DNA of 64,000 nt, taken from contig MGCS01000011.1 in assembly GCA_001790515.1 (NCBI GenBank), positions 1-64,000 on the forward strand, written 5' to 3'. This document shows positions 1-64,000 of the stretch, one piece after another. The stretch's first letter is position 1; the number at the start of each line of letters is the position of its first letter. Under the pieces are notes generated by a model that saw only the letters and a list, made by a program, of their open reading frames with translations, searched no databases and was not told the DNA's origin. Both the position numbers and the translations under genes were made by a program. The stretch comes from Candidatus Saccharibacteria bacterium RIFCSPHIGHO2_12_FULL_44_22 (GTDB lineage Bacteria; Patescibacteriota; Saccharimonadia; Saccharimonadales; Saccharimonadaceae).

Positions 1-209
1 ACAAATTACAAGGCTTAAAAGGTGAAGCATACGATAAAGAGTTTCTGAAGCAAATGATTCTTCACCACGAGCAAGCAGTTGAAATGTCTCAATACGCCGC
101 GGCCAATGCAAAACACCAAGAGATAAAAGACCTTGCAAGTGCCGTTATTGGCGCGCAGACAAAAGAAATCGAGCAGATGAAGCAGTGGCAAAAAGACTGG
201 AGTTATTAA
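1..209 (+). CDS. DUF305 family protein, C-terminal part (5' end outside window)
   Basis: An open frame runs in from the window edge (first full codon at base 3) and stops at TAA 207-209. The 68 visible residues are helical, with the His-rich stretch MILHHEQAVEMSQYA typical of DUF305, a ferritin-like four-helix family of exported proteins often found beside copper-handling genes. The 5' end and any signal peptide lie outside the window. It converges on the next gene with a 4-nt overlap. The family call is by motif recognition; the function of DUF305 is not established. Confidence 0.75.
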   Translation, partial: KLQGLKGEAYDKEFLKQMILHHEQAVEMSQYAAANAKHQEIKDLASAVIGAQTKEIEQMKQWQKDWSY

Positions 210-832
210 ACTTCTGTTTTTGTTCGATCAGATACTTTAAAATCACGAACGACCTGTACTACAAGACATGGAACAAGCAACACGCCTAAGAATATCCACC
301 ACAACATGAAATAGCTGCTATTCATACTCGCTCCCAATGTTAAGCCATGTATGAAAATTGCCGCCATAGCGCAGGCTTGAAGTAAACCGACGTACGGCCA
401 TATGCCACGAGCAATGAGTTTGCCACGAAAATGTTTTAGGACATCATAGAGCAAAAAAGTTACCAATGCGGCTATCGCAATCACCACTACCCACGCACGA
501 TACGAGCCAACGTAACTGACATAGCTTTCTGGAGGCAGTAAACCGGTATCGAGGAAGCGTTGCACCAAAAAGATACCGGGATGCATCAGTATGAACAATA
601 AAACTATATATCCAGTCCACGTTGCGAATCGCTTGCTATTAGCAGGTTTGCCGATGGAGCTTGCGACATAGTGAACCCACATTGTCGTCCATGCAAGAAC
701 CCCGAGTATAGGAAAAAATTGGTACATCGACGAAACACTCCCGGATAGTGTTATGAGCCATAAAGCGACACTTATAGTAGATACCGTTCCAAATAAAATC
801 CAGGTGCGATAACGTTTAATCAAATAATACAC
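206..832 (-). CDS. Ferric-reductase-like/cytochrome b-like membrane protein
   Basis: A 208-residue, mostly hydrophobic protein with about six membrane segments. Histidines near membrane faces (WVHYVAS, LMHPGIF, LKHFRG, FIHGLTLG) could bind haem, as in the ferric reductase-like transmembrane domain. No NAD or flavin domain follows, so it would be only the membrane electron-transfer part. It is divergent from the cytochrome b5-like gene at 871 and convergent with the DUF305 gene, which suggests a small membrane redox group. A second protein of this general type lies at 25739. Function is inferred from topology and histidines, not from a strong signature. Confidence 0.6.
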   Translation of the reverse strand: MYYLIKRYRTWILFGTVSTISVALWLITLSGSVSSMYQFFPILGVLAWTTMWVHYVASSIGKPANSKRFATWTGYIVLLFILMHPGIFLVQRFLDTGLLPPESYVSYVGSYRAWVVVIAIAALVTFLLYDVLKHFRGKLIARGIWPYVGLLQACAMAAIFIHGLTLGASMNSSYFMLWWIFLGVLLVPCLVVQVVRDFKVSDRTKTEV

Positions 833-870
833 TACCCCCTCATTATACTGGAGAAAGGATAATACTAGTT

Positions 871-1278
871 ATGAAGAAAAACACGATCATACTCATTACG
901 ATCACCCTCGTACTACTCGCTCTTATAGGAGCAGGTGTATGGACACTGGTGAATCGTCCGAATAATCAGAGGCCAGAAGCGGCACAGGACACAGCCGTCG
1001 ATCAACAAAATAAAACATTCACCATGGCCGAAATAGCCACCCATAACTCAAAAACAGACTGCTGGACAGTTATTTCAGGGCAGGTGTACGAACTTACCGA
1101 TTTTGTAAATCGTCATCCAGGTGGCAATGAGGTAGTTCGTGCTTGCGGGATAGATGCGACAACTTTATTTACTTCTCGTACTGCTGAAGATGGGCAGCCT
1201 ATTGGTTCGGGTACACCACATAGCCAAGTAGCCCAGGAACAACTTGACCAGCTAAAAATCGGTAGCCTTGCTGAGTAG
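871..1278 (+). CDS. Membrane-anchored cytochrome b5-like haem-binding protein
   Basis: A 135-residue protein with a short basic N-terminus, one membrane segment or uncleaved signal (about residues 5-27), a polar linker and a cytochrome b5-like domain from about residue 50. The haem-ligand motif is visible in FVNRHPGGNEV, and the fold start TMAEIATHNSKTDCW is typical. The second haem histidine is probably in GTPHSQVA. It likely carries electrons outside the cell. The start is preceded by GGAGAAAGGA. The HxlR gene begins 7 nt downstream, so the two are probably co-transcribed. Confidence 0.85.
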   Translation: MKKNTIILITITLVLLALIGAGVWTLVNRPNNQRPEAAQDTAVDQQNKTFTMAEIATHNSKTDCWTVISGQVYELTDFVNRHPGGNEVVRACGIDATTLFTSRTAEDGQPIGSGTPHSQVAQEQLDQLKIGSLAE

Positions 1279-1285
1279 GTGAACC

Positions 1286-1639
1286 ATGAATAATGATACA
1301 AATAGTCAAAGGCGACTTATCGTCGATATTCTCGCAAGTAAATGGGTCATACGGATTATATATACGCTTGAGCACGATACAAAACGTTTTAGCGAAATCC
1401 ACAAATCCATCCCTGATGCGACACAGAAAATGCTTACTGAGGCACTACGAAAATTAGAGCGGAACGGCCTCATTGACCGGCATATATACCCAGTAATACC
1501 ACCGCAAGTAGAATACAAACTCACTGCCCTTGGCCGCGATTTGCTCAAGTTAACTGATGTCATATCCGAATGGGCTGATACACATGCAGGAGAAATAAAG
1601 CGCGCACAAAAGTCCTACCATCGTCGTAAAAAATCGTAA
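1286..1639 (+). CDS. HxlR-family winged-helix regulator
   Basis: A 117-residue HxlR-type regulator: ILASKWVIRIIYTLEHDTKRFSEI, the recognition segment MLTEALRKLERNGLI, and the family signature YPVIPPQVEYKLT. Members usually control a nearby redox or transport gene. Here the candidates are the cytochrome b5-like gene directly upstream (7-nt gap) and the divergent ferric-reductase-like gene. The C-terminus is basic (HRRKKS). It is clearly more distant from the HxlR pair at 11910 and 23336 than they are from each other. Confidence 0.9.
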   Translation: MNNDTNSQRRLIVDILASKWVIRIIYTLEHDTKRFSEIHKSIPDATQKMLTEALRKLERNGLIDRHIYPVIPPQVEYKLTALGRDLLKLTDVISEWADTHAGEIKRAQKSYHRRKKS

Positions 1640-1680
1640 CTCTTCTATCACTTCGATTTTTCTTTAGAAAAGTCGAAGTC

Positions 1681-1702
1681 CCACCCTAGCTTGCTGGGGT
1701 GG
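1681..1702. terminator. Convergent terminator between HxlR and the T4SS operon
   Basis: An 8-bp stem, CCACCCTA paired with TGGGGTGG (one G-T pair), around a 6-nt loop, followed by TTTGGTATTT. A second inverted repeat, CTTCGA/TCGAAG, lies just upstream at about 1650-1678. It sits between two converging genes and could serve both strands. Confidence 0.65.
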
Positions 1703-1720
1703 TTTGGTATTTATGAGGGA

Positions 1721-4342
1721 TTATTCCTCGCCAGGTAGCTTTCTGTGGCTAGTTGATGGCGGCGTTTCCTTTTTCTGCGTCGTTCTTTTTGGAGTGGCTA
1801 CTTTTGCCCTGGCTGGCTTGGGTGCTTTTGGTGCATATTTGATAGCGTAAGCTTTGCGAGAATTGTTGATGATTGCTTGACGGGCTGCGGTGCCTTGAGT
1901 AGAGTTGTCGTCAAGCAGTAATGTTTCACCCGACAACGGCTCTTGTGACAGTACGGCGGCAATTCTGACATAGTAATTAAACGCTGGCAGGTTAGCAATC
2001 TCGCCTTGCTCAATGTATGGCGCAAACATCTGTAGCAATGATTGTTCGTCTGCCGGGTTGCCTGTTCTGAAGCAGATTACCGTACCGACGTTGGCAAGGA
2101 TGATATTTACCATGCGCTGATCATCCTGTTGCGATGTGGACTGTTCGGCCATTGTCAGGAATAGTTTGTATTTACGCGACTCGGACAGCATTTGGACAAA
2201 AGACATAGTGGCAAAGTTTTGAAACTCATCGACATAGAGATGATACGGTGTGCGCTCAGACTGCTGCACACGAGCGCGGCGAAGCGAGGCAAGCTGGAGT
2301 TTGGCAAGCACCATGATACCGAATAGCTCAGAGGTGTCTTCACCGAGCAAACCTTTTGAAAAATTGCAAATGAGGATTTTGCGGTTATTGATAATGTCGT
2401 CAAAGTCGATTGTCGATTTTTCTTGCTCCAAAATACGCTTGGCACTGGCCGAAAAGAGGAACCGCCCGATCTTGGCAGTAATACCGGCCGCCATCTTGAC
2501 TTGCTGCATGCCTCCAGCTTTACCAAACTCATTGCGCCAGAAATGCTTGAGGTTCTCATCTTCGAGCGTCGGAATGACCTTTTTGCGGCAAGCCGGGTCA
2601 TTGATGAGATCGTACACTGTGAACAAAGTGGCATTTTCTTGCGTGAGCGCCGTCTGTACGGCATTGCGTAGCATGTACTCAATCCTGTGTCCGCCTGAAT
2701 CATCTTCGGAAAATATCTTACGAAAAATTGAAACAACCGTTTCGGTGATGAGGTCTTTTTCGCGCAGCAGTTCGTCACCCTCAAGTCCGTGGTCTAGTTC
2801 GAGTAAATTAAGTCCGATCGGGTACGTTAGATCGTCGGGATTGAAGTATACGACATCTTTCACACGCTCCTCTGGCACATATCGCAGTAGTGTCTCTGCC
2901 ATGTCGCCGTGCGGGTCTATCACGGCAACGCCCTTGCCACTGCAAATATCTTGCACAAGCGCATATTGCAGCATGGTTGTCTTGCCATTGCCCGTGCCAC
3001 CGATGATATACACATGGCGTTCGCGCTCCTTTTCGGTTAAGCCAATCAGCGTAGCCTCACCATGATAGCGATTAACGCCCAATACAACATCGAAGTCTGA
3101 GTCTTTTTTGAGCGATAGTGGTGCTGGCAAAGTACGACTAAGTGACTTGACGATATTCTCGGTTTTGGTCGTGCCAGCATACGGAAAGTGATAGAGGTCT
3201 GATAGCTCGCTCGTGGCTAGCAAGGCTGTCTTGCTGTGCAAAAAAGATGGTAGGCGGTGTCGCAAAGCAAAGGTGCGGTAGCGGTTGATGAGTTGCCGAG
3301 GAAAACTGTACCGAGCTTGCAGTGACTGGTATTTGGGTACATTGAACGATGCTAGTGACGCTCTAATACCTTTGATACGCTGTGAGCGTTTTTGTTTGTT
3401 TGGGCTAGCGACGTATACTCTAATGACTACCTGAAAGATTGGCTGATTGACCTTGTGATGAATAGACTCAACCAACTCTTGTTCAAAGCTGCTCAGTATA
3501 CGAGCTGGTTTGAGACCGAGTGCAGCCTGCTGTTTGTGTTGGGTAAGCTGCGTATCGAAGGAGTCGCGTCGATAGGTACTTGATGAGCCAGAAAGCCCAC
3601 TACCAATGCCGTCCATGATGCTAAACATAGACGAATTAATAGCCGTAAAGATACCGCTGATACCTGGCGTATGTCTACCCTCGAGCTTTCCAAGCAAATC
3701 CTCATTAGTGAGGATTTTTCGAGCAATAATCTCTGCTTCCTTGGCGCGCGTGGGAGTAAGTACTATCTGAAAAGCGACTTGCTCATTGGCTTCAAGTTTT
3801 GTCATTGAGCCCGTGAGATAGGCTATCGGGTCGTGTTCCTCAAGTTCCTCTTGCATATTGAGGGGAAACGCAAAATGTCCGGTCTGGCGAAACTCGATTG
3901 TTTGCCCCGATAGCTGCGGTGCAAAATAATCACTTGTTTCCTTGACGATCATATCGGGGAGATATGAAGTAATCGTCTGGTGGAATGTTTCAACCACATC
4001 ATCAGGTACTCTCGCAATGTACCTGATGCCACCTTGCTTGGTTGAGGTTACTTCAAGTGAGAGGTGCGGATGGCGGCGTAGCAATCTATCTGAAAGTGTA
4101 CGCGAAGTGTGGAGGCCGTGAAGCACAGCGAAAAACTCCTGTGTAGCGCGTGGTCTTTTGGCAGCTTGTACTGGAGGTATGAGCTCGAAAAAAGTATGCG
4201 GTGATTTAAGTGCATACATAAAATCCCAGACTCGCACGCCCACAGCTACCAATACTACGACACCCGCTATCACGAGCAACCACAGCCCGACCGTCGGTAG
4301 TAAATCGGCTACCGACGACAATAGCTCAAATACTTTATCCAC
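1721..4342 (-). CDS. VirD4/TraG-like T4SS coupling ATPase
   Basis: An 873-residue protein: one membrane segment (about residues 15-37), a long N-terminal domain, then an FtsK/VirD4-type motor. Walker A is GGTGNGKTT (about 448-456), followed by VAVIDPHGD; the Walker B region is YHLYVDEFQNF. The C-terminal tail (from about 840) is Lys/Pro-rich. In T4SSs such proteins select and pump DNA or protein into the channel. It is the last gene of the operon and overlaps the M23 peptidase by 8 nt. A paralogue of the same layout stands alone at 48888. The substrate is unknown. Confidence 0.9.
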   Translation of the reverse strand: MDKVFELLSSVADLLPTVGLWLLVIAGVVVLVAVGVRVWDFMYALKSPHTFFELIPPVQAAKRPRATQEFFAVLHGLHTSRTLSDRLLRRHPHLSLEVTSTKQGGIRYIARVPDDVVETFHQTITSYLPDMIVKETSDYFAPQLSGQTIEFRQTGHFAFPLNMQEELEEHDPIAYLTGSMTKLEANEQVAFQIVLTPTRAKEAEIIARKILTNEDLLGKLEGRHTPGISGIFTAINSSMFSIMDGIGSGLSGSSSTYRRDSFDTQLTQHKQQAALGLKPARILSSFEQELVESIHHKVNQPIFQVVIRVYVASPNKQKRSQRIKGIRASLASFNVPKYQSLQARYSFPRQLINRYRTFALRHRLPSFLHSKTALLATSELSDLYHFPYAGTTKTENIVKSLSRTLPAPLSLKKDSDFDVVLGVNRYHGEATLIGLTEKERERHVYIIGGTGNGKTTMLQYALVQDICSGKGVAVIDPHGDMAETLLRYVPEERVKDVVYFNPDDLTYPIGLNLLELDHGLEGDELLREKDLITETVVSIFRKIFSEDDSGGHRIEYMLRNAVQTALTQENATLFTVYDLINDPACRKKVIPTLEDENLKHFWRNEFGKAGGMQQVKMAAGITAKIGRFLFSASAKRILEQEKSTIDFDDIINNRKILICNFSKGLLGEDTSELFGIMVLAKLQLASLRRARVQQSERTPYHLYVDEFQNFATMSFVQMLSESRKYKLFLTMAEQSTSQQDDQRMVNIILANVGTVICFRTGNPADEQSLLQMFAPYIEQGEIANLPAFNYYVRIAAVLSQEPLSGETLLLDDNSTQGTAARQAIINNSRKAYAIKYAPKAPKPARAKVATPKRTTQKKETPPSTSHRKLPGEE

Positions 4343-4961
4343 CTAGTTCTCCTGCCATAAATGTACGCGGATTGACTGGTATGTCGTGGACGTTGATTTG
4401 AAAATGTAAATGATTACCTGTAGACGCGCCAGTTGTGCCGACATAACCAACCACATCGCCCGGCTTCACCTCTTGGCCAACTGTCGCATTCGTTTTTGAC
4501 ATGTGACAATAAAGCGACTCAACACCGCCTCCATGATCGATCTCGACACTAATGCCGCAGGCACTATCGTTAATGTTATCGACCACTGTCACTTTGCCCT
4601 TGGCAAATGGAGTAATGGGCGTGCCAGCATTTGCCGCAATATCAATACCAGTGTGTGCGCCATAGCCAAAGTTTTGACGAAAAGTGTCAAAATTACCAAA
4701 AGTGTCGGTCATTATGCCTTGAATCGGCCAGACCGTTGATAGCTCACGCTCATCAATCTTTTTACCCTTGGAGTCGAATATCTCAACGAGGTGCGTGACT
4801 GGATTTATCGCCACCAGAGCCTGTGAAACTGCGGCAACACCAGCATTCGCTATGACAACTACCGAAATGAGTGGCAGAAACAATATAAACGCCAATGTAC
4901 CGAGTACAATGTACGCCTCCTTTTTAAACGAAATAACAACGCTAAAAAGGAGTTTGTTCAT
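4335..4961 (-). CDS. Membrane-anchored M23 (LytM) peptidase of the T4SS operon
   Basis: A 208-residue protein with an N-terminal membrane segment (about 15-40) and a C-terminal LytM domain. The zinc and catalytic motifs are visible: GAHTGIDIA (HxxxD) and NHLHFQI (HxH), with SLYCHMS between. This family cuts cross-links in peptidoglycan. Its place between virB4 and the coupling ATPase suggests it opens the wall for the secretion apparatus, replacing the usual VirB1 lytic transglycosylase. It overlaps virB4 by 4 nt and the coupling ATPase by 8 nt, so translation is probably coupled. Confidence 0.9.
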   Translation of the reverse strand: MNKLLFSVVISFKKEAYIVLGTLAFILFLPLISVVVIANAGVAAVSQALVAINPVTHLVEIFDSKGKKIDERELSTVWPIQGIMTDTFGNFDTFRQNFGYGAHTGIDIAANAGTPITPFAKGKVTVVDNINDSACGISVEIDHGGGVESLYCHMSKTNATVGQEVKPGDVVGYVGTTGASTGNHLHFQINVHDIPVNPRTFMAGELGG

Positions 4962-6787
4962 GTATAAATCTCATTCGGGTTAGTAGTAATGAGAGGGTGC
5001 TCTTTTTCGCTGGCGACAACTTTGACGGCGACATGATTTTGATCGGCAATAATCAACGCATCACCACGCTCACACGTAAGTAAAAAAGTTTGCTCGTATT
5101 CGCTCAAATTAAACTCTGATACGACATTCTTGATCGTTGTCGTGTCTTGCTTCATCAAGATACGCAGACTACTCTGCGAGGCGATGGCTCGACCATAGTC
5201 ATTTCGCAAAAAGTCATTGGCTTGTTGCGAGATAATTGACACACCAAGATAGTATTTGCGAGCACGACGCACAAGGCCAGCTACAAAACGAGCTGATTCT
5301 TCATGCTGCAATAGCATCCAGCCCTCATCGATCACCAACATACGCTTTTCAGGGTGAGTTTTAACTTGGTTCTGCACAAAGTTAGAAATAATCATCATCA
5401 TGATTTGGCGTAGTGACTCTGGTAAATCTTTGATATCAAAGATAACCAGGCGATTATCGAGCTTGATGTTTGTTTGCTCGTTAAAAACGTTAGCCAGTGA
5501 GCCACTGATGTACTTTTCTAGGCGTTCGCAAAGCGTGAGATGACCCATGTCTTTCAAGGCGGCGTATAAATCGGACAGTAGCGGCGTCGTGTTCTTTTTA
5601 GCTTTACGGTAAACATGCAATATCGCTTTATCGACGGCCGCTTTTTCTCGCGGTTCTAGTCCCTCGGCCATGAGGCCGATTACTTCGGTTAGGTCTTGGG
5701 CATGTTCAGCTATTCTATCTTGTGTATACGAGTTGGTAGTAAGGTCAAACGGATTTATCTTTTCCTTGCTCTTGGCTGATAACCTAATATACGTGCCGTT
5801 CACTGATTCGGTGAGCTGCTTGTACTCGCGTTCTGGGTCAATTACGATGACACGCGTGCCTTGCATGAGCTGTCGGAGTATCTCGACCTTTGTTGCATAG
5901 CTTTTGCCACTTCCAGACTGCGCGAAAATAATACTATTCGCATTATTGAGCGCAAACCTATCAAGTATCACAAGGGAGTTATTTGATTTGTTGACGCCAT
6001 ACAAAATGCCCGATTCTTGCACCAGCTCAGATGACATAAGAGGAAATGTAAGTGCTGCTGATGAGCTGTCGAGATTGCGCTTTTGATCAAGTATATCTTC
6101 GCCGCGAGGCAAGACGGATTGCAGGCCCTCTATCTGTTGGTATCTTGTAGTTTTGACATAAAATAACCGTGCCGATAGCTCGGTCTCAAGCAATTTCGTG
6201 ACATTTTCTAGTTCTGCCTGCGTCTGGGCACTGATCGTCATATAAATCGACATTTGAAATAGCTTTTCTTGTCCGCGTTGGATTTTGTCACGTAGTTCAA
6301 CCGCAGACTCAAGAGGGTCTGTAATCTCCGAACCGATCACTTTGCCGCTTCGTATCATGGCACGCTTGGTAGACTCAAGCTCGGTAATCTTTCGGCGCAG
6401 TTTGGGGAGTGCCTGCAACGCATTAACTTCGTGAACGTGGTACGAGATATCAATATTATGACTAAAGTTGATGAGACTATTAAGCCAGCCGGATGAGGCC
6501 GTAAGTGGGTAGCCGGAAATAAACAGCGTGCGAATGAATTGATCGTCGAGCTTGAGATAGTTCGGCTGCTCCTCTAGTCCGGCATACGAGAGGATGTCCA
6601 TCGGGTCTTGTTCGCCATAAGTCAATGCGAGATGTTTTGGTCGCTCATCACGTTGCTTTTTCCATGAACGGAGTTTTTTGAGGGGCGGCAGATTCGTTAG
6701 TGGATTTTTACGTTTTGATTTCTTAGCTGGTTTTTTGACTGGTTTTTTGACTGGAGTTTTGACAGGTCTCTGTGATTTCACTTTCAT
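4958..6787 (-). CDS. virB4: VirB4-family T4SS ATPase
   Basis: A 609-residue secretion ATPase. Walker A is AQSGSGKS (GSGKS at 292-296), Walker B is MLVIDEGWMLL (about 490-500), and an ISQQANDF segment follows. The first 30 residues are an unusual Lys/Pro tail of repeated VKKPxKK units. VirB4 proteins power pilus assembly and substrate transfer at the inner membrane. The N-terminal half is short compared with proteobacterial VirB4, as is common in Gram-positive-type systems, where a separate TraC-like protein supplies that part; such a gene lies directly upstream with a 4-nt overlap. Confidence 0.93.
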   Translation of the reverse strand: MKVKSQRPVKTPVKKPVKKPAKKSKRKNPLTNLPPLKKLRSWKKQRDERPKHLALTYGEQDPMDILSYAGLEEQPNYLKLDDQFIRTLFISGYPLTASSGWLNSLINFSHNIDISYHVHEVNALQALPKLRRKITELESTKRAMIRSGKVIGSEITDPLESAVELRDKIQRGQEKLFQMSIYMTISAQTQAELENVTKLLETELSARLFYVKTTRYQQIEGLQSVLPRGEDILDQKRNLDSSSAALTFPLMSSELVQESGILYGVNKSNNSLVILDRFALNNANSIIFAQSGSGKSYATKVEILRQLMQGTRVIVIDPEREYKQLTESVNGTYIRLSAKSKEKINPFDLTTNSYTQDRIAEHAQDLTEVIGLMAEGLEPREKAAVDKAILHVYRKAKKNTTPLLSDLYAALKDMGHLTLCERLEKYISGSLANVFNEQTNIKLDNRLVIFDIKDLPESLRQIMMMIISNFVQNQVKTHPEKRMLVIDEGWMLLQHEESARFVAGLVRRARKYYLGVSIISQQANDFLRNDYGRAIASQSSLRILMKQDTTTIKNVVSEFNLSEYEQTFLLTCERGDALIIADQNHVAVKVVASEKEHPLITTNPNEIYT

Positions 6788-7398
6788 AAATAAGACTCCT
6801 TTAATAACTGCATGGTTTGTTCGGTAATTGGTTGATTCTTGGCAGAGTGCGGACTGTAAAATGTATAAAACAGGTCGAGTACCTCGAGACTGTTTAGTTG
6901 ATAGGTATGTACACCGAGTCTGGCAAGCCCTTTCGCTACGATATCGCTGTTGAGCAGCAGCTGTTCTTTGATCATCTCGAAGTCTTGGCGGTCTTTGGCA
7001 TTAAATGGTACGACAACATAGAAATGTCGAGCAAGGATTTTGTTTTTGGTGATAAGTCCCTGAACGAACTCGATGTAGTTCTTGATTTGATGTCGGTACA
7101 CTTTCTCTTTTTCGCCATCAATTTTGAATCGGAACTCCTCTAAATATTTGTCCATATCCATTTCGCGGACGCGGATGATAATCTGTAGGGGACAAGCCAG
7201 AGAGTTTAGAAAGTTTTGGTAGGTGTCAATGAGTGCGTCCTGCTCGGCCTCGCTCTTTAATTCAAAGTTAAGAGACGAAACTTGCAAAATCATTCGATAA
7301 CGGTTGCCAGGAAGGATTAAAATGCCGTCTTGTACTCCTTTGATAGCAATTTGGCTGCGTGAGGACACTTTGTTATTTGATTTCCTGAATATGGACAT
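6784..7398 (-). CDS. TraC-like N-terminal-domain protein of the T4SS
   Basis: A 204-residue protein resembling the TraC-like/VirB4 N-terminal module: an early IKGVQDGILILPGNRYRMIL segment and a following mixed alpha/beta region with IIIRVREMDMDKYLEEF. It has no Walker motif. In CPR and Gram-positive systems this module is often a separate gene before virB4, as here (4-nt overlap), and probably makes a complex with it. Its 5' end overlaps the PrgI gene by 26 nt. Confidence 0.75.
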   Translation of the reverse strand: MSIFRKSNNKVSSRSQIAIKGVQDGILILPGNRYRMILQVSSLNFELKSEAEQDALIDTYQNFLNSLACPLQIIIRVREMDMDKYLEEFRFKIDGEKEKVYRHQIKNYIEFVQGLITKNKILARHFYVVVPFNAKDRQDFEMIKEQLLLNSDIVAKGLARLGVHTYQLNSLEVLDLFYTFYSPHSAKNQPITEQTMQLLKESYL

Positions 7399-7879
7399 TG
7401 AGGCCTCCTTTCTTGTTGGTTTGGAATGTCAGCTTGGCACGAGGGTCGGTAACAATCTGTTCTAGCCGGGCTTTATCGTGTATAGGAACAGTTGCCGTGA
7501 TGACTGGTGAAGTTACTTTATTCGGTGGCTGTTTCGTTACTTTTGCCGTTGGTGTTTCGTCGTATTTGTTGCGTAAATAGGTATCATTCTTGTCATAAAT
7601 ATGGAAGCGAGGACGTTGGTTGTAGCGTAACAATACGCCAATCCATTGAATGAGCAATCTGCCCTTGATGCGTATAGCGAGGGTAGCAAAAACAGCAAAA
7701 ACCACTGTAATAATCACGATCTTGTACGGTTCAGCTTTGAAAAATGGCGGAAATAGGACATATACCACGCTACCCAGAAAAATAGGTGACGTAAGCATAA
7801 TAAGCTGCTGCAAGCTGAGGCTACCAGCTACTTTGTCTTCGACCGTTGTGACCTGTGCTGGTACTACAGTTGTTTTCAC
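7373..7879 (-). CDS. PrgI-family T4SS membrane protein
   Basis: A 168-residue protein. Two membrane helices (about residues 28-45 and 52-68) follow VPAQVTTVEDKVAGSLSLQQ, the usual start of PrgI-like conjugation proteins (VirB3 counterparts). After the helices comes a cytoplasmic part with RPRFHIYDKNDTYLRNKYDE and a Thr/Lys-rich C-terminus. It would form part of the membrane channel together with VirB6 and VirB4. Its start codon shares one base with the virB6 stop (TAATG-type junction). Confidence 0.88.
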   Translation of the reverse strand: MKTTVVPAQVTTVEDKVAGSLSLQQLIMLTSPIFLGSVVYVLFPPFFKAEPYKIVIITVVFAVFATLAIRIKGRLLIQWIGVLLRYNQRPRFHIYDKNDTYLRNKYDETPTAKVTKQPPNKVTSPVITATVPIHDKARLEQIVTDPRAKLTFQTNKKGGLNVHIQEIK

Positions 7880-9189
7880 TACTTCGCTCCTTTTTTGCTG
7901 CCTGACATCGCTGCATTACTGGCACTACGTGATACAAGTCCTTGGGGTTTGTCGGCTGCTGCACTTTGTCGAACCTTACCCGACAGGTGACTCACGCTAT
8001 TTACGAATTGGCCACCTAGTTTACGAGCCGTCCTCGCACCAGCACTCGCATAGGCCATTTGCGCGATAACACTCTGTGTTTTGAGAAGCGCTAGGATTGT
8101 CGCAACACCGACCACCATTGACATGATTGGGTCGAGGCCTTTGTTCCCGTCGTTTGTCGTCATACCAGCGAAAATCGACGAGGCTAATATGAGAATGACG
8201 ACATGCACAAAGAGGACAAACACTGTTGTAAGATATGAACGAATTGCGTTTGCTGCAAAATCTTTGAAGCTTGGTAGTAGCCATAACATAGCAACAATCG
8301 GTGACAGTACGGCACCAATATATAGCACCACCAACCTCAAAATGTAATAGATGAGGAGCAGCACTGACAGTATAATGAACACGACGTATATCAATAGGGC
8401 GGCGAGCTTCATATCTTTTGATTCATCCATGACTTTTGACAGCGATTCCCATACCGTTGATGATGAAAAGCCAGTCTGCACGGCTGATATCATGCCATTT
8501 GATAGGCTAATAATGGCGTCAATCGCAAATATCGACGAGTTCATCAGTAAGAACACAACGATCAATTGTGGCAACAGGTGTTTAAACTCGATTTCTTCTA
8601 GGCCGAGTGCTGAGAAACTCATAACATGAAAACCGAGCAATATTACTATCAAGATAAAGAGTACGTCGGCAATTGCTAAAATCGTCAGCCATAAATTAAA
8701 GACACTGGAGTTTTCAGCCATGAGGGGCGTTGCTTTTGTAAAATATTGCAAAGCGTCAATAAATGGCTTGCCGATTGTCTCGACAATATTCTTGAGTAAG
8801 CCAACGACAGCGTTTATAAGTACCTCGACCAACCCGCCGCCACCTTCTTCGGGTTTTACTTGTGTCAGAGCGGGCATTTCTTTGACCGGTTTGTTTGCAC
8901 TACTTTGGTAGGTATGCGTCAAAATAGCCGTGAGCGAGGCTGCCGACAAGACAATTATCAGCCCAAGTAGGGCATTCCGTATAGTTGTCTTGGCATGATC
9001 AAGCCGGTCAGGTTGTCCCGAGCTACTTATCATCTGAAATCCACCATGTATCAAGAAACCTGTTGCCGCAAGTCCAGCTATCACGCACAGTGTCGTGATT
9101 GTTGGTGCGATAAAGTTCCTCATCGCGTTCCCTGCGGCCGTTGCATCCGCAAAGAACGTGAGCTGGCTAATCATGGAGAACATATCCAT
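7879..9189 (-). CDS. VirB6/TrbL-like membrane channel protein with N-terminal pilin-like module
   Basis: A 436-residue polytopic protein. The first ~110 residues resemble the neighbouring VirB2-like pilin: GFLIHGGFQMISSSGQPDRLDHAKTTIRNAL aligns with the pilin segment GFFVVGGFTYITSSGNPEHLDRAKRTLLWAA. Five or more helices typical of VirB6/TrbL then follow from about residue 165, ending in a Gly/Ser/Lys-rich cytoplasmic tail. VirB6 proteins build the inner-membrane channel. It lies 6 nt downstream of the pilin gene. The pilin-like repeat is direct observation; a role as a built-in pilin docking site is inference. Confidence 0.85.
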   Translation of the reverse strand: MDMFSMISQLTFFADATAAGNAMRNFIAPTITTLCVIAGLAATGFLIHGGFQMISSSGQPDRLDHAKTTIRNALLGLIIVLSAASLTAILTHTYQSSANKPVKEMPALTQVKPEEGGGGLVEVLINAVVGLLKNIVETIGKPFIDALQYFTKATPLMAENSSVFNLWLTILAIADVLFILIVILLGFHVMSFSALGLEEIEFKHLLPQLIVVFLLMNSSIFAIDAIISLSNGMISAVQTGFSSSTVWESLSKVMDESKDMKLAALLIYVVFIILSVLLLIYYILRLVVLYIGAVLSPIVAMLWLLPSFKDFAANAIRSYLTTVFVLFVHVVILILASSIFAGMTTNDGNKGLDPIMSMVVGVATILALLKTQSVIAQMAYASAGARTARKLGGQFVNSVSHLSGKVRQSAAADKPQGLVSRSASNAAMSGSKKGAK

Positions 9190-9195
9190 GATTAT

Positions 9196-9537
9196 CTACT
9201 TTCCAAAAGCGCCTGTTGCGATGTCCGTGATGATGTTACTGATAACAAAGGCTGCGATAGTAATACCTAGTCCAATCGCTGCCCATAGCAATGTTCGTTT
9301 GGCTCTATCAAGATGTTCAGGGTTGCCCGAGCTTGTGATGTAGGTAAAACCGCCCACAACGAAAAATCCGGTCGCAACCAGACCAGCAAGACCCGCAATA
9401 ACCTTAATGATATTTCGTATAAAGGTTTCCACTTGCGATATATCGCTACTTGCTGCAAAAACTGGCTGTGAAATAATAAATGGCAATCCTAATACAGCTA
9501 GCATTGCCACGAAATATAATGTCTTTTTTGTCCCCAT
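9196..9537 (-). CDS. VirB2-like pilin (TrbC/VirB2 family)
   Basis: A 113-residue protein with a signal peptide ending near PVFAAS (about residue 29) and two hydrophobic helices joined by a short polar loop (SSGNPEHLDRAK), the hallmark of VirB2/TrbC pilins. It is the first gene of the T4SS operon, preceded by GAGGGGAACATC, a good ribosome-binding site. It would be processed and assembled into the conjugative or secretion pilus. First place and a strong ribosome site suggest high expression. Confidence 0.85.
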   Translation of the reverse strand: MGTKKTLYFVAMLAVLGLPFIISQPVFAASSDISQVETFIRNIIKVIAGLAGLVATGFFVVGGFTYITSSGNPEHLDRAKRTLLWAAIGLGITIAAFVISNIITDIATGAFGK

Positions 9538-9842
9538 GATGTTCCCCTCGTTTTTTATGCAAGGCTCCCACCATACCTAAGCGTCAGTATTTTAATGCGT
9601 AAATACGCTACTCGATAACACTCCCACTTATTCTTAAAGCTATCAGAGAGGTAACCTCGGTGACAAGAAGGCACTTTGAAGATACTATGTTACTTCTATG
9701 ATAGTAACTTACCCAAAAGTAAGTAAAGATCAAGGAGGCGTTAACAAGAAACGTGTGAAGCATAAGTTTTTTGAAAAATCGTCGAACAAAGTAGAGGCCG
9801 TACCAGTCTACGTCAATCAAGAAATGATACAATAATAACAAT
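9538..9842. promoter_or_regulatory. Divergent control region between T4SS operon and XRE gene
   Basis: About 300 bp without a gene. On the plus strand, TACAAT at 9828-9833 stands 9 nt before the XRE ATG, a leaderless-type promoter. On the minus strand, TAAAAT near 9595 is a weak -10 candidate for the T4SS operon. A short inverted repeat ACTTAC/GTAAGT (9707-9724) could bind a regulator, plausibly the adjacent XRE protein. No clear operator can be proven from sequence alone. Confidence 0.4.
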
Positions 9843-10055
9843 ATGACTAATAACTCACTGCAAACAATCGGACGTAGGCTACGCGAGGCACGCGAAAAAA
9901 AGCACCTCACGCAGTCGGATGTTGCAAGTGGCGCTGATATAAGCACCAATCATTATGCCCAGATTGAACGCGGTGAAGCGAATGCCTCTATTGAAACACT
10001 TGAAAGTATACTCAAGGTTCTCAAAGTAAAATCGTCAAAAATATTACCGTTCTAA
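9843..10055 (+). CDS. Small XRE/Cro-type HTH regulator
   Basis: A 70-residue single-domain HTH_3 protein: IGRRLREAREKKHLTQSDVASGADIS, then YAQIERGEANASIETLESILKVL. It has no dimer or ligand domain beyond the helix-turn-helix. It is divergent from the T4SS operon and ends one base before the frame of the broken Mrr-like gene on the other strand. Such proteins repress their own and neighbouring operons, so control of the T4SS is a reasonable inference. TACAAT lies 9 nt before the ATG. Confidence 0.9.
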   Translation: MTNNSLQTIGRRLREAREKKHLTQSDVASGADISTNHYAQIERGEANASIETLESILKVLKVKSSKILPF

Positions 10056-10056
10056 A

Positions 10057-10620
10057 CTATAGCTTTGAACCGTCTACCAATAGGCAGTCTTGGCTCTTGG
10101 CGAGTTCAATAGCCGGACGCGAAAAGACGCTGTTCGTGATGACCATTGCGCGGTCGCATTTGTATTTCTTGAGAGCAACCACTACTTGTCTTACAGCTTC
10201 GATGCCGACCAGTCAATTGTAATGTTTGACTTGTACACCCCATGTAATGCCGTCCTTTTTGGCGATAATATCAACACCAAGGTCATACTTCTCGGTGATA
10301 CGCACATTTGTATATCCCTTATCCTTCAGCCACGCAGCCACAAAATACTCAAACTCTGCCCACGTCATAGCATCAAGTGGTTTGTATGTATGAGCGATAC
10401 GTTTGAGTCTTTGCCTCTGCACCAGCCGTCCAAGAAAACGAATGATACTAGCGATAGGGCTATAAAAGATAGACAGCAGTACAATAAGGATGATTCCAGC
10501 TGCAATAGTATTGAATATGGCAGGTGCCGACAAACCTTGTGAATACATCACACCGCCAGCGAGAAGTATGATGATAACGATTGCGCTGCCGAGGCCATTG
10601 TTCCGAGAACGACGCGACAT
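10057..10620 (-). pseudogene. Mrr-like restriction endonuclease, interrupted by an in-frame TGA
   Basis: A membrane-anchored Mrr-type nuclease. Two hydrophobic helices (about residues 10-60) precede the domain WAEFEYFVAAWLKDKGYTNV, GVDIIAKKDG, then WGVQVKHYN, i.e. the catalytic D...QxK core. The frame hits TGA at 10213-10215 just after the core, then continues in phase for 51 clearly coding codons (LVGIEAVRQVVVALKKY, DRAMVITNSVFS) to TAG at 10057-10059. The family usually has Gly at the interrupted site, so a GGA-to-TGA change fits. A 135-residue truncated protein would keep the catalytic residues but lose the last strands. The gene follows the 85-residue gene by 12 nt. Confidence 0.75.
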
Positions 10621-10632
10621 AGTAGGCCGCCT

Positions 10633-10890
10633 CTACTCGTGTTTCTTTAGATCATCTTCGATAAACTGCTTGTAGAACTTATCGAGTTCTGACTCAAGAG
10701 GGCTATTTATATCTCGCTCGCGTAGATTTTTCTTCCATGTTGCCAAGAATCGCACCGCTCGCTCTGGCGAGGCATGTTCGGGGTCATTCAGCTCCATATA
10801 CCGCAGAACAGCATCAATGTCTGCTTCGTTCAGGTCATAACCGATCTGGTCGTCAACTTTCTTCATTAGGTCTATTATATCATTTAGCAT
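10633..10890 (-). CDS. Hypothetical 85-residue protein upstream of the Mrr-like gene
   Basis: A small acidic, helical protein (IIDLMKKVDDQIGYDLNEADIDAVLRYMEL, then ELDKFYKQFIEDDLKKHE). No family is recognised. A strong ribosome site, GGAGGAAACAG, stands before the ATG. It lies 12 nt before the Mrr-like gene and overlaps the 44-residue gene upstream by 11 nt, so the three form a minus-strand operon. Confidence 0.75.
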   Translation of the reverse strand: MLNDIIDLMKKVDDQIGYDLNEADIDAVLRYMELNDPEHASPERAVRFLATWKKNLRERDINSPLESELDKFYKQFIEDDLKKHE

Positions 10891-11014
10891 CTGTTTCCTC
10901 CTTTGCTATAATGACTTTGCTATCGACATACCGAAACCCGAGGGCTTCAAGTCTGTGGGTGAGATTAATCAAATACGGTAGAAAAGAGTTCCAGGTAATA
11001 TCAACATGGTTCAC
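10880..11014 (-). CDS. Small 44-residue protein, GTG start, or tail of a truncated gene
   Basis: A minus-strand frame encodes VNHVDITWNSFLPYLINL, then LEALGFRYVDSKVIIAKEE and stops at TGA 10880-10882, overlapping the next gene by 11 nt as operon genes do. The amino-acid make-up looks truly coding. GTG at 11012-11014 is the nearest start, but it sits at the foot of a 20-bp hairpin, and the frame stays open upstream into that structured tract. So it is either a very small gene or the end of a gene whose front was replaced. No family is recognised. Confidence 0.45.
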   Translation of the reverse strand: MNHVDITWNSFLPYLINLTHRLEALGFRYVDSKVIIAKEETDAK

Positions 11015-11058
11015 CAAAGAAAAATACCAATCACGTTGGATTGGTATTTTTCTTTGGT
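11013..11058. repeat. Perfect 20-bp inverted repeat (strong hairpin)
   Basis: Arms 11013-11032 and 11039-11058 are exact reverse complements around a 6-nt loop. The downstream side holds a T-rich run inside the stem rather than after it. Directly after it, 11058-11140 carries more short hairpins: GGTTTG/CAAACC, ACTCC/GGAGT and AAACGAG/CTCGTTT. Together they make a structured tract of about 130 nt. It could be a terminator, a repeat-type element or an RNA. Confidence 0.6.
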
Positions 11059-11211
11059 AGGTTTGTGAAGCAAACCGAACTCCGAAGGAGTGCGATAAAG
11101 CGACAAAACGAGAGAAAAACTAGCTTGCTCGTTTTTCCGAGTGAGGAAGGTTTACATCTGGATATTCTCCGCGGGATCACCTGAACTTGAGTAATCATCA
11201 TCTTTGAACAC
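11059..11211. other. Structured intergenic tract
   Basis: Gene-free space between the 20-bp hairpin and the FMN reductase gene. It holds the three short hairpins named in the preceding entry, then about 70 nt with no clear signal. A downstream terminator for the FMN reductase gene may lie here, but no single good candidate with a U-run was found. Confidence 0.35.
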
Positions 11212-11796
11212 TTATAGCCGGTTCGCCAGCTCTTCTCGTATTGGCCTCAACTTATCTGCCCAAAAACTGATATTTTTCAATAATAGATGACCTTTGGCGG
11301 TTTGTTCGTCTGACGGAGACAAATTACCAGCCTCGTCCAAATGTTTGTAATATTCATTGAAGTGAATATGGTCAGCTAAGCCAAGTAGGCTAAGGTAAGC
11401 AAAAATTGAACGCCAATTGTTGACTGCCAAAATTCCACCGCCACCTGCGCCGTAACTCACAAATGCCACTGGTTTATGGCGCCATTCGACAGCGAGATAG
11501 TCAACGGCGTTTTTCATAGCCGCAGGTACACCAGAGTTATATTCTGGTGTGATAAATATAAATCCGTCAGCTTCATCAACTATCTTTGACCACTGTTTAG
11601 TATGTTCATGAACATACTCTTGACTCATCAGTGCAGGCACCGGCTCGTCCAGGAGTGGTAGGTTAATCTCTTTTAAATCAACCAGTTCAAATTTTGCCCC
11701 TGGGTGACTTTTGGCTAGCTCCATAATCCATTTCGCCGGCTGTTCTCCGAAACGTCCAGGGCGCGTCGATCCTAGGATAACTTTAATTAAAGGCAT
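11212..11796 (-). CDS. NADPH-dependent FMN reductase (flavodoxin-like)
   Basis: A 194-residue flavodoxin-fold oxidoreductase. The FMN phosphate loop is GSTRPGRFGEQPAKWI (about 9-24); FITPEYNSGVPAAMKNAVDYL is the family signature, followed by VAFVSYGAGGGG. Length fits the NADPH-dependent FMN/azo/quinone reductase family. AGGAGG lies upstream of the ATG. It is divergent from an HxlR regulator, the usual pairing in which HxlR responds to reactive electrophiles or quinones and the reductase removes them. Confidence 0.92.
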   Translation of the reverse strand: MPLIKVILGSTRPGRFGEQPAKWIMELAKSHPGAKFELVDLKEINLPLLDEPVPALMSQEYVHEHTKQWSKIVDEADGFIFITPEYNSGVPAAMKNAVDYLAVEWRHKPVAFVSYGAGGGGILAVNNWRSIFAYLSLLGLADHIHFNEYYKHLDEAGNLSPSDEQTAKGHLLLKNISFWADKLRPIREELANRL

Positions 11797-11861
11797 AAAA
11801 GCCTCCTTTCACTACTCGTTAATATATCTGCAACTAAGTATAGGTAGCTTTTTCTATTGCG

Positions 11862-11888
11862 CAAGAACTGTATTTATGGTAATATACT
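11862..11888 (+). promoter_or_regulatory. HxlR promoter with CAAGAACT motif shared with the second HxlR gene
   Basis: CAAGAACT (11862-11869), 13 nt, then TATACT (11883-11888), 21 nt before the HxlR ATG. The same octamer with the same 13-nt spacing to TATACT is found before the paralogous HxlR gene (23303-23329). Octamer and -10 box therefore probably form a shared control element. Confidence 0.55.
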
Positions 11889-11909
11889 AACCAAAATGAA
11901 AGTACTGAG

Positions 11910-12242
11910 ATGAGCGACACAATAGATCCCTATGCAAAACCAGAATTAGCCCTTGAGAAGATTGGTGGCAAATGGAAAATGCCGATCCTATGGAGGCTTG
12001 GTCAGCGTGATGTTTGGCGATATAGTGAACTCAAGCGAGCGTTTGACCCGATTTCCGACAAAATGCTATCTCGGCAGTTACGCGAACTTGAGGCCGAAGG
12101 CCTTATTCATCGCGAGCTTTACCCGGTAGTCCCACCGAAAGTTGAATACAGCCTGACAGATACGGGTCGCAAAGCATTGCCTGCCGTAAAAGCACTCTGT
12201 ACATTTTATGCAGAAGTAAGTCAAGATACGTTGCAACACTAG
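11910..12242 (+). CDS. HxlR-family regulator, paralogue A
   Basis: A 110-residue winged-helix protein: KPELALEKIGGKWKMPILW, then FDPISDKMLSRQLRELEAEG, and YPVVPPKVEYSLTDTG. It is very close to the 112-residue protein at 23336, so the two are recent paralogues. No conserved cysteine is obvious near the sensor helix. It is divergent from the FMN reductase gene, the likely target. An earlier ATG in another frame at 11896 gives only a few codons. Confidence 0.92.
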   Translation: MSDTIDPYAKPELALEKIGGKWKMPILWRLGQRDVWRYSELKRAFDPISDKMLSRQLRELEAEGLIHRELYPVVPPKVEYSLTDTGRKALPAVKALCTFYAEVSQDTLQH

Positions 12243-12321
12243 AAAACAACTCGTAGCATCATCTTTCATTCGACTATTTACATCAGCGTGACTGATCGTA
12301 AATAGTCATCGTTTTTGAACG

Positions 12322-12666
12322 CTATTCACTTACTTGCCCAGGTGGACGATGACCTTTCACTGCAGCGCTTGCTCGTCCACTACGAACGCTTTCCTGTATC
12401 GCGGCCATCACCGCCTCGCGGTCTCTCTCGAAACTTTCGGGATTCTTATAGGCAAATTTGACGTTTATACCGGGGAGATCTAGTCCACGCTCCTCGTATA
12501 GTGCGTCCTGACGTCGAGGGTCTAGAAGATGCATGAGGTGACGAACTAGTTTGTGTACCCGCTCTGTACGTGTCACTTTGCAACTCTCCACAGCCTCGGA
12601 ACTCGCGCAAAAATCCGAGTCCAAGCCGTTATAGTTTCCTTGTGCACCCGATCTAAAGTGAGCCAT
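12322..12666 (-). CDS. Orphan hypothetical protein, GC-rich codon use
   Basis: A 114-residue basic protein (RTERVHKLVRHLMHLLDPRRQ, VRSGRASAAVKGHRPPG) with no known family. Codon use is richer in G/C than most neighbours. TTGACT lies upstream on the minus strand (12697-12702) with an A/T-rich -10 area about ten bases before the ATG. Arg/His/Lys content would suit nucleic-acid binding, but that is only a guess. It belongs to a scattered group of compositionally different orphan genes in this window. Confidence 0.6.
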   Translation of the reverse strand: MAHFRSGAQGNYNGLDSDFCASSEAVESCKVTRTERVHKLVRHLMHLLDPRRQDALYEERGLDLPGINVKFAYKNPESFERDREAVMAAIQESVRSGRASAAVKGHRPPGQVSE

Positions 12667-12763
12667 TTAGTTTATTTAATACCATTGAACCTACTTAGTC
12701 AATTAGGCGAAAACATCCTGATAATCGCTAGCACATCATCAAACAACCTGCGTAGCTAAAAAA

Positions 12764-13330
12764 CTATGCGCCTTCCAGATAAGGGGAGTCTGGTGACGAA
12801 TGATCAAATTCTATATAGATTATTTGCGACTGAACTAAGCGAGCTACGCCTATAGCAAACGCCTCGGCTGTGCGATACATCATGTCGTTATTATTACTAG
12901 CATAGTAACTCATCGTAAGTGAGCTTTCATCCAATCTTGACACCGGAAGCCGACCACGAAGATGATCGTGGATTTTACTGACGAGTATACTCTGGGTTTT
13001 ATCATTTAGCTTGCCAAGGACGCGAGTCTCATCAATATCTATAGAAACTCTCCATGCCTTTGACTGCGCATGGCGACGGATCTCTAGCGTATCAGCAGAA
13101 TTATCAGGTAGTACGTCTTCGATTAACGCATGGCTGAGACCTAGCTCTGACAAAGCAATCGACTCGGAAACTAAACGACGTATAGATTCTACGCTCTGGT
13201 CCACGCTATTCACTAGATGAAAGCTATTCACATCCATTCTTTTACTGAACTCATGATCCGCATAGCTCATGGTATGAATTATAGGCAATGTCTCCACTCT
13301 AATCAATTCGCGGATGGGCAATAAACTCAA
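12764..13330 (-). CDS. Hypothetical 188-residue protein, TTG start
   Basis: An intracellular-looking mixed alpha/beta protein with no membrane segment and no recognised domain. Features include SVDQSVESIRRLVSESIALSEL and AWRVSIDIDETRVLG. The start is TTG with AGGGTGG about 8 nt before it; a TATAAT-containing A/T tract lies further up and is shared with the divergent small membrane-protein gene at 13453. Function unknown. Confidence 0.6.
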   Translation of the reverse strand: MSLLPIRELIRVETLPIIHTMSYADHEFSKRMDVNSFHLVNSVDQSVESIRRLVSESIALSELGLSHALIEDVLPDNSADTLEIRRHAQSKAWRVSIDIDETRVLGKLNDKTQSILVSKIHDHLRGRLPVSRLDESSLTMSYYASNNNDMMYRTAEAFAIGVARLVQSQIIYIEFDHSSPDSPYLEGA

Positions 13331-13452
13331 CGTTTACCACCCTAAAGCATAAACATATTATAATATTTTATTTACAATAAATACATTTTAGTGTATTATA
13401 AGCAAGATTAATTAACGGCAGGTGGTAGCCAAAAAACAGGAGACATAAAGTC

Positions 13453-13638
13453 ATGAGCAGTGACAATCAATTGGCGAGTGCCGTCGGTGGAACAGTAATG
13501 GCCAGCGCAGGTGTAACGATGTTACCACATACAAGTAATAATACAGCCACAGTAATAATCAGTATTGCTCTTATTACCCTAGGACTAATTGTCCTAGGCA
13601 GCTTCATAGCAATGAAGATCGTTACGAGATTAAAGTAA
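13453..13638 (+). CDS. 61-residue membrane protein with LPxT-type sorting signal (candidate sortase substrate)
   Basis: The whole protein is little more than a cell-wall sorting signal: a 23-residue mildly polar N-terminus, LPHTSNN (24-30), a hydrophobic helix (about 32-54) and a basic tail KIVTRLK. This order is that of Gram-positive sortase substrates, with Ser replacing the usual Gly of LPxTG. There is no separate signal peptide, so the single helix would have to insert with the N-terminus outside. The sortase gene begins 10 nt downstream. CAGGAGA stands 11 nt before the ATG. If cut after Thr27, the exported product would be only 27 residues. Confidence 0.7.
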   Translation: MSSDNQLASAVGGTVMASAGVTMLPHTSNNTATVIISIALITLGLIVLGSFIAMKIVTRLK

Positions 13639-13648
13639 CCCTTGGTAA

Positions 13649-14227
13649 ATGCGTCGGTATTTATCAAGCCACGTCTGGTGGCAAGTAGGCATAGTATATA
13701 TTGGCATCGTCTTTGCCGTTTTGCTGACGTACCTTTTTGGAGGTAGCGGACACCTGTCAGGCGAACTACCCACTGCCCACGCCGTCCAACCAGCTACAAC
13801 AACCACCGAGAGTGTCGATGAACTTGTGCGTATTACAGTGCCGTCCGTAGACATTGATCTGCCGATTATTCGCGGTGAATATGACTCACAAAGTGGATGG
13901 ACTGTCGAGAAACTTGCGGCAAATTACATCCCATCCTCCCATGGCATTAATAGACCTGGCACAACTGTCATCTATGGTCATGATACGTCGGAAGTATTCC
14001 GTCGCATTAAAGCGATGGAATATGGGGCAGAAGTAGAGGTCACAACGAAAAAAGGTGCAACATATCACTACATACGTGATTCATCTGATGCGATGATTAT
14101 ACAACCAGATGATGTATCTATCCTCAGCGAAACATCATCAAAACATAAAATCTATCTACTAACGTGCGATGGATGGCAATCAGACAAAAGATACGTACTA
14201 TCTCTGTCATTGAGAGAAGAGAAATAA
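13649..14227 (+). CDS. Sortase-family transpeptidase
   Basis: A 192-residue protein: N-terminal membrane anchor (about 10-30), Thr-rich linker, then a sortase beta-barrel. The catalytic set is visible: His111 in VIYGHDTSEVF, Cys173 in YLLTCDG and Arg181 in SDKRYVL. ITVPSVDIDLPIIRG is the usual first strand. Sortases join LPxT-type proteins to the wall or to pilin subunits. The class is uncertain; it is closest in feel to class D/E. The upstream neighbour carries the matching signal and the downstream glycosyltransferase overlaps by one base, so all three form one operon. Confidence 0.9.
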   Translation: MRRYLSSHVWWQVGIVYIGIVFAVLLTYLFGGSGHLSGELPTAHAVQPATTTTESVDELVRITVPSVDIDLPIIRGEYDSQSGWTVEKLAANYIPSSHGINRPGTTVIYGHDTSEVFRRIKAMEYGAEVEVTTKKGATYHYIRDSSDAMIIQPDDVSILSETSSKHKIYLLTCDGWQSDKRYVLSLSLREEK

Positions 14228-15504
14228 TGGAAAATTTTATTCCCTATATAATCATCGGCCTTTCTTTTTATAGCGTGCTCCGGCTTGCAGTCTATTCTGT
14301 ATCGAGTAATATGCACGCTATCCAACAACACAGCCAAGCGAAAATAAGAGCAAAGGACTACTATCGTCCGACGATCAGCATCATCGTGCCTGCACATAAC
14401 GAATCGGCGGTGATAGAACGAACATTATCATCGCTACTGAACGTGAGATATCCACGATCCCGAATAGAAATAATCGTCGCAAATGATGGTTCAAACGATG
14501 ACACGGCGCGCAAAGTTCGCTCATTTGCCGCACGTCACAAGAAAGAACTAACGATCCGTTTAGTGTCCCGGCCAAACAGAGGCAAAGCAGCCGCGATGAA
14601 TTATGCAATACGACACCGCGCAACCGGCCAGCTGATTATGTGTCTGGATGCCGATTCTATTATTCATCCGGATTGCGTTGTCAAATCAGTCCAATACTTT
14701 AGAGATACAAAGGTCCTAGCGACAGCCTCGAATGTGAACATTATCGAAAACGGAACGCTGCTCGGGCTCATTCAACGATTCGAATACCTATTCTCGCATC
14801 ACTTCAAACGATCTCATACATTACTCAATATGGAATATATCATAGGTGGGGTTGGATCGACGTTTCGACGTACAACGCTGAACCAAGTGCAATTATACGA
14901 TTCCGATACTTTAACCGAAGACATCGACTTGACGATGAAAATTATTGCAAATAAAGGCAACAGGGATTACAAAATCATCTTTGCCGCCGACGCCATTACG
15001 TACACCGAACCCGTACAGTCATACAGAGGCCTCATCAAACAAAGATACCGCTGGAAATACGGTCGCCTGCAAACATTCTATAAAAACAGGTCACTGTTCT
15101 TTAGTCGCCAAGCTAAACACAACAAACAACTCACGTGGTTTTTAATGCCAACGACACTGCTCTATGAAATCTTCACACTGCTGGAGCCATTCCTAATCGC
15201 GTATATCATTTCAATTGTCATTCAAACACGTGACATCTCTACGATACTCACTGCTGCAAGTATTTTTACTGCGCTAATAATTGCTAATATATGGGCATCC
15301 ACACATGTTCCCGTCCGTGACCGTATCCGTTTGAGTTTTTATGCTCCTGCCATGTATATTGGGATGTACGCGCTCACATTTGTAGAGTATTCCACTGCAA
15401 TGCTATCCGCTATACGGTTACATAAGCTTGCTGGAAGTCTAAAGTCAAAACATACAACATGGAAATCGCCAGTTCGTAACGCAGACGCTAGTATGAGTAT
15501 ATAA
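14227..15504 (+). CDS. Processive family 2 glycosyltransferase (poly-GlcNAc synthase-like)
   Basis: Start chosen at 14227, where ATG overlaps the sortase stop (TAATG); 425 residues. One N-terminal helix, then a GT2 domain: ISIIVPAHNESAVIE, IIVANDGSNDDTA, MCLDADS (DxD), TLTEDIDLTMKI, and the processive signature QRYRWKYGR (QxxRW). Three to four C-terminal helices form the channel. This is the layout of PgaC/IcaA and hyaluronan-type synthases, which make and export a surface polysaccharide. Pairing with a sortase suggests joint building of a surface structure; the sugar is unknown. Confidence 0.9.
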   Translation: MENFIPYIIIGLSFYSVLRLAVYSVSSNMHAIQQHSQAKIRAKDYYRPTISIIVPAHNESAVIERTLSSLLNVRYPRSRIEIIVANDGSNDDTARKVRSFAARHKKELTIRLVSRPNRGKAAAMNYAIRHRATGQLIMCLDADSIIHPDCVVKSVQYFRDTKVLATASNVNIIENGTLLGLIQRFEYLFSHHFKRSHTLLNMEYIIGGVGSTFRRTTLNQVQLYDSDTLTEDIDLTMKIIANKGNRDYKIIFAADAITYTEPVQSYRGLIKQRYRWKYGRLQTFYKNRSLFFSRQAKHNKQLTWFLMPTTLLYEIFTLLEPFLIAYIISIVIQTRDISTILTAASIFTALIIANIWASTHVPVRDRIRLSFYAPAMYIGMYALTFVEYSTAMLSAIRLHKLAGSLKSKHTTWKSPVRNADASMSI

Positions 15505-15513
15505 TCAGAGTAC

Positions 15514-15762
15514 TTATAGCTTATTTCTAAAAGAGCCGAATCTTTGCGTAGACAGATATCGTGTTTCACGTAGTAAGTTGAAATACCTGTGTACGCCATT
15601 CATAGATACCGCATCGAAAGACATGAGTATAGGTACAGGAGGTGCTTTGTATCCTGATTCAACATTCTGATCTTGCTCGTTTGCACCACGACCCTCGGTA
15701 GCACCTGTATCGTTTTCATCCGACTCAACGAAATGATCTTTACGTAATCTAGGAGATTCCAT
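15514..15762 (-). CDS. Hypothetical 82-residue protein
   Basis: A charged, probably disordered N-terminus (RKDHFVESDENDTGATEG) and a basic C-terminus. No family recognised. On the minus strand, TATAGT (15770-15775) stands 7 nt before the ATG, the leaderless spacing seen at many genes here, which supports it as real. It converges on the glycosyltransferase. Confidence 0.4.
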   Translation of the reverse strand: MESPRLRKDHFVESDENDTGATEGRGANEQDQNVESGYKAPPVPILMSFDAVSMNGVHRYFNLLRETRYLSTQRFGSFRNKL

Positions 15763-15879
15763 AAGGTTAACTATAGGATAATTTCATCACTTCGTAAATA
15801 TCCAGGCTTATTCGGTTTCAATCATATAAAAGAAGATCGGGCTTTTCAATTTCAGACCAATGTTACAATGAAGATAACT

Positions 15880-16224
15880 ATGTATACCGGCACAATCATC
15901 GAAGAGAGTTTACTCGATAGTAGGATCCTTAATGAATTCAAAATTAATGCCGTCAAAATTTCTAACTCTGAAAAACCTGAGGAGAGGTGGCATCTATATG
16001 AAGTCGAGGCGACAATAGATCAAATAAGAATGCTCACGACACAGCTAAAGCCCACTGGCTGGTATACGCATTTTTGGCAAGACGATGATATTATCGTTAT
16101 CTTTCCGGGTCGAAAATTCAGGATACACCATTCAGATAAAGCTACATGGTCTGAAGCAATCAGTTATGGTCAGAGTATTGGAATACCGACTAAACAATTA
16201 GATTTTAGGATTAAGGAAATTTAA
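15880..16224 (+). CDS. Hypothetical 114-residue protein
   Basis: Small soluble protein: TGTIIEESLLDSRILNEFKI, HLYEVEATIDQIRMLTTQLK, WYTHFWQDDDIIVIFPGRKF. The pattern looks like one compact alpha/beta domain, but I know no name for it. An ATG at 15868 overlaps the -10 box TACAAT (15864-15869), so the ATG at 15880, 10 nt after the box, is the better start. It lies 23 nt before the nucleotidyltransferase-like gene and is probably transcribed with it. Confidence 0.65.
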   Translation: MYTGTIIEESLLDSRILNEFKINAVKISNSEKPEERWHLYEVEATIDQIRMLTTQLKPTGWYTHFWQDDDIIVIFPGRKFRIHHSDKATWSEAISYGQSIGIPTKQLDFRIKEI

Positions 16225-16247
16225 GTAGTCAGATTATAGGAAATATC

Positions 16248-16829
16248 ATGAGCAACATTAGCATAAAACCAACTAAAATACAGTCCGAAGCGGACATAAC
16301 CAGACTACTCCAATCAGACCCATGGCGAATGGATGTGCTGCGTACTGCAGAAAAATTAAACCTACCGGATTGGTGGATTGGTGCTGGATTTTTGCGAAAC
16401 CTAGTATGGGATGCTATCGAGGGTGTTAAATCAACTCCAACCCGAGATGTTGACCTCGTCTATTTTGACAATAAGAACATCGCACCTGAAACCGATTGGG
16501 CATACGATGAGCAAATGAAGGCAATATATCCAGATGCCGAATGGGAAGTGCGCAATCAAGCCAGAATGCATTACGTCAATAACTTCGATCCATATACTTC
16601 AGCAGAGGATGGCATTGCTCACTGGGTAGAGACCGCGACATGCGTTGCAGTAAAGATAGAAAATGAATCGCTCAAATATTTATTTTGTCACGGTACGGAT
16701 GATCTATATGAGCTAATCGCACGTCCTATTCCGCTATTCACGCAGCCAGAACTTCTGCCGACCTTTTATGACAGGGTCGAGAAAAAGCGATGGAGAGAGA
16801 AGTGGCCTCGTTTGAGGGTTGAGTTGTAA
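16248..16829 (+). CDS. NTP_transf_6-type nucleotidyltransferase-like protein
   Basis: A 193-residue protein matching the NTP_transf_6 family (DUF925-type). WWIGAGFLRNLVWDAI is the family's N-terminal motif, TRDVDLVYFD supplies the acidic pair of a nucleotidyltransferase fold, then WEVRNQARMHYVNN and a C-terminal helical part. Substrate and activity of the family are not established. Start preceded by a weak AGGAAA. Confidence 0.85.
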   Translation: MSNISIKPTKIQSEADITRLLQSDPWRMDVLRTAEKLNLPDWWIGAGFLRNLVWDAIEGVKSTPTRDVDLVYFDNKNIAPETDWAYDEQMKAIYPDAEWEVRNQARMHYVNNFDPYTSAEDGIAHWVETATCVAVKIENESLKYLFCHGTDDLYELIARPIPLFTQPELLPTFYDRVEKKRWREKWPRLRVEL

Positions 16830-16976
16830 TCTCGCATATCCGAAAATTTATCTGATATTAATTCAAGATACCATGCCGACCTTGGCTTCAAATAGTCTTC
16901 ATGCATGTATGCGCATAATTAAACAGCCCCGCTAGCTCAGAGAGAACCAATTCTCTATCTATAAATAGAAAAGGAG

Positions 16977-16997
16977 CCCGCTAGTAAACCTAGCGGG
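16977..16997. terminator. Bidirectional terminator
   Basis: CCCGCTAG (16977-16984) pairs exactly with CTAGCGGG (16990-16997) around a 5-nt loop. The minus-strand reading is followed by CTCCTTTTCT, so it best serves the gene at 17024; the plus side has TCCTCTTT. Confidence 0.75.
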
Positions 16998-17023
16998 TCC
17001 TCTTTGTGACATGTGGCGAGGAA

Positions 17024-17527
17024 CTACTGCATACCCCATTCGTTGAATATGTGAATGGATCCGTGCCTCGCAAGCTCAAACGTCTGTCCCGATCCTGAGA
17101 TCGGGCGGCACTCGACATCAAACGTCGGTTGACCTACCGCTTTCTGCAAGCTGTTGTGAACCCAGGCGTTGGCGTAGTACAGATTATGCGCCAGTTCATG
17201 CGCGGCACTACTGGCAATCTGCGCTCGACGAACTTTACGTTCGGCGAATGGGGCATCAATATCACCGGGTTCGATGACGATCTCGACGGATGGCGCATTG
17301 AATGCCCACTCGTGGAATGGCTCCGGAATGACGATGATCTCCGAAGCGTCGTACGTACGAGTAGAAACGGCGTTCATCGCGTGAACAACTGCATTCGGTA
17401 TGCAATCCTGCACGAGTATTCGTGCCGCCTCGTAATTATGCTTCTGACTGTCGCTCAGTTCACTCGAACCGAGGTCGTAGAGCAGGGGGGCGAGTCTGCG
17501 ATCGAGCCGTACTTGAACTTTCGGCAT
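17024..17527 (-). CDS. HExxH-motif protein (putative small zinc metalloprotease)
   Basis: Start set at 17527 because GAGAGG stands 8 nt before this ATG; an upstream in-frame start adds 20 unlikely residues. The 167-residue protein is soluble. SSAAHELAHNLYYANAW gives HELAH, the HExxH zinc site, at about residues 117-121. A third ligand is not obvious, though Glu137 or a later His could serve. No signal peptide is seen, so any activity would be intracellular. GC-rich codon use differs from neighbours. The family is not recognised; protease is inferred from one motif. Confidence 0.65.
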   Translation of the reverse strand: MPKVQVRLDRRLAPLLYDLGSSELSDSQKHNYEAARILVQDCIPNAVVHAMNAVSTRTYDASEIIVIPEPFHEWAFNAPSVEIVIEPGDIDAPFAERKVRRAQIASSAAHELAHNLYYANAWVHNSLQKAVGQPTFDVECRPISGSGQTFELARHGSIHIFNEWGMQ

Positions 17528-17587
17528 GATAATCCTCTCGTCGTTTTTGTATGCCTGTAAATACATGGTTGATGCACTTACACCCAC

Positions 17588-18047
17588 ACAAAAACTTTTT
17601 TGTCATAAAGAGCAGCTCATATGAGCATATTTTTATTATAACATATTATATAAATATAGTCCATAGACTAACTTACTAAGAAACTTTTTAAACGATCACG
17701 AAGCACGAAGAGATCGACAAGAGTGCTCTAATTTAATATTTACAGTTATACCAAACGTCATCACACAAAATAATTTTCCGGATGAGCCTCCTCGTGAATA
17801 CTGTTCTTTTTTGATCATAAAAATCCGCACAGTGATGGTGCGGATTGATCATAATTTCGTCATTTTAGATTACGACAAACACACAACGCAGAGTGGGCGG
17901 CTATAGAACCAAGTTACGTTTTACATGTACGTCATACTGAAACTATAGCATATCGAAGTCTCTACAGCTGTATTTCATTCATTACTACCAAGTGAAGTTT
18001 ATTATAATGTTATTGTAATATAATGTCGAATGCGCTATGCTATAAGC
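17588..18047. other. AT-rich spacer with a stray hairpin
   Basis: About 460 bp with no supported gene. It holds TATA-rich sequence near 17630-17665 that may be the promoter of the minus-strand gene, and a 9-bp hairpin AATCCGCAC/GTGCGGATT (17822-17846) flanked by TTGATCATAA and TTGATCATAA-like copies. The hairpin has no gene to terminate nearby. The end of the region provides the antitoxin promoter, ending 18 nt or less before its ATG. Confidence 0.4.
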
Positions 18048-18272
18048 ATGACAATTACAACAACTCAAAAGATCATCAAGATCGGAACTAGCAAGGGAGT
18101 GACAATCCCGGCGAAAGACCTTCGCCAACTGCAGGCTGACACAGGCGACGAGCTGATAATCACTATTGAACGATCACCTCAACCAAGCAGCGACACGACT
18201 GCTCTTGTTGCGCTCACACAAAAATTGATTGCACGCCATAAAAAAGCGCTCGATAACCTCAGTCAGCGTTAA
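18048..18272 (+). CDS. AbrB/MazE-type antitoxin
   Basis: A 74-residue protein with a SpoVT/AbrB swapped-hairpin domain: QKIIKIGTSKGVTIPAKDL, then TGDELIITIE, and a charged C-terminal helix that likely binds the toxin. Start at 18048 is preferred over 18030 because the upstream TATAAGC-type -10 area falls between them. Only 2 nt separate it from the Doc gene. AbrB-type antitoxins bind their own promoter and neutralise the partner. Confidence 0.85.
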   Translation: MTITTTQKIIKIGTSKGVTIPAKDLRQLQADTGDELIITIERSPQPSSDTTALVALTQKLIARHKKALDNLSQR

Positions 18273-18274
18273 CT

Positions 18275-18667
18275 ATGCAGTATTTTACCGTCGATGAGAT
18301 TGAGCTGGTACATATACAAATTGTCGACGCCAGTGGTGGAGCACATGGTACGCGAGATAGAGGTCGATTAGAGTCGGCTGTCGCTGCCCAAACACAGGGG
18401 GTATTTGGCGAAGAGCTCTACGAAACAATTTTTGATAAAGCCGCAGCTATAACAAAAGGTATCATCGCAGACCACCCGTTCTTTGATGGCAATAAACGAA
18501 CGGGGATACTGTTGGCACTCGTATTGCTGGAACGCAACGGCATACAAACAAATATTGCCGATAAAGAACTCGAAGACTTCGCAGTCCAAATAGCGATAGA
18601 CCATCTCGACATTCCGGCCATCGCAGCGTGGTTGCGTGAACATAGCAAGAGTAGTTCAGTAGAATAG
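18275..18667 (+). CDS. doc: Doc-type (Fic family) toxin
   Basis: A 130-residue Doc protein. The Fic motif HPFFDGNKRTG (about residues 68-78) keeps the His and the Lys-Arg pattern of Doc (HxFxDxNKRT). An N-terminal helix with SGGAHGTRDRGRLESAVAA is typical. Doc of phage P1 phosphorylates EF-Tu and halts translation. Length matches the family and no damage is seen. Together with the AbrB protein it forms a complete type II toxin-antitoxin pair, here with an AbrB partner rather than Phd. Confidence 0.92.
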   Translation: MQYFTVDEIELVHIQIVDASGGAHGTRDRGRLESAVAAQTQGVFGEELYETIFDKAAAITKGIIADHPFFDGNKRTGILLALVLLERNGIQTNIADKELEDFAVQIAIDHLDIPAIAAWLREHSKSSSVE

Positions 18668-18736
18668 CTTAATCCCCTCTGTACCTTAGCAATCGCAGAT
18701 ATAGCTCGTTTAGAAATCATATGATATAATATAAAA

Positions 18737-19801
18737 ATGAATCAGTCAAACGAAACGTTTCGCTACCCATCTGTGCGCGTGGCAGTGACAGAAAATTGCA
18801 ATCTGCGCTGCGAATATTGCCCGAGTGACGGAGATAGTGTTGAAATGCAATCAAATGCACTCGAAACAGAAGGCTTCAAGCAAATCCTGAAAGAAGCTGT
18901 CGAGGTTGGTTTTACCGACTTTAGCTTTACTGGCGGCGAGCCACTCCTTACTCCTCAGACAGCTCAGCGAACATTTGACCTAGCCGACTTCGTCAATGAA
19001 TTACGCGACGATGAAAGCGGCGGCTATACAAAACTCAATACCAATGGGGCGCATTTGCTGCGTTACCAAGATGAAATTGTCACAACAGGCTTTACCGAAC
19101 TAAAAGTCAGCCTTGATACACTTGACCCAGCAACCTTTCGCTCACTTGCAAAACGAGGAGAAAAAGTGTTTCAGGATACTGTCGATGGCATCATGGCCCT
19201 AAAAGACGAAGTGCCAATACGATTACAGACCGTGGTCGGAAAATATAACATCGATCAGATTCCAGACATGATTGATTTCTGCGCAGAGAATAATATAGAT
19301 ATTAAATTGTTCGACATTAGTCGCTACGACAACGCACTCTCTGGCTCTGCTGCATTTGCAAACGACAACTATATTTCGCTCGAAGCAATAAGTACGGCGC
19401 TTGAATATCGGTACGGAACAGCCGAAATAAAGTATGCAGTAGGTGGGTACGGACACCCAAAAAAAGTGTTTACAACTAGTTCGGGTACGAAAATTGAGAT
19501 CAGAGATACGTCGCCAAGTGCGCACTATTCATCCGAACTATGTCAGAGTTGCCCGAATTATCAGTGTCAAGATGGCCTATGCAATCTCGTCATTGCTGCC
19601 GATGGTCATATTCGATTTTGCCGTGAAGGTGGCGTTGACCAAACCATTCCATCACACGATACCGATGGCGCACTAATGACACCTCAAGCTATACGATTAA
19701 ACCTCGCGAAAGCCGCTGGTATTTTCTCGGCTGCTCAGAATGTTGAGCATCATGGAGCACTAAAATCTTCTCGTCTTCATCTTCCACTTAGCGTGTTATA
19801 A
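18737..19801 (+). CDS. MoaA-like radical SAM protein
   Basis: A 354-residue radical SAM enzyme: Cys21, Cys25 and Cys28 in ENCNLRCEYC bind the SAM cluster, and FSFTGGEPLL is the GGE motif. A second cysteine group near the C-terminus, CQSCPNYQCQDGLCNLV...IRFCREGG, resembles the auxiliary cluster site of MoaA. TATAAT ends 6 nt before the ATG, so the mRNA is probably leaderless. No molybdopterin gene is near and a CPR organism is not expected to make the cofactor, so another substrate is likely. It stands alone, with no obvious precursor peptide beside it. Confidence 0.85.
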   Translation: MNQSNETFRYPSVRVAVTENCNLRCEYCPSDGDSVEMQSNALETEGFKQILKEAVEVGFTDFSFTGGEPLLTPQTAQRTFDLADFVNELRDDESGGYTKLNTNGAHLLRYQDEIVTTGFTELKVSLDTLDPATFRSLAKRGEKVFQDTVDGIMALKDEVPIRLQTVVGKYNIDQIPDMIDFCAENNIDIKLFDISRYDNALSGSAAFANDNYISLEAISTALEYRYGTAEIKYAVGGYGHPKKVFTTSSGTKIEIRDTSPSAHYSSELCQSCPNYQCQDGLCNLVIAADGHIRFCREGGVDQTIPSHDTDGALMTPQAIRLNLAKAAGIFSAAQNVEHHGALKSSRLHLPLSVL

Positions 19802-19897
19802 CCCTTAGACTATCGATAAACTCACTGAGCAATGGTAGGGTGTACAGATGTTATATGTCGTACACATAGTATGCAATAGTGTAGTATAGTGGCATAG

Positions 19898-20371
19898 ATG
19901 GAACGAGAACATCATCCAGCCGAAAATCGCAACATGGATAACAATGCTCAAGTATTTGAGCTTGGTCGAGCAGCCATGTTAGATGAAAACCGCCTCGCTC
20001 CGCTCATGGATATTAGCGTTGATCATGAAACTGAGCTTCACTTACGTACTACATATTTTTTTGCTACGATTCAAATTCAACTGCCGTCAAATGAACCACC
20101 TCGTCATCCTCAATTCGAAATGTTTCTTCGAGAACATGCCAAGGGACGCAATCTTTTCCCAACAATCGATCGACAGCACATGCTCGATTTACAGTTTGAT
20201 ATTGAAGACGCGCAAGACAACTCCTTACAGCTAACCACTTCTTTTGCTCAAGATCTGGTTCGATTCCTCGATCTATCAGATGACGCAATTACCGATATAG
20301 GCATACGACGGTTCACCTCCGACGATGCGACGCGAGCACTACATGGTGACATACCTTCTCCACAGGAATGA
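19898..20371 (+). CDS. Hypothetical 157-residue protein
   Basis: Soluble protein, acidic at the C-terminus, with no recognised domain (LHLRTTYFFATIQIQL, MLDLQFDIEDAQD, FAQDLVRFLDLSDDAITDIG). TATAGT (19885-19890) lies 7 nt before the ATG, the local leaderless pattern. A second ATG 36 nt in is possible. Function unknown. Confidence 0.6.
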   Translation: MEREHHPAENRNMDNNAQVFELGRAAMLDENRLAPLMDISVDHETELHLRTTYFFATIQIQLPSNEPPRHPQFEMFLREHAKGRNLFPTIDRQHMLDLQFDIEDAQDNSLQLTTSFAQDLVRFLDLSDDAITDIGIRRFTSDDATRALHGDIPSPQE

Positions 20372-20657
20372 TCCACACATGAGAACTTATGTGTATGCTA
20401 TTTAAGATATCCCGCTCACGCCTGCGCGTGATGAGTACAACTTGCTATAGCGACGCCAGGCTAGCATAATTTAATATCGCCGCTCTACGATGCCGTCGCA
20501 ACGCAACCATCAGCGATGAGAAGCGAATCGTTCGCGTACAAGCCGGCTCATATGTACTAGTATACGCTGCCTAAAAGCTACTCTCTTAGCACTTAGGTAG
20601 TGCACCAATTTTCTGTACGGAGAAAATTGGCAAAAGACCGGCATCTCCCATCGTCCA
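20372..20657. other. Spacer with inverted repeats
   Basis: About 290 bp without a gene. A 10-nt stem, CCAATTTTCT with AGAAAATTGG (20605-20630), and a neighbouring GCACTTAGGTAGTGC hairpin (about 20589-20603) lie just after the minus-strand gene at 20658 and may end its transcript. The rest shows no clear signal. Confidence 0.45.
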
Positions 20658-20924
20658 CTAGTCACTGCCAGACTCACTCATCACCCAACCAACGGCCACA
20701 GAGTATACTGCAAAGAGTATATTAGCTATGACTACATAGACATAAAGCGACGGATCTGTAGCAGCGATAAACACGACACTATATAGATACCACATAATGG
20801 CAGCGAACGCAGTAACCGTCCACATAAGCTTACGGTTAAGAATGGCCATAAAAGCTGCCCACGGCACTATTAGCATAGTGACCACCATCGCTATAAATGC
20901 GAGCTGGGTATTTGGATCAGACAT
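20658..20924 (-). CDS. Small three-helix membrane protein
   Basis: 88 residues when started at 20924, where AAGGAGAAGTTC gives a strong ribosome site; the longer frame adds 14 unlikely residues. Three hydrophobic helices (about 9-28, 33-52, 58-78) with little else. No family recognised. It stands alone between hairpins and an empty region. Confidence 0.65.
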   Translation of the reverse strand: MSDPNTQLAFIAMVVTMLIVPWAAFMAILNRKLMWTVTAFAAIMWYLYSVVFIAATDPSLYVYVVIANILFAVYSVAVGWVMSESGSD

Positions 20925-20966
20925 GAACTTCTCCTTCGTATACCGTACGAGATGGATGACTTTCAT

Positions 20967-21317
20967 ACTATAACATAATATAATAATAAGTGCTAGCTAC
21001 GAGAAGTAGGCTCTGCAATTTGCGGATGTTTGTGGTGTGGTTCGTAATAAGGCGGAACAATCAGATGTCTTACGGATGGGGTACCCAGTACGACATTACT
21101 ATCGACGAGAGGGGAGATAACTGTCGTTTTCTTAATTAATATTATTGTATTACTTCTATAGATTAGGCTGCAGCTATGAAAGTCAGTAATATTGACTGAA
21201 GTTGACAACTGGCGTATAACTTCATAGTATATTAGCCTTGCGAGAGCATAAAGTAATCACTACGATAATAACTAGGTTAAACAATAGACAGTAGCAACCT
21301 GAAGAAAGATAGAATAC
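20967..21317. other. Spacer without a convincing gene
   Basis: About 350 bp, AT-rich. A minus-strand frame with TTG start (20993-21208) exists but has no good ribosome site or family. Inverted repeat GAAGTT/AACTTC lies near 21199-21224. The last bases contain GAAGAAAGATAGA before the next ATG. Confidence 0.35.
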
Positions 21318-21683
21318 ATGGACAATCGAGAAAAAGAATTTTATCAGCACCTCCCCACCTCATGGGTAATTCCAGGAATCGCTACGAGGGATGGTGAGCT
21401 AAAAATAAACCCTGTATCTGAATATTTAGTTCCTCACAACCGCTATGATTCAATTTTTGACTTTCCCGACGAAGACACTCCCAACGGCGACCAAGAACTT
21501 CTAGACTGCCTCGACAACCAAGAGCAAAGTTTCATTTTAGCATGGGCAGAACTCGGTAGTGCAGAAGCTGCAGCCGAGTTGCTTGGGCTCGAATTTGCAG
21601 GCGACGATAGTCTTAAAGAGTATTCAAAGCGCATCGGAGATAAAATGGAAGTAACTCTCAAAGAACGACGACTAAATCTTTAG
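21318..21683 (+). CDS. Hypothetical 121-residue protein
   Basis: Acidic soluble protein. The second half (QSFILAWAELGSAEAAAELLGLE, then a basic end) looks like a helical domain, possibly helix-turn-helix-like (WAELGSAEAAAELLG), but no family is certain. GAAGAAAG precedes the start. Function unknown. Confidence 0.55.
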   Translation: MDNREKEFYQHLPTSWVIPGIATRDGELKINPVSEYLVPHNRYDSIFDFPDEDTPNGDQELLDCLDNQEQSFILAWAELGSAEAAAELLGLEFAGDDSLKEYSKRIGDKMEVTLKERRLNL

Positions 21684-21760
21684 GTCTGCGTTGTACGATA
21701 CCAAAACTACGAAGATATCATTCCTCCACTAACAAATATCGCACAATCAAAATTTTAGGG

Positions 21761-23236
21761 TCATTTTTTACCAGTAACGATACCGCGTATCCAAACCGTA
21801 AAAAGTACCATCACGACTGCGCATATTGCCGCCACCGCCGAAAATCCTGTGGTAAATGCAGCCGTTGCGGTATCGAGCAGTTCGACGTCACTTGTGACTC
21901 TACTTAATTTGACAGCACTCGCCAATGAGTCTTGAGCGACCACTGAGACATTGTGAGGTTCTAATTCCATTTTATAAATAAATGCACCAAGTGAACCCAA
22001 AAACGCTATCCCGAGCGCTCCACCAAGTTCGGAACTTGTCTCCTGAATAGCAGACGCCGCGCCGGCACGCTTGGCTGGTACGCCGGCTATAACAATATTC
22101 GTTGCGATAGCCATGACCGCAGTCAGCCCAGTACTCAGCAGTACACTTCCTACAAGCACAGTACCGACCCCACTAAACATAAATAACAGCGCTAGTATTG
22201 ATAACCCCGCTATCGCCACCGCAAAGCAACTACTCAGCGCCAACTTTGGCCTCAGCGTCATTGTTAACTGTGAACCTACAATAGAACCGACAATGCCCGA
22301 TAGCGCGATCGGTGACATCCAAAGCGCTGCTGCGAGCGGACTCATCCCAAGTACTAATTGGAGATACTGAGCGGTGTACATATTTGAACCAAGCAACACC
22401 ACCATTGCGATCATTAACGTCATAATCGCTACAGAAAATTGCCTGTTTTTAAACAAAACTACATCAAAAAGCGGATTCTTGACCGTGCGGAGACGTCGCA
22501 CAAAAAACGTCAGAAGAACCGCACTTGCAATCATCGCCAGAATACCGAATATATCCCAGTTCATTTTTTCAGCCATGTGCTTGATGCCATATACAAATAA
22601 AAAGATCGTCGCCACCGATAAAAGTGCGCCTGGTATGTCTAATCGCGCTTTAGACGCATGACGAACTTCAGGAATAAGAATAGGAGCCGCCACGAGTAAT
22701 ACGATCAGAAAGGGGATATTGATCAGAAATACAGAACCCCAAGAAAAAACACTAAGCAGCCCTCCTCCGATAATAGGCCCGATGATACCGCCTCCTGCAA
22801 AAGCCGCTGTCCAGACACCAATAGCTTTCGCACGCTCCCTACTATCTGTAAACAAATGACGGATCAATGCAAGCGTTGATGGCATTAAAGTAGCGCCACC
22901 GAGACCCATGAGCGCTCGCGCTGCGATCAACATCTCGGGAGTTGATGAAAACGCCGCTGCTAACGATGCGAGGCCAAACAGCGTCGCTCCAATCAAAAGA
23001 ACTTTTCGCTGCCCGAATTTATCACTTAGATTTCCCGCCGTGATCAATAGCCCAGCTAGCACAAAACCATATATATCAAGTATCCACAAAGACTGACTGC
23101 TTGTCGGCGAAAGATCAGTATTTATAGCAGGCGCAGCTAAATAAAGTATCGAAAAATCCATCGAAGTAAGCAGAACAGGGAGGACTAGCACAGCCAGCGC
23201 GATCCAGCGCCTAGGTTTCAAATTTTTCTTTTGCAT
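21761..23236 (-). CDS. MFS drug exporter, DHA2 (EmrB/QacA-like, 14 TM)
   Basis: A 491-residue transporter with 14 predicted helices. Motif A LSDKFGQRKVLLIGA between helices 2 and 3, motif C-like GPIIGGGLLSVFSW, and the early signature TSMDFSILYLAAPAI are typical of DHA2 drug:H+ antiporters such as QacA and EmrB. It is divergent from an HxlR regulator, which likely controls it in response to toxic compounds. No membrane-fusion partner is nearby, as expected for a single-membrane cell. Confidence 0.93.
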   Translation of the reverse strand: MQKKNLKPRRWIALAVLVLPVLLTSMDFSILYLAAPAINTDLSPTSSQSLWILDIYGFVLAGLLITAGNLSDKFGQRKVLLIGATLFGLASLAAAFSSTPEMLIAARALMGLGGATLMPSTLALIRHLFTDSRERAKAIGVWTAAFAGGGIIGPIIGGGLLSVFSWGSVFLINIPFLIVLLVAAPILIPEVRHASKARLDIPGALLSVATIFLFVYGIKHMAEKMNWDIFGILAMIASAVLLTFFVRRLRTVKNPLFDVVLFKNRQFSVAIMTLMIAMVVLLGSNMYTAQYLQLVLGMSPLAAALWMSPIALSGIVGSIVGSQLTMTLRPKLALSSCFAVAIAGLSILALLFMFSGVGTVLVGSVLLSTGLTAVMAIATNIVIAGVPAKRAGAASAIQETSSELGGALGIAFLGSLGAFIYKMELEPHNVSVVAQDSLASAVKLSRVTSDVELLDTATAAFTTGFSAVAAICAVVMVLFTVWIRGIVTGKK

Positions 23237-23302
23237 TCATATCCTCGCTTCCGATGACTGTTACTATCGCAAGTACCACTATAGTTATATGTATCTTTAT
23301 TA

Positions 23303-23329
23303 CAAGAACTAACTATTTGGTGTTATACT
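23303..23329 (+). promoter_or_regulatory. HxlR promoter, second copy of the CAAGAACT element
   Basis: CAAGAACT (23303-23310), 13 nt, TATACT (23324-23329), then 6 nt to the HxlR ATG, so the message is likely leaderless. It matches the element at 11862-11888. Confidence 0.55.
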
Positions 23330-23335
23330 ATACGT

Positions 23336-23674
23336 ATGGTTAGTATAAAGTACGATATATCAGATACCAGGAAGCCTGAAATTGCTCTAGAAAAAATCGG
23401 TGGCAAATGGAAGATGCCTATTATTTGGAGGCTTAGTTTGCAGGACGTATGGCGCTACAGCGATCTAAAGCGTGATCTAGATCCGATTTCACATAAAATG
23501 TTATCCAAACAACTGAAAGAGCTGGAAGTCGATGGATATATCGCTCGAAAACAATATCCAGTGATGCCACCAAAAGTCGAATACAGACTAACGAAACTTG
23601 GCGAAAAAGCGCTGCCAACAATTCGCGCACTGTGTGAATTTGCAGCTGACACTATTGTTGATACCGACAAGTAG
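23336..23674 (+). CDS. HxlR-family regulator, paralogue B
   Basis: 112 residues: KPEIALEKIGGKWKMPIIW, LDPISHKMLSKQLKELEVDG, YPVMPPKVEYRLTKLG. Close to the protein at 11910 over its full length. It probably represses the divergent MFS exporter gene and itself. The shared CAAGAACT element in both promoters hints that the two regulators may cross-bind. Confidence 0.92.
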   Translation: MVSIKYDISDTRKPEIALEKIGGKWKMPIIWRLSLQDVWRYSDLKRDLDPISHKMLSKQLKELEVDGYIARKQYPVMPPKVEYRLTKLGEKALPTIRALCEFAADTIVDTDK

Positions 23675-23747
23675 TGTAATGGTGGGTATGCGATAGTTGA
23701 AGAATACAGGCGACAAATTACCGCCAAGGTGAGATAATAGTTGCTTG

Positions 23748-25703
23748 ATGACACAACCCGTAGCACAAACAAAACCCTCATCGACGCTTGATTCGCGTCA
23801 TCTCTATAGTTTAGAGCAGTATGTGGCAGATGGTAATAAAGCGGATGTTCTATATGAGCATCAAAAAGCGATTATCAAGGATACTGCGGAGTTCTTGCGG
23901 AACGGTCACCATCGTGGTTATATCGAGGCACCGACAGGGACGGGCAAAACAGTTTTGTTCGTCACTTTAGCCGAGGCGTTCAGCTACCGAGCGGAAAAAC
24001 TACCAAAAATCCTTGTCGTCACACCGACAAAAGACCTTGTTCGACAAACACTCGGTGGGAGTCGCAGTGACAAAGGCTTTGCAGGATTTGCACCACATAT
24101 GAGCGTTGGGACATTTTATAGTGATACGCCAGCTGCAATACGCGGACTTGATACTCAGGTGACTATCACGACCTATGCGTCACTGGCAAAGCTAGCCGCA
24201 GCCCCGATAACGACAATCGACGAACGAGGCAAACACCACACCAAGATAGTCAACTTGGTCAACCAACATTTTGATATTATTTTTTTAGACGAAGGCCACA
24301 AAGCACTCGGTTCGAGTAGCCGACACATCATCGACGACATCAACCCCGACACTCTCATTATCGGTTTTACTGCAACGCCCGATTATCATGCATCGCGCGG
24401 CCTAGAGAGTTTGTTGCCAGCGCTCATTCATCGCCTTGACCTGAAAGAAGCGATAAAACTCGACATGCTTTCGTCAGTGATTCCTATTGCCATTCCGGCA
24501 CCCACAACAACCGCTCAGGAATTTTCAATTGGTGCACTTGGTGAATACGAAAACAAGAGTCTCAGGCAGTTAATTCATAATGCTCCGCGCAACCAGATGA
24601 TCGTATCAATCGCTACCCAGCTTATTCAAGCAGGCAACACACCGATTATCGCATGCATTCCAGGGGAAACAATGACACATCCACAGCTTATCGCTGATAT
24701 GCTGTCCGAACAATTCGTCGATGACGGCCATGGGATTCCACGCCCTCTACGCGTTCATGCAATCACTAGTTCAATCTCGGCGGCCGCTCGTCAAAAGATT
24801 TACGCCGAACTTGAAAAAGGAACGATCGATGCATTGACCTATATCGATGTACTGACCGAAGGCTGGGATAGTCAACGTGCAAACGTGATTATCAACGCTA
24901 GACCAACAAGGTCACTAGTCGCTGCGCGTCAACGAATGGGACGGATACTGCGCAATAAATATGACAATCGTCCAGCGCTCGCAATAGATATCGTCGATAC
25001 GATTGAGTCAAATACTGCACCGCAAGTTTCAATGGCTGATATATTTACACTAAAAACCATGACGAACGGTTCGTCGATAGGTGACATAGACCCGACGCAT
25101 GGGCGCGTTATGAAGCAATCGATTGAAGCAATCTTCAAACAATACGGTGCCGTCAAGGCGATTACAAACAACTACACATTATATGCTGAGATGCTCGAAA
25201 CATTACCTCACTTGACCAGAGGTCAAGCATCGATCAAACAGGACGGTGTCGTGCGAACATTCGCATCAGCTGCGCGATTATCTAGCCGTCTTGCAGTCGA
25301 CAGCTTTGCGCTTGACTATATCAAGAAAAATCATTCAATCGCCATTCGCATGGTTCGTCGCCATCACGAAGCAATCGAAGCTTACGATGAAGAGCAGATC
25401 CAAACCTATCTCGCAGACCTGCCAAATGCCGTCCATACGGGCCACGGACTTCGTGTGAGCGATACGACATACATTAGTCTTGGCGAACTTGTCACTATTA
25501 TTCGTCGAAAATATCCGTACGTCGATGCAACGTATCGGAGTGTCGAAACAATTGCGCATGAAATCGTCAAATCCGACAACGATCTGCATTTCACCAAAAG
25601 ATTCCGAGCCCGCACGCATCGAGGTGTTGTGCTATACACCGCTCAGACAATGGTATCAGTTGCGATAGGGCAGGCGATTGTGGCCGCACATCGTGATGGC
25701 TAG
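23748..25703 (+). CDS. Superfamily 2 DEAD/DEAH-box helicase
   Basis: 651 residues from ATG 23748 (an in-frame TTG lies just before). Motif I is APTGTGKTVLF, Ia is VVTPTKDLVRQT, motif II is LDEGHKALG (a DEGH box), III is GFTATPDYH, and the second RecA domain holds ARQRMGRILRNKYDN (motif VI, RxGR). The C-terminal ~220 residues are a separate alpha-helical domain with no recognised match. The type resembles the helicase part of restriction or repair enzymes, but no nuclease or methylase is beside it. Role in DNA or RNA repair is inferred only. Confidence 0.85.
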   Translation: MTQPVAQTKPSSTLDSRHLYSLEQYVADGNKADVLYEHQKAIIKDTAEFLRNGHHRGYIEAPTGTGKTVLFVTLAEAFSYRAEKLPKILVVTPTKDLVRQTLGGSRSDKGFAGFAPHMSVGTFYSDTPAAIRGLDTQVTITTYASLAKLAAAPITTIDERGKHHTKIVNLVNQHFDIIFLDEGHKALGSSSRHIIDDINPDTLIIGFTATPDYHASRGLESLLPALIHRLDLKEAIKLDMLSSVIPIAIPAPTTTAQEFSIGALGEYENKSLRQLIHNAPRNQMIVSIATQLIQAGNTPIIACIPGETMTHPQLIADMLSEQFVDDGHGIPRPLRVHAITSSISAAARQKIYAELEKGTIDALTYIDVLTEGWDSQRANVIINARPTRSLVAARQRMGRILRNKYDNRPALAIDIVDTIESNTAPQVSMADIFTLKTMTNGSSIGDIDPTHGRVMKQSIEAIFKQYGAVKAITNNYTLYAEMLETLPHLTRGQASIKQDGVVRTFASAARLSSRLAVDSFALDYIKKNHSIAIRMVRRHHEAIEAYDEEQIQTYLADLPNAVHTGHGLRVSDTTYISLGELVTIIRRKYPYVDATYRSVETIAHEIVKSDNDLHFTKRFRARTHRGVVLYTAQTMVSVAIGQAIVAAHRDG

Positions 25704-25738
25704 TTTTTGCATCGCCATCATGCAGTACAATAGGAAAG

Positions 25739-26533
25739 ATGACAGCCAGACAGCCCTCCGATTCGCTAGGTAGTAAACGATCGACTTCACTTCTTGATAA
25801 TGAACGCTTTTATATACTCATACTATCTTTCAGTATCGCCGTTATCGTTCCGGCACTACTTCAGCTTTCTATCGCAAATAGTCAACTTGTACTAATTCGA
25901 ACAGAGCAGCTTTACGGCTTGCTATCGCTCCTGTTTTGGTACATTGCGCTTCTTGTCTCACCCCTTAGCTCGATCATAGGAAAACAGCGGATGAGAATTA
26001 TCATCCATTCTCGTCGAGCAATTGGCGTGTCGGCAGCATTCTTTGCGATACTTCATGGCAGTGTCGCACTATTCGGACAGCTCGGTGGATTTGCAGGAAT
26101 CGAACGTTTGCCAGAATTATTTCAGTGGTCGATGCTTGCCGGGGCAATTGCCGCAGGGGTTCTGATTATCATGGCAGTAACGTCATTCGATAGCGTCGTC
26201 AGACGAATGACACCAAGGCGCTGGAAATGGCTCCACCGCACTGGCTATATTGGCGGCATATTAGTTCTCATTCACATCTGGACAGTTGGCACACATGTGT
26301 CATATACAGCTATCCAACTGACGGCTTTTGTCGCACTCGTCGTGCTTGGTGTGCTTGAAGCATACAGAATTGCTCGCGCATCAACACAGAAAGACAGCGA
26401 TAAACTACTATTTTCTATTCTTTTTCTCACAATAACCGTATCATGGTCAGTACTGCTTCTTTTTATTCCTGCATACATTGAAAACTACCACACCGCACGC
26501 CATACTTCATCACAAGGAGTAAGTCATGAATAA
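25739..26533 (+). CDS. Ferric-reductase-like transmembrane protein
   Basis: 264 residues with six to seven helices. Paired histidines occur in FAILHGSVALF and LHRTGYIGGILVLIHIWTVGTH, matching the haem-binding core of the ferric reductase-like domain. No flavin domain follows. TACAAT stands 7 nt before the ATG. Its end overlaps the CopC/YtkA-like gene by 8 nt, with YcnI next, so the three form a copper/iron-type redox cassette. Confidence 0.8.
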   Translation: MTARQPSDSLGSKRSTSLLDNERFYILILSFSIAVIVPALLQLSIANSQLVLIRTEQLYGLLSLLFWYIALLVSPLSSIIGKQRMRIIIHSRRAIGVSAAFFAILHGSVALFGQLGGFAGIERLPELFQWSMLAGAIAAGVLIIMAVTSFDSVVRRMTPRRWKWLHRTGYIGGILVLIHIWTVGTHVSYTAIQLTAFVALVVLGVLEAYRIARASTQKDSDKLLFSILFLTITVSWSVLLLFIPAYIENYHTARHTSSQGVSHE

Positions 26534-27038
26534 GCAAACTCTTATCATCGTATTGGTCATGGGTCTTGTCACGGCATTCATCACGGCTGTTCCTGTTCAG
26601 GCACACGTTCTTTTGTCGGACACACGGGGTGAGGTTGGTGCAATCCTCCATGTCTCTCCAGACGATGATCCAATAGCTGGTCAATCGAGCATATTGTTTT
26701 TTGATATTCAAAAGGATATTTCTGCGGTCGAATCAAACGATATCCAACTGACAATCACCGACTCAACTGGACAGAAAACAACTGCACCAGTCACCAAACA
26801 AGGCTCGTACATCAGCAGCGCATACACGTTCCCTTCACAAGCCGCCTACGAAATACATCTCAGCATTCCTCAGCAGCATACGACGCTTGAGTTCACCGCG
26901 ATCCAGCGTGTTTCGAGAGGAATATCGACAGATAGGGTAGCGCACGAGGCGATCTGGGCAAAAACCGCCCTGGTCATGGGAATTTGTAGTATTGCAGTAG
27001 CATGTATACTGGCATTTAATCATCGAAAAGCATTTTAG
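26526..27038 (+). CDS. Exported CopC/YtkA-like protein
   Basis: 170 residues: signal peptide ending at VPVQAHV, a beta-rich domain starting directly at the mature N-terminal His (AHVLLSDT), and a C-terminal membrane helix with a basic end (NHRKAF). A mature protein beginning with His after AxA is the copper-binding arrangement of CopC-type proteins. The domain itself is only loosely similar, so CopC or YtkA-like is a fold-level guess. It overlaps the ferric-reductase-like gene, which supports a metal role. Confidence 0.6.
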   Translation: MNKQTLIIVLVMGLVTAFITAVPVQAHVLLSDTRGEVGAILHVSPDDDPIAGQSSILFFDIQKDISAVESNDIQLTITDSTGQKTTAPVTKQGSYISSAYTFPSQAAYEIHLSIPQQHTTLEFTAIQRVSRGISTDRVAHEAIWAKTALVMGICSIAVACILAFNHRKAF

Positions 27039-27084
27039 AATGTGATCGATCATTTATACTGGAATAAAGCATAAGGAGCATACA

Positions 27085-27696
27085 ATGAATTATCTAAAAC
27101 TTTCTATCATCGGAGTGACTTTAACGGCGCTTTTCGTCATTACTCCTTCGGTATCCGCACATGTTGTTGTGACACCTAGCGAAGTTGTGACCGCGAAATA
27201 TCAGACATTCACGATAAGTATTCCGAATGAAAAAGACATTCCAACGACAACAGTCAGGTTGGTCATCCCTGACACAATCAAAACCATCACCCCCACTGCC
27301 ATACCAGGCTGGACTATTACCACCGAAAACGACGCGGCTGGCAATACCAAAAGCGTTACATGGCAAGGTGGAGAGATTCCACCGGAACAACGAAGCGAAT
27401 TTACATTCAGCACAAAATCGCCTGATGCAGTAGGCGAACTACATTGGAAAGCATATCAAACATATACAGATGGTACCGTTGCGTCATGGGACGCCGCAAC
27501 CACAAGTCATTCACATTCAGATGAAGATGCGGCAGGCCCATACTCAATAACAAAGGTTGTAGCGCAGACAAGCGAGCAACAGCTGCGTGAATCGGTCGAT
27601 GCATCCGTATCTACCTCGCAGACTGCCATTATTATATCTGTGATTAGTTGTGTTATCGCTCTTGGTACTGTATTCCTGACAACGCGAAAAAAATAA
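27085..27696 (+). CDS. YcnI-family (DUF1775) copper-associated membrane protein
   Basis: 203 residues: signal peptide ending at SVSAHVVV, a YcnI domain (VVTPSEV, FTISIPNEKDIPTTTVRLVIPD, IPGWTI, EFTFSTKSP, WKAYQTYTDGTV), a His-containing linker and a C-terminal helix. In Bacillus and others the mature N-terminal His of YcnI binds copper, and it usually sits in a copper cluster with CopC/CopD. AAGGAGCATACA gives a good ribosome site. Last gene of the cassette. Confidence 0.88.
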   Translation: MNYLKLSIIGVTLTALFVITPSVSAHVVVTPSEVVTAKYQTFTISIPNEKDIPTTTVRLVIPDTIKTITPTAIPGWTITTENDAAGNTKSVTWQGGEIPPEQRSEFTFSTKSPDAVGELHWKAYQTYTDGTVASWDAATTSHSHSDEDAAGPYSITKVVAQTSEQQLRESVDASVSTSQTAIIISVISCVIALGTVFLTTRKK

Positions 27697-27880
27697 AAAT
27701 CCTCATAGCACCAGTTACGTAATGATCCTCAAACTGTGTACAAGAAATAATAGTATTGTAGATGGTAGACGTGGCAGGTATAATAACCACAAGCACGTCA
27801 GCACGTAAATAGGGGAACCGGGCATCAAACCACTGACACTCACATCATTTTGGCACCGCCGCATAAGCGAAGCGACTATT

Positions 27881-30133
27881 TTGTTGGCGACTATCATTCT
27901 TGCTGTCACTCTATGGGCGCTTGCTACCGACATACATAGTGCAGGCGTTTCGTGGGGGAGTGTCGTTATTGTTGCGGGCCTTTCTACAGCCGTTATCGCT
28001 TGCTCAATCGTGTCCTATTTCTTCATCCCAGAAAAATTCAAAACGATAAGCGCCTACGTATCGTATTTACTCCTCGTCATTACAGCGGGATTGCTAGTTG
28101 TCGGCAGTGGCGCAAACACTTCGCCATTTATTGCGCTATGGATGGTAACAGCGGTGTTTGCCGGTATATTTGGCAGCAAAACAACCCTTCTTTTATTTGC
28201 AGGTGTCAATGCATACTTTTTATGGCAAGTGGTCGGCGGCGAGATCTCCAAAGAAGCAATAGTCAGTATCGTTCTTGCTGGTGAACTACCAATACTTATA
28301 AGCTACATTTTGTGGCACAGTAAATCATCACATAACGAAAGCAGCAAAGACAGGGCATACTACGACCTCGCAAACGAGCTTAATCAAGTATCGAACAAGG
28401 CAGAAGTTGTCATTAACGCTATCGGTGATGGCGTTATTGCAGTTGATAATCAAGGTATGGTTGAACTTATTAATCCCGCAGCACAGCGTATTGTCGGCTG
28501 GGGTCGTCAAGACGCCATTGGACTTGATTACAAGTCCGTCCTACAATTGCTCGGTAAAAACGGTCATGAGCTTGATAAGGCGATCGATCCAATATTTGAC
28601 GTGTTGACCACCAACCAACAAAAACGATCAAACGATTTATTACTCCAGACAAATTCCGGTAAACGCCTCAATGTCTCGATCGTAGCATCACCGATTGGTC
28701 GACTGGGGGCTGGTGCTATTATCGTCTTTCGCGATATCACCAAAGAGCTCGCCGAGGAACACGAACAGGCAGAATTTATAAGTACCGCCAGCCATGAAAT
28801 GCGGACACCGGTTGCATCAATAGAAGGCTATCTTGGACTTGCACTCAATCCAGCAACAGCCACGGTCGACCAAAAAGCACGCGATTTTATTACCAAAGCC
28901 CACGAATCGGCACAACACCTTGGCCGACTATTCCAGGATCTCCTAGATGTCAGCAAGGCTGACGACGGACGTCTATCAAACAATCCAAAAGTTATTAACA
29001 TCGTCAGTTTTACCAACGATATCATCACAGGTCTCATACCAAAAGCTGAAGAAAAAGGGCTACGCATTTTCTTTAAGCCGTCAACGACCACGGGTGGTGA
29101 TGGGTCTGGGGTTAGTTCAATCAGCCCGATGTACTACATTCACCTTGATAGCGACCACCTTCGCGAAGTACTCTCAAATTTAATCGAAAATGCCGTCAAG
29201 TATACACCGAAGGGTGAGGTCGTCGTCGACATCACGGGGGACAATACTCACGTCGTCATCAGCGTGTCGGATAGTGGCATTGGTATCCCGGCTGAAGATA
29301 TTCCTCACTTGTTCCAGAAATTTTACCGAGTAGACAACAGTGACACTCGTGAGATTGGCGGAACAGGGCTTGGTCTTTATCTTTGCAGAAGACTCATCGA
29401 AGCCATGAATGGTCGTATCTGGGTAGAAAGTGAATACAAAAAGGGGAGTACGTTCTTTGTTGAAGTTCCACGAATCACCCACGAAGAGGCGAATCGCCTG
29501 ATCGAATCTTCGATTGAGACGCAAAACACTGAACCCGTCAAGGCCTATGTCCGAGCGGCAGACCTTAGCGCCACACCCGACGAGCAAGCGAGCGCCCTTA
29601 ATACACCACTTATCCTGTCGCATGGTGCTCGGCTTGAAGCGCCAACACTTAAAAAACTACCGGATCAAGATGAAAACGAGTCTACAGACCCGTTAATGGG
29701 CGGCGCTAGCACGCCTCAAGAAGCAGCACCGGCACGCCTCACGGTTCAAGTTGCTTCAATCCCAGCCCCTGCTGCCGTAGCCCCCGCCTCGAGCGTTGCT
29801 CAGCCAGCTATGCAGCAACCTCTCCCTCCCGTTGCATCTGCGCAAAGCATTCAACAACCGCAAGCGACGCCTCCTCTTCAGCCACAAGTCGGTATTCCAG
29901 TAGCACCGCAACAGCAAGTGCCAACACTCACCTCTGCTCCACAACCTACGCCGACCATCCAACAAGCCAATCTCTCGCAACCACAGCAACCTGAATCTAT
30001 CGCTGCTGCTACTCCAGTCAGCACTACCACCGCTCCTTTGCAAGCCATCCAGCAACCACAATCCGCGACTTTTCAAGGAGGAGCGGTGCCTCCAGACTCA
30101 CCACTGCGAATGAATATTCCAGAGCGCAAATAA
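27881..30133 (+). CDS. Membrane sensor histidine kinase (6 TM-PAS-HisKA-HATPase) with Pro/Gln-rich tail
   Basis: About six helices (to residue ~145), a PAS domain (about 175-290: VVINAIGDGVIAVDNQG), HisKA with His305 in STASHEMRTP, and HATPase motifs NLIENAVKY, DSGIGIPAED and GGTGLGLYL. The last ~180 residues are disordered and rich in Pro, Gln and Ala. The start is unclear: TTG 27881 begins inside the first helix, while the frame is open back to 27809 and an ATC at 27824, 8 nt after AGGGGA, would add MKPLTLTSFWHRRISEA, giving the expected basic N-terminus. It probably phosphorylates the regulator at 30191. Confidence 0.9.
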   Translation: MLATIILAVTLWALATDIHSAGVSWGSVVIVAGLSTAVIACSIVSYFFIPEKFKTISAYVSYLLLVITAGLLVVGSGANTSPFIALWMVTAVFAGIFGSKTTLLLFAGVNAYFLWQVVGGEISKEAIVSIVLAGELPILISYILWHSKSSHNESSKDRAYYDLANELNQVSNKAEVVINAIGDGVIAVDNQGMVELINPAAQRIVGWGRQDAIGLDYKSVLQLLGKNGHELDKAIDPIFDVLTTNQQKRSNDLLLQTNSGKRLNVSIVASPIGRLGAGAIIVFRDITKELAEEHEQAEFISTASHEMRTPVASIEGYLGLALNPATATVDQKARDFITKAHESAQHLGRLFQDLLDVSKADDGRLSNNPKVINIVSFTNDIITGLIPKAEEKGLRIFFKPSTTTGGDGSGVSSISPMYYIHLDSDHLREVLSNLIENAVKYTPKGEVVVDITGDNTHVVISVSDSGIGIPAEDIPHLFQKFYRVDNSDTREIGGTGLGLYLCRRLIEAMNGRIWVESEYKKGSTFFVEVPRITHEEANRLIESSIETQNTEPVKAYVRAADLSATPDEQASALNTPLILSHGARLEAPTLKKLPDQDENESTDPLMGGASTPQEAAPARLTVQVASIPAPAAVAPASSVAQPAMQQPLPPVASAQSIQQPQATPPLQPQVGIPVAPQQQVPTLTSAPQPTPTIQQANLSQPQQPESIAAATPVSTTTAPLQAIQQPQSATFQGGAVPPDSPLRMNIPERK

Positions 30134-30190
30134 AAATAACCATGAGAGCTATAGCAATTTCATTTTTTGTTTAGTAGAATAGGGGATAAT

Positions 30191-31021
30191 ATGACAAAAA
30201 TACTATTAGTAGAAGATGACAAGAGTCTAAGAGAAATTTACGGGGTTCGTTTACTTGCAGAAGGATACGATATTGTATCTGCTGGCGACGGCGAAGAAGC
30301 CCTTGCGATGGCAATCAAGGAACGACCACAGCTTATCGTGAGTGACGTTATGATGCCAAAGATTAGCGGCTTCGACATGCTTGATATTCTGCGAAGCACT
30401 ACCGAAACTCGTGAAATCAAAGTAATTATGATGACAGCACTTTCGAGCGATGACCAGCGCGCACGAGGCGAGCAGCTTGGCGCTGATCGCTATCTTGTCA
30501 AATCTCAGGTCGGTATCGAGGACGTCGTACGAACAGTTCATGACGTACTTGGTGACGCCGGTACAACACAAGCACTTACAACGCAGCCCGTCCCAACTTC
30601 TGACCCCACACCTGTAGAGTCAACCAGTCCCGTCGCTCCACCAGAAGAGACATCGCTACCACTACCCACAGCACCCTTTTCATCACCGCGCCCAGCAACA
30701 CTTGGCGAAAGAGTAATTAATCCTATTGAATCTTCGGAATCAACTGTGAGCGCATCAGTAAAGAGTCAGATCGAACAAGAGTTACAAGCACCGGTCGTCC
30801 CTGTTACATCGACACAAGTTGATCAAGCAACTGACGATGCTATGATTGCCGCACAGCTTAGTGTGACACCTCAATCAGCTCCAGCTGAACCTCAACAGCC
30901 CATCAACCCAGTAATGGGCGCACCCTATCCACAACAGCCAGTTACCAGCGACGATGACAATAACGCTACATCTTCTACGCAACCTACAGCCCCTCAACCC
31001 CCTGTTAGTCCATTGAGTTAA
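30191..31021 (+). CDS. Single-domain (REC) response regulator with disordered tail
   Basis: Start at 30191, with AGGGGA 5 nt upstream; 276 residues. A CheY-like receiver occupies 1-120: acidic pocket EDD (8-10), phospho-acceptor Asp52 in LIVSDVMMP, and the Lys in YLVKSQ. There is no DNA-binding domain. The remaining ~150 residues are low-complexity Pro/Ser/Thr/Gln, like the kinase's tail. Output may be by protein contact. It follows the kinase by 57 nt. Confidence 0.9.
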   Translation: MTKILLVEDDKSLREIYGVRLLAEGYDIVSAGDGEEALAMAIKERPQLIVSDVMMPKISGFDMLDILRSTTETREIKVIMMTALSSDDQRARGEQLGADRYLVKSQVGIEDVVRTVHDVLGDAGTTQALTTQPVPTSDPTPVESTSPVAPPEETSLPLPTAPFSSPRPATLGERVINPIESSESTVSASVKSQIEQELQAPVVPVTSTQVDQATDDAMIAAQLSVTPQSAPAEPQQPINPVMGAPYPQQPVTSDDDNNATSSTQPTAPQPPVSPLS

Positions 31022-31039
31022 ATGGTACTCTAGGAGCAT

Positions 31040-31735
31040 ATGGCCAACACGACCGAATCAACACGTCTTAATAAATACCTAGCGCTCCAGCTAGGTATTT
31101 CACGTCGCGAAGCAGACGAATATATTGAACGTGGCCAAGTAACCGTAAACGACAAGGCAGTCGAACTTGGCGCACAAATCACAAAAGACGCGGTCGTCAC
31201 CGTAAAGGGTAATATCATCGGTGGACATGTTGTTCATGCATACCTGTTATTCAACAAACCCGCAGGGTACGTTTGCTCACGCAAACAGCAGGGCGACGCT
31301 CCAACTATCTATGATCTTATTCCTTCTGAATACAAGTCGCTGAAAACCGTTGGGCGTCTCGATAAAGACAGTAGTGGCCTTATCATCTTAACAAATGATG
31401 GCGACTTCGCCTTTCACATGACACATCCTAAATTCTACAAAGTAAAAGTATACGGGGTTCATCTAGACCGTGATCTTGCACCACTCCACCAGCAAATGAT
31501 TAGCGACCATGGCATTACACTCGACGACGGTCCGAGCAAATTTGAACTAGAGCGTGTTTCTGATGACAGACGTGACATGTGGCGTATCCGTATGAGCGAA
31601 GGTCGTAATCGACAGATTCGTCGTACGTTCAGCGCGATCGGATACACCGTTACTGCACTTCATCGAACAGATTTCGGACCATATACACTTGGTGACTTAG
31701 AACCCGGCAAATACCGTATTACAAACAAGAGATAG
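31040..31735 (+). CDS. RsuA/RluB-family pseudouridine synthase
   Basis: 231 residues: an S4 RNA-binding domain (STRLNKYLALQLGISRREAD, about 5-50) and a catalytic domain with GRLDKDSSGLIILTNDG, where Asp of RLDxD is the catalytic residue, and EGRNRQIRRTFSAIGY near the end. Makes pseudouridine in 16S or 23S rRNA; which one cannot be told. Begins 18 nt after the response regulator. Confidence 0.92.
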   Translation: MANTTESTRLNKYLALQLGISRREADEYIERGQVTVNDKAVELGAQITKDAVVTVKGNIIGGHVVHAYLLFNKPAGYVCSRKQQGDAPTIYDLIPSEYKSLKTVGRLDKDSSGLIILTNDGDFAFHMTHPKFYKVKVYGVHLDRDLAPLHQQMISDHGITLDDGPSKFELERVSDDRRDMWRIRMSEGRNRQIRRTFSAIGYTVTALHRTDFGPYTLGDLEPGKYRITNKR

Positions 31736-31758
31736 TCAATTTATAAGTAAGCATTAAT

Positions 31759-31787
31759 TTGACTGATAATATTAAGTGTGATATAAT
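31759..31787 (+). promoter_or_regulatory. Consensus sigma70-type promoter
   Basis: TTGACT (31759-31764), a 17-nt spacer, TATAAT (31782-31787). Drives the orphan gene at 31822, leaving a leader of about 30 nt with an AGGAG ribosome site. Confidence 0.8.
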
Positions 31788-31821
31788 ATATAAGTACATC
31801 CACAATATGTCAGGAGATGAA

Positions 31822-32106
31822 ATGCGTAATCCGCTTAGCTTGGCAGCACTCGCTGCCGACGAGGTGAAAGAGCACGGCAGATTCAAGACGTACGTCGCAT
31901 TCGGACAGCAGGGTGACGTTCAGACCGGCACTTTCGTATCGGAAGTCAGTCGAAACGAACGAGAGGAGTTTGTCGTCAACATCACCACAGACGACAATCC
32001 CGCGCCTCGTACAGTCGAGCTCTGCACGCTCGGTATCACACCATCCAACGAAGGTGTGTGGAGTCCAGGACGTGTTACGATCGAATTGGAGGCCGACATC
32101 GATTGA
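31822..32106 (+). CDS. Orphan hypothetical protein in a self-contained cassette
   Basis: 94 residues from ATG 31822, chosen because AGGAG stands 6 nt before it and an upstream frame start lies in the promoter. Acidic soluble protein, GRFKTYVAFGQQGDVQTGTF, then EEFVVNITTDDNPAPRTVEL; likely a small beta-rich fold. It uses more G/C at third positions than its neighbours and ends in TGA, with its own promoter and strong terminator. No family recognised. Confidence 0.7.
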   Translation: MRNPLSLAALAADEVKEHGRFKTYVAFGQQGDVQTGTFVSEVSRNEREEFVVNITTDDNPAPRTVELCTLGITPSNEGVWSPGRVTIELEADID

Positions 32107-32117
32107 AGAATGTGCAA

Positions 32118-32155
32118 CGGGTACCGCAGGCGACACACGTCGCCAGCGGTACCCG
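32118..32155 (+). terminator. Strong intrinsic terminator
   Basis: CGGGTACCGC (32118-32127) pairs with GCGGTACCCG (32146-32155); the loop holds a second stem GGCGAC/GTCGCC. TATTCTTTTTG follows. Confidence 0.9.
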
Positions 32156-32229
32156 TATTCTTTTTGTCTTGATTTTATTTTGCTCATGCTTGAAGAATTC
32201 GCGTACCTCTGTTATAGTTAGCAAAAGTT

Positions 32230-33675
32230 ATGGCGAGCAAACTTCCTACAGTAGCAATTATCGGCCAAGCGAACGTTGGAAAAAGTTCGCTTTTTAATCG
32301 TATGGTACGCGCGCAGCAAGCAATCGTTGCTCGCGAGGCGGGAACAACGCGCGATAACGTTCTTGGTCGCGTCGAGCACAACTATCACCAGTTCTGGCTA
32401 GTTGACACTGCAGGACTCAAGGATGCTAACGACGAATTCGAGGCATCCATACAAGAACAGATCACAGAGGCAGCCGACGCAGCCGACGTCATTCTTGTCG
32501 TTGTTGACAGTAGTCAGTACGTCAGTGATCAGGATCGTTTTGTCGCAAAAAAAGCACTTCGCAGCAAAAAACCAGTCATCCTCATTACCAACAAAGCCGA
32601 CCTGAAAGATAGTTTGCCAGATGACGAATTTCGTCGACTTGGCATCAAGACGATTATTCGCACGTCAGCTGAACACAAAAGCGGTATCACCGACGTACTC
32701 AACGAAGTTGTCAATCACATTCCATCGAAAAGCGAAGCACCAGCTGACGACGTCCTGCGTATTGCACTCATCGGCCGTCCGAATGTTGGTAAATCATACC
32801 TATTCAATACACTCGCCGGTAAACAACAGGCAATCGTAGCAAACATCGCCGGCACAACACGTGACGTCAACCGCATCGCACTTCGTTATGGCGCACGCGA
32901 CATCGAACTACTCGACACTGCAGGCATGCGAAAGCCAGGCAAACAAGAGGTTGGTATCGAAAAATTTAGCGTACTCCGTACACTCCAAGCAATCGAAGAG
33001 TCAGACGTTTGCTTTTTACTCATGGACGTCAACGAATTAAACACCCAGCTTGACCAGCGACTTGCGGGTATTATTGACGAGAGCGGCAAAGGCATGGCTA
33101 TTGTTGTCAGTAAATGGGATAGTGTCGAAGGCAAAGATGCGTATACGCGCGACGCTATCGCACCAAAAATTTCTCGAACTTTCAAATTCACTCCATGGGC
33201 ACCGCTCATTTTCACAAGTAGCGTCACAGGACAGAATGTCACGAAATTATTTGATCTCGCACTCGACATCGACGCTCGACGCAAACAAGAAACGAAAACT
33301 CGTGTCCTCAACGATATGCTACAAAAGGCCGTCCAGCGTCATCCACCAGCAGGTCTCAAGAATACACATCCAAAGTTGCGTTATGTCGTCCAAACCGACA
33401 CCTCGCCACCCTGGTTTGTTATTCATGGTAGCAATTTAAAGTTCGTTCACTGGTCATACAAGCGTCACCTAGAGCGTTTGCTCCGAGAAACCTATAACTA
33501 CGCCGGAACACCAATAAAGTTTAGCTACATCGACGAGAAGCAGGTCAAGGCGAACAAAGAACGTATCGCCCAAGGTAAAGACCCAGTTACCAAAAAATAC
33601 AAAGCCGAAAAGCAAGCCGAAAAAGAAGCCAAGGAGTTGGCGGAAAAGAAAAAACTTAACAGCGAATTACTATAA
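32230..33675 (+). CDS. der: Ribosome assembly GTPase Der (EngA)
   Basis: 481 residues with two tandem GTPase domains: P-loops GQANVGKSSLF (about 11-21) and GRPNVGKSYLF (about 180-190), the switch motif DTAGL and DTAGM, NKAD and SKWD, then a KH-like C-terminal domain and a Lys/Glu-rich tail. Der is essential for 50S maturation. TATAGT lies 11 nt before the ATG. Length and motifs are intact. Confidence 0.97.
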   Translation: MASKLPTVAIIGQANVGKSSLFNRMVRAQQAIVAREAGTTRDNVLGRVEHNYHQFWLVDTAGLKDANDEFEASIQEQITEAADAADVILVVVDSSQYVSDQDRFVAKKALRSKKPVILITNKADLKDSLPDDEFRRLGIKTIIRTSAEHKSGITDVLNEVVNHIPSKSEAPADDVLRIALIGRPNVGKSYLFNTLAGKQQAIVANIAGTTRDVNRIALRYGARDIELLDTAGMRKPGKQEVGIEKFSVLRTLQAIEESDVCFLLMDVNELNTQLDQRLAGIIDESGKGMAIVVSKWDSVEGKDAYTRDAIAPKISRTFKFTPWAPLIFTSSVTGQNVTKLFDLALDIDARRKQETKTRVLNDMLQKAVQRHPPAGLKNTHPKLRYVVQTDTSPPWFVIHGSNLKFVHWSYKRHLERLLRETYNYAGTPIKFSYIDEKQVKANKERIAQGKDPVTKKYKAEKQAEKEAKELAEKKKLNSELL

Positions 33676-33709
33676 AAAATACCCGTTCTGATCAATGAGC
33701 GGGTATTTT
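33676..33709 (+). terminator. Terminator after der
   Basis: AAAATACCCG pairs with CGGGTATTTT around a short loop; symmetrical A and T runs make it work on both strands. Confidence 0.85.
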
Positions 33710-33836
33710 AAATGTATGACACTATCAAGATTCCTACGAATAATCTCGAGAATTCTGTATAGCGCGCCTCGCTATTTGCCACTTCGTACAATTTCGCTCG
33801 TTTCTTTCCCACACCTCAGCTATAATACAAATAGTA

Positions 33837-34424
33837 ATGAAGATCATCTTAGCACAAGGAAATCCCGGTAGGGAATACGAGAACACCCGTCACAACGTAG
33901 GGTTTTTAGCGATTGATGAGTTCGCTAATCGGCACGATGCGACATTTCAGTACAAAGACAAATTCAAAGCAGAGATCGCTGAATTAGCCTATGACAACCA
34001 GGAAATACTCCTCGTAAAGCCGACCACCTTTTACAACGAGACTGGACTCAGCGCTCGATCACTTATTGACTTTTACAAAGTAGAGCCAGCTGATGTTTTG
34101 GTGATCCATGACGAACTAGCACTTCCATTTGGCACCATTCGGATACGAGGAAAGGGAAGTGATGCAGGAAATAATGGCATAAAGTCGCTCAATGCACATA
34201 TTGGTCAAGAGTACGTGCGTGTACGTATAGGCATTGCAAACGATATCAGCGAACGTGCTGACGCTATGAATTTTGTACTGGCACGATTCTCGGCGGAAGA
34301 TCACGCCATACTGAAAGACAGGATTTTTCCAAAGATCGCTGAAATCATCCCATCATTTTGTCTGGGCACTATTAATTTCACAAGCTATGTCGCCAGCCAG
34401 AGCATTTCAGATACTGATAGTTAA
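33837..34424 (+). CDS. pth: Peptidyl-tRNA hydrolase
   Basis: 195 residues: GNPGREYENTRHNVGF with the catalytic His, KPTTFYNETG (Asn), VIHDELALPFG (Asp) and GSDAGNNGIKSL. Releases peptides from dropped peptidyl-tRNA. TATAAT ends 10 nt before the ATG. It converges on the desulfurase-like gene with a 4-nt overlap. Confidence 0.96.
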   Translation: MKIILAQGNPGREYENTRHNVGFLAIDEFANRHDATFQYKDKFKAEIAELAYDNQEILLVKPTTFYNETGLSARSLIDFYKVEPADVLVIHDELALPFGTIRIRGKGSDAGNNGIKSLNAHIGQEYVRVRIGIANDISERADAMNFVLARFSAEDHAILKDRIFPKIAEIIPSFCLGTINFTSYVASQSISDTDS

Positions 34425-35500
34425 AGTTCAGCAAGTACGTCAACGAGTCGGTTAATGTCGTCGTCGGTTGTATAAGCGTGCATACTAACGCGCACTACAT
34501 CTCTATCGACAACGTCGCCGTCGACACAATGATCCCCCGCCCGCACGTTGATATGGTGGTCATTTAATATCATGGCAATATCTTGTGATCCATAGCCTTC
34601 AATTTTGAACGAAACGATGCCAACATTTCGACAGCGATAGTCGGAATGCGCCATACCTTTACTGAACGTTACTCTAGCCACCCGATCATTCATTTGTTGC
34701 ACAAGCAGCGATGACTGACGCATGAGCTGAAGATCAATGGCATGAATACCTTGTTTCATAATAATTTTTGCAGCTGCACCCATTGAAACAATCGCCGGTA
34801 TCGGAACGGTATTTGGTTCGATCAGATTGCGATACTCTGAACGAATATCGCGAACATACAGCACACCCGCACCTGCTATACCGCCGATTTTTTGCGATGA
34901 AAAATAAAGCGCGTCACATTCCAGTGACGTCACATCAACGGCCATCCTGCCAATAGCTTGCGATGCGTCCACCACAATAAACGCGTTTGGCCACTTATGC
35001 CTAAGCGAAGTGAGATCATTGTCACTACCATACAGATGATGAACCAAGCTTACGAACATCATCGGAACCTGACCTTTTTTTGCCGCGATGGACGACAGAT
35101 CATACGTACCATCATACCCATAGGTAAGTGGCGTCACATGTCTGGTATCGGCAAATAATCGAATCGTACTCGTATGATCTTCGGGCGAATAGATAAAATC
35201 TTTGTATCTTTTTCCAATAACATCGTAGGTCAGTCGAGCACTATCACTTGCGCTTGTTGTAAAGAATATCTGATCTGCGGTCGCGCCGATTAATGCTGCG
35301 ATTGCCGCACGAGCGTTCGCTACGTCGCTAGTAGCATCAAATGACCAGTCGTAGCTCGCTTTGGCCGCAGCACCAACGTAGGCTGTCATAGCATGCTGCA
35401 CCGCTTGTATCACTGCTTCATGGATAGGAAACGTAGCGGATGCATCCATATGTGCAACCGAGGGATTGTCGCGAAGCACTGGGTACTGCAGCTTATCCAT
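34421..35500 (-). CDS. SufS/CsdA-like class V aminotransferase (putative cysteine desulfurase)
   Basis: Start at 35500 (ATG), overlapping the fusion gene by 8 nt; longer frames run through that gene. 359 residues. PLP Lys in YFSSQKIGGIAGAG (His before Lys, usual in SufS, is Gln). VDASQAIGRM holds the PLP Asp. VRAGDHCVDG matches the loop with the active-site Cys of group II desulfurases. It would draw sulfur from cysteine as a persulfide. No SufE/SufU partner is beside it; the rhodanese domain of the neighbour could accept the sulfur. Some key residues differ, so another PLP reaction is possible. Confidence 0.75.
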   Translation of the reverse strand: MDKLQYPVLRDNPSVAHMDASATFPIHEAVIQAVQHAMTAYVGAAAKASYDWSFDATSDVANARAAIAALIGATADQIFFTTSASDSARLTYDVIGKRYKDFIYSPEDHTSTIRLFADTRHVTPLTYGYDGTYDLSSIAAKKGQVPMMFVSLVHHLYGSDNDLTSLRHKWPNAFIVVDASQAIGRMAVDVTSLECDALYFSSQKIGGIAGAGVLYVRDIRSEYRNLIEPNTVPIPAIVSMGAAAKIIMKQGIHAIDLQLMRQSSLLVQQMNDRVARVTFSKGMAHSDYRCRNVGIVSFKIEGYGSQDIAMILNDHHINVRAGDHCVDGDVVDRDVVRVSMHAYTTDDDINRLVDVLAEL

Positions 35501-36830
35501 CAATATCTCGCTTGCGCACCAACGGTAACCCATTCGTACGCCACGACAATAGTCCGCCCTCCAGCCCGTATGCGTCGTATCCTCGTTGGCGCAATATAGC
35601 TGCCAATATGTCACTCCGTTCGCCAATCGGACATACGAACAATAACGGCACATCACGATCAAATGGCGCACCGAGACTGAGTATTTCTCGTAACATTTCT
35701 TCTGGATAACTGATAGATCCTGGAATATGAAAGTTAGCAAACGGCTTTACGCCACGCGTGTCAATGACTAACGCGCGTGACTGCTCGATCCAATCTTGCG
35801 TTTGCGCGTTGGCCGGTTTACGAAGGGCATCTACGTCAATCGTCGTTAGATCGATTGAATAAAGGTCACTATAGGTATGTGTACCAAACAAATCAGGCTG
35901 CCGCTTCATGATATATGACATATACGGTTCGATTCTGTCACATGCGACAAAAACAAGGGATTGTTTATCGCCATTTTTTCTTGGTACATCATGCGATTGA
36001 AGGTACCGCAAAGATGCGGCAAAATTGGCGCCTGTTGTTGGTCCTGCGAGTATTCCTTCGTTCAGTACTAAATCACGCAGCGCCTCAAGCGCATCGGTTG
36101 ACGTCACCTCAAGAATATCGTTAAAATCATCTTCGTTAAATAACTCCGTTTCGAATAGCTCATTCTTTGTGCGAATGCCCGGCAAAAAATCGCTCGGGTG
36201 CGCTACAACACCAACATGTTTCGCTGCGCTACGATGAGCCTTGGCGTACTCAATCAACCCTCCGCTTGAACCGCCGGTCCCAACGCCCGTAACGACATGG
36301 TCAACGATCGAAAGATCATCATAAATCTCGGCAGCAGTTGTATGTTGGTGAATCAGCGTATTGTCTCTATTTTCATATTGCGATGTATGATGATAGCGAT
36401 CTGGACTAGCAGTAATCATAGCGTTAATCGTTGCAATAGCATTACCGCTGTCGTTTGGATCAGGGCATTCAGATCGTCCGGGTAACGAGACGATTGTCGT
36501 TCCAAAGTAGCGTAACTGCTGTTCAACTTCAGGGACTTTAATACGATTGGTGACACTCGTAAAGGGGACGCCGTGCCTCGCAGCCAGTATCTGCAGCGCC
36601 TTCGCCGTGTTCCCACTTGAACTTTCTATAATGTGCTTGTCGTGAGTCTTTAGGTCATCCATAGAGACATTCGACAATAACCCTACTGCCGTTCGGTCTT
36701 TTATTGATCCAAATGGATTGAGGTATTCTAGTTTGACATATACGTTCGTGTGAACGATCCCATAGCGCTCGGCATCAATCTGCAATAGGGGAGTATGGCC
36801 AATGATTGATTCAATTGATGTGTATATCAT
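35493..36830 (-). CDS. Cysteine synthase/CBS-like PLP enzyme fused to a rhodanese domain
   Basis: 445 residues. Part 1 (about 1-310) is a fold-II PLP enzyme: IGHTPLLQI, PLP Lys in NPFGSIKDRTA, ESSSGNTAKAL, GVGTGGSSGGL (phosphate loop) and GPTTGANFAA. Part 2 (about 340-440) is a rhodanese domain: ALVIDTRGVKPFANFHIPGS and active Cys in FVCPIGERSD. CysK-like enzymes join sulfide or another nucleophile to serine derivatives; SbnA uses the same fold to make diaminopropionate. The fused rhodanese implies persulfide handling in one chain. Overlaps the decarboxylase by 4 nt and the desulfurase by 8 nt. Confidence 0.88.
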   Translation of the reverse strand: MIYTSIESIIGHTPLLQIDAERYGIVHTNVYVKLEYLNPFGSIKDRTAVGLLSNVSMDDLKTHDKHIIESSSGNTAKALQILAARHGVPFTSVTNRIKVPEVEQQLRYFGTTIVSLPGRSECPDPNDSGNAIATINAMITASPDRYHHTSQYENRDNTLIHQHTTAAEIYDDLSIVDHVVTGVGTGGSSGGLIEYAKAHRSAAKHVGVVAHPSDFLPGIRTKNELFETELFNEDDFNDILEVTSTDALEALRDLVLNEGILAGPTTGANFAASLRYLQSHDVPRKNGDKQSLVFVACDRIEPYMSYIMKRQPDLFGTHTYSDLYSIDLTTIDVDALRKPANAQTQDWIEQSRALVIDTRGVKPFANFHIPGSISYPEEMLREILSLGAPFDRDVPLLFVCPIGERSDILAAILRQRGYDAYGLEGGLLSWRTNGLPLVRKRDIDG

Positions 36831-38212
36831 GATTCATACTCCGGTTCATAGATAGTTGTTTTGTGACGATAGACAAGTTTCGTAGGAGACGTATGTCCGA
36901 TTGCGGTCGATGTACTGAAGTGTGATCGATATGCTCCTGTGTGTGTCCACACTAATAAATCTCCGGCCATCGGCATCGTATCAAATACGATATGACGGTA
37001 CGACAGCAGATCGCTTTCTGCGCACAAATGTCCCAGCAACACACATTCAGTTTTTTTGATTTCTTGCGGAGTTCGTTGGATCAACAGAGGATCAGACAGC
37101 ACCTCATTGTTTTCAAAGCATATTTGATTTCTATGAGCATCGACCAGCACAACCTGGTGATCATCAAGCTGTCGCACTTCTATAATCTCAGCAACAACGA
37201 ATCCGGCGTCGTGAAACAGTGACGCACCAGGTTCTATCCATAGTTCTATCAAATTCTCATTCACCATTTCCGCCAGCATATGACCATCGCTATCCGTCGA
37301 TGCAAGTACCGCCCGCAACCGATCAGCACCACTCAGCTCTGCTGGTAACTCGACACCTTGTAATTGAGCTCTTGCATCGAGTCCATACGAAAAACCTTGC
37401 CACGTATGCATGCTTCCACCAGTTTTATGTGCACGCTTTAAGGTATTCTCAAACAGTTGCGCTTGTTCGTATGACAATCCGTAATTTGCTCCATAACCGC
37501 CACCAATATCGAGCACTGTTGCAGACGGAAACTGAGACTGTAAGTCGATCAAACAATCCATTGCTTTTTGTATTGCAGTAACACGTTCGGTGATTGATTG
37601 ACTATCCAGATGAAATGCGATGCCGCGTAATGTTATCTGCGGATGTCTATTTAGTATCGTAAGCGCGTCAGTAAATCCCGCCTGATCCATACCAAATCGA
37701 CTCCGCTTTGTTATCGTCTGATCATTGATCATCGTCCGCGTTAGTCGTAGCAACACTGATACCTCACCAATACAGACGGCAGTCAATCTGTCTAATTCTT
37801 CTGGGCTGTCGACAATGATCGTCGCGCGTTCCTGCACTAAATCGCGCAGGAACGATGTCGTTTTAGGCCCAGTTGCAATGATGTCGCTCGGCTCGAAACC
37901 ACACGCGACCGCATTGCGAAGTTCCCATGAGGATGCAACGTCAACGCCTCCATGACCCAGCAGTGTCGCCACTAAGCTGGGGCTATATGTCGCTTTATGA
38001 GCACCGAACAAACGCATTCGCACATTTAATTCACGGGCAACATCCATAAAATTATCACGATTTTCATGAACCATACTAGGCAACCCAACAGATAGGGGAG
38101 TAGGGTATGTGTCGACTGCGTCAAAAAGGCTGTTTTTGTCGTCTAGCGCTCGTTTCATTTCACTCAAAACCAAAGGGCGATACGTCATACTACCGCTCAT
38201 TGCTAGCTCCAC
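36827..38212 (-). CDS. Fold-III PLP decarboxylase (LysA-like)
   Basis: 461 residues. The alanine-racemase-type barrel shows the PLP Lys in FGAHKATYSPSLV, FHLDSQS, the glycine loop DIGGGYG, IEPGASL and the C-terminal active-site Cys in LGHLCAESDLL. This is the layout of diaminopimelate/ornithine/arginine decarboxylases. No lysine pathway lies nearby, so the substrate is probably a special amino acid made by the neighbouring synthase. It overlaps the ATPase gene by 23 nt; internal ATGs (38194, 38188) are possible starts. SbnH of staphyloferrin B synthesis is a comparable enzyme. Confidence 0.82.
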   Translation of the reverse strand: MELAMSGSMTYRPLVLSEMKRALDDKNSLFDAVDTYPTPLSVGLPSMVHENRDNFMDVARELNVRMRLFGAHKATYSPSLVATLLGHGGVDVASSWELRNAVACGFEPSDIIATGPKTTSFLRDLVQERATIIVDSPEELDRLTAVCIGEVSVLLRLTRTMINDQTITKRSRFGMDQAGFTDALTILNRHPQITLRGIAFHLDSQSITERVTAIQKAMDCLIDLQSQFPSATVLDIGGGYGANYGLSYEQAQLFENTLKRAHKTGGSMHTWQGFSYGLDARAQLQGVELPAELSGADRLRAVLASTDSDGHMLAEMVNENLIELWIEPGASLFHDAGFVVAEIIEVRQLDDHQVVLVDAHRNQICFENNEVLSDPLLIQRTPQEIKKTECVLLGHLCAESDLLSYRHIVFDTMPMAGDLLVWTHTGAYRSHFSTSTAIGHTSPTKLVYRHKTTIYEPEYES

Positions 38213-39158
38213 TACTGCGATATAGCGGATCGATTTGATCCTGCATACCCGAACGATATGATCCGACTACCCAGCTCTCTTGGGATATCTTTCGGTGCAG
38301 ATCAATAATATTTTTGTAGTGAACATCTTCCGACTGCTTTAGTGTCTTAGCCTTGTTGTATAATTTCTTGAACAGTTCCTGGTAGTTACTGGCGACATGT
38401 CCAAGTGATATCTTTTCACCATCAAGCCGAGCATCAACAATCTCATCGCTGACGGGTAATATTCCAAGTAGCAGCTTCGGATCAATGTTGTCTCGTAAAA
38501 AATCTCGCTGCCTATCGGTCGCTACTTGATTTCCGACAACGACCACACGATCACCAATCCCAGCCTTTACGGCCAATTCATAGAATCGCTCAAACACATG
38601 AATACCTTCACGCTCGGGTTTAACAACAAACACCAGCAAATCTTGCATATACAAACTATTACCAAATGCATCATTTCCAGCGACAGAATCAATCACAAGT
38701 AACTGCTGATTCGAAAGTTCAGCATGCGACAGCAGATTTTCGGCAATATACTGAGTACTGTGATGACAATCAATTCCTATCGATTGATCTTTATACGATC
38801 CAACTGTAAAAACATGTCCTTTATCGCCAAACGGCTGACCGTATTTTTTGGTCACATAATTATCGGCGCTTGGTGAAAACATATTAGAGCCTCGCCCAGG
38901 AGGTGTAGAATTGAGAAATTCATCTTCGAAGATTGCATCCCTCGATCCGATAAGATGCCGACGAATATCATTCGATACACTATCCTGAGATAGATCATAC
39001 TGGCCGTCTGACGTAATACCTAACACTTCCGCCGTATGACTGTTGACATCAACATCTAATAATCCGACCGTCATACCAAGACTATCCATATAAAGGGAAA
39101 ATAATGCGGAGACAGTCGTCTTGCCACTGCCACCTTTTCCAACAAATGCTATTCTCAT
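38190..39158 (-). CDS. CooC/MinD-like deviant-Walker ATPase
   Basis: Start at 39158, which begins MRIAFVGKGGSGKTTVSAL directly with the P-loop; longer frames add an unlikely Cys-rich lead. 322 residues. Deviant Walker A GKGGSGKTT, then GLLDVDVNSHTAEVLGI, and LLVIDSVAGNDAFG as switch II/Walker B. This subfamily includes CooC, which inserts nickel into carbon monoxide dehydrogenase, and MinD/Mrp-type proteins. No CxxC pair of CooC is obvious. First gene of the operon, about 30 nt from the Fur box, so a metal or cofactor-loading role is inferred. Confidence 0.82.
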   Translation of the reverse strand: MRIAFVGKGGSGKTTVSALFSLYMDSLGMTVGLLDVDVNSHTAEVLGITSDGQYDLSQDSVSNDIRRHLIGSRDAIFEDEFLNSTPPGRGSNMFSPSADNYVTKKYGQPFGDKGHVFTVGSYKDQSIGIDCHHSTQYIAENLLSHAELSNQQLLVIDSVAGNDAFGNSLYMQDLLVFVVKPEREGIHVFERFYELAVKAGIGDRVVVVGNQVATDRQRDFLRDNIDPKLLLGILPVSDEIVDARLDGEKISLGHVASNYQELFKKLYNKAKTLKQSEDVHYKNIIDLHRKISQESWVVGSYRSGMQDQIDPLYRSSGASNER

Positions 39159-39188
39159 ATATAGTAAGTATCGCAGCCCGATTTTCTT

Positions 39189-39207
39189 ATTGCAAATTTG
39201 TTGCAAT
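39189..39207. promoter_or_regulatory. Fur-family box (19 bp, palindromic)
   Basis: ATTGCAAATTTGTTGCAAT: perfect 7-bp arms ATTGCAA/TTGCAAT with a 5-nt centre, between the divergent ATPase operon and the Fur-family gene. Its left arm holds TTGCAA, usable as the -35 of the Fur promoter whose -10 TATACT is at 39215-39220. Bases 39193-39208 recur exactly upstream of the ZIP gene. Confidence 0.75.
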
Positions 39208-39226
39208 AATATGCTATACTGCACAT

Positions 39227-39643
39227 ATGCACAATGAACTCGAGACCGTTTTTGCCAAAGAAGGTTATCGCTTAACCTCACCTAGAAGGGCAGTGTTCGA
39301 TGTACTTCATGGCAGCGAATCGCCGCTTGCAATCGCAGTGATCATAAAAGCATGTCCAGATGTCGATCGCGTAAGCATCTACAGGACTCTCGAACTGTTC
39401 ACGCGTCTAGGAATCACAGAGATTATTCCATTCGGCTGGAAACAGCGCTACGAATTAACGAGCCCCTTTAAACCACACCATCACCACCTTTATTGTACGA
39501 ACTGTGGGGTACTTATCGATATACATTCTCAAAAACTTGAACAAGTTGTCGCAGCCATTGCCCGAGAGCAAGATTTTCAGCCAGCTGCACACAAATTCGA
39601 GATTACTGGTTTGTGCCGTCATTGCCAAGCAAACATTCAGTAG
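39227..39643 (+). CDS. Fur-family metalloregulator (Zur-like candidate)
   Basis: Start at 39227; TATACT ends 6 nt before it. 138 residues: winged helix (YRLTSPRRAVFDVLHGS, VDRVSIYRTLELFTRLGI) and a C-terminal metal/dimer domain with PHHHHLYCTNCG and GLCRHCQ, i.e. a structural Cys4 zinc site and regulatory histidines. It likely represses its own gene, the divergent PLP operon and the ZIP gene through the shared box. Neighbouring zinc-type transporter favours Zur, but iron or manganese cannot be excluded. Confidence 0.9.
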   Translation: MHNELETVFAKEGYRLTSPRRAVFDVLHGSESPLAIAVIIKACPDVDRVSIYRTLELFTRLGITEIIPFGWKQRYELTSPFKPHHHHLYCTNCGVLIDIHSQKLEQVVAAIAREQDFQPAAHKFEITGLCRHCQANIQ

Positions 39644-39649
39644 CAACCA

Positions 39650-40501
39650 CTAATGTGCGTGATCTTCGTCACCATGATCCTCGTGATGATCAGTTGAATG
39701 AGCCTCCTCTAAGTGACTATCGTGAGTATCATGGCCTTCATGGCCATGCAAACCAGTACTATGTAGCAACGTGACCAATCCACCAACAAAGATGATTCCA
39801 ATTACCAACATAATTGCCTGAATCGTTCCCTGCTTTTGTGGTTGTTCATGAATATCTGGGATAATGTCGCTTGCTGCAATATAGATAAAGAACCCAGCAG
39901 TCATCGCCAGAAGCGGTGCAACCTGCAGATGGCTATCCGACCCAAGTAGATACACCGTTACTGCAGCGACAAGTGTCGCGATCGCCGTAGCAACATTCGC
40001 GAGCAGCACTTTTTTGTCCTTCCAGCCACGAGACAACAGTAGCGCAAATGTACCAAGTTCTTTTGGTATTTCGTGCGCACTAACGGCTAGCGTAGTAATA
40101 ATACCCGTCACTGGACTCACGATAAATGCTGCGCCAATCGCGATGCCATCGATAGCATTATGTATCATGTCACCAAATATAATCAGACGACGTTGACTGA
40201 CGTGTGCCACCGAGCTATCGTGCTCGTGATGGTGATGAAACCAGCCGGCAAACCTTTCTAATAGGAAAAACAGCAAGAACCCACCGAGCGTCCATAGCAA
40301 CAACGTTTGCGGGTCGCCCATCTCGAATGATTCCGGCAACAAATCAAAGAATGCTGCCGCTAGCAACGCTCCCGCGCCAAACGGCATTGCAATTAATATT
40401 GCCCGGGATCGACGCTTTTTTGTCGTGAAGAGTAGTGCGCCGCCAGCAAGCGATATGCTGCTGCCGATTATAATTGCCAAAATAAGGTAGATGAGATCCA
40501 T
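39650..40501 (-). CDS. ZIP-family divalent metal transporter
   Basis: 283 residues with eight helices. HNAIDGIAIGAAF (helix 4) and SAHEIPKELGTF (helix 5) are the metal-binding signatures of the ZIP family. His-rich loops HHHHEHD (after helix 3) and the C-terminal tail with many HxxH/DHxxH units bind metal. ZIP proteins bring Zn, Fe or Mn into the cytoplasm. It ends 6 nt from the Fur gene (convergent) and carries the same box in its promoter. Confidence 0.93.
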   Translation of the reverse strand: MDLIYLILAIIIGSSISLAGGALLFTTKKRRSRAILIAMPFGAGALLAAAFFDLLPESFEMGDPQTLLLWTLGGFLLFFLLERFAGWFHHHHEHDSSVAHVSQRRLIIFGDMIHNAIDGIAIGAAFIVSPVTGIITTLAVSAHEIPKELGTFALLLSRGWKDKKVLLANVATAIATLVAAVTVYLLGSDSHLQVAPLLAMTAGFFIYIAASDIIPDIHEQPQKQGTIQAIMLVIGIIFVGGLVTLLHSTGLHGHEGHDTHDSHLEEAHSTDHHEDHGDEDHAH

Positions 40502-40543
40502 TGCATGCTTTCTGTTTAGATTATTTATAGAGTAACGTCATGA

Positions 40544-40589
40544 TGTCAATGAGACAAATTTGTTGCAATAGCATTCTTGTTTGCAACAA
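40544..40589 (-). promoter_or_regulatory. ZIP promoter with Fur-type boxes
   Basis: On the minus strand TTGACA (40544-40549) is a good -35, with an A/T-rich -10 (TAAATA) at usual distance. Directly upstream lies CAAATTTGTTGCAATA (40555-40570), identical to 16 bp of the Fur box at 39193-39208, and TGTTGCAA...TTGCAACA (40561-40587) forms a second 8-bp inverted pair. Confidence 0.7.
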
Positions 40590-40701
40590 ACACCCATACT
40601 CACCCTCCCACAACTCACAGCATCAAATAATTGATACCGCAAGTTGGGGGAGGCGGAAGGAAGAACCGACCGCCGCCACCCAGACCACATCGTTCAACGA
40701 T

Positions 40702-41004
40702 TCAGATGAAGAATGGTTCAAGAATCGCATACGCAACAGCCAGCGCGATGCCTAAGAGAAATATAACCGCACAGCGCTGCGCAGAAACACTTCCGTGGAC
40801 GAACACGTTGTACTCAGGGTCCGACAGCGTCAAGCCACCGGGACGAACGACCGGAGCGTCACGCAGACCATGACGGCCGCTAACGCACCGATGCTCCTTC
40901 AGCATCAGCTCCCTCTGCCTCTGTAACTGTTCTTCGTCGGTCAACGAGACATCGAACGACAACTCGTTTTGATCTTTGTCATAGGCACGATCGGGTACAG
41001 ACAA
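40702..41004 (-). CDS. Orphan protein with C-terminal membrane helix
   Basis: Start is uncertain: TTG 41004 with GGAAGG 7 nt before it (100 residues) or GTG 41031 (109). Charged N-terminal part (DEEQLQRQRELMLKEHRC), PVVRPGGLTLSDP, then one helix at the C-terminus, so a tail-anchored protein. Stop is TGA. Codon use is G/C-richer than neighbours, as in the other orphan genes. No family recognised. Confidence 0.5.
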   Translation of the reverse strand: MSVPDRAYDKDQNELSFDVSLTDEEQLQRQRELMLKEHRCVSGRHGLRDAPVVRPGGLTLSDPEYNVFVHGSVSAQRCAVIFLLGIALAVAYAILEPFFI

Positions 41005-41109
41005 GGTTTTTCCTTCCGCCAGTGACCGCACTGGTTGTGTGGTCGATGAAAAACATCTAAGTCGCGAAAGAAATCTGCGGCTTATGAATGCACTATATCA
41101 TAATTATGC

Positions 41110-42153
41110 TTATTTATCAATCGTTGTTTTAGCAAGTCGGCGTTTTTCAATGACGCTTGATATAATAGCCGTCACAATAAAGACCAGCCCAAGTGAGCCC
41201 GTTACCCATTCCGGTGGAGAAACGTGGTACAACTTTACCAACATGACACAGCCAAGCGCAAGGATTGCCCAGTGAGCACCATGCTCTAAATACCGATACT
41301 TCGCAAGCGTTCCTGCACGCATCAGATAAACAGTCAGTGATCGCACCCAGAATGCACCCACGCCGAGTCCCGCTACAATCAGTACGATATTTGTCGTTAT
41401 GGCGAACGCCCCGATAACACCGTCAAAACTAAATGATGCATCTAGCACTTCGAGGTACATAAATGATGCAAACGCTGCCCAACCCACCTGGTGTGTCGTA
41501 CCGCTCGTCTTCATCTTTTTATCAAACAATGTCGCCAGTGTCGACAGCCCAAACTGCAATGTAATACCTAGCAAACTAGAAATAAGAACCGTTTCTTTCA
41601 ACTTGTCTTCCACTGTAAAGTACAGAAGTGCCGCAACAAGCCCCATAACAATCAATTTGATAAAACGAATTTTTCCAGCGGCCGCAAGCACGCGTTCGAT
41701 AGGTCGCAGCCAGTGCACGATCTTGTCATGATCAAGGAAATAACTAATTCCTAGCATCAGCAGGAATGTACCACCAAATGCGTCTATAACGGGCGCTGCC
41801 TTGTACAACTCTTCGCCGTAGCGATCTGCGTCGTTCAATGCCAGATCGGTCACACTGCCAAACCCAAGCCCAGTCGCAGCCATTACAACAAATATCGGCA
41901 ACGCAAATCGCACGACAAATACCGCGATAAATATACCGATCGTTAGGAATAATGTTTGCCACAACGGGCTCATTCGTACCAGTATTCGGCTATTGATAAC
42001 CGCATTATCAAAACTAAATGTGACTTCCATGATGGCAAGGACAGTAAATAGCCATAGCGCCGCCAAACCCAGTTCGTAACCAACAAATGCTCCGATAAGT
42101 AGAGTAATAATTCCAGAAATAGCGAAGATTCGTAAGGGATGGGCTTTGTGCAT
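41110..42153 (-). CDS. DUF475/TerC-like membrane protein
   Basis: 347 residues, about nine helices. FSFDNAVINSRIL and DASFSFDGVIGAFA are the paired FxFDNA/FSFDG motifs of the TerC/DUF475 group, whose acidic residues in the membrane probably bind metal (Mn or Ca). TerC-type proteins are tied to tellurite resistance and manganese loading of exported enzymes. TACAAT (minus strand, 42062-42067 counted from the gene's 5' side as 42162-42167) lies 8 nt before the ATG, a leaderless spacing. Confidence 0.88.
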   Translation of the reverse strand: MHKAHPLRIFAISGIITLLIGAFVGYELGLAALWLFTVLAIMEVTFSFDNAVINSRILVRMSPLWQTLFLTIGIFIAVFVVRFALPIFVVMAATGLGFGSVTDLALNDADRYGEELYKAAPVIDAFGGTFLLMLGISYFLDHDKIVHWLRPIERVLAAAGKIRFIKLIVMGLVAALLYFTVEDKLKETVLISSLLGITLQFGLSTLATLFDKKMKTSGTTHQVGWAAFASFMYLEVLDASFSFDGVIGAFAITTNIVLIVAGLGVGAFWVRSLTVYLMRAGTLAKYRYLEHGAHWAILALGCVMLVKLYHVSPPEWVTGSLGLVFIVTAIISSVIEKRRLAKTTIDK

Positions 42154-42256
42154 ATTAATTTATTGTAGCAGTATATTGCCGAAATTTAGTCAGTTTCTAG
42201 TGTCATAAATCATAAAATAAAATAGACCCTACATACATAGAGTCTACGTTCATTAA

Positions 42257-42391
42257 CTAAAAAAGCGCCAGGTAAGGGTGGGCATCACCTGGCGCCGTTT
42301 TACCCTTCAACCCACCCGTGGGGCATGCGTAGTTGTCTCGATTAAACGCAGAAACTCGCTGGTTAAAGGGGTTAGTATGCATGCAATGCAT
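42257..42391 (-). ncRNA. Candidate structured small RNA (or 41-residue ORF) with intrinsic terminator
   Basis: Minus-strand unit between divergent genes. It ends in hairpin GCGCCAGGT/ACCTGGCGC (42265-42295) followed by TTTTTTAG. The 13-nt loop contains CCCACCC, fully complementary to GGGTGGG upstream (42311-42317), so a pseudoknot or an alternative stem is possible. TTGACA lies at 42392-42397, but a matching -10 is weak. The same stretch can be read as a 41-codon frame from ATG 42382 to TAG 42257-42259, with no ribosome site. RNA is favoured; both readings are unproven. Confidence 0.35.
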
Positions 42392-42574
42392 TGTCAAGCT
42401 CAATGAGCTAATCCTGAAAAGTGGAGGGTAGATTACTTTAAAGAAACATTGCACACAACCTAACATAAGTTAGAATAGGGGGTATAAGGTGCGTTTGATT
42501 GTTCTCGCAGATCAATCAATCATGTACCATATTAGCACGGATTCGACTTTGTGTCAACACATTTGGACATAATT
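42392..42574. other. Spacer upstream of dprA
   Basis: About 180 bp with no gene. It contains the TTGACA mentioned for the candidate RNA and short A/T-rich promoter-like sequence before dprA. Inverted repeat TTGATTG/CAATCAA occurs near 42494-42520. Confidence 0.3.
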
Positions 42575-43435
42575 ATGATTAAAATCAATAGAATATCACC
42601 CCAGAACAATAATTTCACACAGATCATAAATACTATTGCGCTTGTGCCTAGAAAGTTATATTACTTAGGAGAATTACCGACAACTCGGCACCCGACTGTC
42701 GCCATCGTCGGTACACGCAAACCAACACGCTACGGGCAAGAAGTCACCCATCGTTTATCGTACGACCTAGCAAAAAGGGGAGTGGTCATTGTCAGCGGCA
42801 TGGCACTCGGTGTCGATGCAATCGCACATCGTGCTACACTTGAAGCAGGCGGCACAACAATAGCCGTTCAAGCAAATGGATTATCGACACTCTATCCGGC
42901 GACAAATCGACAACTTGGCGAGGACATCATTAAAAGTGGTGGAGCTATAGTCAGTGAGTATGAGCCTGATGTCAGCGCACGCGACTTCCAGTTCTTAGAA
43001 CGCAACCGTATTGTCAGCGGATTATCCGACGCTGTTCTGATTACAGAGGCGGCAGCGCGCAGTGGGACATTAAACACAGCGGCTCATGCACTAGAACAAG
43101 GGCGTGAAGTGTTTATCGTTCCCGGTAATATCACCAGTCCCTTGTCGGCGGGTTGCAATGCGCTTCTCAAGCAAGGTGCAACACCCGTTACCTGTGCCGA
43201 AGATATACTAGAAGTCGTCGCGCCACAGCTCCTGCAAACACAGGCGACGTTAGCACTCGGTGATAATCCATTGCAATCAAAAATTATTACATTACTCAAC
43301 GAAGGTGTTCGAGATGGTGATGAGTTATGTACGCTAAGTGGCGCAGATGCCAGACAATTTGCCGCAGAACTGACAATGATGGAACTAACGGGATTGATCC
43401 GAGCATTGGGCGGCAATCAGTGGACTTTAAAATAA
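42575..43435 (+). CDS. dprA: DNA-processing protein DprA
   Basis: 286 residues from ATG 42575 (an in-frame GTG at 42551 is possible). Rossmann-like DprA core: VAIVGTRKPTRYG, VIVSGMALGVDAIAHRATLEAGG, YEPDVSARDFQFLERNRIVSGLSDAVLITEAAARSG split over the usual region, and VPGNITSPLSAGCN. A C-terminal winged-helix-like part follows. DprA loads RecA on incoming single strands, so natural uptake of DNA is suggested. Confidence 0.93.
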   Translation: MIKINRISPQNNNFTQIINTIALVPRKLYYLGELPTTRHPTVAIVGTRKPTRYGQEVTHRLSYDLAKRGVVIVSGMALGVDAIAHRATLEAGGTTIAVQANGLSTLYPATNRQLGEDIIKSGGAIVSEYEPDVSARDFQFLERNRIVSGLSDAVLITEAAARSGTLNTAAHALEQGREVFIVPGNITSPLSAGCNALLKQGATPVTCAEDILEVVAPQLLQTQATLALGDNPLQSKIITLLNEGVRDGDELCTLSGADARQFAAELTMMELTGLIRALGGNQWTLK

Positions 43436-43444
43436 AGTAGTGTA

Positions 43445-43473
43445 TTGACTTTAATTATATAATATTGTATAAT
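43445..43473 (+). promoter_or_regulatory. Consensus promoter, leaderless spacing
   Basis: TTGACT (43445-43450), 17-nt spacer, TATAAT (43468-43473), then 8 nt to the next ATG. Transcription would begin at or next to the start codon. Confidence 0.8.
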
Positions 43474-43481
43474 GCACATAA

Positions 43482-44216
43482 ATGAGTACACACTCCAGAG
43501 ACATCCAGCATGATCGACTTATGCTCGCGTACGGAACCGCAGATTCGATTAAGTATGGTGGCATATACGAAACTGCACTATATGACCACATCGGGCTTGT
43601 AGATTTCCTCAAAGAAATGGCAGATGATCAGATTAGTTCCAAAGAGGCAAACCGTGTCAACCAGCAAGTAATGCGTACCGAGGTCGGCAAGAGAGCACTA
43701 TACTTAGCAACTGAAAACGTTGTGTACGATACAGACGCAGATTGCTGCGAAGAGTCTGAACCAAGACTCATAAAAGCACTCCAACCTGAAATTATGCAAA
43801 ATCCTGCAACAAAATCACCAATTATTTTTACTTACCATGGCGCACTTGCAGGGGTCTTGAAGCGCTTCGGCGAACGAACGACCTATGGATTAGCCGACCA
43901 TCCAGACAAAGACCTTTACGCAAAAACATTTCATGGATTAACTCGACATAAAAAATTCATTGAATCTCTGCCTCCCTCAGATCATGCATGGGAGGTCGCA
44001 TTAGACACCCCTACACTTCAAATGTTTGACCCTCTGCGATTATCGACTTTTACCGTCCCAATAGAAGAGCGCCAACTGTATCAGCCGATAGATATTGATT
44101 ACCTGCCCGGACTATCTAATGAAGAAATGAACACCACACAGTCCTATACGCACGAAATGATCTATGATCTTGCCGAGGCAGCGCGAAAAAATGCGGTGAC
44201 AGTAAGTCCAGTTTGA
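43482..44216 (+). CDS. Hypothetical 244-residue protein
   Basis: Soluble, mixed protein with no recognised family. MLAYGTADSIKYGGIYETALYDHI at the N-terminus, an acidic CC pair (DTDADCCEESEP), and FTYHGALAGVLKRFGERTTYG in the middle. Strong leaderless promoter and TGA stop. No neighbour in an operon. Function unknown. Confidence 0.7.
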   Translation: MSTHSRDIQHDRLMLAYGTADSIKYGGIYETALYDHIGLVDFLKEMADDQISSKEANRVNQQVMRTEVGKRALYLATENVVYDTDADCCEESEPRLIKALQPEIMQNPATKSPIIFTYHGALAGVLKRFGERTTYGLADHPDKDLYAKTFHGLTRHKKFIESLPPSDHAWEVALDTPTLQMFDPLRLSTFTVPIEERQLYQPIDIDYLPGLSNEEMNTTQSYTHEMIYDLAEAARKNAVTVSPV

Positions 44217-44337
44217 TCTATCATTGACTTATATATAGTAATATGTTAATATGGTATTATTCAGTCTGATCAGGTGTTGATCAGATATCCATCTGTCAGG
44301 CTGTATCGTAGCTTGATAGATCAACCAAGGAGATACA

Positions 44338-44736
44338 ATGATTGCAACACAGTCATTTCGACCGGAAATGTTCGCAATCGGCCAGTTGCGACTGTATCCT
44401 ACATGGAAAGCAGTCGGAGCCAACGCTCTCACGAGCGTGATCAACGACTGCCATTTTGGAGAGGAGGAACTGGAGAAGATTGTCCTGCACGTACCGAACT
44501 TCATGTTCAAGCATGTCAAGCAGGAGGACACCTACGACATGGCGACGCGGCTTCACTGCAGGCTCGACGGCCTCGGGAGGATTATTCGCCATATCGAAGT
44601 CGAGCAACGCCACAATCATGTGGTCGTGACGGTCATCAAAGACTTTGGCATGTCGTGGACCGACACGATCAGCCTAGTCACCGGTAACATCACCTGGTTC
44701 TGCAGCCGCTCCACCTGGGAGCCTCATTACCGCTGA
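44338..44736 (+). CDS. Orphan protein in a self-contained GC-rich cassette
   Basis: 132 residues. Promoter TTGACT (44224-44229), 17 nt, TAATAT (44247-44252); about 80-nt leader with GATC repeats; AAGGAGATACA before the ATG; TGA stop; own terminator. Third codon positions are clearly G/C-richer than in adjacent genes. The protein looks like a compact alpha/beta fold (HVPNFMFKHVKQEDTYDMAT, HVVVTVIKDFGMSW) with no known family. Layout equals that of 31822, so shared origin or expression logic is possible. Confidence 0.7.
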   Translation: MIATQSFRPEMFAIGQLRLYPTWKAVGANALTSVINDCHFGEEELEKIVLHVPNFMFKHVKQEDTYDMATRLHCRLDGLGRIIRHIEVEQRHNHVVVTVIKDFGMSWTDTISLVTGNITWFCSRSTWEPHYR

Positions 44737-44758
44737 CACTCCCTGATCTATCGAGCTC

Positions 44759-44784
44759 TGAGCCACCCGTAAAAAGGTGGCTCA
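44759..44784 (+). terminator. Terminator after the orphan cassette
   Basis: TGAGCCACC (44759-44767) pairs with GGTGGCTCA (44776-44784). The U-run is poor (ACTCATAT), so efficiency is uncertain. Confidence 0.65.
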
Positions 44785-44893
44785 ACTCATATAATGACGC
44801 CAGATCCAGCAGCAATCCTATTGACGCCAATCAATAAGTTGCATACAATCAGCCACTGTGCCATGCTAAATAGACTAGCAAGCGTAAGAATTT

Positions 44894-47302
44894 ATGAGTA
44901 AAAACCTACTAATCGTCGAGTCCCCTGCAAAAGCAAAAACTATCGAGAAATACCTTGGTAGTGATTTTCGCGTACTGTCGAGCGTCGGACATATTCGATC
45001 TATTGTCAAAAAAACAAGCGATGGAACACCGCCGATCGACGTCGCAAACGGGTTCAAGACACAGTACGAAGTCGACCCCGAAAAAACCAAGATCGTCCGC
45101 GAACTTAAAAAAGCAGTCAAAGAAGTAGAGACTGTTTACCTTGCAACCGACCCCGACCGTGAAGGTGAGGCAATTGCGTGGCATTTGTGCGAAGTATTAG
45201 GTCTTGATCCCAAAACAACAAAACGAGTGACGTACCACGAGATCAGCAAAGCTGCGATTGAAGCAGCAATCAAAGAAGCCCATTTAGTCGATATGGATTT
45301 GGTGCAGGCGCAGCAAGCACGCCAAATCCTCGACCGTCTGGTCGGGTTTGAATTATCACCAGTCGTATGGCAAAAAGTACCTGGTGGCAAATCCGCTGGG
45401 CGAGTGCAGTCTCCAGCCGTCCGACTACTGGTCGAGCGTGAACGCGAGATCAATAAATTTGAAGGATCATTCCAATTCAAGGTCACCGCAGAATTTAGCC
45501 ACAATGGTGATACTTTAAAGGCAGAGCTGCCACAGCGATTTGACACCGAACCTGAAGCACAGAAATTCCTGGAAAGTCTTGTTGGTGCGCAATTTAGTGT
45601 GACTGACATTACTACCAGCCCAAGCACACGCAACCCGGCTGCGCCTTTTACGACCAGCACACTACAGCAAGACGCCAACGCCAAATTAGGCTTTGGATCA
45701 AAGGCAACCATGTCGAGCGCGCAAAAACTCTACCAAGAGGGTAAAATTACCTACATGCGTACCGATAGCGTGAATCTATCCGGCCAAGCAATCGCAGCAG
45801 CCGCGGACTACATTAAATCTGCATTTGGCCCACAATACAGCCAAGTTCGGACGTTCAAGACCAAAAGCAATAACGCCCAGGAAGCCCACGAAGCGATCCG
45901 CCCAACAGACATGCGTGCAGAGCGGGGCAGTAGTAACGAGTACGACCAAAAATTATATACGCTCATCCGTAACCGTACGCTTGCCAGTCAAATGGCACCT
46001 GCAAAACTAGAGAAAACGACGGTAACCATCGCCATCAGCACTGGTACACAGGTTTTCGAGGCGAAGGGTGAGGTCATTATCTTTGACGGATTTCTAAAAG
46101 TCTACGGTGGTGGCAAAAAAGATCCAGACATCTTGCCCGCAGTTGCAAACGGAGACACGCTCGACCTTAGTACGGCAACTGCCAAACAAATTTTCGCTCG
46201 ACCACCAGCACGATTCACCGAAGGTTCACTGGTCAAAAAACTCGAAGAACTCGGTATCGGTCGCCCATCTACCTATGCAACGATTATTGGCACCGTCCAA
46301 GCACGTGGCTACGCAGAAAAGGGCGATGGCGAGGGCACTCCACGAGATGTCATTATTCTCAATCTCGAAGGCAATAGCGTTAACCGCGAAGTAGCCCAAG
46401 AAAAAACAGGCGCCGACAAGGGCAAACTCGTCCCAACACCAAGCGGTGAATTGATCAGTGACTTTCTATCAAATCACTTCGACCAAATTGTCGATTACGG
46501 CTTTACTGCCGACGTAGAAGAAGAATTCGATCAGATCGCCACCGGGGCGCTTGCACGCAACACTATGTTAGAGCGTTTTTATAAACCATTCCATATGCTT
46601 ATCACCGAATCAGGCGGTATCGACCGTGCAACGGTAGGACAATCACGCGACGTCGGTATCGACCCCAAATCCGGCAAACCGATCATTGCGCGTTTTGGCC
46701 GCTTTGGTCCGATGCTACAGCTAGGAAGTACTGACAGCGAAGAAAAGCCTCAGTTCGCACCGATGCCAGCACGTACAAAGATCGAATCAATCACGCTTGA
46801 AGAAGCACTCTATGCATTCAAGTTACCACGCGTCGTTGGTCAAACCAAAGAAGGCATCGATATCAAAGCAAATATTGGTCGTTTTGGCCCCTACATACAG
46901 ATCGATAAGTTGTTTGTCAGCATCAAACCGCTCGACCCACACGAAATTACACTCGACCAAGCACTCGAGCTGTACGATGCTAAATTAAAAACCGAGGCAG
47001 AGAAGAACATTAGTGATTTTGGCGATGGCATAAAAGTACTCAACGGCCGCTACGGACCCTATATTACAGATGGCAAGAAAAATGCCAAGATTCCAAAAGA
47101 CGTCGAGCCAAAAGACATTACTCACGACCAAGCCAAAGAATTATTAGCGAATGCCGTTCCAGCCAAAGGTCGCTTCGCCAAAAAGACAACTGCAAAAACA
47201 ATGGCCAAAAAAGCTGCGACGAAAAAGGCAGCAGTAAAGAAAACGGCTGTGAAAAAACCTGCCGCCACAAAGACCGTCACCGCTCGCCGCAAAAAAGCAT
47301 AG
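44894..47302 (+). CDS. topA: DNA topoisomerase I (type IA)
   Basis: 802 residues. TOPRIM at the N-terminus (LLIVESPAKAKTIEKYL, YLATDPDREGEAIAWHL), active Tyr at about 287 in YMRTDSVNLSG, and GRPSTYATIIGTV. Instead of zinc fingers the C-terminus has TopA_C repeats (ARFGRFGPMLQLG, ANIGRFGPYIQID, LNGRYGPYITDG) and ends in a ~45-residue Lys/Ala tail. It relaxes negative supercoils. The repeat-type C-terminus is common in CPR and Actinobacteria. Confidence 0.97.
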   Translation: MSKNLLIVESPAKAKTIEKYLGSDFRVLSSVGHIRSIVKKTSDGTPPIDVANGFKTQYEVDPEKTKIVRELKKAVKEVETVYLATDPDREGEAIAWHLCEVLGLDPKTTKRVTYHEISKAAIEAAIKEAHLVDMDLVQAQQARQILDRLVGFELSPVVWQKVPGGKSAGRVQSPAVRLLVEREREINKFEGSFQFKVTAEFSHNGDTLKAELPQRFDTEPEAQKFLESLVGAQFSVTDITTSPSTRNPAAPFTTSTLQQDANAKLGFGSKATMSSAQKLYQEGKITYMRTDSVNLSGQAIAAAADYIKSAFGPQYSQVRTFKTKSNNAQEAHEAIRPTDMRAERGSSNEYDQKLYTLIRNRTLASQMAPAKLEKTTVTIAISTGTQVFEAKGEVIIFDGFLKVYGGGKKDPDILPAVANGDTLDLSTATAKQIFARPPARFTEGSLVKKLEELGIGRPSTYATIIGTVQARGYAEKGDGEGTPRDVIILNLEGNSVNREVAQEKTGADKGKLVPTPSGELISDFLSNHFDQIVDYGFTADVEEEFDQIATGALARNTMLERFYKPFHMLITESGGIDRATVGQSRDVGIDPKSGKPIIARFGRFGPMLQLGSTDSEEKPQFAPMPARTKIESITLEEALYAFKLPRVVGQTKEGIDIKANIGRFGPYIQIDKLFVSIKPLDPHEITLDQALELYDAKLKTEAEKNISDFGDGIKVLNGRYGPYITDGKKNAKIPKDVEPKDITHDQAKELLANAVPAKGRFAKKTTAKTMAKKAATKKAAVKKTAVKKPAATKTVTARRKKA

Positions 47303-47683
47303 CTATGTAGCACATGCGCAGCTTTCTAGAATAAACGACATTTTGACCCTACAGACTCAATCAGAACTAAAACCCATGACTCGATCTATACCGTGTCATT
47401 TGGCCGTTCTTTCGCGGTGGGTTCCTTTCTTTTCATATAAACACAAACGCTATTGGTAGTGCTATATCACATCTACCGCGCACTGTATATACATAATGAA
47501 ACATAGGGTAGATATAAAAAGCTTCAAAACACTCTTTACTAAACACGTCTATTTCATGATATAATTGACTAAATCTTCAAATTTGAAAAAGTGTTTGACA
47601 TTATGAAAAATATGTTTTATAGTGGATAACAAGATTATAAGAATAAACTAATCTGAGGTGAGGCAGAGAGGACAGTAATTACT
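47303..47683. promoter_or_regulatory. Spacer with strong promoter of the sigma4-HARE gene
   Basis: 380 bp. TTGACA (47595-47600), 17-nt spacer, TATAGT (47618-47623) form a near-consensus promoter. AGTGGATAA follows at once (47621-47629), the reverse of TTATCCACT, one base off a DnaA box. The ~55-nt leader ends with GAGGTGAGG and AGAGAGGA, purine-rich ribosome sites. The first 280 bp show no clear gene. Confidence 0.7.
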
Positions 47684-48739
47684 ATGAGCGACGCTCCCAA
47701 AGCAGAGAAAAGTCTAGAGACAACTTTTGACATCGATGGAACAGTAGAGGCTATCCTAGGCGCTATCGACCAGGAACGTGAACGCGAAATCATTACTCGT
47801 CGTTTTGGTTTATACGACCGCAAAGAAACATTAGAACAAATCGGTGAACTTCTTGGTATTACTCGCGAACGCGTTCGCCAGCTCGAAAAAGCAATTCTTA
47901 TTCGACTAAAGATCGCCAGCGAAGAAGGAAAAATTCCAAACGTTCAAACACTTGAGAAAATCATTGTCCGCGAACTGTCAGAAATGGGCCGACTAGCAAC
48001 AGTTTCGGATCTTACGGATAAATTAACAGAAAAAGCCGACAATCTTAAACGATCTCGTGTCGCATTTATCGCAGAACTTGCGCCACATTTAACTGTTGTG
48101 AACGAAAACGATAATTACCGTTATGCAGTCGGTATTTCTGAATACGGTGATGAAAAAAAGCTTCGTACAGCAATCGACGAAATCGTCAAAACGATTAAAA
48201 AACACGGCGAACCACTAACGATCGATCAGCTTCATGATCAATTGGATTACGAGCACCCATCAATCGTTCGCGCACTTGCCAGCGTCAGTAAACACCTGTC
48301 AAACCTCAAAGACATGTGGGGATTAAATAAATGGCCAACCGTCAATCCAAAGAATATTCGTGATAAAATCTACGTTATCTTGGCAGAAAACGGCAAACCA
48401 CTTCACTTTAGCGAAATTGCAGATGCCATCAAAGATAGTAGCTTTAGTCGCAAAAACGTTACTACACAGGCTATTCACAACGAACTTATCAAGGACAAAC
48501 GATTCGTATTGATCGGTCGCGGTATTTATGCACTCGATAGCTGGGGATACAGCAAAGGAACAGTGGCAGATACGATCGCTGACATTCTTCGCAAATCTAC
48601 AGAGCCACTCCATCGTGACGAAATCGTTAAGCGTGTCCTCAAGAACCGTCAGGTAAAAGAAACAACCATCCTTCTTAACTTGCAAAGCAAGCCACAGTTC
48701 AAACGAGTTGCAAAAGCAACTTACGCACTCGCCGAATAG
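47684..48739 (+). CDS. Sigma-region-4 protein fused to tandem HARE-HTH domains
   Basis: 351 residues. Residues about 20-75 match sigma70 region 4: EREREIITRRFGLYDRKETL, EQIGELLGITRERVRQLEKA, the -35-reading helix-turn-helix. Regions 2 and 3 are absent, so it cannot be a full sigma factor. Further on are two or three HARE-HTH/RpoE-delta-like winged helices (GRLATVSDLTDKLTE, KPLHFSEIADAIKDSSF, GRGIYALDSWGYSKGT, EPLHRDEIVKRVLKNRQ). It probably binds DNA and RNA polymerase as a global regulator. Its strong promoter implies abundant protein. Confidence 0.85.
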   Translation: MSDAPKAEKSLETTFDIDGTVEAILGAIDQEREREIITRRFGLYDRKETLEQIGELLGITRERVRQLEKAILIRLKIASEEGKIPNVQTLEKIIVRELSEMGRLATVSDLTDKLTEKADNLKRSRVAFIAELAPHLTVVNENDNYRYAVGISEYGDEKKLRTAIDEIVKTIKKHGEPLTIDQLHDQLDYEHPSIVRALASVSKHLSNLKDMWGLNKWPTVNPKNIRDKIYVILAENGKPLHFSEIADAIKDSSFSRKNVTTQAIHNELIKDKRFVLIGRGIYALDSWGYSKGTVADTIADILRKSTEPLHRDEIVKRVLKNRQVKETTILLNLQSKPQFKRVAKATYALAE

Positions 48740-48762
48740 GGTAAAGGGGTAGTACTTTCGCT

Positions 48763-48788
48763 AAATACACAGCATATGCTGTGTATTT
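48763..48788 (+). terminator. Terminator after the sigma4-HARE gene
   Basis: A perfect palindrome: AAATACACAGCAT with ATGCTGTGTATTT, followed by GTGTATAATT. Symmetric, so it may act on both strands. Confidence 0.8.
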
Positions 48789-48887
48789 GTGTATAATTGT
48801 AAAATATATGTATTTATGCTATAATTATGATATTAAGCATTACCTTGCATACAGCTACGCAAGGTGCGACAATAAAAAGGTACTATT

Positions 48888-51800
48888 ATGGAAGTCATTT
48901 CCTGGATCATCGGTCTCTTACTCTCCTGGTACGTCTGGCTTCCAGTCGTACTTATTTTGGGCTATTTAACCTATCGCAATTATCGTCGAATTGATGCCGT
49001 CAAAGCAATCGAAAGTACGCTGCTCATCCTCGAGATTCCAAAAGCAAACGACAAGTCTGAAATGGCCGCTGAACAGCTATTTGCCAGTCTTCATGGCATC
49101 TTACGCGACAAAGAAGAACTAAAGATTAACGGTGGCATCCAAGAACACCTCAGCTTTGAAATCGCATCGGTAAACGGCCAAATCAGGTTCTATGTCTGGG
49201 TACCAAAAACACTTCAAAGCTTTATCGAAGGCCAAATTTATGCACAATACCCAACAGTGCAGATTCATGAAGCCGACGAAGACTACGTTGCACACGAACG
49301 GAACCATAGCGTCACCTACACTGGTGAAATTATCCCGACCGACAGTGAATTCCTACCGATTAAAACATTCCAAAATTTCGAAGTCGACCCATTAGCCGGT
49401 ATCACCGGCACCCTCGCAAAATTAGAATCAACCGGTGAAGAAGTTTGGGTGCAAGTGCTTGTCCGTCCGATTCCTGACACATGGCACAAATCAACCGACA
49501 ACTGGATTAACGGTCTGAGGGGTGGTGGTAGCCCACTTGGTTTTCTAACTGACGGCAAAGGGTTTGATGCAAAATGGTTTTTTGGACTACTTGAAGTATT
49601 ATGGAAACCGCCAGAGGCTGGATCGGGTGGCGACGCAAAACCGAAGGAACTATCTGAGCGAACAAAGACACGCATTAGCGAGGCCGAAAAAAAGGCAACA
49701 AAACTTGGGTATCAGGTAAAGATCCGCATTGCATTTCTTGGTGAGAGTACGATCAACGCCAAGCAGCGTATGCAAGCGATTGTCGGTACATTCAAACAGT
49801 ACAACAGCACCAACCTAAACGGATTCAAACTCAGTGGCGCTAGCTTCAAAAGTGAAGACCTAGCAAAATATCGTTCACGCTTGTTTATCGACAGGGGATA
49901 CATCCTCAATATCGAAGAAGTCGCGTCGGTATTTCACTTGCCACATACTAACGTCGAAACACCAAACATCGTGTGGGCAAGCACCAAAACCGCTGAACCA
50001 CCAGCAAAACTACCCGTCATTACAGGCAATAGTGCAATTGATGAAAATATTAGCGCGTTCGGACTGACGAACTTCCGTGGCATCAATCATCAATTTGGCA
50101 TGCTTCGCTACGACAGGTCACGTCACATGTATATCATTGGACAGACCGGTGCTGGTAAATCAGGTACATTGTCGCTCCTGGCGCTGAGTGATATTTTCCA
50201 TGGTCAAGGCTATGCAATCATTGATCCACACGGTGACTTTGCTATCGATAACATGAAATTTATTCCGGCATCACGTGTCAAAGACGTTGTCTACTTTAAC
50301 CCGGCCGACACGGCGTTTCCACTCGGATTCAACCCGCTTGAAGCACCCGATCCTTCGATGAAGAGCAACATCAGCTCTGAAGTAATTGGGGTATTAAAAC
50401 GCATGTTTGGTGAATCATGGGGTCCACGACTTGAATATATCCTTCGCTATACCATTCTGGCGCTACTCGATCGTCCAGAAACAACCATGCTCGACATAAC
50501 ACGCATGCTTACCGACAAAAAATTCCGCAAAGAAACACTGACATACTGTACCGACACAGTCGTTCTGCAGTTTTGGAACATCGAATTTGCCAGCTGGACA
50601 GACAAATTCCAAGCTGAAGCAATCGCACCAGTACTTAACAAAGTAGGTGCTTTTACCGCTAACCCGGTTATTCGTAATATTATCGGGCAGCCCAAATCGA
50701 CATTCAATATCCGTCAAATGATGGATGAGGGGAAGATCCTGATCGTTAATCTGTCGAAAGGCCTGATCGGTGAAGACAATGCCGGTATTCTTGGTTCGTT
50801 CCTGGTCACCAAAATTCAGCTGGCCGCGATGTCCCGATCTGATATTCCAGACATCAAAGATCGTCGCCCATTCTACCTGTATGTGGACGAATTTCAGAAC
50901 TTTGCGACAGATTCATTTGCGACGATTTTATCAGAAGCTCGTAAATATGGCCTTAATTTAACAGTTGCCAATCAGTATATTTCACAGATGAACGAGACTG
51001 TTCGCGATGCTGTGTTTGGTAATGTCGGTACGATGATCACGTTCCGTGTATCGGCCGACGATGCTCCAATCCTGGTAAAGCAGTTTGAACCACAATTCGA
51101 AGCGAATGACTTGCTGCAAATGGCTAATCGTAACTTTGTTATCAATATGGTTATCGGGGGAGAGAAGACGCCCGCATTTAGCGCTCGAACGCTAGAGCTA
51201 CCACCTCCGCAGACAGATAACAGCGCCTACATTATTGAACACACCCGTAAAAACTACAGTCGTCGTCGCGAAGACGTTGAAAAAGAAATTTCAGACGCTA
51301 TTCAACCACCAGCGAACCTCCAAAAGAATCCGCCGAAATCCGTCGCCCAGCAACAGCAATGGCCAGTCAATGCACAGTCGCAAACAGTAACACCTCAACA
51401 GCAAACTACACCTCACATTCAAAAACCCGCGACAGCACCGCCACTGTCAGCTCAGAACACGCCAGAGCAGGGGAGTCAACACTCTCATCAGCAGCCAGAT
51501 CAGCAACACGGCAGCGCCCAGCAGGCTCAACAACCTCCAGCGCTCAATCCTGATGGCACACCTGTCAAAAAGAAGCGTACTCGTAGCCGCAAGAAAAAGA
51601 ACCCGGCAAATGGCACGCCAGCAGGTGAGGGGCAGCAACCTCAAGCGTCCGCCGCTCCTCAACAGCAACAATCCAGTCTTCATGTCGCCCCTACTAACAA
51701 TCAAGCGCAGTCCGTAGCAGCGGTGCCACAACATAACAGCGTTACTCCTCAGCAGCAACCAGCTTCAGCACCAATACAGCACGCCAAGCCACAATCACAA

Positions 51801-51959
51801 CATGACCCAACAAAGGTATCAGTTCCACACACGCCGCCACAAACAGCTCAACGATCAGCCACCACTCCAAGGCAACACATACAATCGCCAAAGGAATCAC
51901 ATACACAGCCTACGCCAAAGCAGCAGCCACAGGATGATGGTGTCCTCCGACTTCGATAA
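48888..51959 (+). CDS. Second VirD4/TraG-like ATPase with Pro/Gln-rich C-terminal tail
   Basis: 1023 residues: N-terminal helix (about 8-28), a ~380-residue domain, then the motor with Walker A GQTGAGKSG at 418-426, YAIIDPHGDFA, FNPADTAFPLGFNPLE and Walker B region FYLYVDEFQNFA. From about residue 805 the tail is low-complexity Pro/Gln with a basic KKKRTRSRKKK patch. Core layout equals the T4SS ATPase at 1721, with matching segments such as RVKDVVYFNP. It stands alone, outside the T4SS operon, so it may bring a different substrate to the same channel. Confidence 0.9.
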   Translation: MEVISWIIGLLLSWYVWLPVVLILGYLTYRNYRRIDAVKAIESTLLILEIPKANDKSEMAAEQLFASLHGILRDKEELKINGGIQEHLSFEIASVNGQIRFYVWVPKTLQSFIEGQIYAQYPTVQIHEADEDYVAHERNHSVTYTGEIIPTDSEFLPIKTFQNFEVDPLAGITGTLAKLESTGEEVWVQVLVRPIPDTWHKSTDNWINGLRGGGSPLGFLTDGKGFDAKWFFGLLEVLWKPPEAGSGGDAKPKELSERTKTRISEAEKKATKLGYQVKIRIAFLGESTINAKQRMQAIVGTFKQYNSTNLNGFKLSGASFKSEDLAKYRSRLFIDRGYILNIEEVASVFHLPHTNVETPNIVWASTKTAEPPAKLPVITGNSAIDENISAFGLTNFRGINHQFGMLRYDRSRHMYIIGQTGAGKSGTLSLLALSDIFHGQGYAIIDPHGDFAIDNMKFIPASRVKDVVYFNPADTAFPLGFNPLEAPDPSMKSNISSEVIGVLKRMFGESWGPRLEYILRYTILALLDRPETTMLDITRMLTDKKFRKETLTYCTDTVVLQFWNIEFASWTDKFQAEAIAPVLNKVGAFTANPVIRNIIGQPKSTFNIRQMMDEGKILIVNLSKGLIGEDNAGILGSFLVTKIQLAAMSRSDIPDIKDRRPFYLYVDEFQNFATDSFATILSEARKYGLNLTVANQYISQMNETVRDAVFGNVGTMITFRVSADDAPILVKQFEPQFEANDLLQMANRNFVINMVIGGEKTPAFSARTLELPPPQTDNSAYIIEHTRKNYSRRREDVEKEISDAIQPPANLQKNPPKSVAQQQQWPVNAQSQTVTPQQQTTPHIQKPATAPPLSAQNTPEQGSQHSHQQPDQQHGSAQQAQQPPALNPDGTPVKKKRTRSRKKKNPANGTPAGEGQQPQASAAPQQQQSSLHVAPTNNQAQSVAAVPQHNSVTPQQQPASAPIQHAKPQSQHDPTKVSVPHTPPQTAQRSATTPRQHIQSPKESHTQPTPKQQPQDDGVLRLR

Positions 51960-52160
51960 AAAATCCACCCAAAAGCAAGATACATCGCAGCGGAATTTGC
52001 AGAGATCAATAAACAAGGCGAGATCATTGACGAAATAGGTTCGCCAGACACTTTTAAGTTAAAACCTCTAAAGGGTTTATGGAACAAAAATAGAACATAC
52101 TGGTATAAATTCTATGAGCAATATTTCATTGAACCAAGCGGCAACATAGTACGAAACTAG
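51960..52160 (+). pseudogene. Coding remnant directly after the VirD4-like gene
   Basis: Right after the TAA at 51957-51959, and in the same frame, 66 codons read as good protein: ARYIAAEFAEINKQGEIID, then GLWNKNRTYWYKFYEQYF and EPSGNIVRN, ending at TAG 52158-52160. No ATG, GTG or TTG lies at its front. It looks like the end of another gene whose beginning is lost. Unlike the low-complexity tail before the stop, it is a folded-type sequence. No family recognised. Confidence 0.5.
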
Positions 52161-52823
52161 CTAGTGTGAGTACCGTCTCGAATATAATCTGAAAATATAA
52201 TTAACGCATCATGCAAAGTAAGCCATGATAGCTAATAGCTGCAAATCAAAGAGAAGGTATGAAAAAGAGGAAGCGAAGCAGTAATAAATCACAACCAAGC
52301 AAAAACAGTATACTAAATAATGGCATAAGTAATCATGTTTAAAATATAGAGTTAACGTCGCACAATATATCTTTTACGACATTAATTATACTATACTTAG
52401 TTGAATGAGTGTTCATCTAAGTATGTGGTCAAATCCATGCACAATCTCTCGTTAAGAGTGGAGGAGTACAATTTCATATACATATTAGCAATTATCCCAC
52501 TAGCCAGCCCTTATTACACGACAACACTGACTACTTATAATAAACGCCGGTATGCGACTTTTGAGCTACTGGATCACATAAGTCTTCGTCACGTTTCATA
52601 TCCAGCAGAGTATCGTTTGCATTTTCTCAGGAATTTGACATAATATACTTTTCCACATGCTCGTATAGTTTTTTGCATATTCTAATACGACAGTACTTTG
52701 CCCTGCCCACTACCCTCCTACCTCGCCTATTTTATTATATTTGACTTTTCTATATTAATATATTTTTATATGTATTTTCTCACAATCAACGTCCGTATTT
52801 ATAAATAGAACAAAAATAGAACA
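52082..52823. repeat. 16-bp direct repeat flanking ~710 bp
   Basis: GAACAAAAATAGAACA occurs at 52082-52097 and again at 52808-52823, in the same direction. The first copy lies within the coding remnant, the second just past the end of ftsQ. Both are A-rich, so chance is possible. Confidence 0.4.
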
Positions 52824-52845
52824 AAGGTGAGAGTAGTAGAGTAGC
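52161..52845. other. AT-rich gene-poor stretch
   Basis: About 685 bp between the remnant and ftsQ. A 27-residue Lys/Arg/Ser-rich frame (52259-52342) has a GAGAAGG ribosome-like site, and an 80-residue frame (52401-52643) exists, but neither has family support. The rest is A/T-rich, unlike neighbouring gene spacing, and may be decayed DNA. Confidence 0.4.
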
Positions 52846-53790
52846 CTACTTGTAAAATGCCTTACCAGAAATACGCACATCTAAATACGCCGGTTTGACA
52901 CCTTTGCTGTCTAAATAAGCGATTGACCGCTGCATGTCTTCTATCTGCTCCCCTACTGGCCTATCCAATGATACCTTTACGGGATAATCATGCCCGGCTA
53001 CCTTCAACTGAATCTGCCTTGTTGTCTCTGGCGGAATAATCGCCTGTTCGACACTCAATCCATAATCCTTCGCCATCGATACGCTTCGACCAACAAAGTT
53101 TAAAAATCGACTACTTGCAATCGCAGTACCTGCCGTCTGCTGAATACCACTCTGATCAACTATGCGAACGGATGGCGTGTCATAATAGTTTTTCTGAAAG
53201 GGAACACCGTTTGAATCGACATAGTATTGCTCTTGTCCAATGAGCCAACTTGCTATCGGTTGACGAAGTGTCACTATGTAACGACTCTTACCAAACCCAT
53301 CATTACCATCAGATTGGGTAGTCACAACCTCAGGTAACGTCTGCTGCATGTATTCACTCAAGCGCTGATCGTTTAAAACAAAGCGAAGTCGCTCAATTGG
53401 ATGAAGCGTCAGATACTGGTCGATTACCTTTGTGTACCGACTAGTATCAATTGACAACGACCCGTCAGCCGACAATACAGAGGTTGATGCAGTTAGCTGA
53501 TACAGCCCAAAACCCGATATTCCAATCAGTAACAATATACCCAACAGGACACTCCCAAGCTTACGTCGCAATTTCGACAATTCGTGTGCTAATGAACGAG
53601 GTGATTTTAGATCAGACTGAAGTTCGTTTGCACTCGCAACGTTTGCAGATACGCTTCCTGTTAATGTCCTATTTCGCCGAAATGTTTCATTTGAAGTAAC
53701 ATCTGCGGCTTGTCGTTTTGTTGCAGCACCCGAGGCATTTTGCCTACGTCTAGGCACATCTGTATTTTTTTTACGAGAGAATAATGACAT
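52846..53790 (-). CDS. ftsQ: FtsQ/DivIB-like division protein
   Basis: 314 residues: Arg/Lys-rich cytoplasmic N-terminus (~95), one helix (about 97-117), then an extracellular POTRA-like part (VIDQYLTLHPIERLRFVLNDQRLSEYMQ) and a beta-domain. Place at the end of the dcw run after murG supports FtsQ rather than another POTRA protein. FtsQ links early and late division proteins. Sequence is diverged, so the call leans on context. ftsA and ftsZ do not follow. Confidence 0.78.
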   Translation of the reverse strand: MSLFSRKKNTDVPRRRQNASGAATKRQAADVTSNETFRRNRTLTGSVSANVASANELQSDLKSPRSLAHELSKLRRKLGSVLLGILLLIGISGFGLYQLTASTSVLSADGSLSIDTSRYTKVIDQYLTLHPIERLRFVLNDQRLSEYMQQTLPEVVTTQSDGNDGFGKSRYIVTLRQPIASWLIGQEQYYVDSNGVPFQKNYYDTPSVRIVDQSGIQQTAGTAIASSRFLNFVGRSVSMAKDYGLSVEQAIIPPETTRQIQLKVAGHDYPVKVSLDRPVGEQIEDMQRSIAYLDSKGVKPAYLDVRISGKAFYK

Positions 53791-53820
53791 AATACTTATG
53801 TTTATTGTAGCAGATGGGTG

Positions 53821-54990
53821 CTATTTTTTGGTGGCCGCAACAGATAAAATCAAGGCAGCCATGTCTCTTGCTGCATGGGGACGTGCGAGTGCATGAATAT
53901 TTTTTGCTAATGTCCGCTGCAAATTAGTATCATGAAGTAGTCTTTTGACAGCGTTGACCAAACTCATATCACCGGCTGTGCTTAAAAGTGTGTCATCAAC
54001 AACGATTACTGCGTGTTTATCTTCATACACTTTTGCGTTTTTTAGCTGATGACCACCAGTTAACTGCCCATTAGGCACCAAGATTGTGGGTTTTGCGAGT
54101 GCAGCCAGTTCCAATAGTGTCGTTGCCCCAGCACGTGCAATCACTATATCTGCAGCACCAAGCATTGTCACCATCCCCGTTGAAACGAACGAATGTAGCT
54201 GAAATTTTGGATTATCATGTGGCGTCAATGCGCGTAGTTCGTCATATTGCTCAGACCCTGCTATAAGGATCGTTGTTGCAAGCCCAGTCAAAGCAACATG
54301 ATGCAACGCAACTGAATCATTAATTCTGCGGGCACCTAAGCCTCCTCCCGTGATGACGACAAGTGGGTCATCAGGGTCGACATTCAATGATTGTTTCGCT
54401 GCTCGTCGCTGCGCTGGATTATACGGTTTAAACGCCTCCCCTACTGGTACGCCGACATATGTCGTCTTTGCGTGCGGATACGAATAATATTTCAATGGTG
54501 CCCCCGTAGCAATTGCCGTTGCCGATCGCGCCAAAAGCCTGTTAGTCAGTCCAGGATGGGCATCACTATCATGAATAACAAGTGGAATACGTAGCAACCG
54601 TGCTGCCCACCCTACTGGCAAACAAACATACCCACCCTTGGTAAATACAACATCTGGCCGCCATAAAATCAGTTTAACAATACTTTGAATCATCCCTGCG
54701 ATAACCAAAATAATGTCCCGTATATTTGGCCACACAACCGTCGGAATTGTGAAATGTTGTAGTAGCGTCAGGTGATTGTAACGACGAAGCTTTCCTGCGG
54801 CAATCGTACTAATCGGGATGGTTGGATCATAGCTATGGACGATAGTCCGTGCCTGTGGCGCAAATTTACGATCACACCAAAAACGAATCTCTGCGTCTGG
54901 TGCGCTTTTTGCTACCTCACGAAGGACGGCGACGACTGGCGTAACGTGTCCGCCCGACCCCCCGCCGACTGCTAGAATCTTCATTTTCAT
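53821..54990 (-). CDS. murG: MurG glycosyltransferase
   Basis: 389 residues. GGGSGGHVTPVVAVL (about 9-23) is the first lipid-I-binding glycine loop; VVFTKGGYVCLPVGWAA, VITGGGLGARRIND and ARAGATTLLELAALAKPTILVP are the MurG signatures. Adds GlcNAc to lipid I to make lipid II. Its start overlaps the end of ftsW by 74 nt. The start is fixed by the glycine loop position. Confidence 0.95.
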   Translation of the reverse strand: MKMKILAVGGGSGGHVTPVVAVLREVAKSAPDAEIRFWCDRKFAPQARTIVHSYDPTIPISTIAAGKLRRYNHLTLLQHFTIPTVVWPNIRDIILVIAGMIQSIVKLILWRPDVVFTKGGYVCLPVGWAARLLRIPLVIHDSDAHPGLTNRLLARSATAIATGAPLKYYSYPHAKTTYVGVPVGEAFKPYNPAQRRAAKQSLNVDPDDPLVVITGGGLGARRINDSVALHHVALTGLATTILIAGSEQYDELRALTPHDNPKFQLHSFVSTGMVTMLGAADIVIARAGATTLLELAALAKPTILVPNGQLTGGHQLKNAKVYEDKHAVIVVDDTLLSTAGDMSLVNAVKRLLHDTNLQRTLAKNIHALARPHAARDMAALILSVAATKK

Positions 54991-56230
54991 TTCCTCTTAG
55001 TTTACTACCAAATGCCGTATAACGCGACATCTGAAATGCCATCCCCAGCGCCGCCGCAATGAATATCATGCTTGTGCCGCCAAAACTCAGAAGTGGCAAC
55101 GTGATACCTGTTAATGGAAATATACCAATCATTGCCGCAATATTCAATATCACATGTGACGCCAACCAACCAAACACACCAGCAGCAAGCAGCTTCATTC
55201 GCATGTCATTCAGGTGGTCTGTTACTTTTAGAAGTCGTAGTAATAGTGCCGTGAATACAGCGATTACCCCCGTCAGTCCAAGGAATCCAAACGTTTCGCC
55301 CATAATCGCAAAGACGGAGTCATTGATTGATTCCGGCAAATAGCCAGATGCCTGGATGCTATTGCCAATGCCGACACCGGCAAGCCCGCCAGTGCCAATA
55401 GCGATTTTTGAATGAGAAATATGATAGCCACTCGCGTCATCAACAGATGTATTGTCGCCATTTAAAAATGTTGCTACTCGATCAATTCGGTGTGGAGCGA
55501 CAACAATCAGTAGTACTCCTGCAGCCAACAACCCCGCAAATACCAAACCGAGAATTCTCCATTTAATATTCGCTGCAATCAGCATTGCAACAAGAATTGA
55601 TACAAGTGCAATCCCAGTCCCCATGTCCTTTTGCATTATGATCACAAAGAACATTGATAACACTGCGATGATACCGACCGGAAACAGCGTTCGATTAATG
55701 TCATTTATAAGCCCCTGTTGAGAGCGTATGCCTAGAAAACCAGCGACAAATACAAGTACCCCAAATTTAAGAAATTCTGCTGGCTGTATCGTTCCTAAAC
55801 CACCAGGTATGATAAACCACCTACAAGCACCTTTTGTACAAAGTGTTAGCTGGTCAATATTCAAAATATTGCCAAGTATCACCAAAAGTCCACACGCAAC
55901 AAAAGCAAGTAGCAGAACTTTGCCGGCGTATTTCATAATAAGTCTATAGGGAATCGTCGCCATGAATGCAAACGCAGCCATTGCGAGTAGCAGACTTGCC
56001 GTCTGTTTGATAAAAAAGTAGTTGGTTGTATAAAAATCGGTTCCTTCGATATTATTCAAAAAGTTAGCGCGCTGTGGGCCAATCGCATACATCACTATCA
56101 GCCCCATAAGCATTAATAGCCCCATATAGAGCGCAATTTGATAATCGGGTGCATGGCGTCGAACGATCGTTACTGCCTGTCCAGTAGATCGCCCTACCTG
56201 TTCCGCAGCTTTCTTGAGGGATTGTCGCAT
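54917..56230 (-). CDS. ftsW: FtsW (SEDS peptidoglycan polymerase)
   Basis: 437 residues with ten helices. SEDS motifs: GGLGTIQPAEFLKFGVLVF, MQKDMGTGIALVSI, GGLAGVGIGNSIQASGYLPESINDSVFAIMGE split across the loop, and PLLSFGGTSM near the end. Polymerises lipid II together with FtsI, whose gene is directly upstream. Extra basic N- and C-terminal tails; the C-terminal tail (SSSRRGVGRTRYASRRRPS) is encoded in the region shared with murG. Confidence 0.93.
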   Translation of the reverse strand: MRQSLKKAAEQVGRSTGQAVTIVRRHAPDYQIALYMGLLMLMGLIVMYAIGPQRANFLNNIEGTDFYTTNYFFIKQTASLLLAMAAFAFMATIPYRLIMKYAGKVLLLAFVACGLLVILGNILNIDQLTLCTKGACRWFIIPGGLGTIQPAEFLKFGVLVFVAGFLGIRSQQGLINDINRTLFPVGIIAVLSMFFVIIMQKDMGTGIALVSILVAMLIAANIKWRILGLVFAGLLAAGVLLIVVAPHRIDRVATFLNGDNTSVDDASGYHISHSKIAIGTGGLAGVGIGNSIQASGYLPESINDSVFAIMGETFGFLGLTGVIAVFTALLLRLLKVTDHLNDMRMKLLAAGVFGWLASHVILNIAAMIGIFPLTGITLPLLSFGGTSMIFIAAALGMAFQMSRYTAFGSKLRGNENEDSSSRRGVGRTRYASRRRPS

Positions 56231-56272
56231 ATTATTTAGTATCTCGTTTATATATCTTCATATTTGCCTTCA

Positions 56273-58015
56273 CTAACCCTTTGGTTGCAACTTTAAATAA
56301 TCAAGCATCCAGTTGGAAATGTCTGTAAATATCGGCATTGCATGCTTGCCACCCTCTAAATTCATGTTTTTACCAGATACTTGCACCATAATCACATACC
56401 GAGGGGCATCATCGCCTCCGTATCCTAGATACGTACCAATTGTCTGATCATCACTGTAGTCACCATTAACGATCGTCTGTGATGTTCCTGTTTTGCCGCC
56501 TACTTCAAATCCTTTCTTGTCTGATCCCGCATAAAACGTTGATCGAGCAGTGTGCACCATAGACCGAACTTTATCGGATGTCGCTTGACTAATCACGCCA
56601 GACTGCGCAACTACCGACTGCTTTTCTTTGAAATCCGTGCCATCCATAACACCATTTATCACTGTTGGCTGATAATATGTGCCGCCATTGATTATCGAAC
56701 AAAAGGCCGCGCTTACTTGAACCATGGTAACATCCATGCCTTGGCCGAATGACATATTAGAATAACGCACCTCAGCACCGCTGGCATCGTTAGGCAGCAC
56801 AACGTTACCCTCAGATTCATATGCCAGTTCAACACCAGTTTGCCTACCCAAGCCGAATTTGTCATGAAAATAGCTATACATCGTACCGCGAGCTTGCACG
56901 TTAATATTTTTGCCATCTCCAAGTCGCTGCGCTATCGTGACCATACCCGTGTTCAATGAGTAATTCAAAGCACGCTGCATTGTTATAGTGCCCGTCTGGC
57001 CTTTTGTCGCGTTCTTGATAGTTTTTCCGCCCACCGTAATCGTGTCTGTGTTTACATAGGTTGAGTCAGGTGTTATGACGCCTTTATCAATACCGGTGGC
57101 CACGGTCAGTGTTTTAATGACCGATCCTGCTTCGTATGGCGTTGAAACCGTTCCATTATTGAACGCAGCACCGTCCTGCACTTTATTAAACTCTGCCGGA
57201 TTGTATGTCGGTTGATTTGCCATTGCCATGATCTTTCCAGTTTGCGGATCCATTATAATAACGCTCCCCTTTTCGGCTTTGGTGCGCTGCAATCCATCAG
57301 CGAGCGCTTTTTCCGCATAGGATTGAATATTTTTATCAATACTAAGAACAATATTCTCACCATCTTGCGCTGGCTGATTGACATTATTCCGTCCAATCGT
57401 TAACGGCACATTACTAACGTCAGTCACCGACTGAAGTAAACCATCCTTACCAGTCAATCGATCATCCAGCTTGCCTTCGATACCATATTGACCATGGCCT
57501 TCCGCATTGACGAACCCAAGGGTCTGCGCTGCTAGCCCACCTTCAGGATAGTAGCGCTGTGAGACTTCTTGAAACCCAACCCCAGTGAGAGTCTCTTTTT
57601 TGATTAATTCTGCCTGAGTGCGAGTTAATTTGGTAGCAAGAATCTGATACCTGGTATCTGTACGAGATATCAACTCTTCAATACTCGGCTGTACATTGCC
57701 GCCTGCAATACGACGAATAGTTTTGAGTACATTGGCACGATCTTTTTCTTTGATAACCTGTGGATCAACAAACAGTGTATACACTGTCGTATTCATCACT
57801 AGCTTCGCAGGTGTCGCCCCGTCCATCGCATAGATCATACCGCGTTTAGCAGGGATGGTCAGACGTTTCACCTGCTCTTCCATTGCCATTGCAACATACT
57901 CGTCATGTTTTATGATCTGCAAATAAAATAATCGAACGACAAAAATCGCCATAAGTCCGAGGACAATAAAGGCGAGTAATCTCGTCCGACTACCGTGTTG
58001 CAATTCAAGTTTCAT
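56273..58015 (-). CDS. ftsI: FtsI/PBP2-type transpeptidase (class B PBP)
   Basis: 580 residues: N-terminal helix, a dimerisation/pedestal domain (KRGMIYAMDGATPAKL), and a transpeptidase domain with SxxK in EAGSVIKTL (about 297-301), SxN in NYSLNTG (about 351) and KTG in GGKTGTSQT (about 505). Cross-links septal peptidoglycan; partner of FtsW. No PASTA domain. It begins 5 nt after the ftsL-like gene. Confidence 0.94.
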   Translation of the reverse strand: MKLELQHGSRTRLLAFIVLGLMAIFVVRLFYLQIIKHDEYVAMAMEEQVKRLTIPAKRGMIYAMDGATPAKLVMNTTVYTLFVDPQVIKEKDRANVLKTIRRIAGGNVQPSIEELISRTDTRYQILATKLTRTQAELIKKETLTGVGFQEVSQRYYPEGGLAAQTLGFVNAEGHGQYGIEGKLDDRLTGKDGLLQSVTDVSNVPLTIGRNNVNQPAQDGENIVLSIDKNIQSYAEKALADGLQRTKAEKGSVIIMDPQTGKIMAMANQPTYNPAEFNKVQDGAAFNNGTVSTPYEAGSVIKTLTVATGIDKGVITPDSTYVNTDTITVGGKTIKNATKGQTGTITMQRALNYSLNTGMVTIAQRLGDGKNINVQARGTMYSYFHDKFGLGRQTGVELAYESEGNVVLPNDASGAEVRYSNMSFGQGMDVTMVQVSAAFCSIINGGTYYQPTVINGVMDGTDFKEKQSVVAQSGVISQATSDKVRSMVHTARSTFYAGSDKKGFEVGGKTGTSQTIVNGDYSDDQTIGTYLGYGGDDAPRYVIMVQVSGKNMNLEGGKHAMPIFTDISNWMLDYLKLQPKG

Positions 58016-58020
58016 ATTTT

Positions 58021-58371
58021 TTATTGGCGAACGTATTCAGTACTCGCCGGTGTTGTCATTGCCTTTGCAACAGTACTATTCTTCACCGCTTCGAGTGCTG
58101 TCAGTCGTGCGTTCTCTACTTCTAAATCACCCTTTTTTGTTGTTAGGTCGGCAATCTGGCTATCGATTTTTTGCGCTTCGTAATCATAGCTCGTTGCACG
58201 TGTGGCCTGTGTTAAGTATATCAGACCAAGCACAGTAATCATAAGTGCGATCAAGACAGTATGTGCAATCGGCCCAAGTTTAACGGCAGAGACAAATGCA
58301 ACAGTATTTTGGTTGCGATTCCAGTTATTCGCACGACGACTTTGGAATTGTTGTGTTCTTTGGTATGACAT
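58021..58371 (-). CDS. ftsL: FtsL-like division protein
   Basis: 116 residues: polar basic N-terminus, one helix (about 33-52), then a coiled coil (YDYEAQKIDSQIADLTTKKGDLEVENARL). This is the FtsL/DivIC plan. Position between rsmH and ftsI is the classic place of ftsL. Such proteins bridge FtsQ and the FtsWI enzyme. Primary sequence is too variable for more than a structural call. Confidence 0.75.
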   Translation of the reverse strand: MSYQRTQQFQSRRANNWNRNQNTVAFVSAVKLGPIAHTVLIALMITVLGLIYLTQATRATSYDYEAQKIDSQIADLTTKKGDLEVENARLTALEAVKNSTVAKAMTTPASTEYVRQ

Positions 58372-58428
58372 AGTTTTTTGTTCTTTTTGTTTTATGTTTG
58401 TGGTGGTTTTTGAGTAGGCTGCTGCTCG

Positions 58429-58495
58429 CGCTACATATACTAGTATGCAGTTCTGTAGAATATGTAGCGTAAGCCGGTGAATAAGTATTCACCGG
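58429..58495 (-). promoter_or_regulatory. Two hairpins in the rsmH-ftsL spacer
   Basis: CCGGTGAATA/TATTCACCGG (58474-58495) is a perfect inverted repeat, and CGCTACATAT/ATATGTAGCG (58429-58469) a second one with a 21-nt loop. Neither has a U-run on the minus strand, so they look like RNA folds or processing sites in the dcw message rather than terminators. Confidence 0.5.
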
Positions 58496-58514
58496 ATCTA
58501 CGAGTTACTGAGAA

Positions 58515-58580
58515 CTATTTATGTCGAACAACGACCGCTGTTTCGACTGATTGGTTCTGTACTTTGATGTGGATTGGCAT
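58515..58580 (-). CDS. Possible 21-residue micropeptide between rsmH and ftsL
   Basis: ATG at 58578-58580 and TAG at 58515-58517. GGAAGGGG lies 9 nt before the start, among the best ribosome sites of the cluster. The peptide starts MPIHIKVQNQSVETA and ends VVVRHK. It may be a real small protein or a leader read before the hairpins at 58429-58495. Confidence 0.35.
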   Translation of the reverse strand: MPIHIKVQNQSVETAVVVRHK

Positions 58581-58608
58581 GGTGTTTTGCCCCTTCCGTT
58601 TTTTTGTT

Positions 58609-59505
58609 TTATTTTTTCACTGCTGCCCGTAGTTTTGCGCTACGTGACCGCGGATTGTGAACGTCGTAAGTGGCTCCGTCGAGTGGTTTTTTGGTAAGTA
58701 TCTGCAATTCGGCCTCAAATCCAGCGTCTCGCTGCTCTGTAAAATACTGCTTTACCAATCGGTCTTCTAGACTGTGAAAGCTGATAATGCCTACCCTACC
58801 CCCAGCTTTTAATAAACGTGGTAGAAATGGAAGGACCTCTTCAACTTGTCGCAGTTCTTGATTGACCGCTATCCGGAGTGCTTGAAAGGTGCGCGTCGCG
58901 GGATGAACTTTCGTCCATTTGCCACGATGATGTTGCTTGATACAGTCAGCGAGTGTCTGGGTATCTTTGAATGGCCGGTTTGCTGCGATTGCTTCTGCAA
59001 TACGCTTTGCAAGCCCATATGGCTCTTCGCCATACTTCACTATGATACTCGCTAGTTCATCGGTTGATGCGGTATTGACCAGCGTTTCCGCTGAGACATC
59101 TTGCCGACGATCCATACGCATATCGAGTGGTCCATTGTTTTTGAAAGAAAACCCTCGTTCGCCCATATCGAGCTGTGGTGACGACACCCCCAGGTCAATT
59201 AGTACGATGCTAAATTGCTGCCCCTCTTCGACCAATGCCTGTGCAGCAGTGACGAAGTCGGTATGCATCAAACGAACCCCTTGTTGTTCAAATTCTGACA
59301 ACTTTGCGATAGCAAAATCATCTCGATCGACCAATACGGAATCCGAGAAATTAGTGGTTGCTTGTAGAAAACGCCGTGCGTGACCGCCATACCCCGCCGT
59401 CAAGTCGAGATAATTCTCGCCCTGAATGGGTGCTAGCAGATCAAGCGTCGCTTCTAAAAGAACCGGAACATGTAATGAATCTTGTGGTGGATGTTCTTTA
59501 CTCAT
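58609..59505 (-). CDS. rsmH: 16S rRNA (cytosine-1402-N4) methyltransferase RsmH
   Basis: Start at 59505: TATGAT (59513-59518) lies 7 nt upstream and the protein then starts MSKEHPPQ shortly before the family's HVPVLLEATLDLL; a longer GTG frame adds 14 residues. 298 residues. SAM-binding LDLTAGYGGHARRFL, VLIDLGVSSPQLD, GERGFSF, and C-terminal GRVGIISFHSLEDRLVK and NPRSRSAKLRA. Methylates C1402 of 16S rRNA; a normal dcw member. Confidence 0.95.
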   Translation of the reverse strand: MSKEHPPQDSLHVPVLLEATLDLLAPIQGENYLDLTAGYGGHARRFLQATTNFSDSVLVDRDDFAIAKLSEFEQQGVRLMHTDFVTAAQALVEEGQQFSIVLIDLGVSSPQLDMGERGFSFKNNGPLDMRMDRRQDVSAETLVNTASTDELASIIVKYGEEPYGLAKRIAEAIAANRPFKDTQTLADCIKQHHRGKWTKVHPATRTFQALRIAVNQELRQVEEVLPFLPRLLKAGGRVGIISFHSLEDRLVKQYFTEQRDAGFEAELQILTKKPLDGATYDVHNPRSRSAKLRAAVKK

Positions 59506-59849
59506 CTCCCCTATCATACCATTTCTAGTCTGAAAGAAGAGTTCCACGAAATTTCTTTCGTGGACTCGAGATCACCTAACTGGTAACAGTACTGTTTGTT
59601 TTCGCAAGGTGTGTTTGTTTTTGTATAAGTGGTCCAGTTACGGTTGTATTACTGTGTAATCCATAATTGTAACTGGTTGAGAGACTTATGTGTTGTGAGG
59701 TGGAGTTTTTTGGGAGGTGTGTTTTAAGAAAGGTACGATAGGTCTTTTTTTGATGATGTGGTTCCTACAGGTTTCCACGTACTGCTACCAGATAGTTGAT
59801 CTCGAGAGTGTTTCTTTATTTCAAATTGTTAAAGAGCTGCGTTTCCTGA
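59506..59849 (-). promoter_or_regulatory. Long structured mraZ-rsmH spacer
   Basis: About 340 bp. In the minus-strand order it holds a nested stem CCAGTTAC/GTAACTGG (59634-59676) with inner ATTAC/GTAAT, a palindrome AACAGTACTGTT (59585-59596), and hairpin CCACGAAA/TTTCGTGG (59544-59563) followed by CTCTTTCTT, terminator-like. Next comes TATGAT, the likely rsmH -10. So mraZ may be transcribed partly apart from the rest. Confidence 0.5.
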
Positions 59850-60257
59850 CTAGTCGCTTGCTTCGGGACTCATAATGCGCCAATACGCCCCTGCCCTAAC
59901 TGCAACTACATCACGATCGATTCTCGCATACTCAAGCAAATGCTGCTCGATTGTCACTCGACCTTGTTTTAGGTCAAGCTGCGCATCGGTCTTTCCGCGC
60001 CTAAACCGAACGTTCAAATCAGCAATTCTTTCATCAAGAATGCTTCCTTTTAGTTCTGGTTCTACCTCGTTATCCCATGTGCCACTTGGGTACATGTGGA
60101 GATAGTTGCCAAATCCCCTTGTAAGGACGACGCCACTTGATAATTCATCACGCAACTCAGATGGTATCGTCAGTCGACGCTTTTCATCAAGCTTTCGTTC
60201 AAAATAATCTATTGTTAACACCGTTTTCCCTTTCAGGAGTTGGTTAATTGTTTTCAT
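59850..60257 (-). CDS. mraZ: MraZ, transcriptional repressor of the dcw operon
   Basis: 135 residues with two AbrB-like MraZ domains: FERKLDEKRRLTIPSELRDEL and LDLKQGRVTIEQHLLEYARI with the matching DVVAVRAGAYWRI. MraZ forms rings that bind direct repeats ahead of its own gene. Here repeats are found at 60314-60329. First gene of the dcw cluster. Confidence 0.95.
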   Translation of the reverse strand: MKTINQLLKGKTVLTIDYFERKLDEKRRLTIPSELRDELSSGVVLTRGFGNYLHMYPSGTWDNEVEPELKGSILDERIADLNVRFRRGKTDAQLDLKQGRVTIEQHLLEYARIDRDVVAVRAGAYWRIMSPEASD

Positions 60258-60313
60258 TTAGTGGTGTGTTTGTTTTTTGTATGTTCTACGTTTGCCACTG
60301 GACTTATCATACT

Positions 60314-60340
60314 ACCCACTTTTACCCACTACAACCCCCA
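60314..60340 (-). promoter_or_regulatory. MraZ-type operator repeats
   Basis: On the minus strand GTGGGT occurs twice (60324-60329 and 60314-60319), exactly 10 bp apart, with TGGGGG just upstream (about 60333-60340). This is the TGGGN-N5 repeat pattern bound by MraZ. They lie between the -10 box (TATACT, 60355-60360) and the mraZ start. Confidence 0.75.
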
Positions 60341-60370
60341 TTTTTGATTTTTCTAGTATAATCTGGCATG

Positions 60371-60392
60371 TTATCCACAATACTGTGGATAA
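60371..60392. promoter_or_regulatory. Inverted pair of perfect DnaA boxes
   Basis: TTATCCACA (60371-60379) and TGTGGATAA (60384-60392), both exact matches to the consensus TTATNCACA, face each other across 4 nt. They begin 10 bp upstream of the mraZ -10 box and so cover its -35 region. Confidence 0.75.
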
Positions 60393-60417
60393 CCGCTTCT
60401 ACTTACAGGGGTAAATT

Positions 60418-60451
60418 AAAATACCACAGACTCTAAAATCTGTGGTATTTT
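60418..60451. terminator. Bidirectional terminator
   Basis: AAAATACCACAGA pairs with TCTGTGGTATTTT (60439-60451) around an 8-nt loop. It ends the small membrane-protein gene (minus strand) and isolates the mraZ promoter. Confidence 0.85.
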
Positions 60452-60471
60452 GCGCTATGAGATCCGTAAAA

Positions 60472-60699
60472 CTATCGAATAAACAAGAATGTTGCTACTT
60501 GAAAGTCATATACCGTTGTCACCTGAAGAAGGATCCAACCGACTAGCACGAATGCATTGATGAATAATGACACGACAAGAATTGCAGTTTTGAGATCTTG
60601 ATCTGTTTGATTGAATACAAGAGCCTGGGCTGCTGATGCGTCGAGTTCGAGTGATTCAACTACTTTTTTCGTTTTTGGTGTTTTTGTTTGGTGTTTCAT
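60472..60699 (-). CDS. Small single-helix or two-helix membrane protein
   Basis: 75 residues: basic N-terminus (KHQTKTPKTKKVVESL), then a hydrophobic half (AILVVSLFINAFVLVGWILLQV) and a second short hydrophobic end. No family known. Monocistronic, ended by the hairpin at 60418. Its place next to dcw gives no proof of a division role. Confidence 0.65.
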   Translation of the reverse strand: MKHQTKTPKTKKVVESLELDASAAQALVFNQTDQDLKTAILVVSLFINAFVLVGWILLQVTTVYDFQVATFLFIR

Positions 60700-60768
60700 G
60701 ATATATCTACATTAGCATAGTGTTTATGTTTTGTCAATATAGTGATTTTGTATGTTGTATAGTATTTT

Positions 60769-61443
60769 TTATTCCAAGAGAACAACAATATCATTGAGAT
60801 CATCTACGACAGTCACATTCGAAGGTATGTCGCCTCGCTGAGACGGAAGTATTTTATCCTTTTCAACAACTTGATACCCTATGGACGGATATCCGGGGAA
60901 CCCATCAAAACTCACCGCCTTGTCGTCCAACATAATAATGCGCTTGACAGTGCCGCCACCAAATTCCTGTGGCAAATGAAACAATTCGTCTTCTCGACGC
61001 CAACTGTTTACCAACTCCCCCTTCTCTTTTTGCTCCATGACAATACGGTGGACATGATTAAAGCCGCTCGCCGTCAATTTCAAATGTTGCCATAATGGGT
61101 TACCGTAGGTAAGAATACCGAATCGCTTTTGCGATGACTGAAGATAGGCAAGTAGTTCTACAGCACCAGGCAAGAGCATGTTTAGCGCACGTGACTCGTG
61201 AATAAACTGCTTTTCTAGCTGCTCCCACTGCTGCGTATCGCCTCTATCTGCCAGATGATCCCGAACATAACTGGCAGTATCAAACGAATCCCCTCGTGCC
61301 TTTACGTCTGCATAAGCAGCTTCTACTTGCTCTCGAGGTAAAACAAGGTAATGGTCAACAACGCCTAAAAACACATCAAATAATTTATCAGAATCTGCGA
61401 GTGTTCGGTCAAAATCAATTATATAAAAGCTATCGTCGTCCAT
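60769..61443 (-). CDS. HAD-superfamily hydrolase
   Basis: 224 residues. Motif I IIDFDRTLAD (DxDxT), motif II FGILTYG (Thr), motif IV MLDDKAVSF. Helical cap after motif I (type C1). Probably a phosphatase on a small metabolite. It starts 24 nt after the GH1 gene, so the two share an operon; dephosphorylation of sugar products would fit but is inference. Confidence 0.85.
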   Translation of the reverse strand: MDDDSFYIIDFDRTLADSDKLFDVFLGVVDHYLVLPREQVEAAYADVKARGDSFDTASYVRDHLADRGDTQQWEQLEKQFIHESRALNMLLPGAVELLAYLQSSQKRFGILTYGNPLWQHLKLTASGFNHVHRIVMEQKEKGELVNSWRREDELFHLPQEFGGGTVKRIIMLDDKAVSFDGFPGYPSIGYQVVEKDKILPSQRGDIPSNVTVVDDLNDIVVLLE

Positions 61444-61467
61444 CGTACTGACTACCCTGTAATTATG

Positions 61468-62736
61468 TTATGATGCGTCATTCTGTAATTTTTTAATCAC
61501 TTTTGAAAACCAAACGGCACTTGGGCGCGCCTTTCGTTTTAGCGTATCATAATCGACCTCGATTAGTCCAAACCGTGGCCATTTTCCTTTATCCCATTCA
61601 AAATTATCAAGCAAGCTCCAGTGTAAATAACCGTCAATCTTTACACCGTTACTCATCGCCTTTTGCATACCAATAATCGTTTGTGTGATCCACCATTTGC
61701 GGTGTTCATCTGCAGCATCCGCCAACCCGTTCTCGGTGATAATGATCGGCAAGTGATATTTTTCGTATAATCTTTCGAGGGCATGCTGAATGTTTTCTGG
61801 TGCCATATCCCACCCCATATCGCTCACATCTTCATCGGGGTTGTGTATTCGATAGCCATAAACACGGTTACTAAAATAGTAGTTTACCCCTAGGTAATCA
61901 CATTGCTTTACGACTTTTTTCAAAAAGTAATCGTCCTGAAAGTACTGAAGTATATCAGTCACCTTGCGGCTAAGTAGCGCATCATCGCCCGAATAGTAGT
62001 ACGCACTATTTTTTGCAACCGACACTTTGTACCGCCTATTAAGGCCGTGAATTGTTTTTGCAGCTTGGTTATGGGCATAGGCGAGGTTTCCAAGTACGAT
62101 CCGCATAGATCGTTTACTCATTTTGTTTGGAGGCCAGTGACCGGCGTGATAGCTCTCGTTGGCATACACTTCTGGTTCGTTAATCGTAACGATATACCGG
62201 ACATTAACACCTAATTCACTGATAATTTTTTCAGCAAATCTCACAAAATATTTGACATTCTTACGTTTTTCAAACCCGCCAAGTTTTGCGAACCAAACAG
62301 GCAATGTAAAATGAAACAGTGTCACAACAGGTTCAATCTCACTTTTTTTCAGTGTCTGCACATACTGTATGTAGTGCTCGATTTCTTTTGCGTTCCAGAC
62401 ACCCTCTTCAGGCTCGACTCGTGACCATTCAATACTAAATCGAAATGCATTCATATTCATTTTTTTGATGATATCAAAATCAGCTTTGTATGAATCGTAA
62501 TGTCCAGCTGCCGTACCTGAGATGTAGTTGTCGGGTGAGGTAGCGGCGTCTTTGATATGATCCCAGTTCTTTAGATCATTATAATGATACTCTGCCTGTG
62601 TCGCGAGTGCCTTTGCATTTTCTAGTTCCCATTCTGTCCATTGATTATGCGTACCGCCCTCGACTTGATGTGCTGCGGTCGAAGCCCCCCACAGAAAATT
62701 TTTTGGAAATGTTTGATTTGAATTTTGCTTCACCAT
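61468..62736 (-). CDS. Glycoside hydrolase family 1 (beta-glucosidase-like)
   Basis: 422 residues. FLWGASTAAHQVEGG and WTEWE at the start, acid/base Glu in VTINEPEVYA, nucleophile Glu in IIITENGLAD, and the end motif HWSLLDNFEWDKG with GLIEVDY. A cytoplasmic (no signal peptide) beta-glycosidase that splits disaccharides or aryl-glycosides. TATAAT (62745-62750) lies 8 nt before the ATG. Confidence 0.94.
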   Translation of the reverse strand: MVKQNSNQTFPKNFLWGASTAAHQVEGGTHNQWTEWELENAKALATQAEYHYNDLKNWDHIKDAATSPDNYISGTAAGHYDSYKADFDIIKKMNMNAFRFSIEWSRVEPEEGVWNAKEIEHYIQYVQTLKKSEIEPVVTLFHFTLPVWFAKLGGFEKRKNVKYFVRFAEKIISELGVNVRYIVTINEPEVYANESYHAGHWPPNKMSKRSMRIVLGNLAYAHNQAAKTIHGLNRRYKVSVAKNSAYYYSGDDALLSRKVTDILQYFQDDYFLKKVVKQCDYLGVNYYFSNRVYGYRIHNPDEDVSDMGWDMAPENIQHALERLYEKYHLPIIITENGLADAADEHRKWWITQTIIGMQKAMSNGVKIDGYLHWSLLDNFEWDKGKWPRFGLIEVDYDTLKRKARPSAVWFSKVIKKLQNDAS

Positions 62737-62783
62737 ATCTATGTATTATACCATCCAGATGTTTAGTATAATAACCGTAAGTA

Positions 62784-63632
62784 ATGGTTCACTTTTTATT
62801 TCGTACTCTATGGCGCATCTTGATATTCGTGCTTGGCTTTAGTGCTCTAGGTGTGATTGTTGCTGTATTGTGGCCAGAGACAAATAGCCGACTGTCTATC
62901 TTTATTGTCTTGCTCGTCACCTACTGCTTAATGGCCTACCTTGTGATTCCAAACCTCATGCGGTTATTTCATGTATTTCAAAAACCTCATCATATTCCCC
63001 TATACGTCACGACTGGGGACGGCTGGCCGTCAGACCCCGTCACGATAGCGCTCAGTGTTCGCGATGTTGCACACCTCGAGTCTGCTATGAATAAAGCCGG
63101 TTGGTACACCGCCGACCCTCTCACGTTCAAAAATGGGATCCGCGAAGTCATATCGATCATATTCAATACTCGCTATCCAGCCTCACCCCTTAGTAACCTA
63201 TACCTTTTTGATCGTCCTCACGATATTGGATTCGAAATACCAACCAACGACGCTGGCAGCGCTCGAACGCGACATCATGTTCGTTTCTGGCGCTTACAGG
63301 AGCCTGAAATCGGAACGAAGAACGAAGCGCACTTTCATTTTTGGAAAGAAAAATTACAACATATATTTACTACAAAACGAGAAATTTGGATTGGCGCTGC
63401 CACCGAAGAGACAAAGCCGATAGACGTCCAGTGGCGTACCGGTCGTTTAACACATGGCGGTAGCCACGAGGCAGACAAAGAACGCGATTACATTATCCAG
63501 ACGCTGTCTGACAAAAAACTCATCACCCAAGAATTAATGAGTGAACCGGGCGATGCATTACGCTTCCGTGGCCAGCAATTTCGGACATTTTACATTAGTG
63601 ATGGAAGCATCAAAATCATACGGCTCAAATAG
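62784..63632 (+). CDS. Membrane protein with LssY C-terminal-type domain
   Basis: 282 residues: two helices (about 5-27 and 35-55) and then a domain starting IPLYVTTGDGWPSDPVTIAL and including AMNKAGWYTADPLT, which matches the LssY C-terminal family. That domain usually ends PAP2/DedA phosphatase proteins; here it stands without the enzyme part. TATAAT lies 11 nt before the ATG. Role unknown. Confidence 0.75.
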   Translation: MVHFLFRTLWRILIFVLGFSALGVIVAVLWPETNSRLSIFIVLLVTYCLMAYLVIPNLMRLFHVFQKPHHIPLYVTTGDGWPSDPVTIALSVRDVAHLESAMNKAGWYTADPLTFKNGIREVISIIFNTRYPASPLSNLYLFDRPHDIGFEIPTNDAGSARTRHHVRFWRLQEPEIGTKNEAHFHFWKEKLQHIFTTKREIWIGAATEETKPIDVQWRTGRLTHGGSHEADKERDYIIQTLSDKKLITQELMSEPGDALRFRGQQFRTFYISDGSIKIIRLK

Positions 63633-63986
63633 CTACAGTACCATGTCTTCGCCATAGTGTTTTTGTAGTCGCATTTTGATACTACCTTCATGACGGCCGA
63701 GCTTGTCGCTTAGCCCCTTTAGATCAACGCCATTATTGAACTCTTGCTTTAGCAGTTCGTCATCAGCATCCTCCCACGGCATATAGGCCTTGGGATGTGT
63801 TTCACGCATTTTAGCTATCTTTTCCGACCAGCCGTTACTCCCTGGCATTTTCTTTGCAGACTGCGGTTCAGTCTTTCGTTTTTCAGCTTTTTCACTGAGA
63901 TGTGCAAATCGCTTCGAATCATTCGACGCGCGCGATCGTAGCATGCCATCAATCGATTGCGCATCTTCACTGACAGCGAGCGCCAT
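63633..63986 (-). CDS. Protein with C-terminal Myb-like/HTH domain (possibly 5'-truncated by the window)
   Basis: 117 residues from ATG 63986, but the frame stays open to the window end, so the true start may lie outside. Middle part is Lys/Glu-rich and probably disordered. The end, MPWEDADDELLKQEFNNGVDL, GLSDKLGRHEGSIKMRLQKH, is a Myb/SANT-like helix-turn-helix of the kind found at the C-terminus of some helicases and recombination proteins. It could be the end of such a larger protein. Confidence 0.65.
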   Translation of the reverse strand: MALAVSEDAQSIDGMLRSRASNDSKRFAHLSEKAEKRKTEPQSAKKMPGSNGWSEKIAKMRETHPKAYMPWEDADDELLKQEFNNGVDLKGLSDKLGRHEGSIKMRLQKHYGEDMVL

Positions 63987-64000
63987 CCTATTAATCCCCG

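Follow-up and report, generated by a model that had tools for sequence, protein, structure and literature searches.

A conserved operon under predicted zinc-type control joins a CooC-like ATPase to PLP and sulfur-transfer enzymes in Saccharibacteria

Introduction

CooC (PDB 3KJE) and the ATPase-type HypB are nickel ATPases that share a deviant Walker A motif, KGGxGK[ST], and a common fold; CooC has in addition a two-residue metal motif, CxC, and its classical client is CODH. A second set of P-loop NTPases, the Zur-regulated COG0523 GTPases (YciC/ZigA/MRF), is switched on when zinc runs short and sits among zinc uptake genes. In the study of COG0523 in PMC2770081, CooC serves only as an outgroup. 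Zur-controlled biosynthetic enzymes occur in metallophore clusters (PMC6103462), as in those for EDDS, coelibactin and pseudopaline. The staphyloferrin B pathway combines a CysK-like enzyme, SbnA, with a decarboxylase of the DAPDC fold, SbnH. EDDS biosynthesis also employs a CysK-like enzyme.

The operon described here resembles each of these systems in part. Its ATPase has the Walker A motif and fold of CooC and HypB, and a two-residue metal motif aligned with that of CooC, but the motif is CxH rather than CxC, a C-terminal extension of ~70 residues is present, and the predicted switch is of zinc type. With the COG0523 GTPases it shares the P-loop, a predicted induction by zinc shortage and a place among zinc uptake genes, and a COG0523 gene adjoins some members of the ATPase family; it is, however, of the MinD/CooC class and not a G3E GTPase. 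Like the Sbn pathway, the operon contains a CysK-like enzyme and a DAPDC-fold decarboxylase, but SbnB and SbnC/E/F are missing, and a rhodanese fusion and a desulfurase are present. Like the EDDS, coelibactin and pseudopaline clusters it appears to place biosynthetic enzymes under Zur, yet it has no NRPS, opine dehydrogenase or exporter, and its sulfur supply by desulfurase and rhodanese is new relative to them. The original prediction knew of no described system with this gene set, and our literature search, with subscription journals largely outside its coverage, likewise found no description of the set or of a Zur-controlled CooC-like ATPase.

Results

The window, a 64,000-nucleotide stretch of Candidatus Saccharibacteria bacterium RIFCSPHIGHO2_12_FULL_44_22, comes from a genome of 1.23 Mb that is 99% complete. 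Four genes on its minus strand form the operon. The first encodes a CooC-like MinD/ParA-family ATPase of 322 residues (38190..39158; Pfam CbiA/ParA). It is followed by an alanine-racemase-fold PLP decarboxylase with a GTG start (36827..38212; Pfam Orn_Arg_deC_N), by a fusion of a CysK/SbnA-like beta-replacement PLP enzyme with a rhodanese domain (35493..36830; Pfam PALP and Rhodanese), and by a SufS-type cysteine desulfurase-like class V PLP enzyme of 359 residues (34421..35500; Pfam Aminotran_5), whose ATG start at 35500 is backed by sister genomes. Rechecked gene coordinates give overlaps of exactly 23, 4 and 8 nt, as had been claimed. A Fur-family repressor gene (39227..39643, plus strand; Pfam FUR), predicted to be of Zur type, faces the ATPase-led operon across the operator, again as proposed. 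Beyond it, and convergent with it, lies the gene of a ZIP-family metal importer (39650..40501, minus strand; Pfam Zip), a recurring neighbour at other loci.

The predicted Zur-type operator occupies 39187..39209, where the ATPase and Fur genes diverge. It had been described as a perfect 19-bp palindrome; the inverted repeat is real, but it spans 23 bp, TTATTGCAA-ATTTG-TTGCAATAA, with perfect arms of 9 bp each around an asymmetric 5-bp centre, and its core is TTGCAA-N5-TTGCAA. The reported 16-bp recurrence before the ZIP gene is exact, the 16-mer CAAATTTGTTGCAATA being found at 39193 and again at 40555, 54 bp upstream of the ZIP start; that second site (40555..40570) is a partial operator, which retains just one TTGCAA half-site.

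Across 12 related genomes that carry the ATPase (~11 Mb), the exact core occurs nine times, seven of them directly upstream of the ATPase gene, whereas a reversed control pattern occurs once. We also scored promoters at 41 ATPase loci, mostly from Patescibacteria and spanning several classes, taking the one before the ATPase or, in operons led by Fur, the one before Fur. A TGCAA-N5-TTGCA box with at most one mismatch was found in 32 of these 41 promoters and in 17 of 820 random windows; the 41 loci are related and therefore do not count as independent events. At some of the Patescibacteria loci among them no recognisable box is present. Within the window alone, boxes with two mismatches number 6 against 5.7 expected, which is chance level, so we rely on the exact site and on its conservation alone. 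One-mismatch boxes in five genomes fall, besides ATPase promoters, mostly at intragenic chance sites, and for that reason we claim no further regulon members in the window genome.

Relatives of the ATPase were located by an alignment-based scan of genome contigs. The order ATPase, decarboxylase, CysK/rhodanese, desulfurase is kept in four genomes of sister Saccharibacteria genera (G004, G031, G087 and G047); Fur is divergent in three, and in G047 it has moved to the opposite end of the operon, beside ZIP. A further copy (G069) stands at a contig end with its decarboxylase split, and another (G013) has a reduced form in which Fur faces an ATPase-CysK/rhodanese pair. With one genome scanned per species, the full set appears in Ca. 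Spechtbacteria (L033) and on a contig filed as Lithacetigena (L035), a full or near-full operon in three Micavibrio and Rhodospirillaceae records (L040, L044 and L046), and the reduced form in many Patescibacteria. The four genes thus recur together, near Fur and metal genes, rather than mostly apart and away from them. Together with the boxes, these comparisons make it almost certain that operon and operator are conserved. Prevalence of the ATPase is patchy: within the class it was found in 20 of 393 genomes, and within the phylum in 10 of 380.

Fur adjoins the ATPase in 34 of the 41 loci, while at many loci the decarboxylase and desulfurase are missing or unrelated cassettes stand in their place. 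The alternatives that follow the divergent pair are an SDR-like protein (in some cases with COG0523), two class I aminotransferases with ZIP, an ornithine cyclodeaminase with COG0523, a PvcA-like isonitrile synthase, unknown proteins, or nothing. Several of these enzymes are of amino-acid or natural-product type. In actinobacteria the trio of PLP enzymes is also found on plasmid records that carry no annotation. Fur and the ATPase together form the core of the system, with the PLP cassette as one alternative among several downstream. We read the swapped cassettes as different ways to make a metal ligand that would be used with the same ATPase; alternatively, the ATPase may act alone and the cassettes be independent zinc-starvation genes.

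CooC is the closest solved relative of the ATPase both by sequence (E 5e-22, profile search) and by fold (model pLDDT 91; TM 0.62 by query, 0.75 by target), followed among structures by ParA-type proteins and the ATPase-type HypB. The CYC of CooC aligns with C-[HY]-H in the family, CHH in the window protein, and this CxH is invariant in ~85 homologues. A TPPGxGS motif is conserved as well, and so is the C-terminal extension, which ends in QID. CODH (PF03063), the client of CooC, was detected in 0 of 5 genomes, while all 5 control genomes were positive. Since CODH is absent and CxC is not kept, a role in CODH maturation was rejected. By these features the protein is a CooC relative that appears to work like a metallochaperone ATPase, and not CooC proper; that its metal is zinc, making it a zinc metallochaperone, we consider probable on balance.

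Catalytic residues are retained throughout the trio. Alignment shows Lys73 and Cys397 of the decarboxylase to be conserved; the enzyme has the DAPDC/DokD/BtrK/SbnH fold and resembles DAPDC, BtrK and SbnH about equally, and its model (mean pLDDT 73) is too weak to choose a substrate. Lys44 and the rhodanese Cys400 of the fusion protein are invariant in 14 homologues. PLP Lys213 and catalytic Cys334 of the desulfurase (numbered from 35527) are likewise invariant, although the protein scores far below the curated SufS cut-off (120.6 versus 475). The desulfurase is of IscS type in the alphaproteobacterial operon and of SufS type in the others. Two subfamilies recruited independently suggest that desulfurase activity itself is required and that sulfur delivery is probably essential, which fits a predicted transfer of sulfur to the fused rhodanese. 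A route from cysteine through sulfur back to cysteine would be futile, and the acceptor is therefore probably an activated amino acid other than cysteine. In five actinobacteria a methyltransferase gene lies next to the trio (the domain was identified in L184, and the rest were recognised as its homologues), an association that supports small-molecule biosynthesis. That the trio makes a small sulfur-bearing ligand is a possibility we rate slightly below even. The operon contains neither a dedicated exporter nor an uptake system for a ligand.

The sulfur might instead go to a macromolecule. In such a relay, which at zinc scarcity would sulfurate protein or RNA (Fe-S or thiolation), no free ligand would be made. 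Desulfurase and rhodanese are the usual pair for this purpose, and each of five genomes has another class V PLP enzyme elsewhere, as would suit a specialised operon enzyme. But the rhodanese is here fused to a beta-replacement enzyme and linked with a decarboxylase, neither of which a macromolecular relay needs, and a methyltransferase accompanies the trio in actinobacteria. The SufB/SufD core (PF01458) was moreover found in 0 of 5 genomes, against 14 of 14 controls. We consider such a relay unlikely. The second class V enzyme and the absence of SufBD together mark the operon desulfurase as a specialised extra. Assembly of Fe-S clusters by SUF was rejected on the missing SufBD core.

Somewhat less plausible is a zinc-sparing metabolism, in which the PLP enzymes would take over steps that depend on zinc in cysteine or polyamine metabolism and no ligand would be made. 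Zinc-free substitutes are common in Zur regulons (PMC2770081), and in one Streptomyces, described below, the trio adjoins ribosomal protein paralogues of the zinc-free type. Against this, the CysK-like and LysA-like enzymes occur once in the window genome, in the operon, and hence have no visible counterpart to replace; and were cysteine the product, nothing would be gained by supplying a cysteine synthase from a desulfurase.

Which metal the switch senses is indicated chiefly by context. The Fur protein keeps HHHH, the C4 site, E105 and H122, all conserved in alignments with its neighbours, and its N-terminal His-bearing loop is shortened relative to classical Fur; its best PDB sequence matches are iron Furs. 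The gene neighbours, however, are of zinc type. In G023 an exact box precedes znuABC (a ZnuA-ABC-permease set) and a second fur gene. ZIP genes neighbour the system at six loci (L024, L142, L149, L151, L152 and L177), COG0523 genes lie nearby at three (L039, L045 and L153), and a ZrgA gene at one (L049). Two alphaproteobacterial operons, L040 and L044, are preceded by GTTATAATATAAC and GTTACATTATAAC, exact instances of GTTA-N5-TAAC, the proteobacterial Zur motif (PMC4176598). Among actinobacterial ATPase promoters, 32 of 58 have a Zur-like box (at most five mismatches to TGAAAATGATTTTCA; see PMC5472717 for the Streptomyces Zur motif); in control windows the figure is 15 of 580. One trio of decarboxylase, CysK/rhodanese and SufS, that of Streptomyces sp. 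NBC_01237, has a Zur-like box 67 bp before it. Adjoining this trio are genes for S14, for a GTPase of the COG0523/MRF type and for a His-rich protein, and L28, L33 and L31 paralogues were identified by eye in the same island, which by its gene content is of zinc-starvation type. At the other four of five actinobacterial trio loci, the 16-25 kb examined showed neither a Zur-like box nor any known zinc gene; the trio is thus not always visibly under Zur. Taken as a whole, the genomic context makes zinc, not iron, the most likely metal, and zinc control of the operon through Zur very probable.

Nickel was considered because the operator consensus is identical to that of the Streptomyces Nur box, tTGCaa-N5-ttGCAA (PMC3919588). 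A Nur-like Fur protein would then control a CooC-like ATPase that loads nickel, and two nickel ATPases, CooC1 and the ATPase-type HypB, are indeed among its closest structures. The context here is zinc uptake, however: the box precedes znuABC in G023, the neighbours are ZIP, ZrgA and COG0523 genes, and homologous operons bear Zur rather than Nur boxes. CxH also stands in place of CxC, and neither NiFe hydrogenase nor CODH was detected in five genomes, in a search that covered these two nickel enzymes. On the zinc-type gene context we set this reading aside as improbable.

A staphyloferrin B-like iron siderophore pathway under an iron-sensing Fur is very improbable: despite CysK/SbnA-like and SbnH-fold enzymes and the iron Furs among PDB matches, the link to SbnA/SbnH drawn in the original prediction holds only at the level of fold, with the SbnA model giving 155 bits where 350 would be required, SbnB (ornithine cyclodeaminase), the NIS synthetases that make staphyloferrin and a siderophore transporter all absent from the window operon, and zinc-type neighbours and boxes, so that this pathway was rejected.

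Discussion

Comparison across genomes gives strong support for the operon, its operator and its predicted control by zinc. The small conserved Fur-family metal-shortage regulon first proposed, joining a CooC-type ATPase to PLP and sulfur enzymes, stands, with its metal narrowed to zinc; the sulfur ligand is the part that we infer, and it offers the best mechanism. With zinc present, the Zur-type repressor would bind TTGCAA-N5-TTGCAA and block both divergent promoters; without zinc, the operon would be expressed. The desulfurase would then pass cysteine sulfur, as a persulfide, to the rhodanese domain, and the fused CysK-like domain would add it, in a beta-replacement reaction, to some activated amino acid that is not ordinary cysteine. 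Removal of a carboxylate by the decarboxylase would yield a small thiol or amine zinc ligand. The CooC-like ATPase, with CxH for CxC, would use ATP to load, move or release zinc on the ligand or on client proteins, alongside uptake by ZIP. We put the chances at about even that a shortage of zinc lifts repression of a pathway for a small ligand bearing sulfur, and that an ATP-driven metallochaperone handles this ligand. More tentatively, the system could represent an undescribed bacterial zinc pathway, in which a CooC-class zinc metallochaperone and a purpose-made sulfur ligand or cofactor are switched by Zur, with exchangeable cassettes (for example the PvcA-like isonitrile synthase or ornithine cyclodeaminase), common to Patescibacteria, Micavibrio-like bacteria and some actinomycetes.

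The predicted operator consensus for Patescibacteria should make zinc regulons mappable in uncultured genomes. If the proposed reading is true, an unknown sulfur-containing metabolite is predicted from the enzymes of the trio, and CooC-class ATPases would gain a role beyond nickel enzymes, as a counterpart of the Zur-regulated COG0523 GTPases. Saccharibacteria are epibionts on other bacteria and have strongly reduced genomes; some of them keep a metal-switched biosynthetic operon despite this reduction, and the pathway, if true, would give a first handle on how such epibionts acquire zinc.

Other genes and loci of note

The pair of genes for the Fur-family protein and the CooC-like ATPase is repeatedly adjoined by membrane proteins of the YibE/F family (loci L096, L141, L178, and L179), a recurrence that suggests a link to zinc for this family of unknown function. 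A DUF475/TerC-family membrane protein, found at 41110-42153 in the window, likewise lies repeatedly near the Fur, ATPase, and ZIP importer genes (also L022, L039, L148, L150, and L151). Contig L039 is filed under Chloroflexi bacterium PMG_070, probably through a binning error; its gene content is Saccharibacteria-like, with neighbors DprA, Pth, and DUF475. Elsewhere in the window (27881-31021), a sensor kinase and a response regulator carry long Pro/Gln-rich C-terminal tails, and their relatives occupy the same place in sister genomes.

The decarboxylase gene of genome G069 (L025:520-1934) and the CysK-rhodanese gene of G430 (L145:750-2239) are each broken into two frames, reflecting either decay or assembly error. 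In Streptomyces and Kitasatospora, the decarboxylase, CysK/rhodanese fusion, and SufS-type desulfurase form a compact cluster with a methyltransferase (L183, L184, L197, L198, and L199), around which a zinc context is mostly not visible.

On a Paceibacterota contig, TGCAA-N5-TTGCA boxes stand at either end of a radical-SAM protein gene (L096:9009-10667), and this gene is a candidate additional regulon member. In the Saccharibacterium G023, a PvcA/DIT1-like isonitrile synthase gene (L141:5771-7153) lies immediately 3' of the box-controlled ATPase gene, a position from which a zinc-linked isonitrile in Patescibacteria appears possible.
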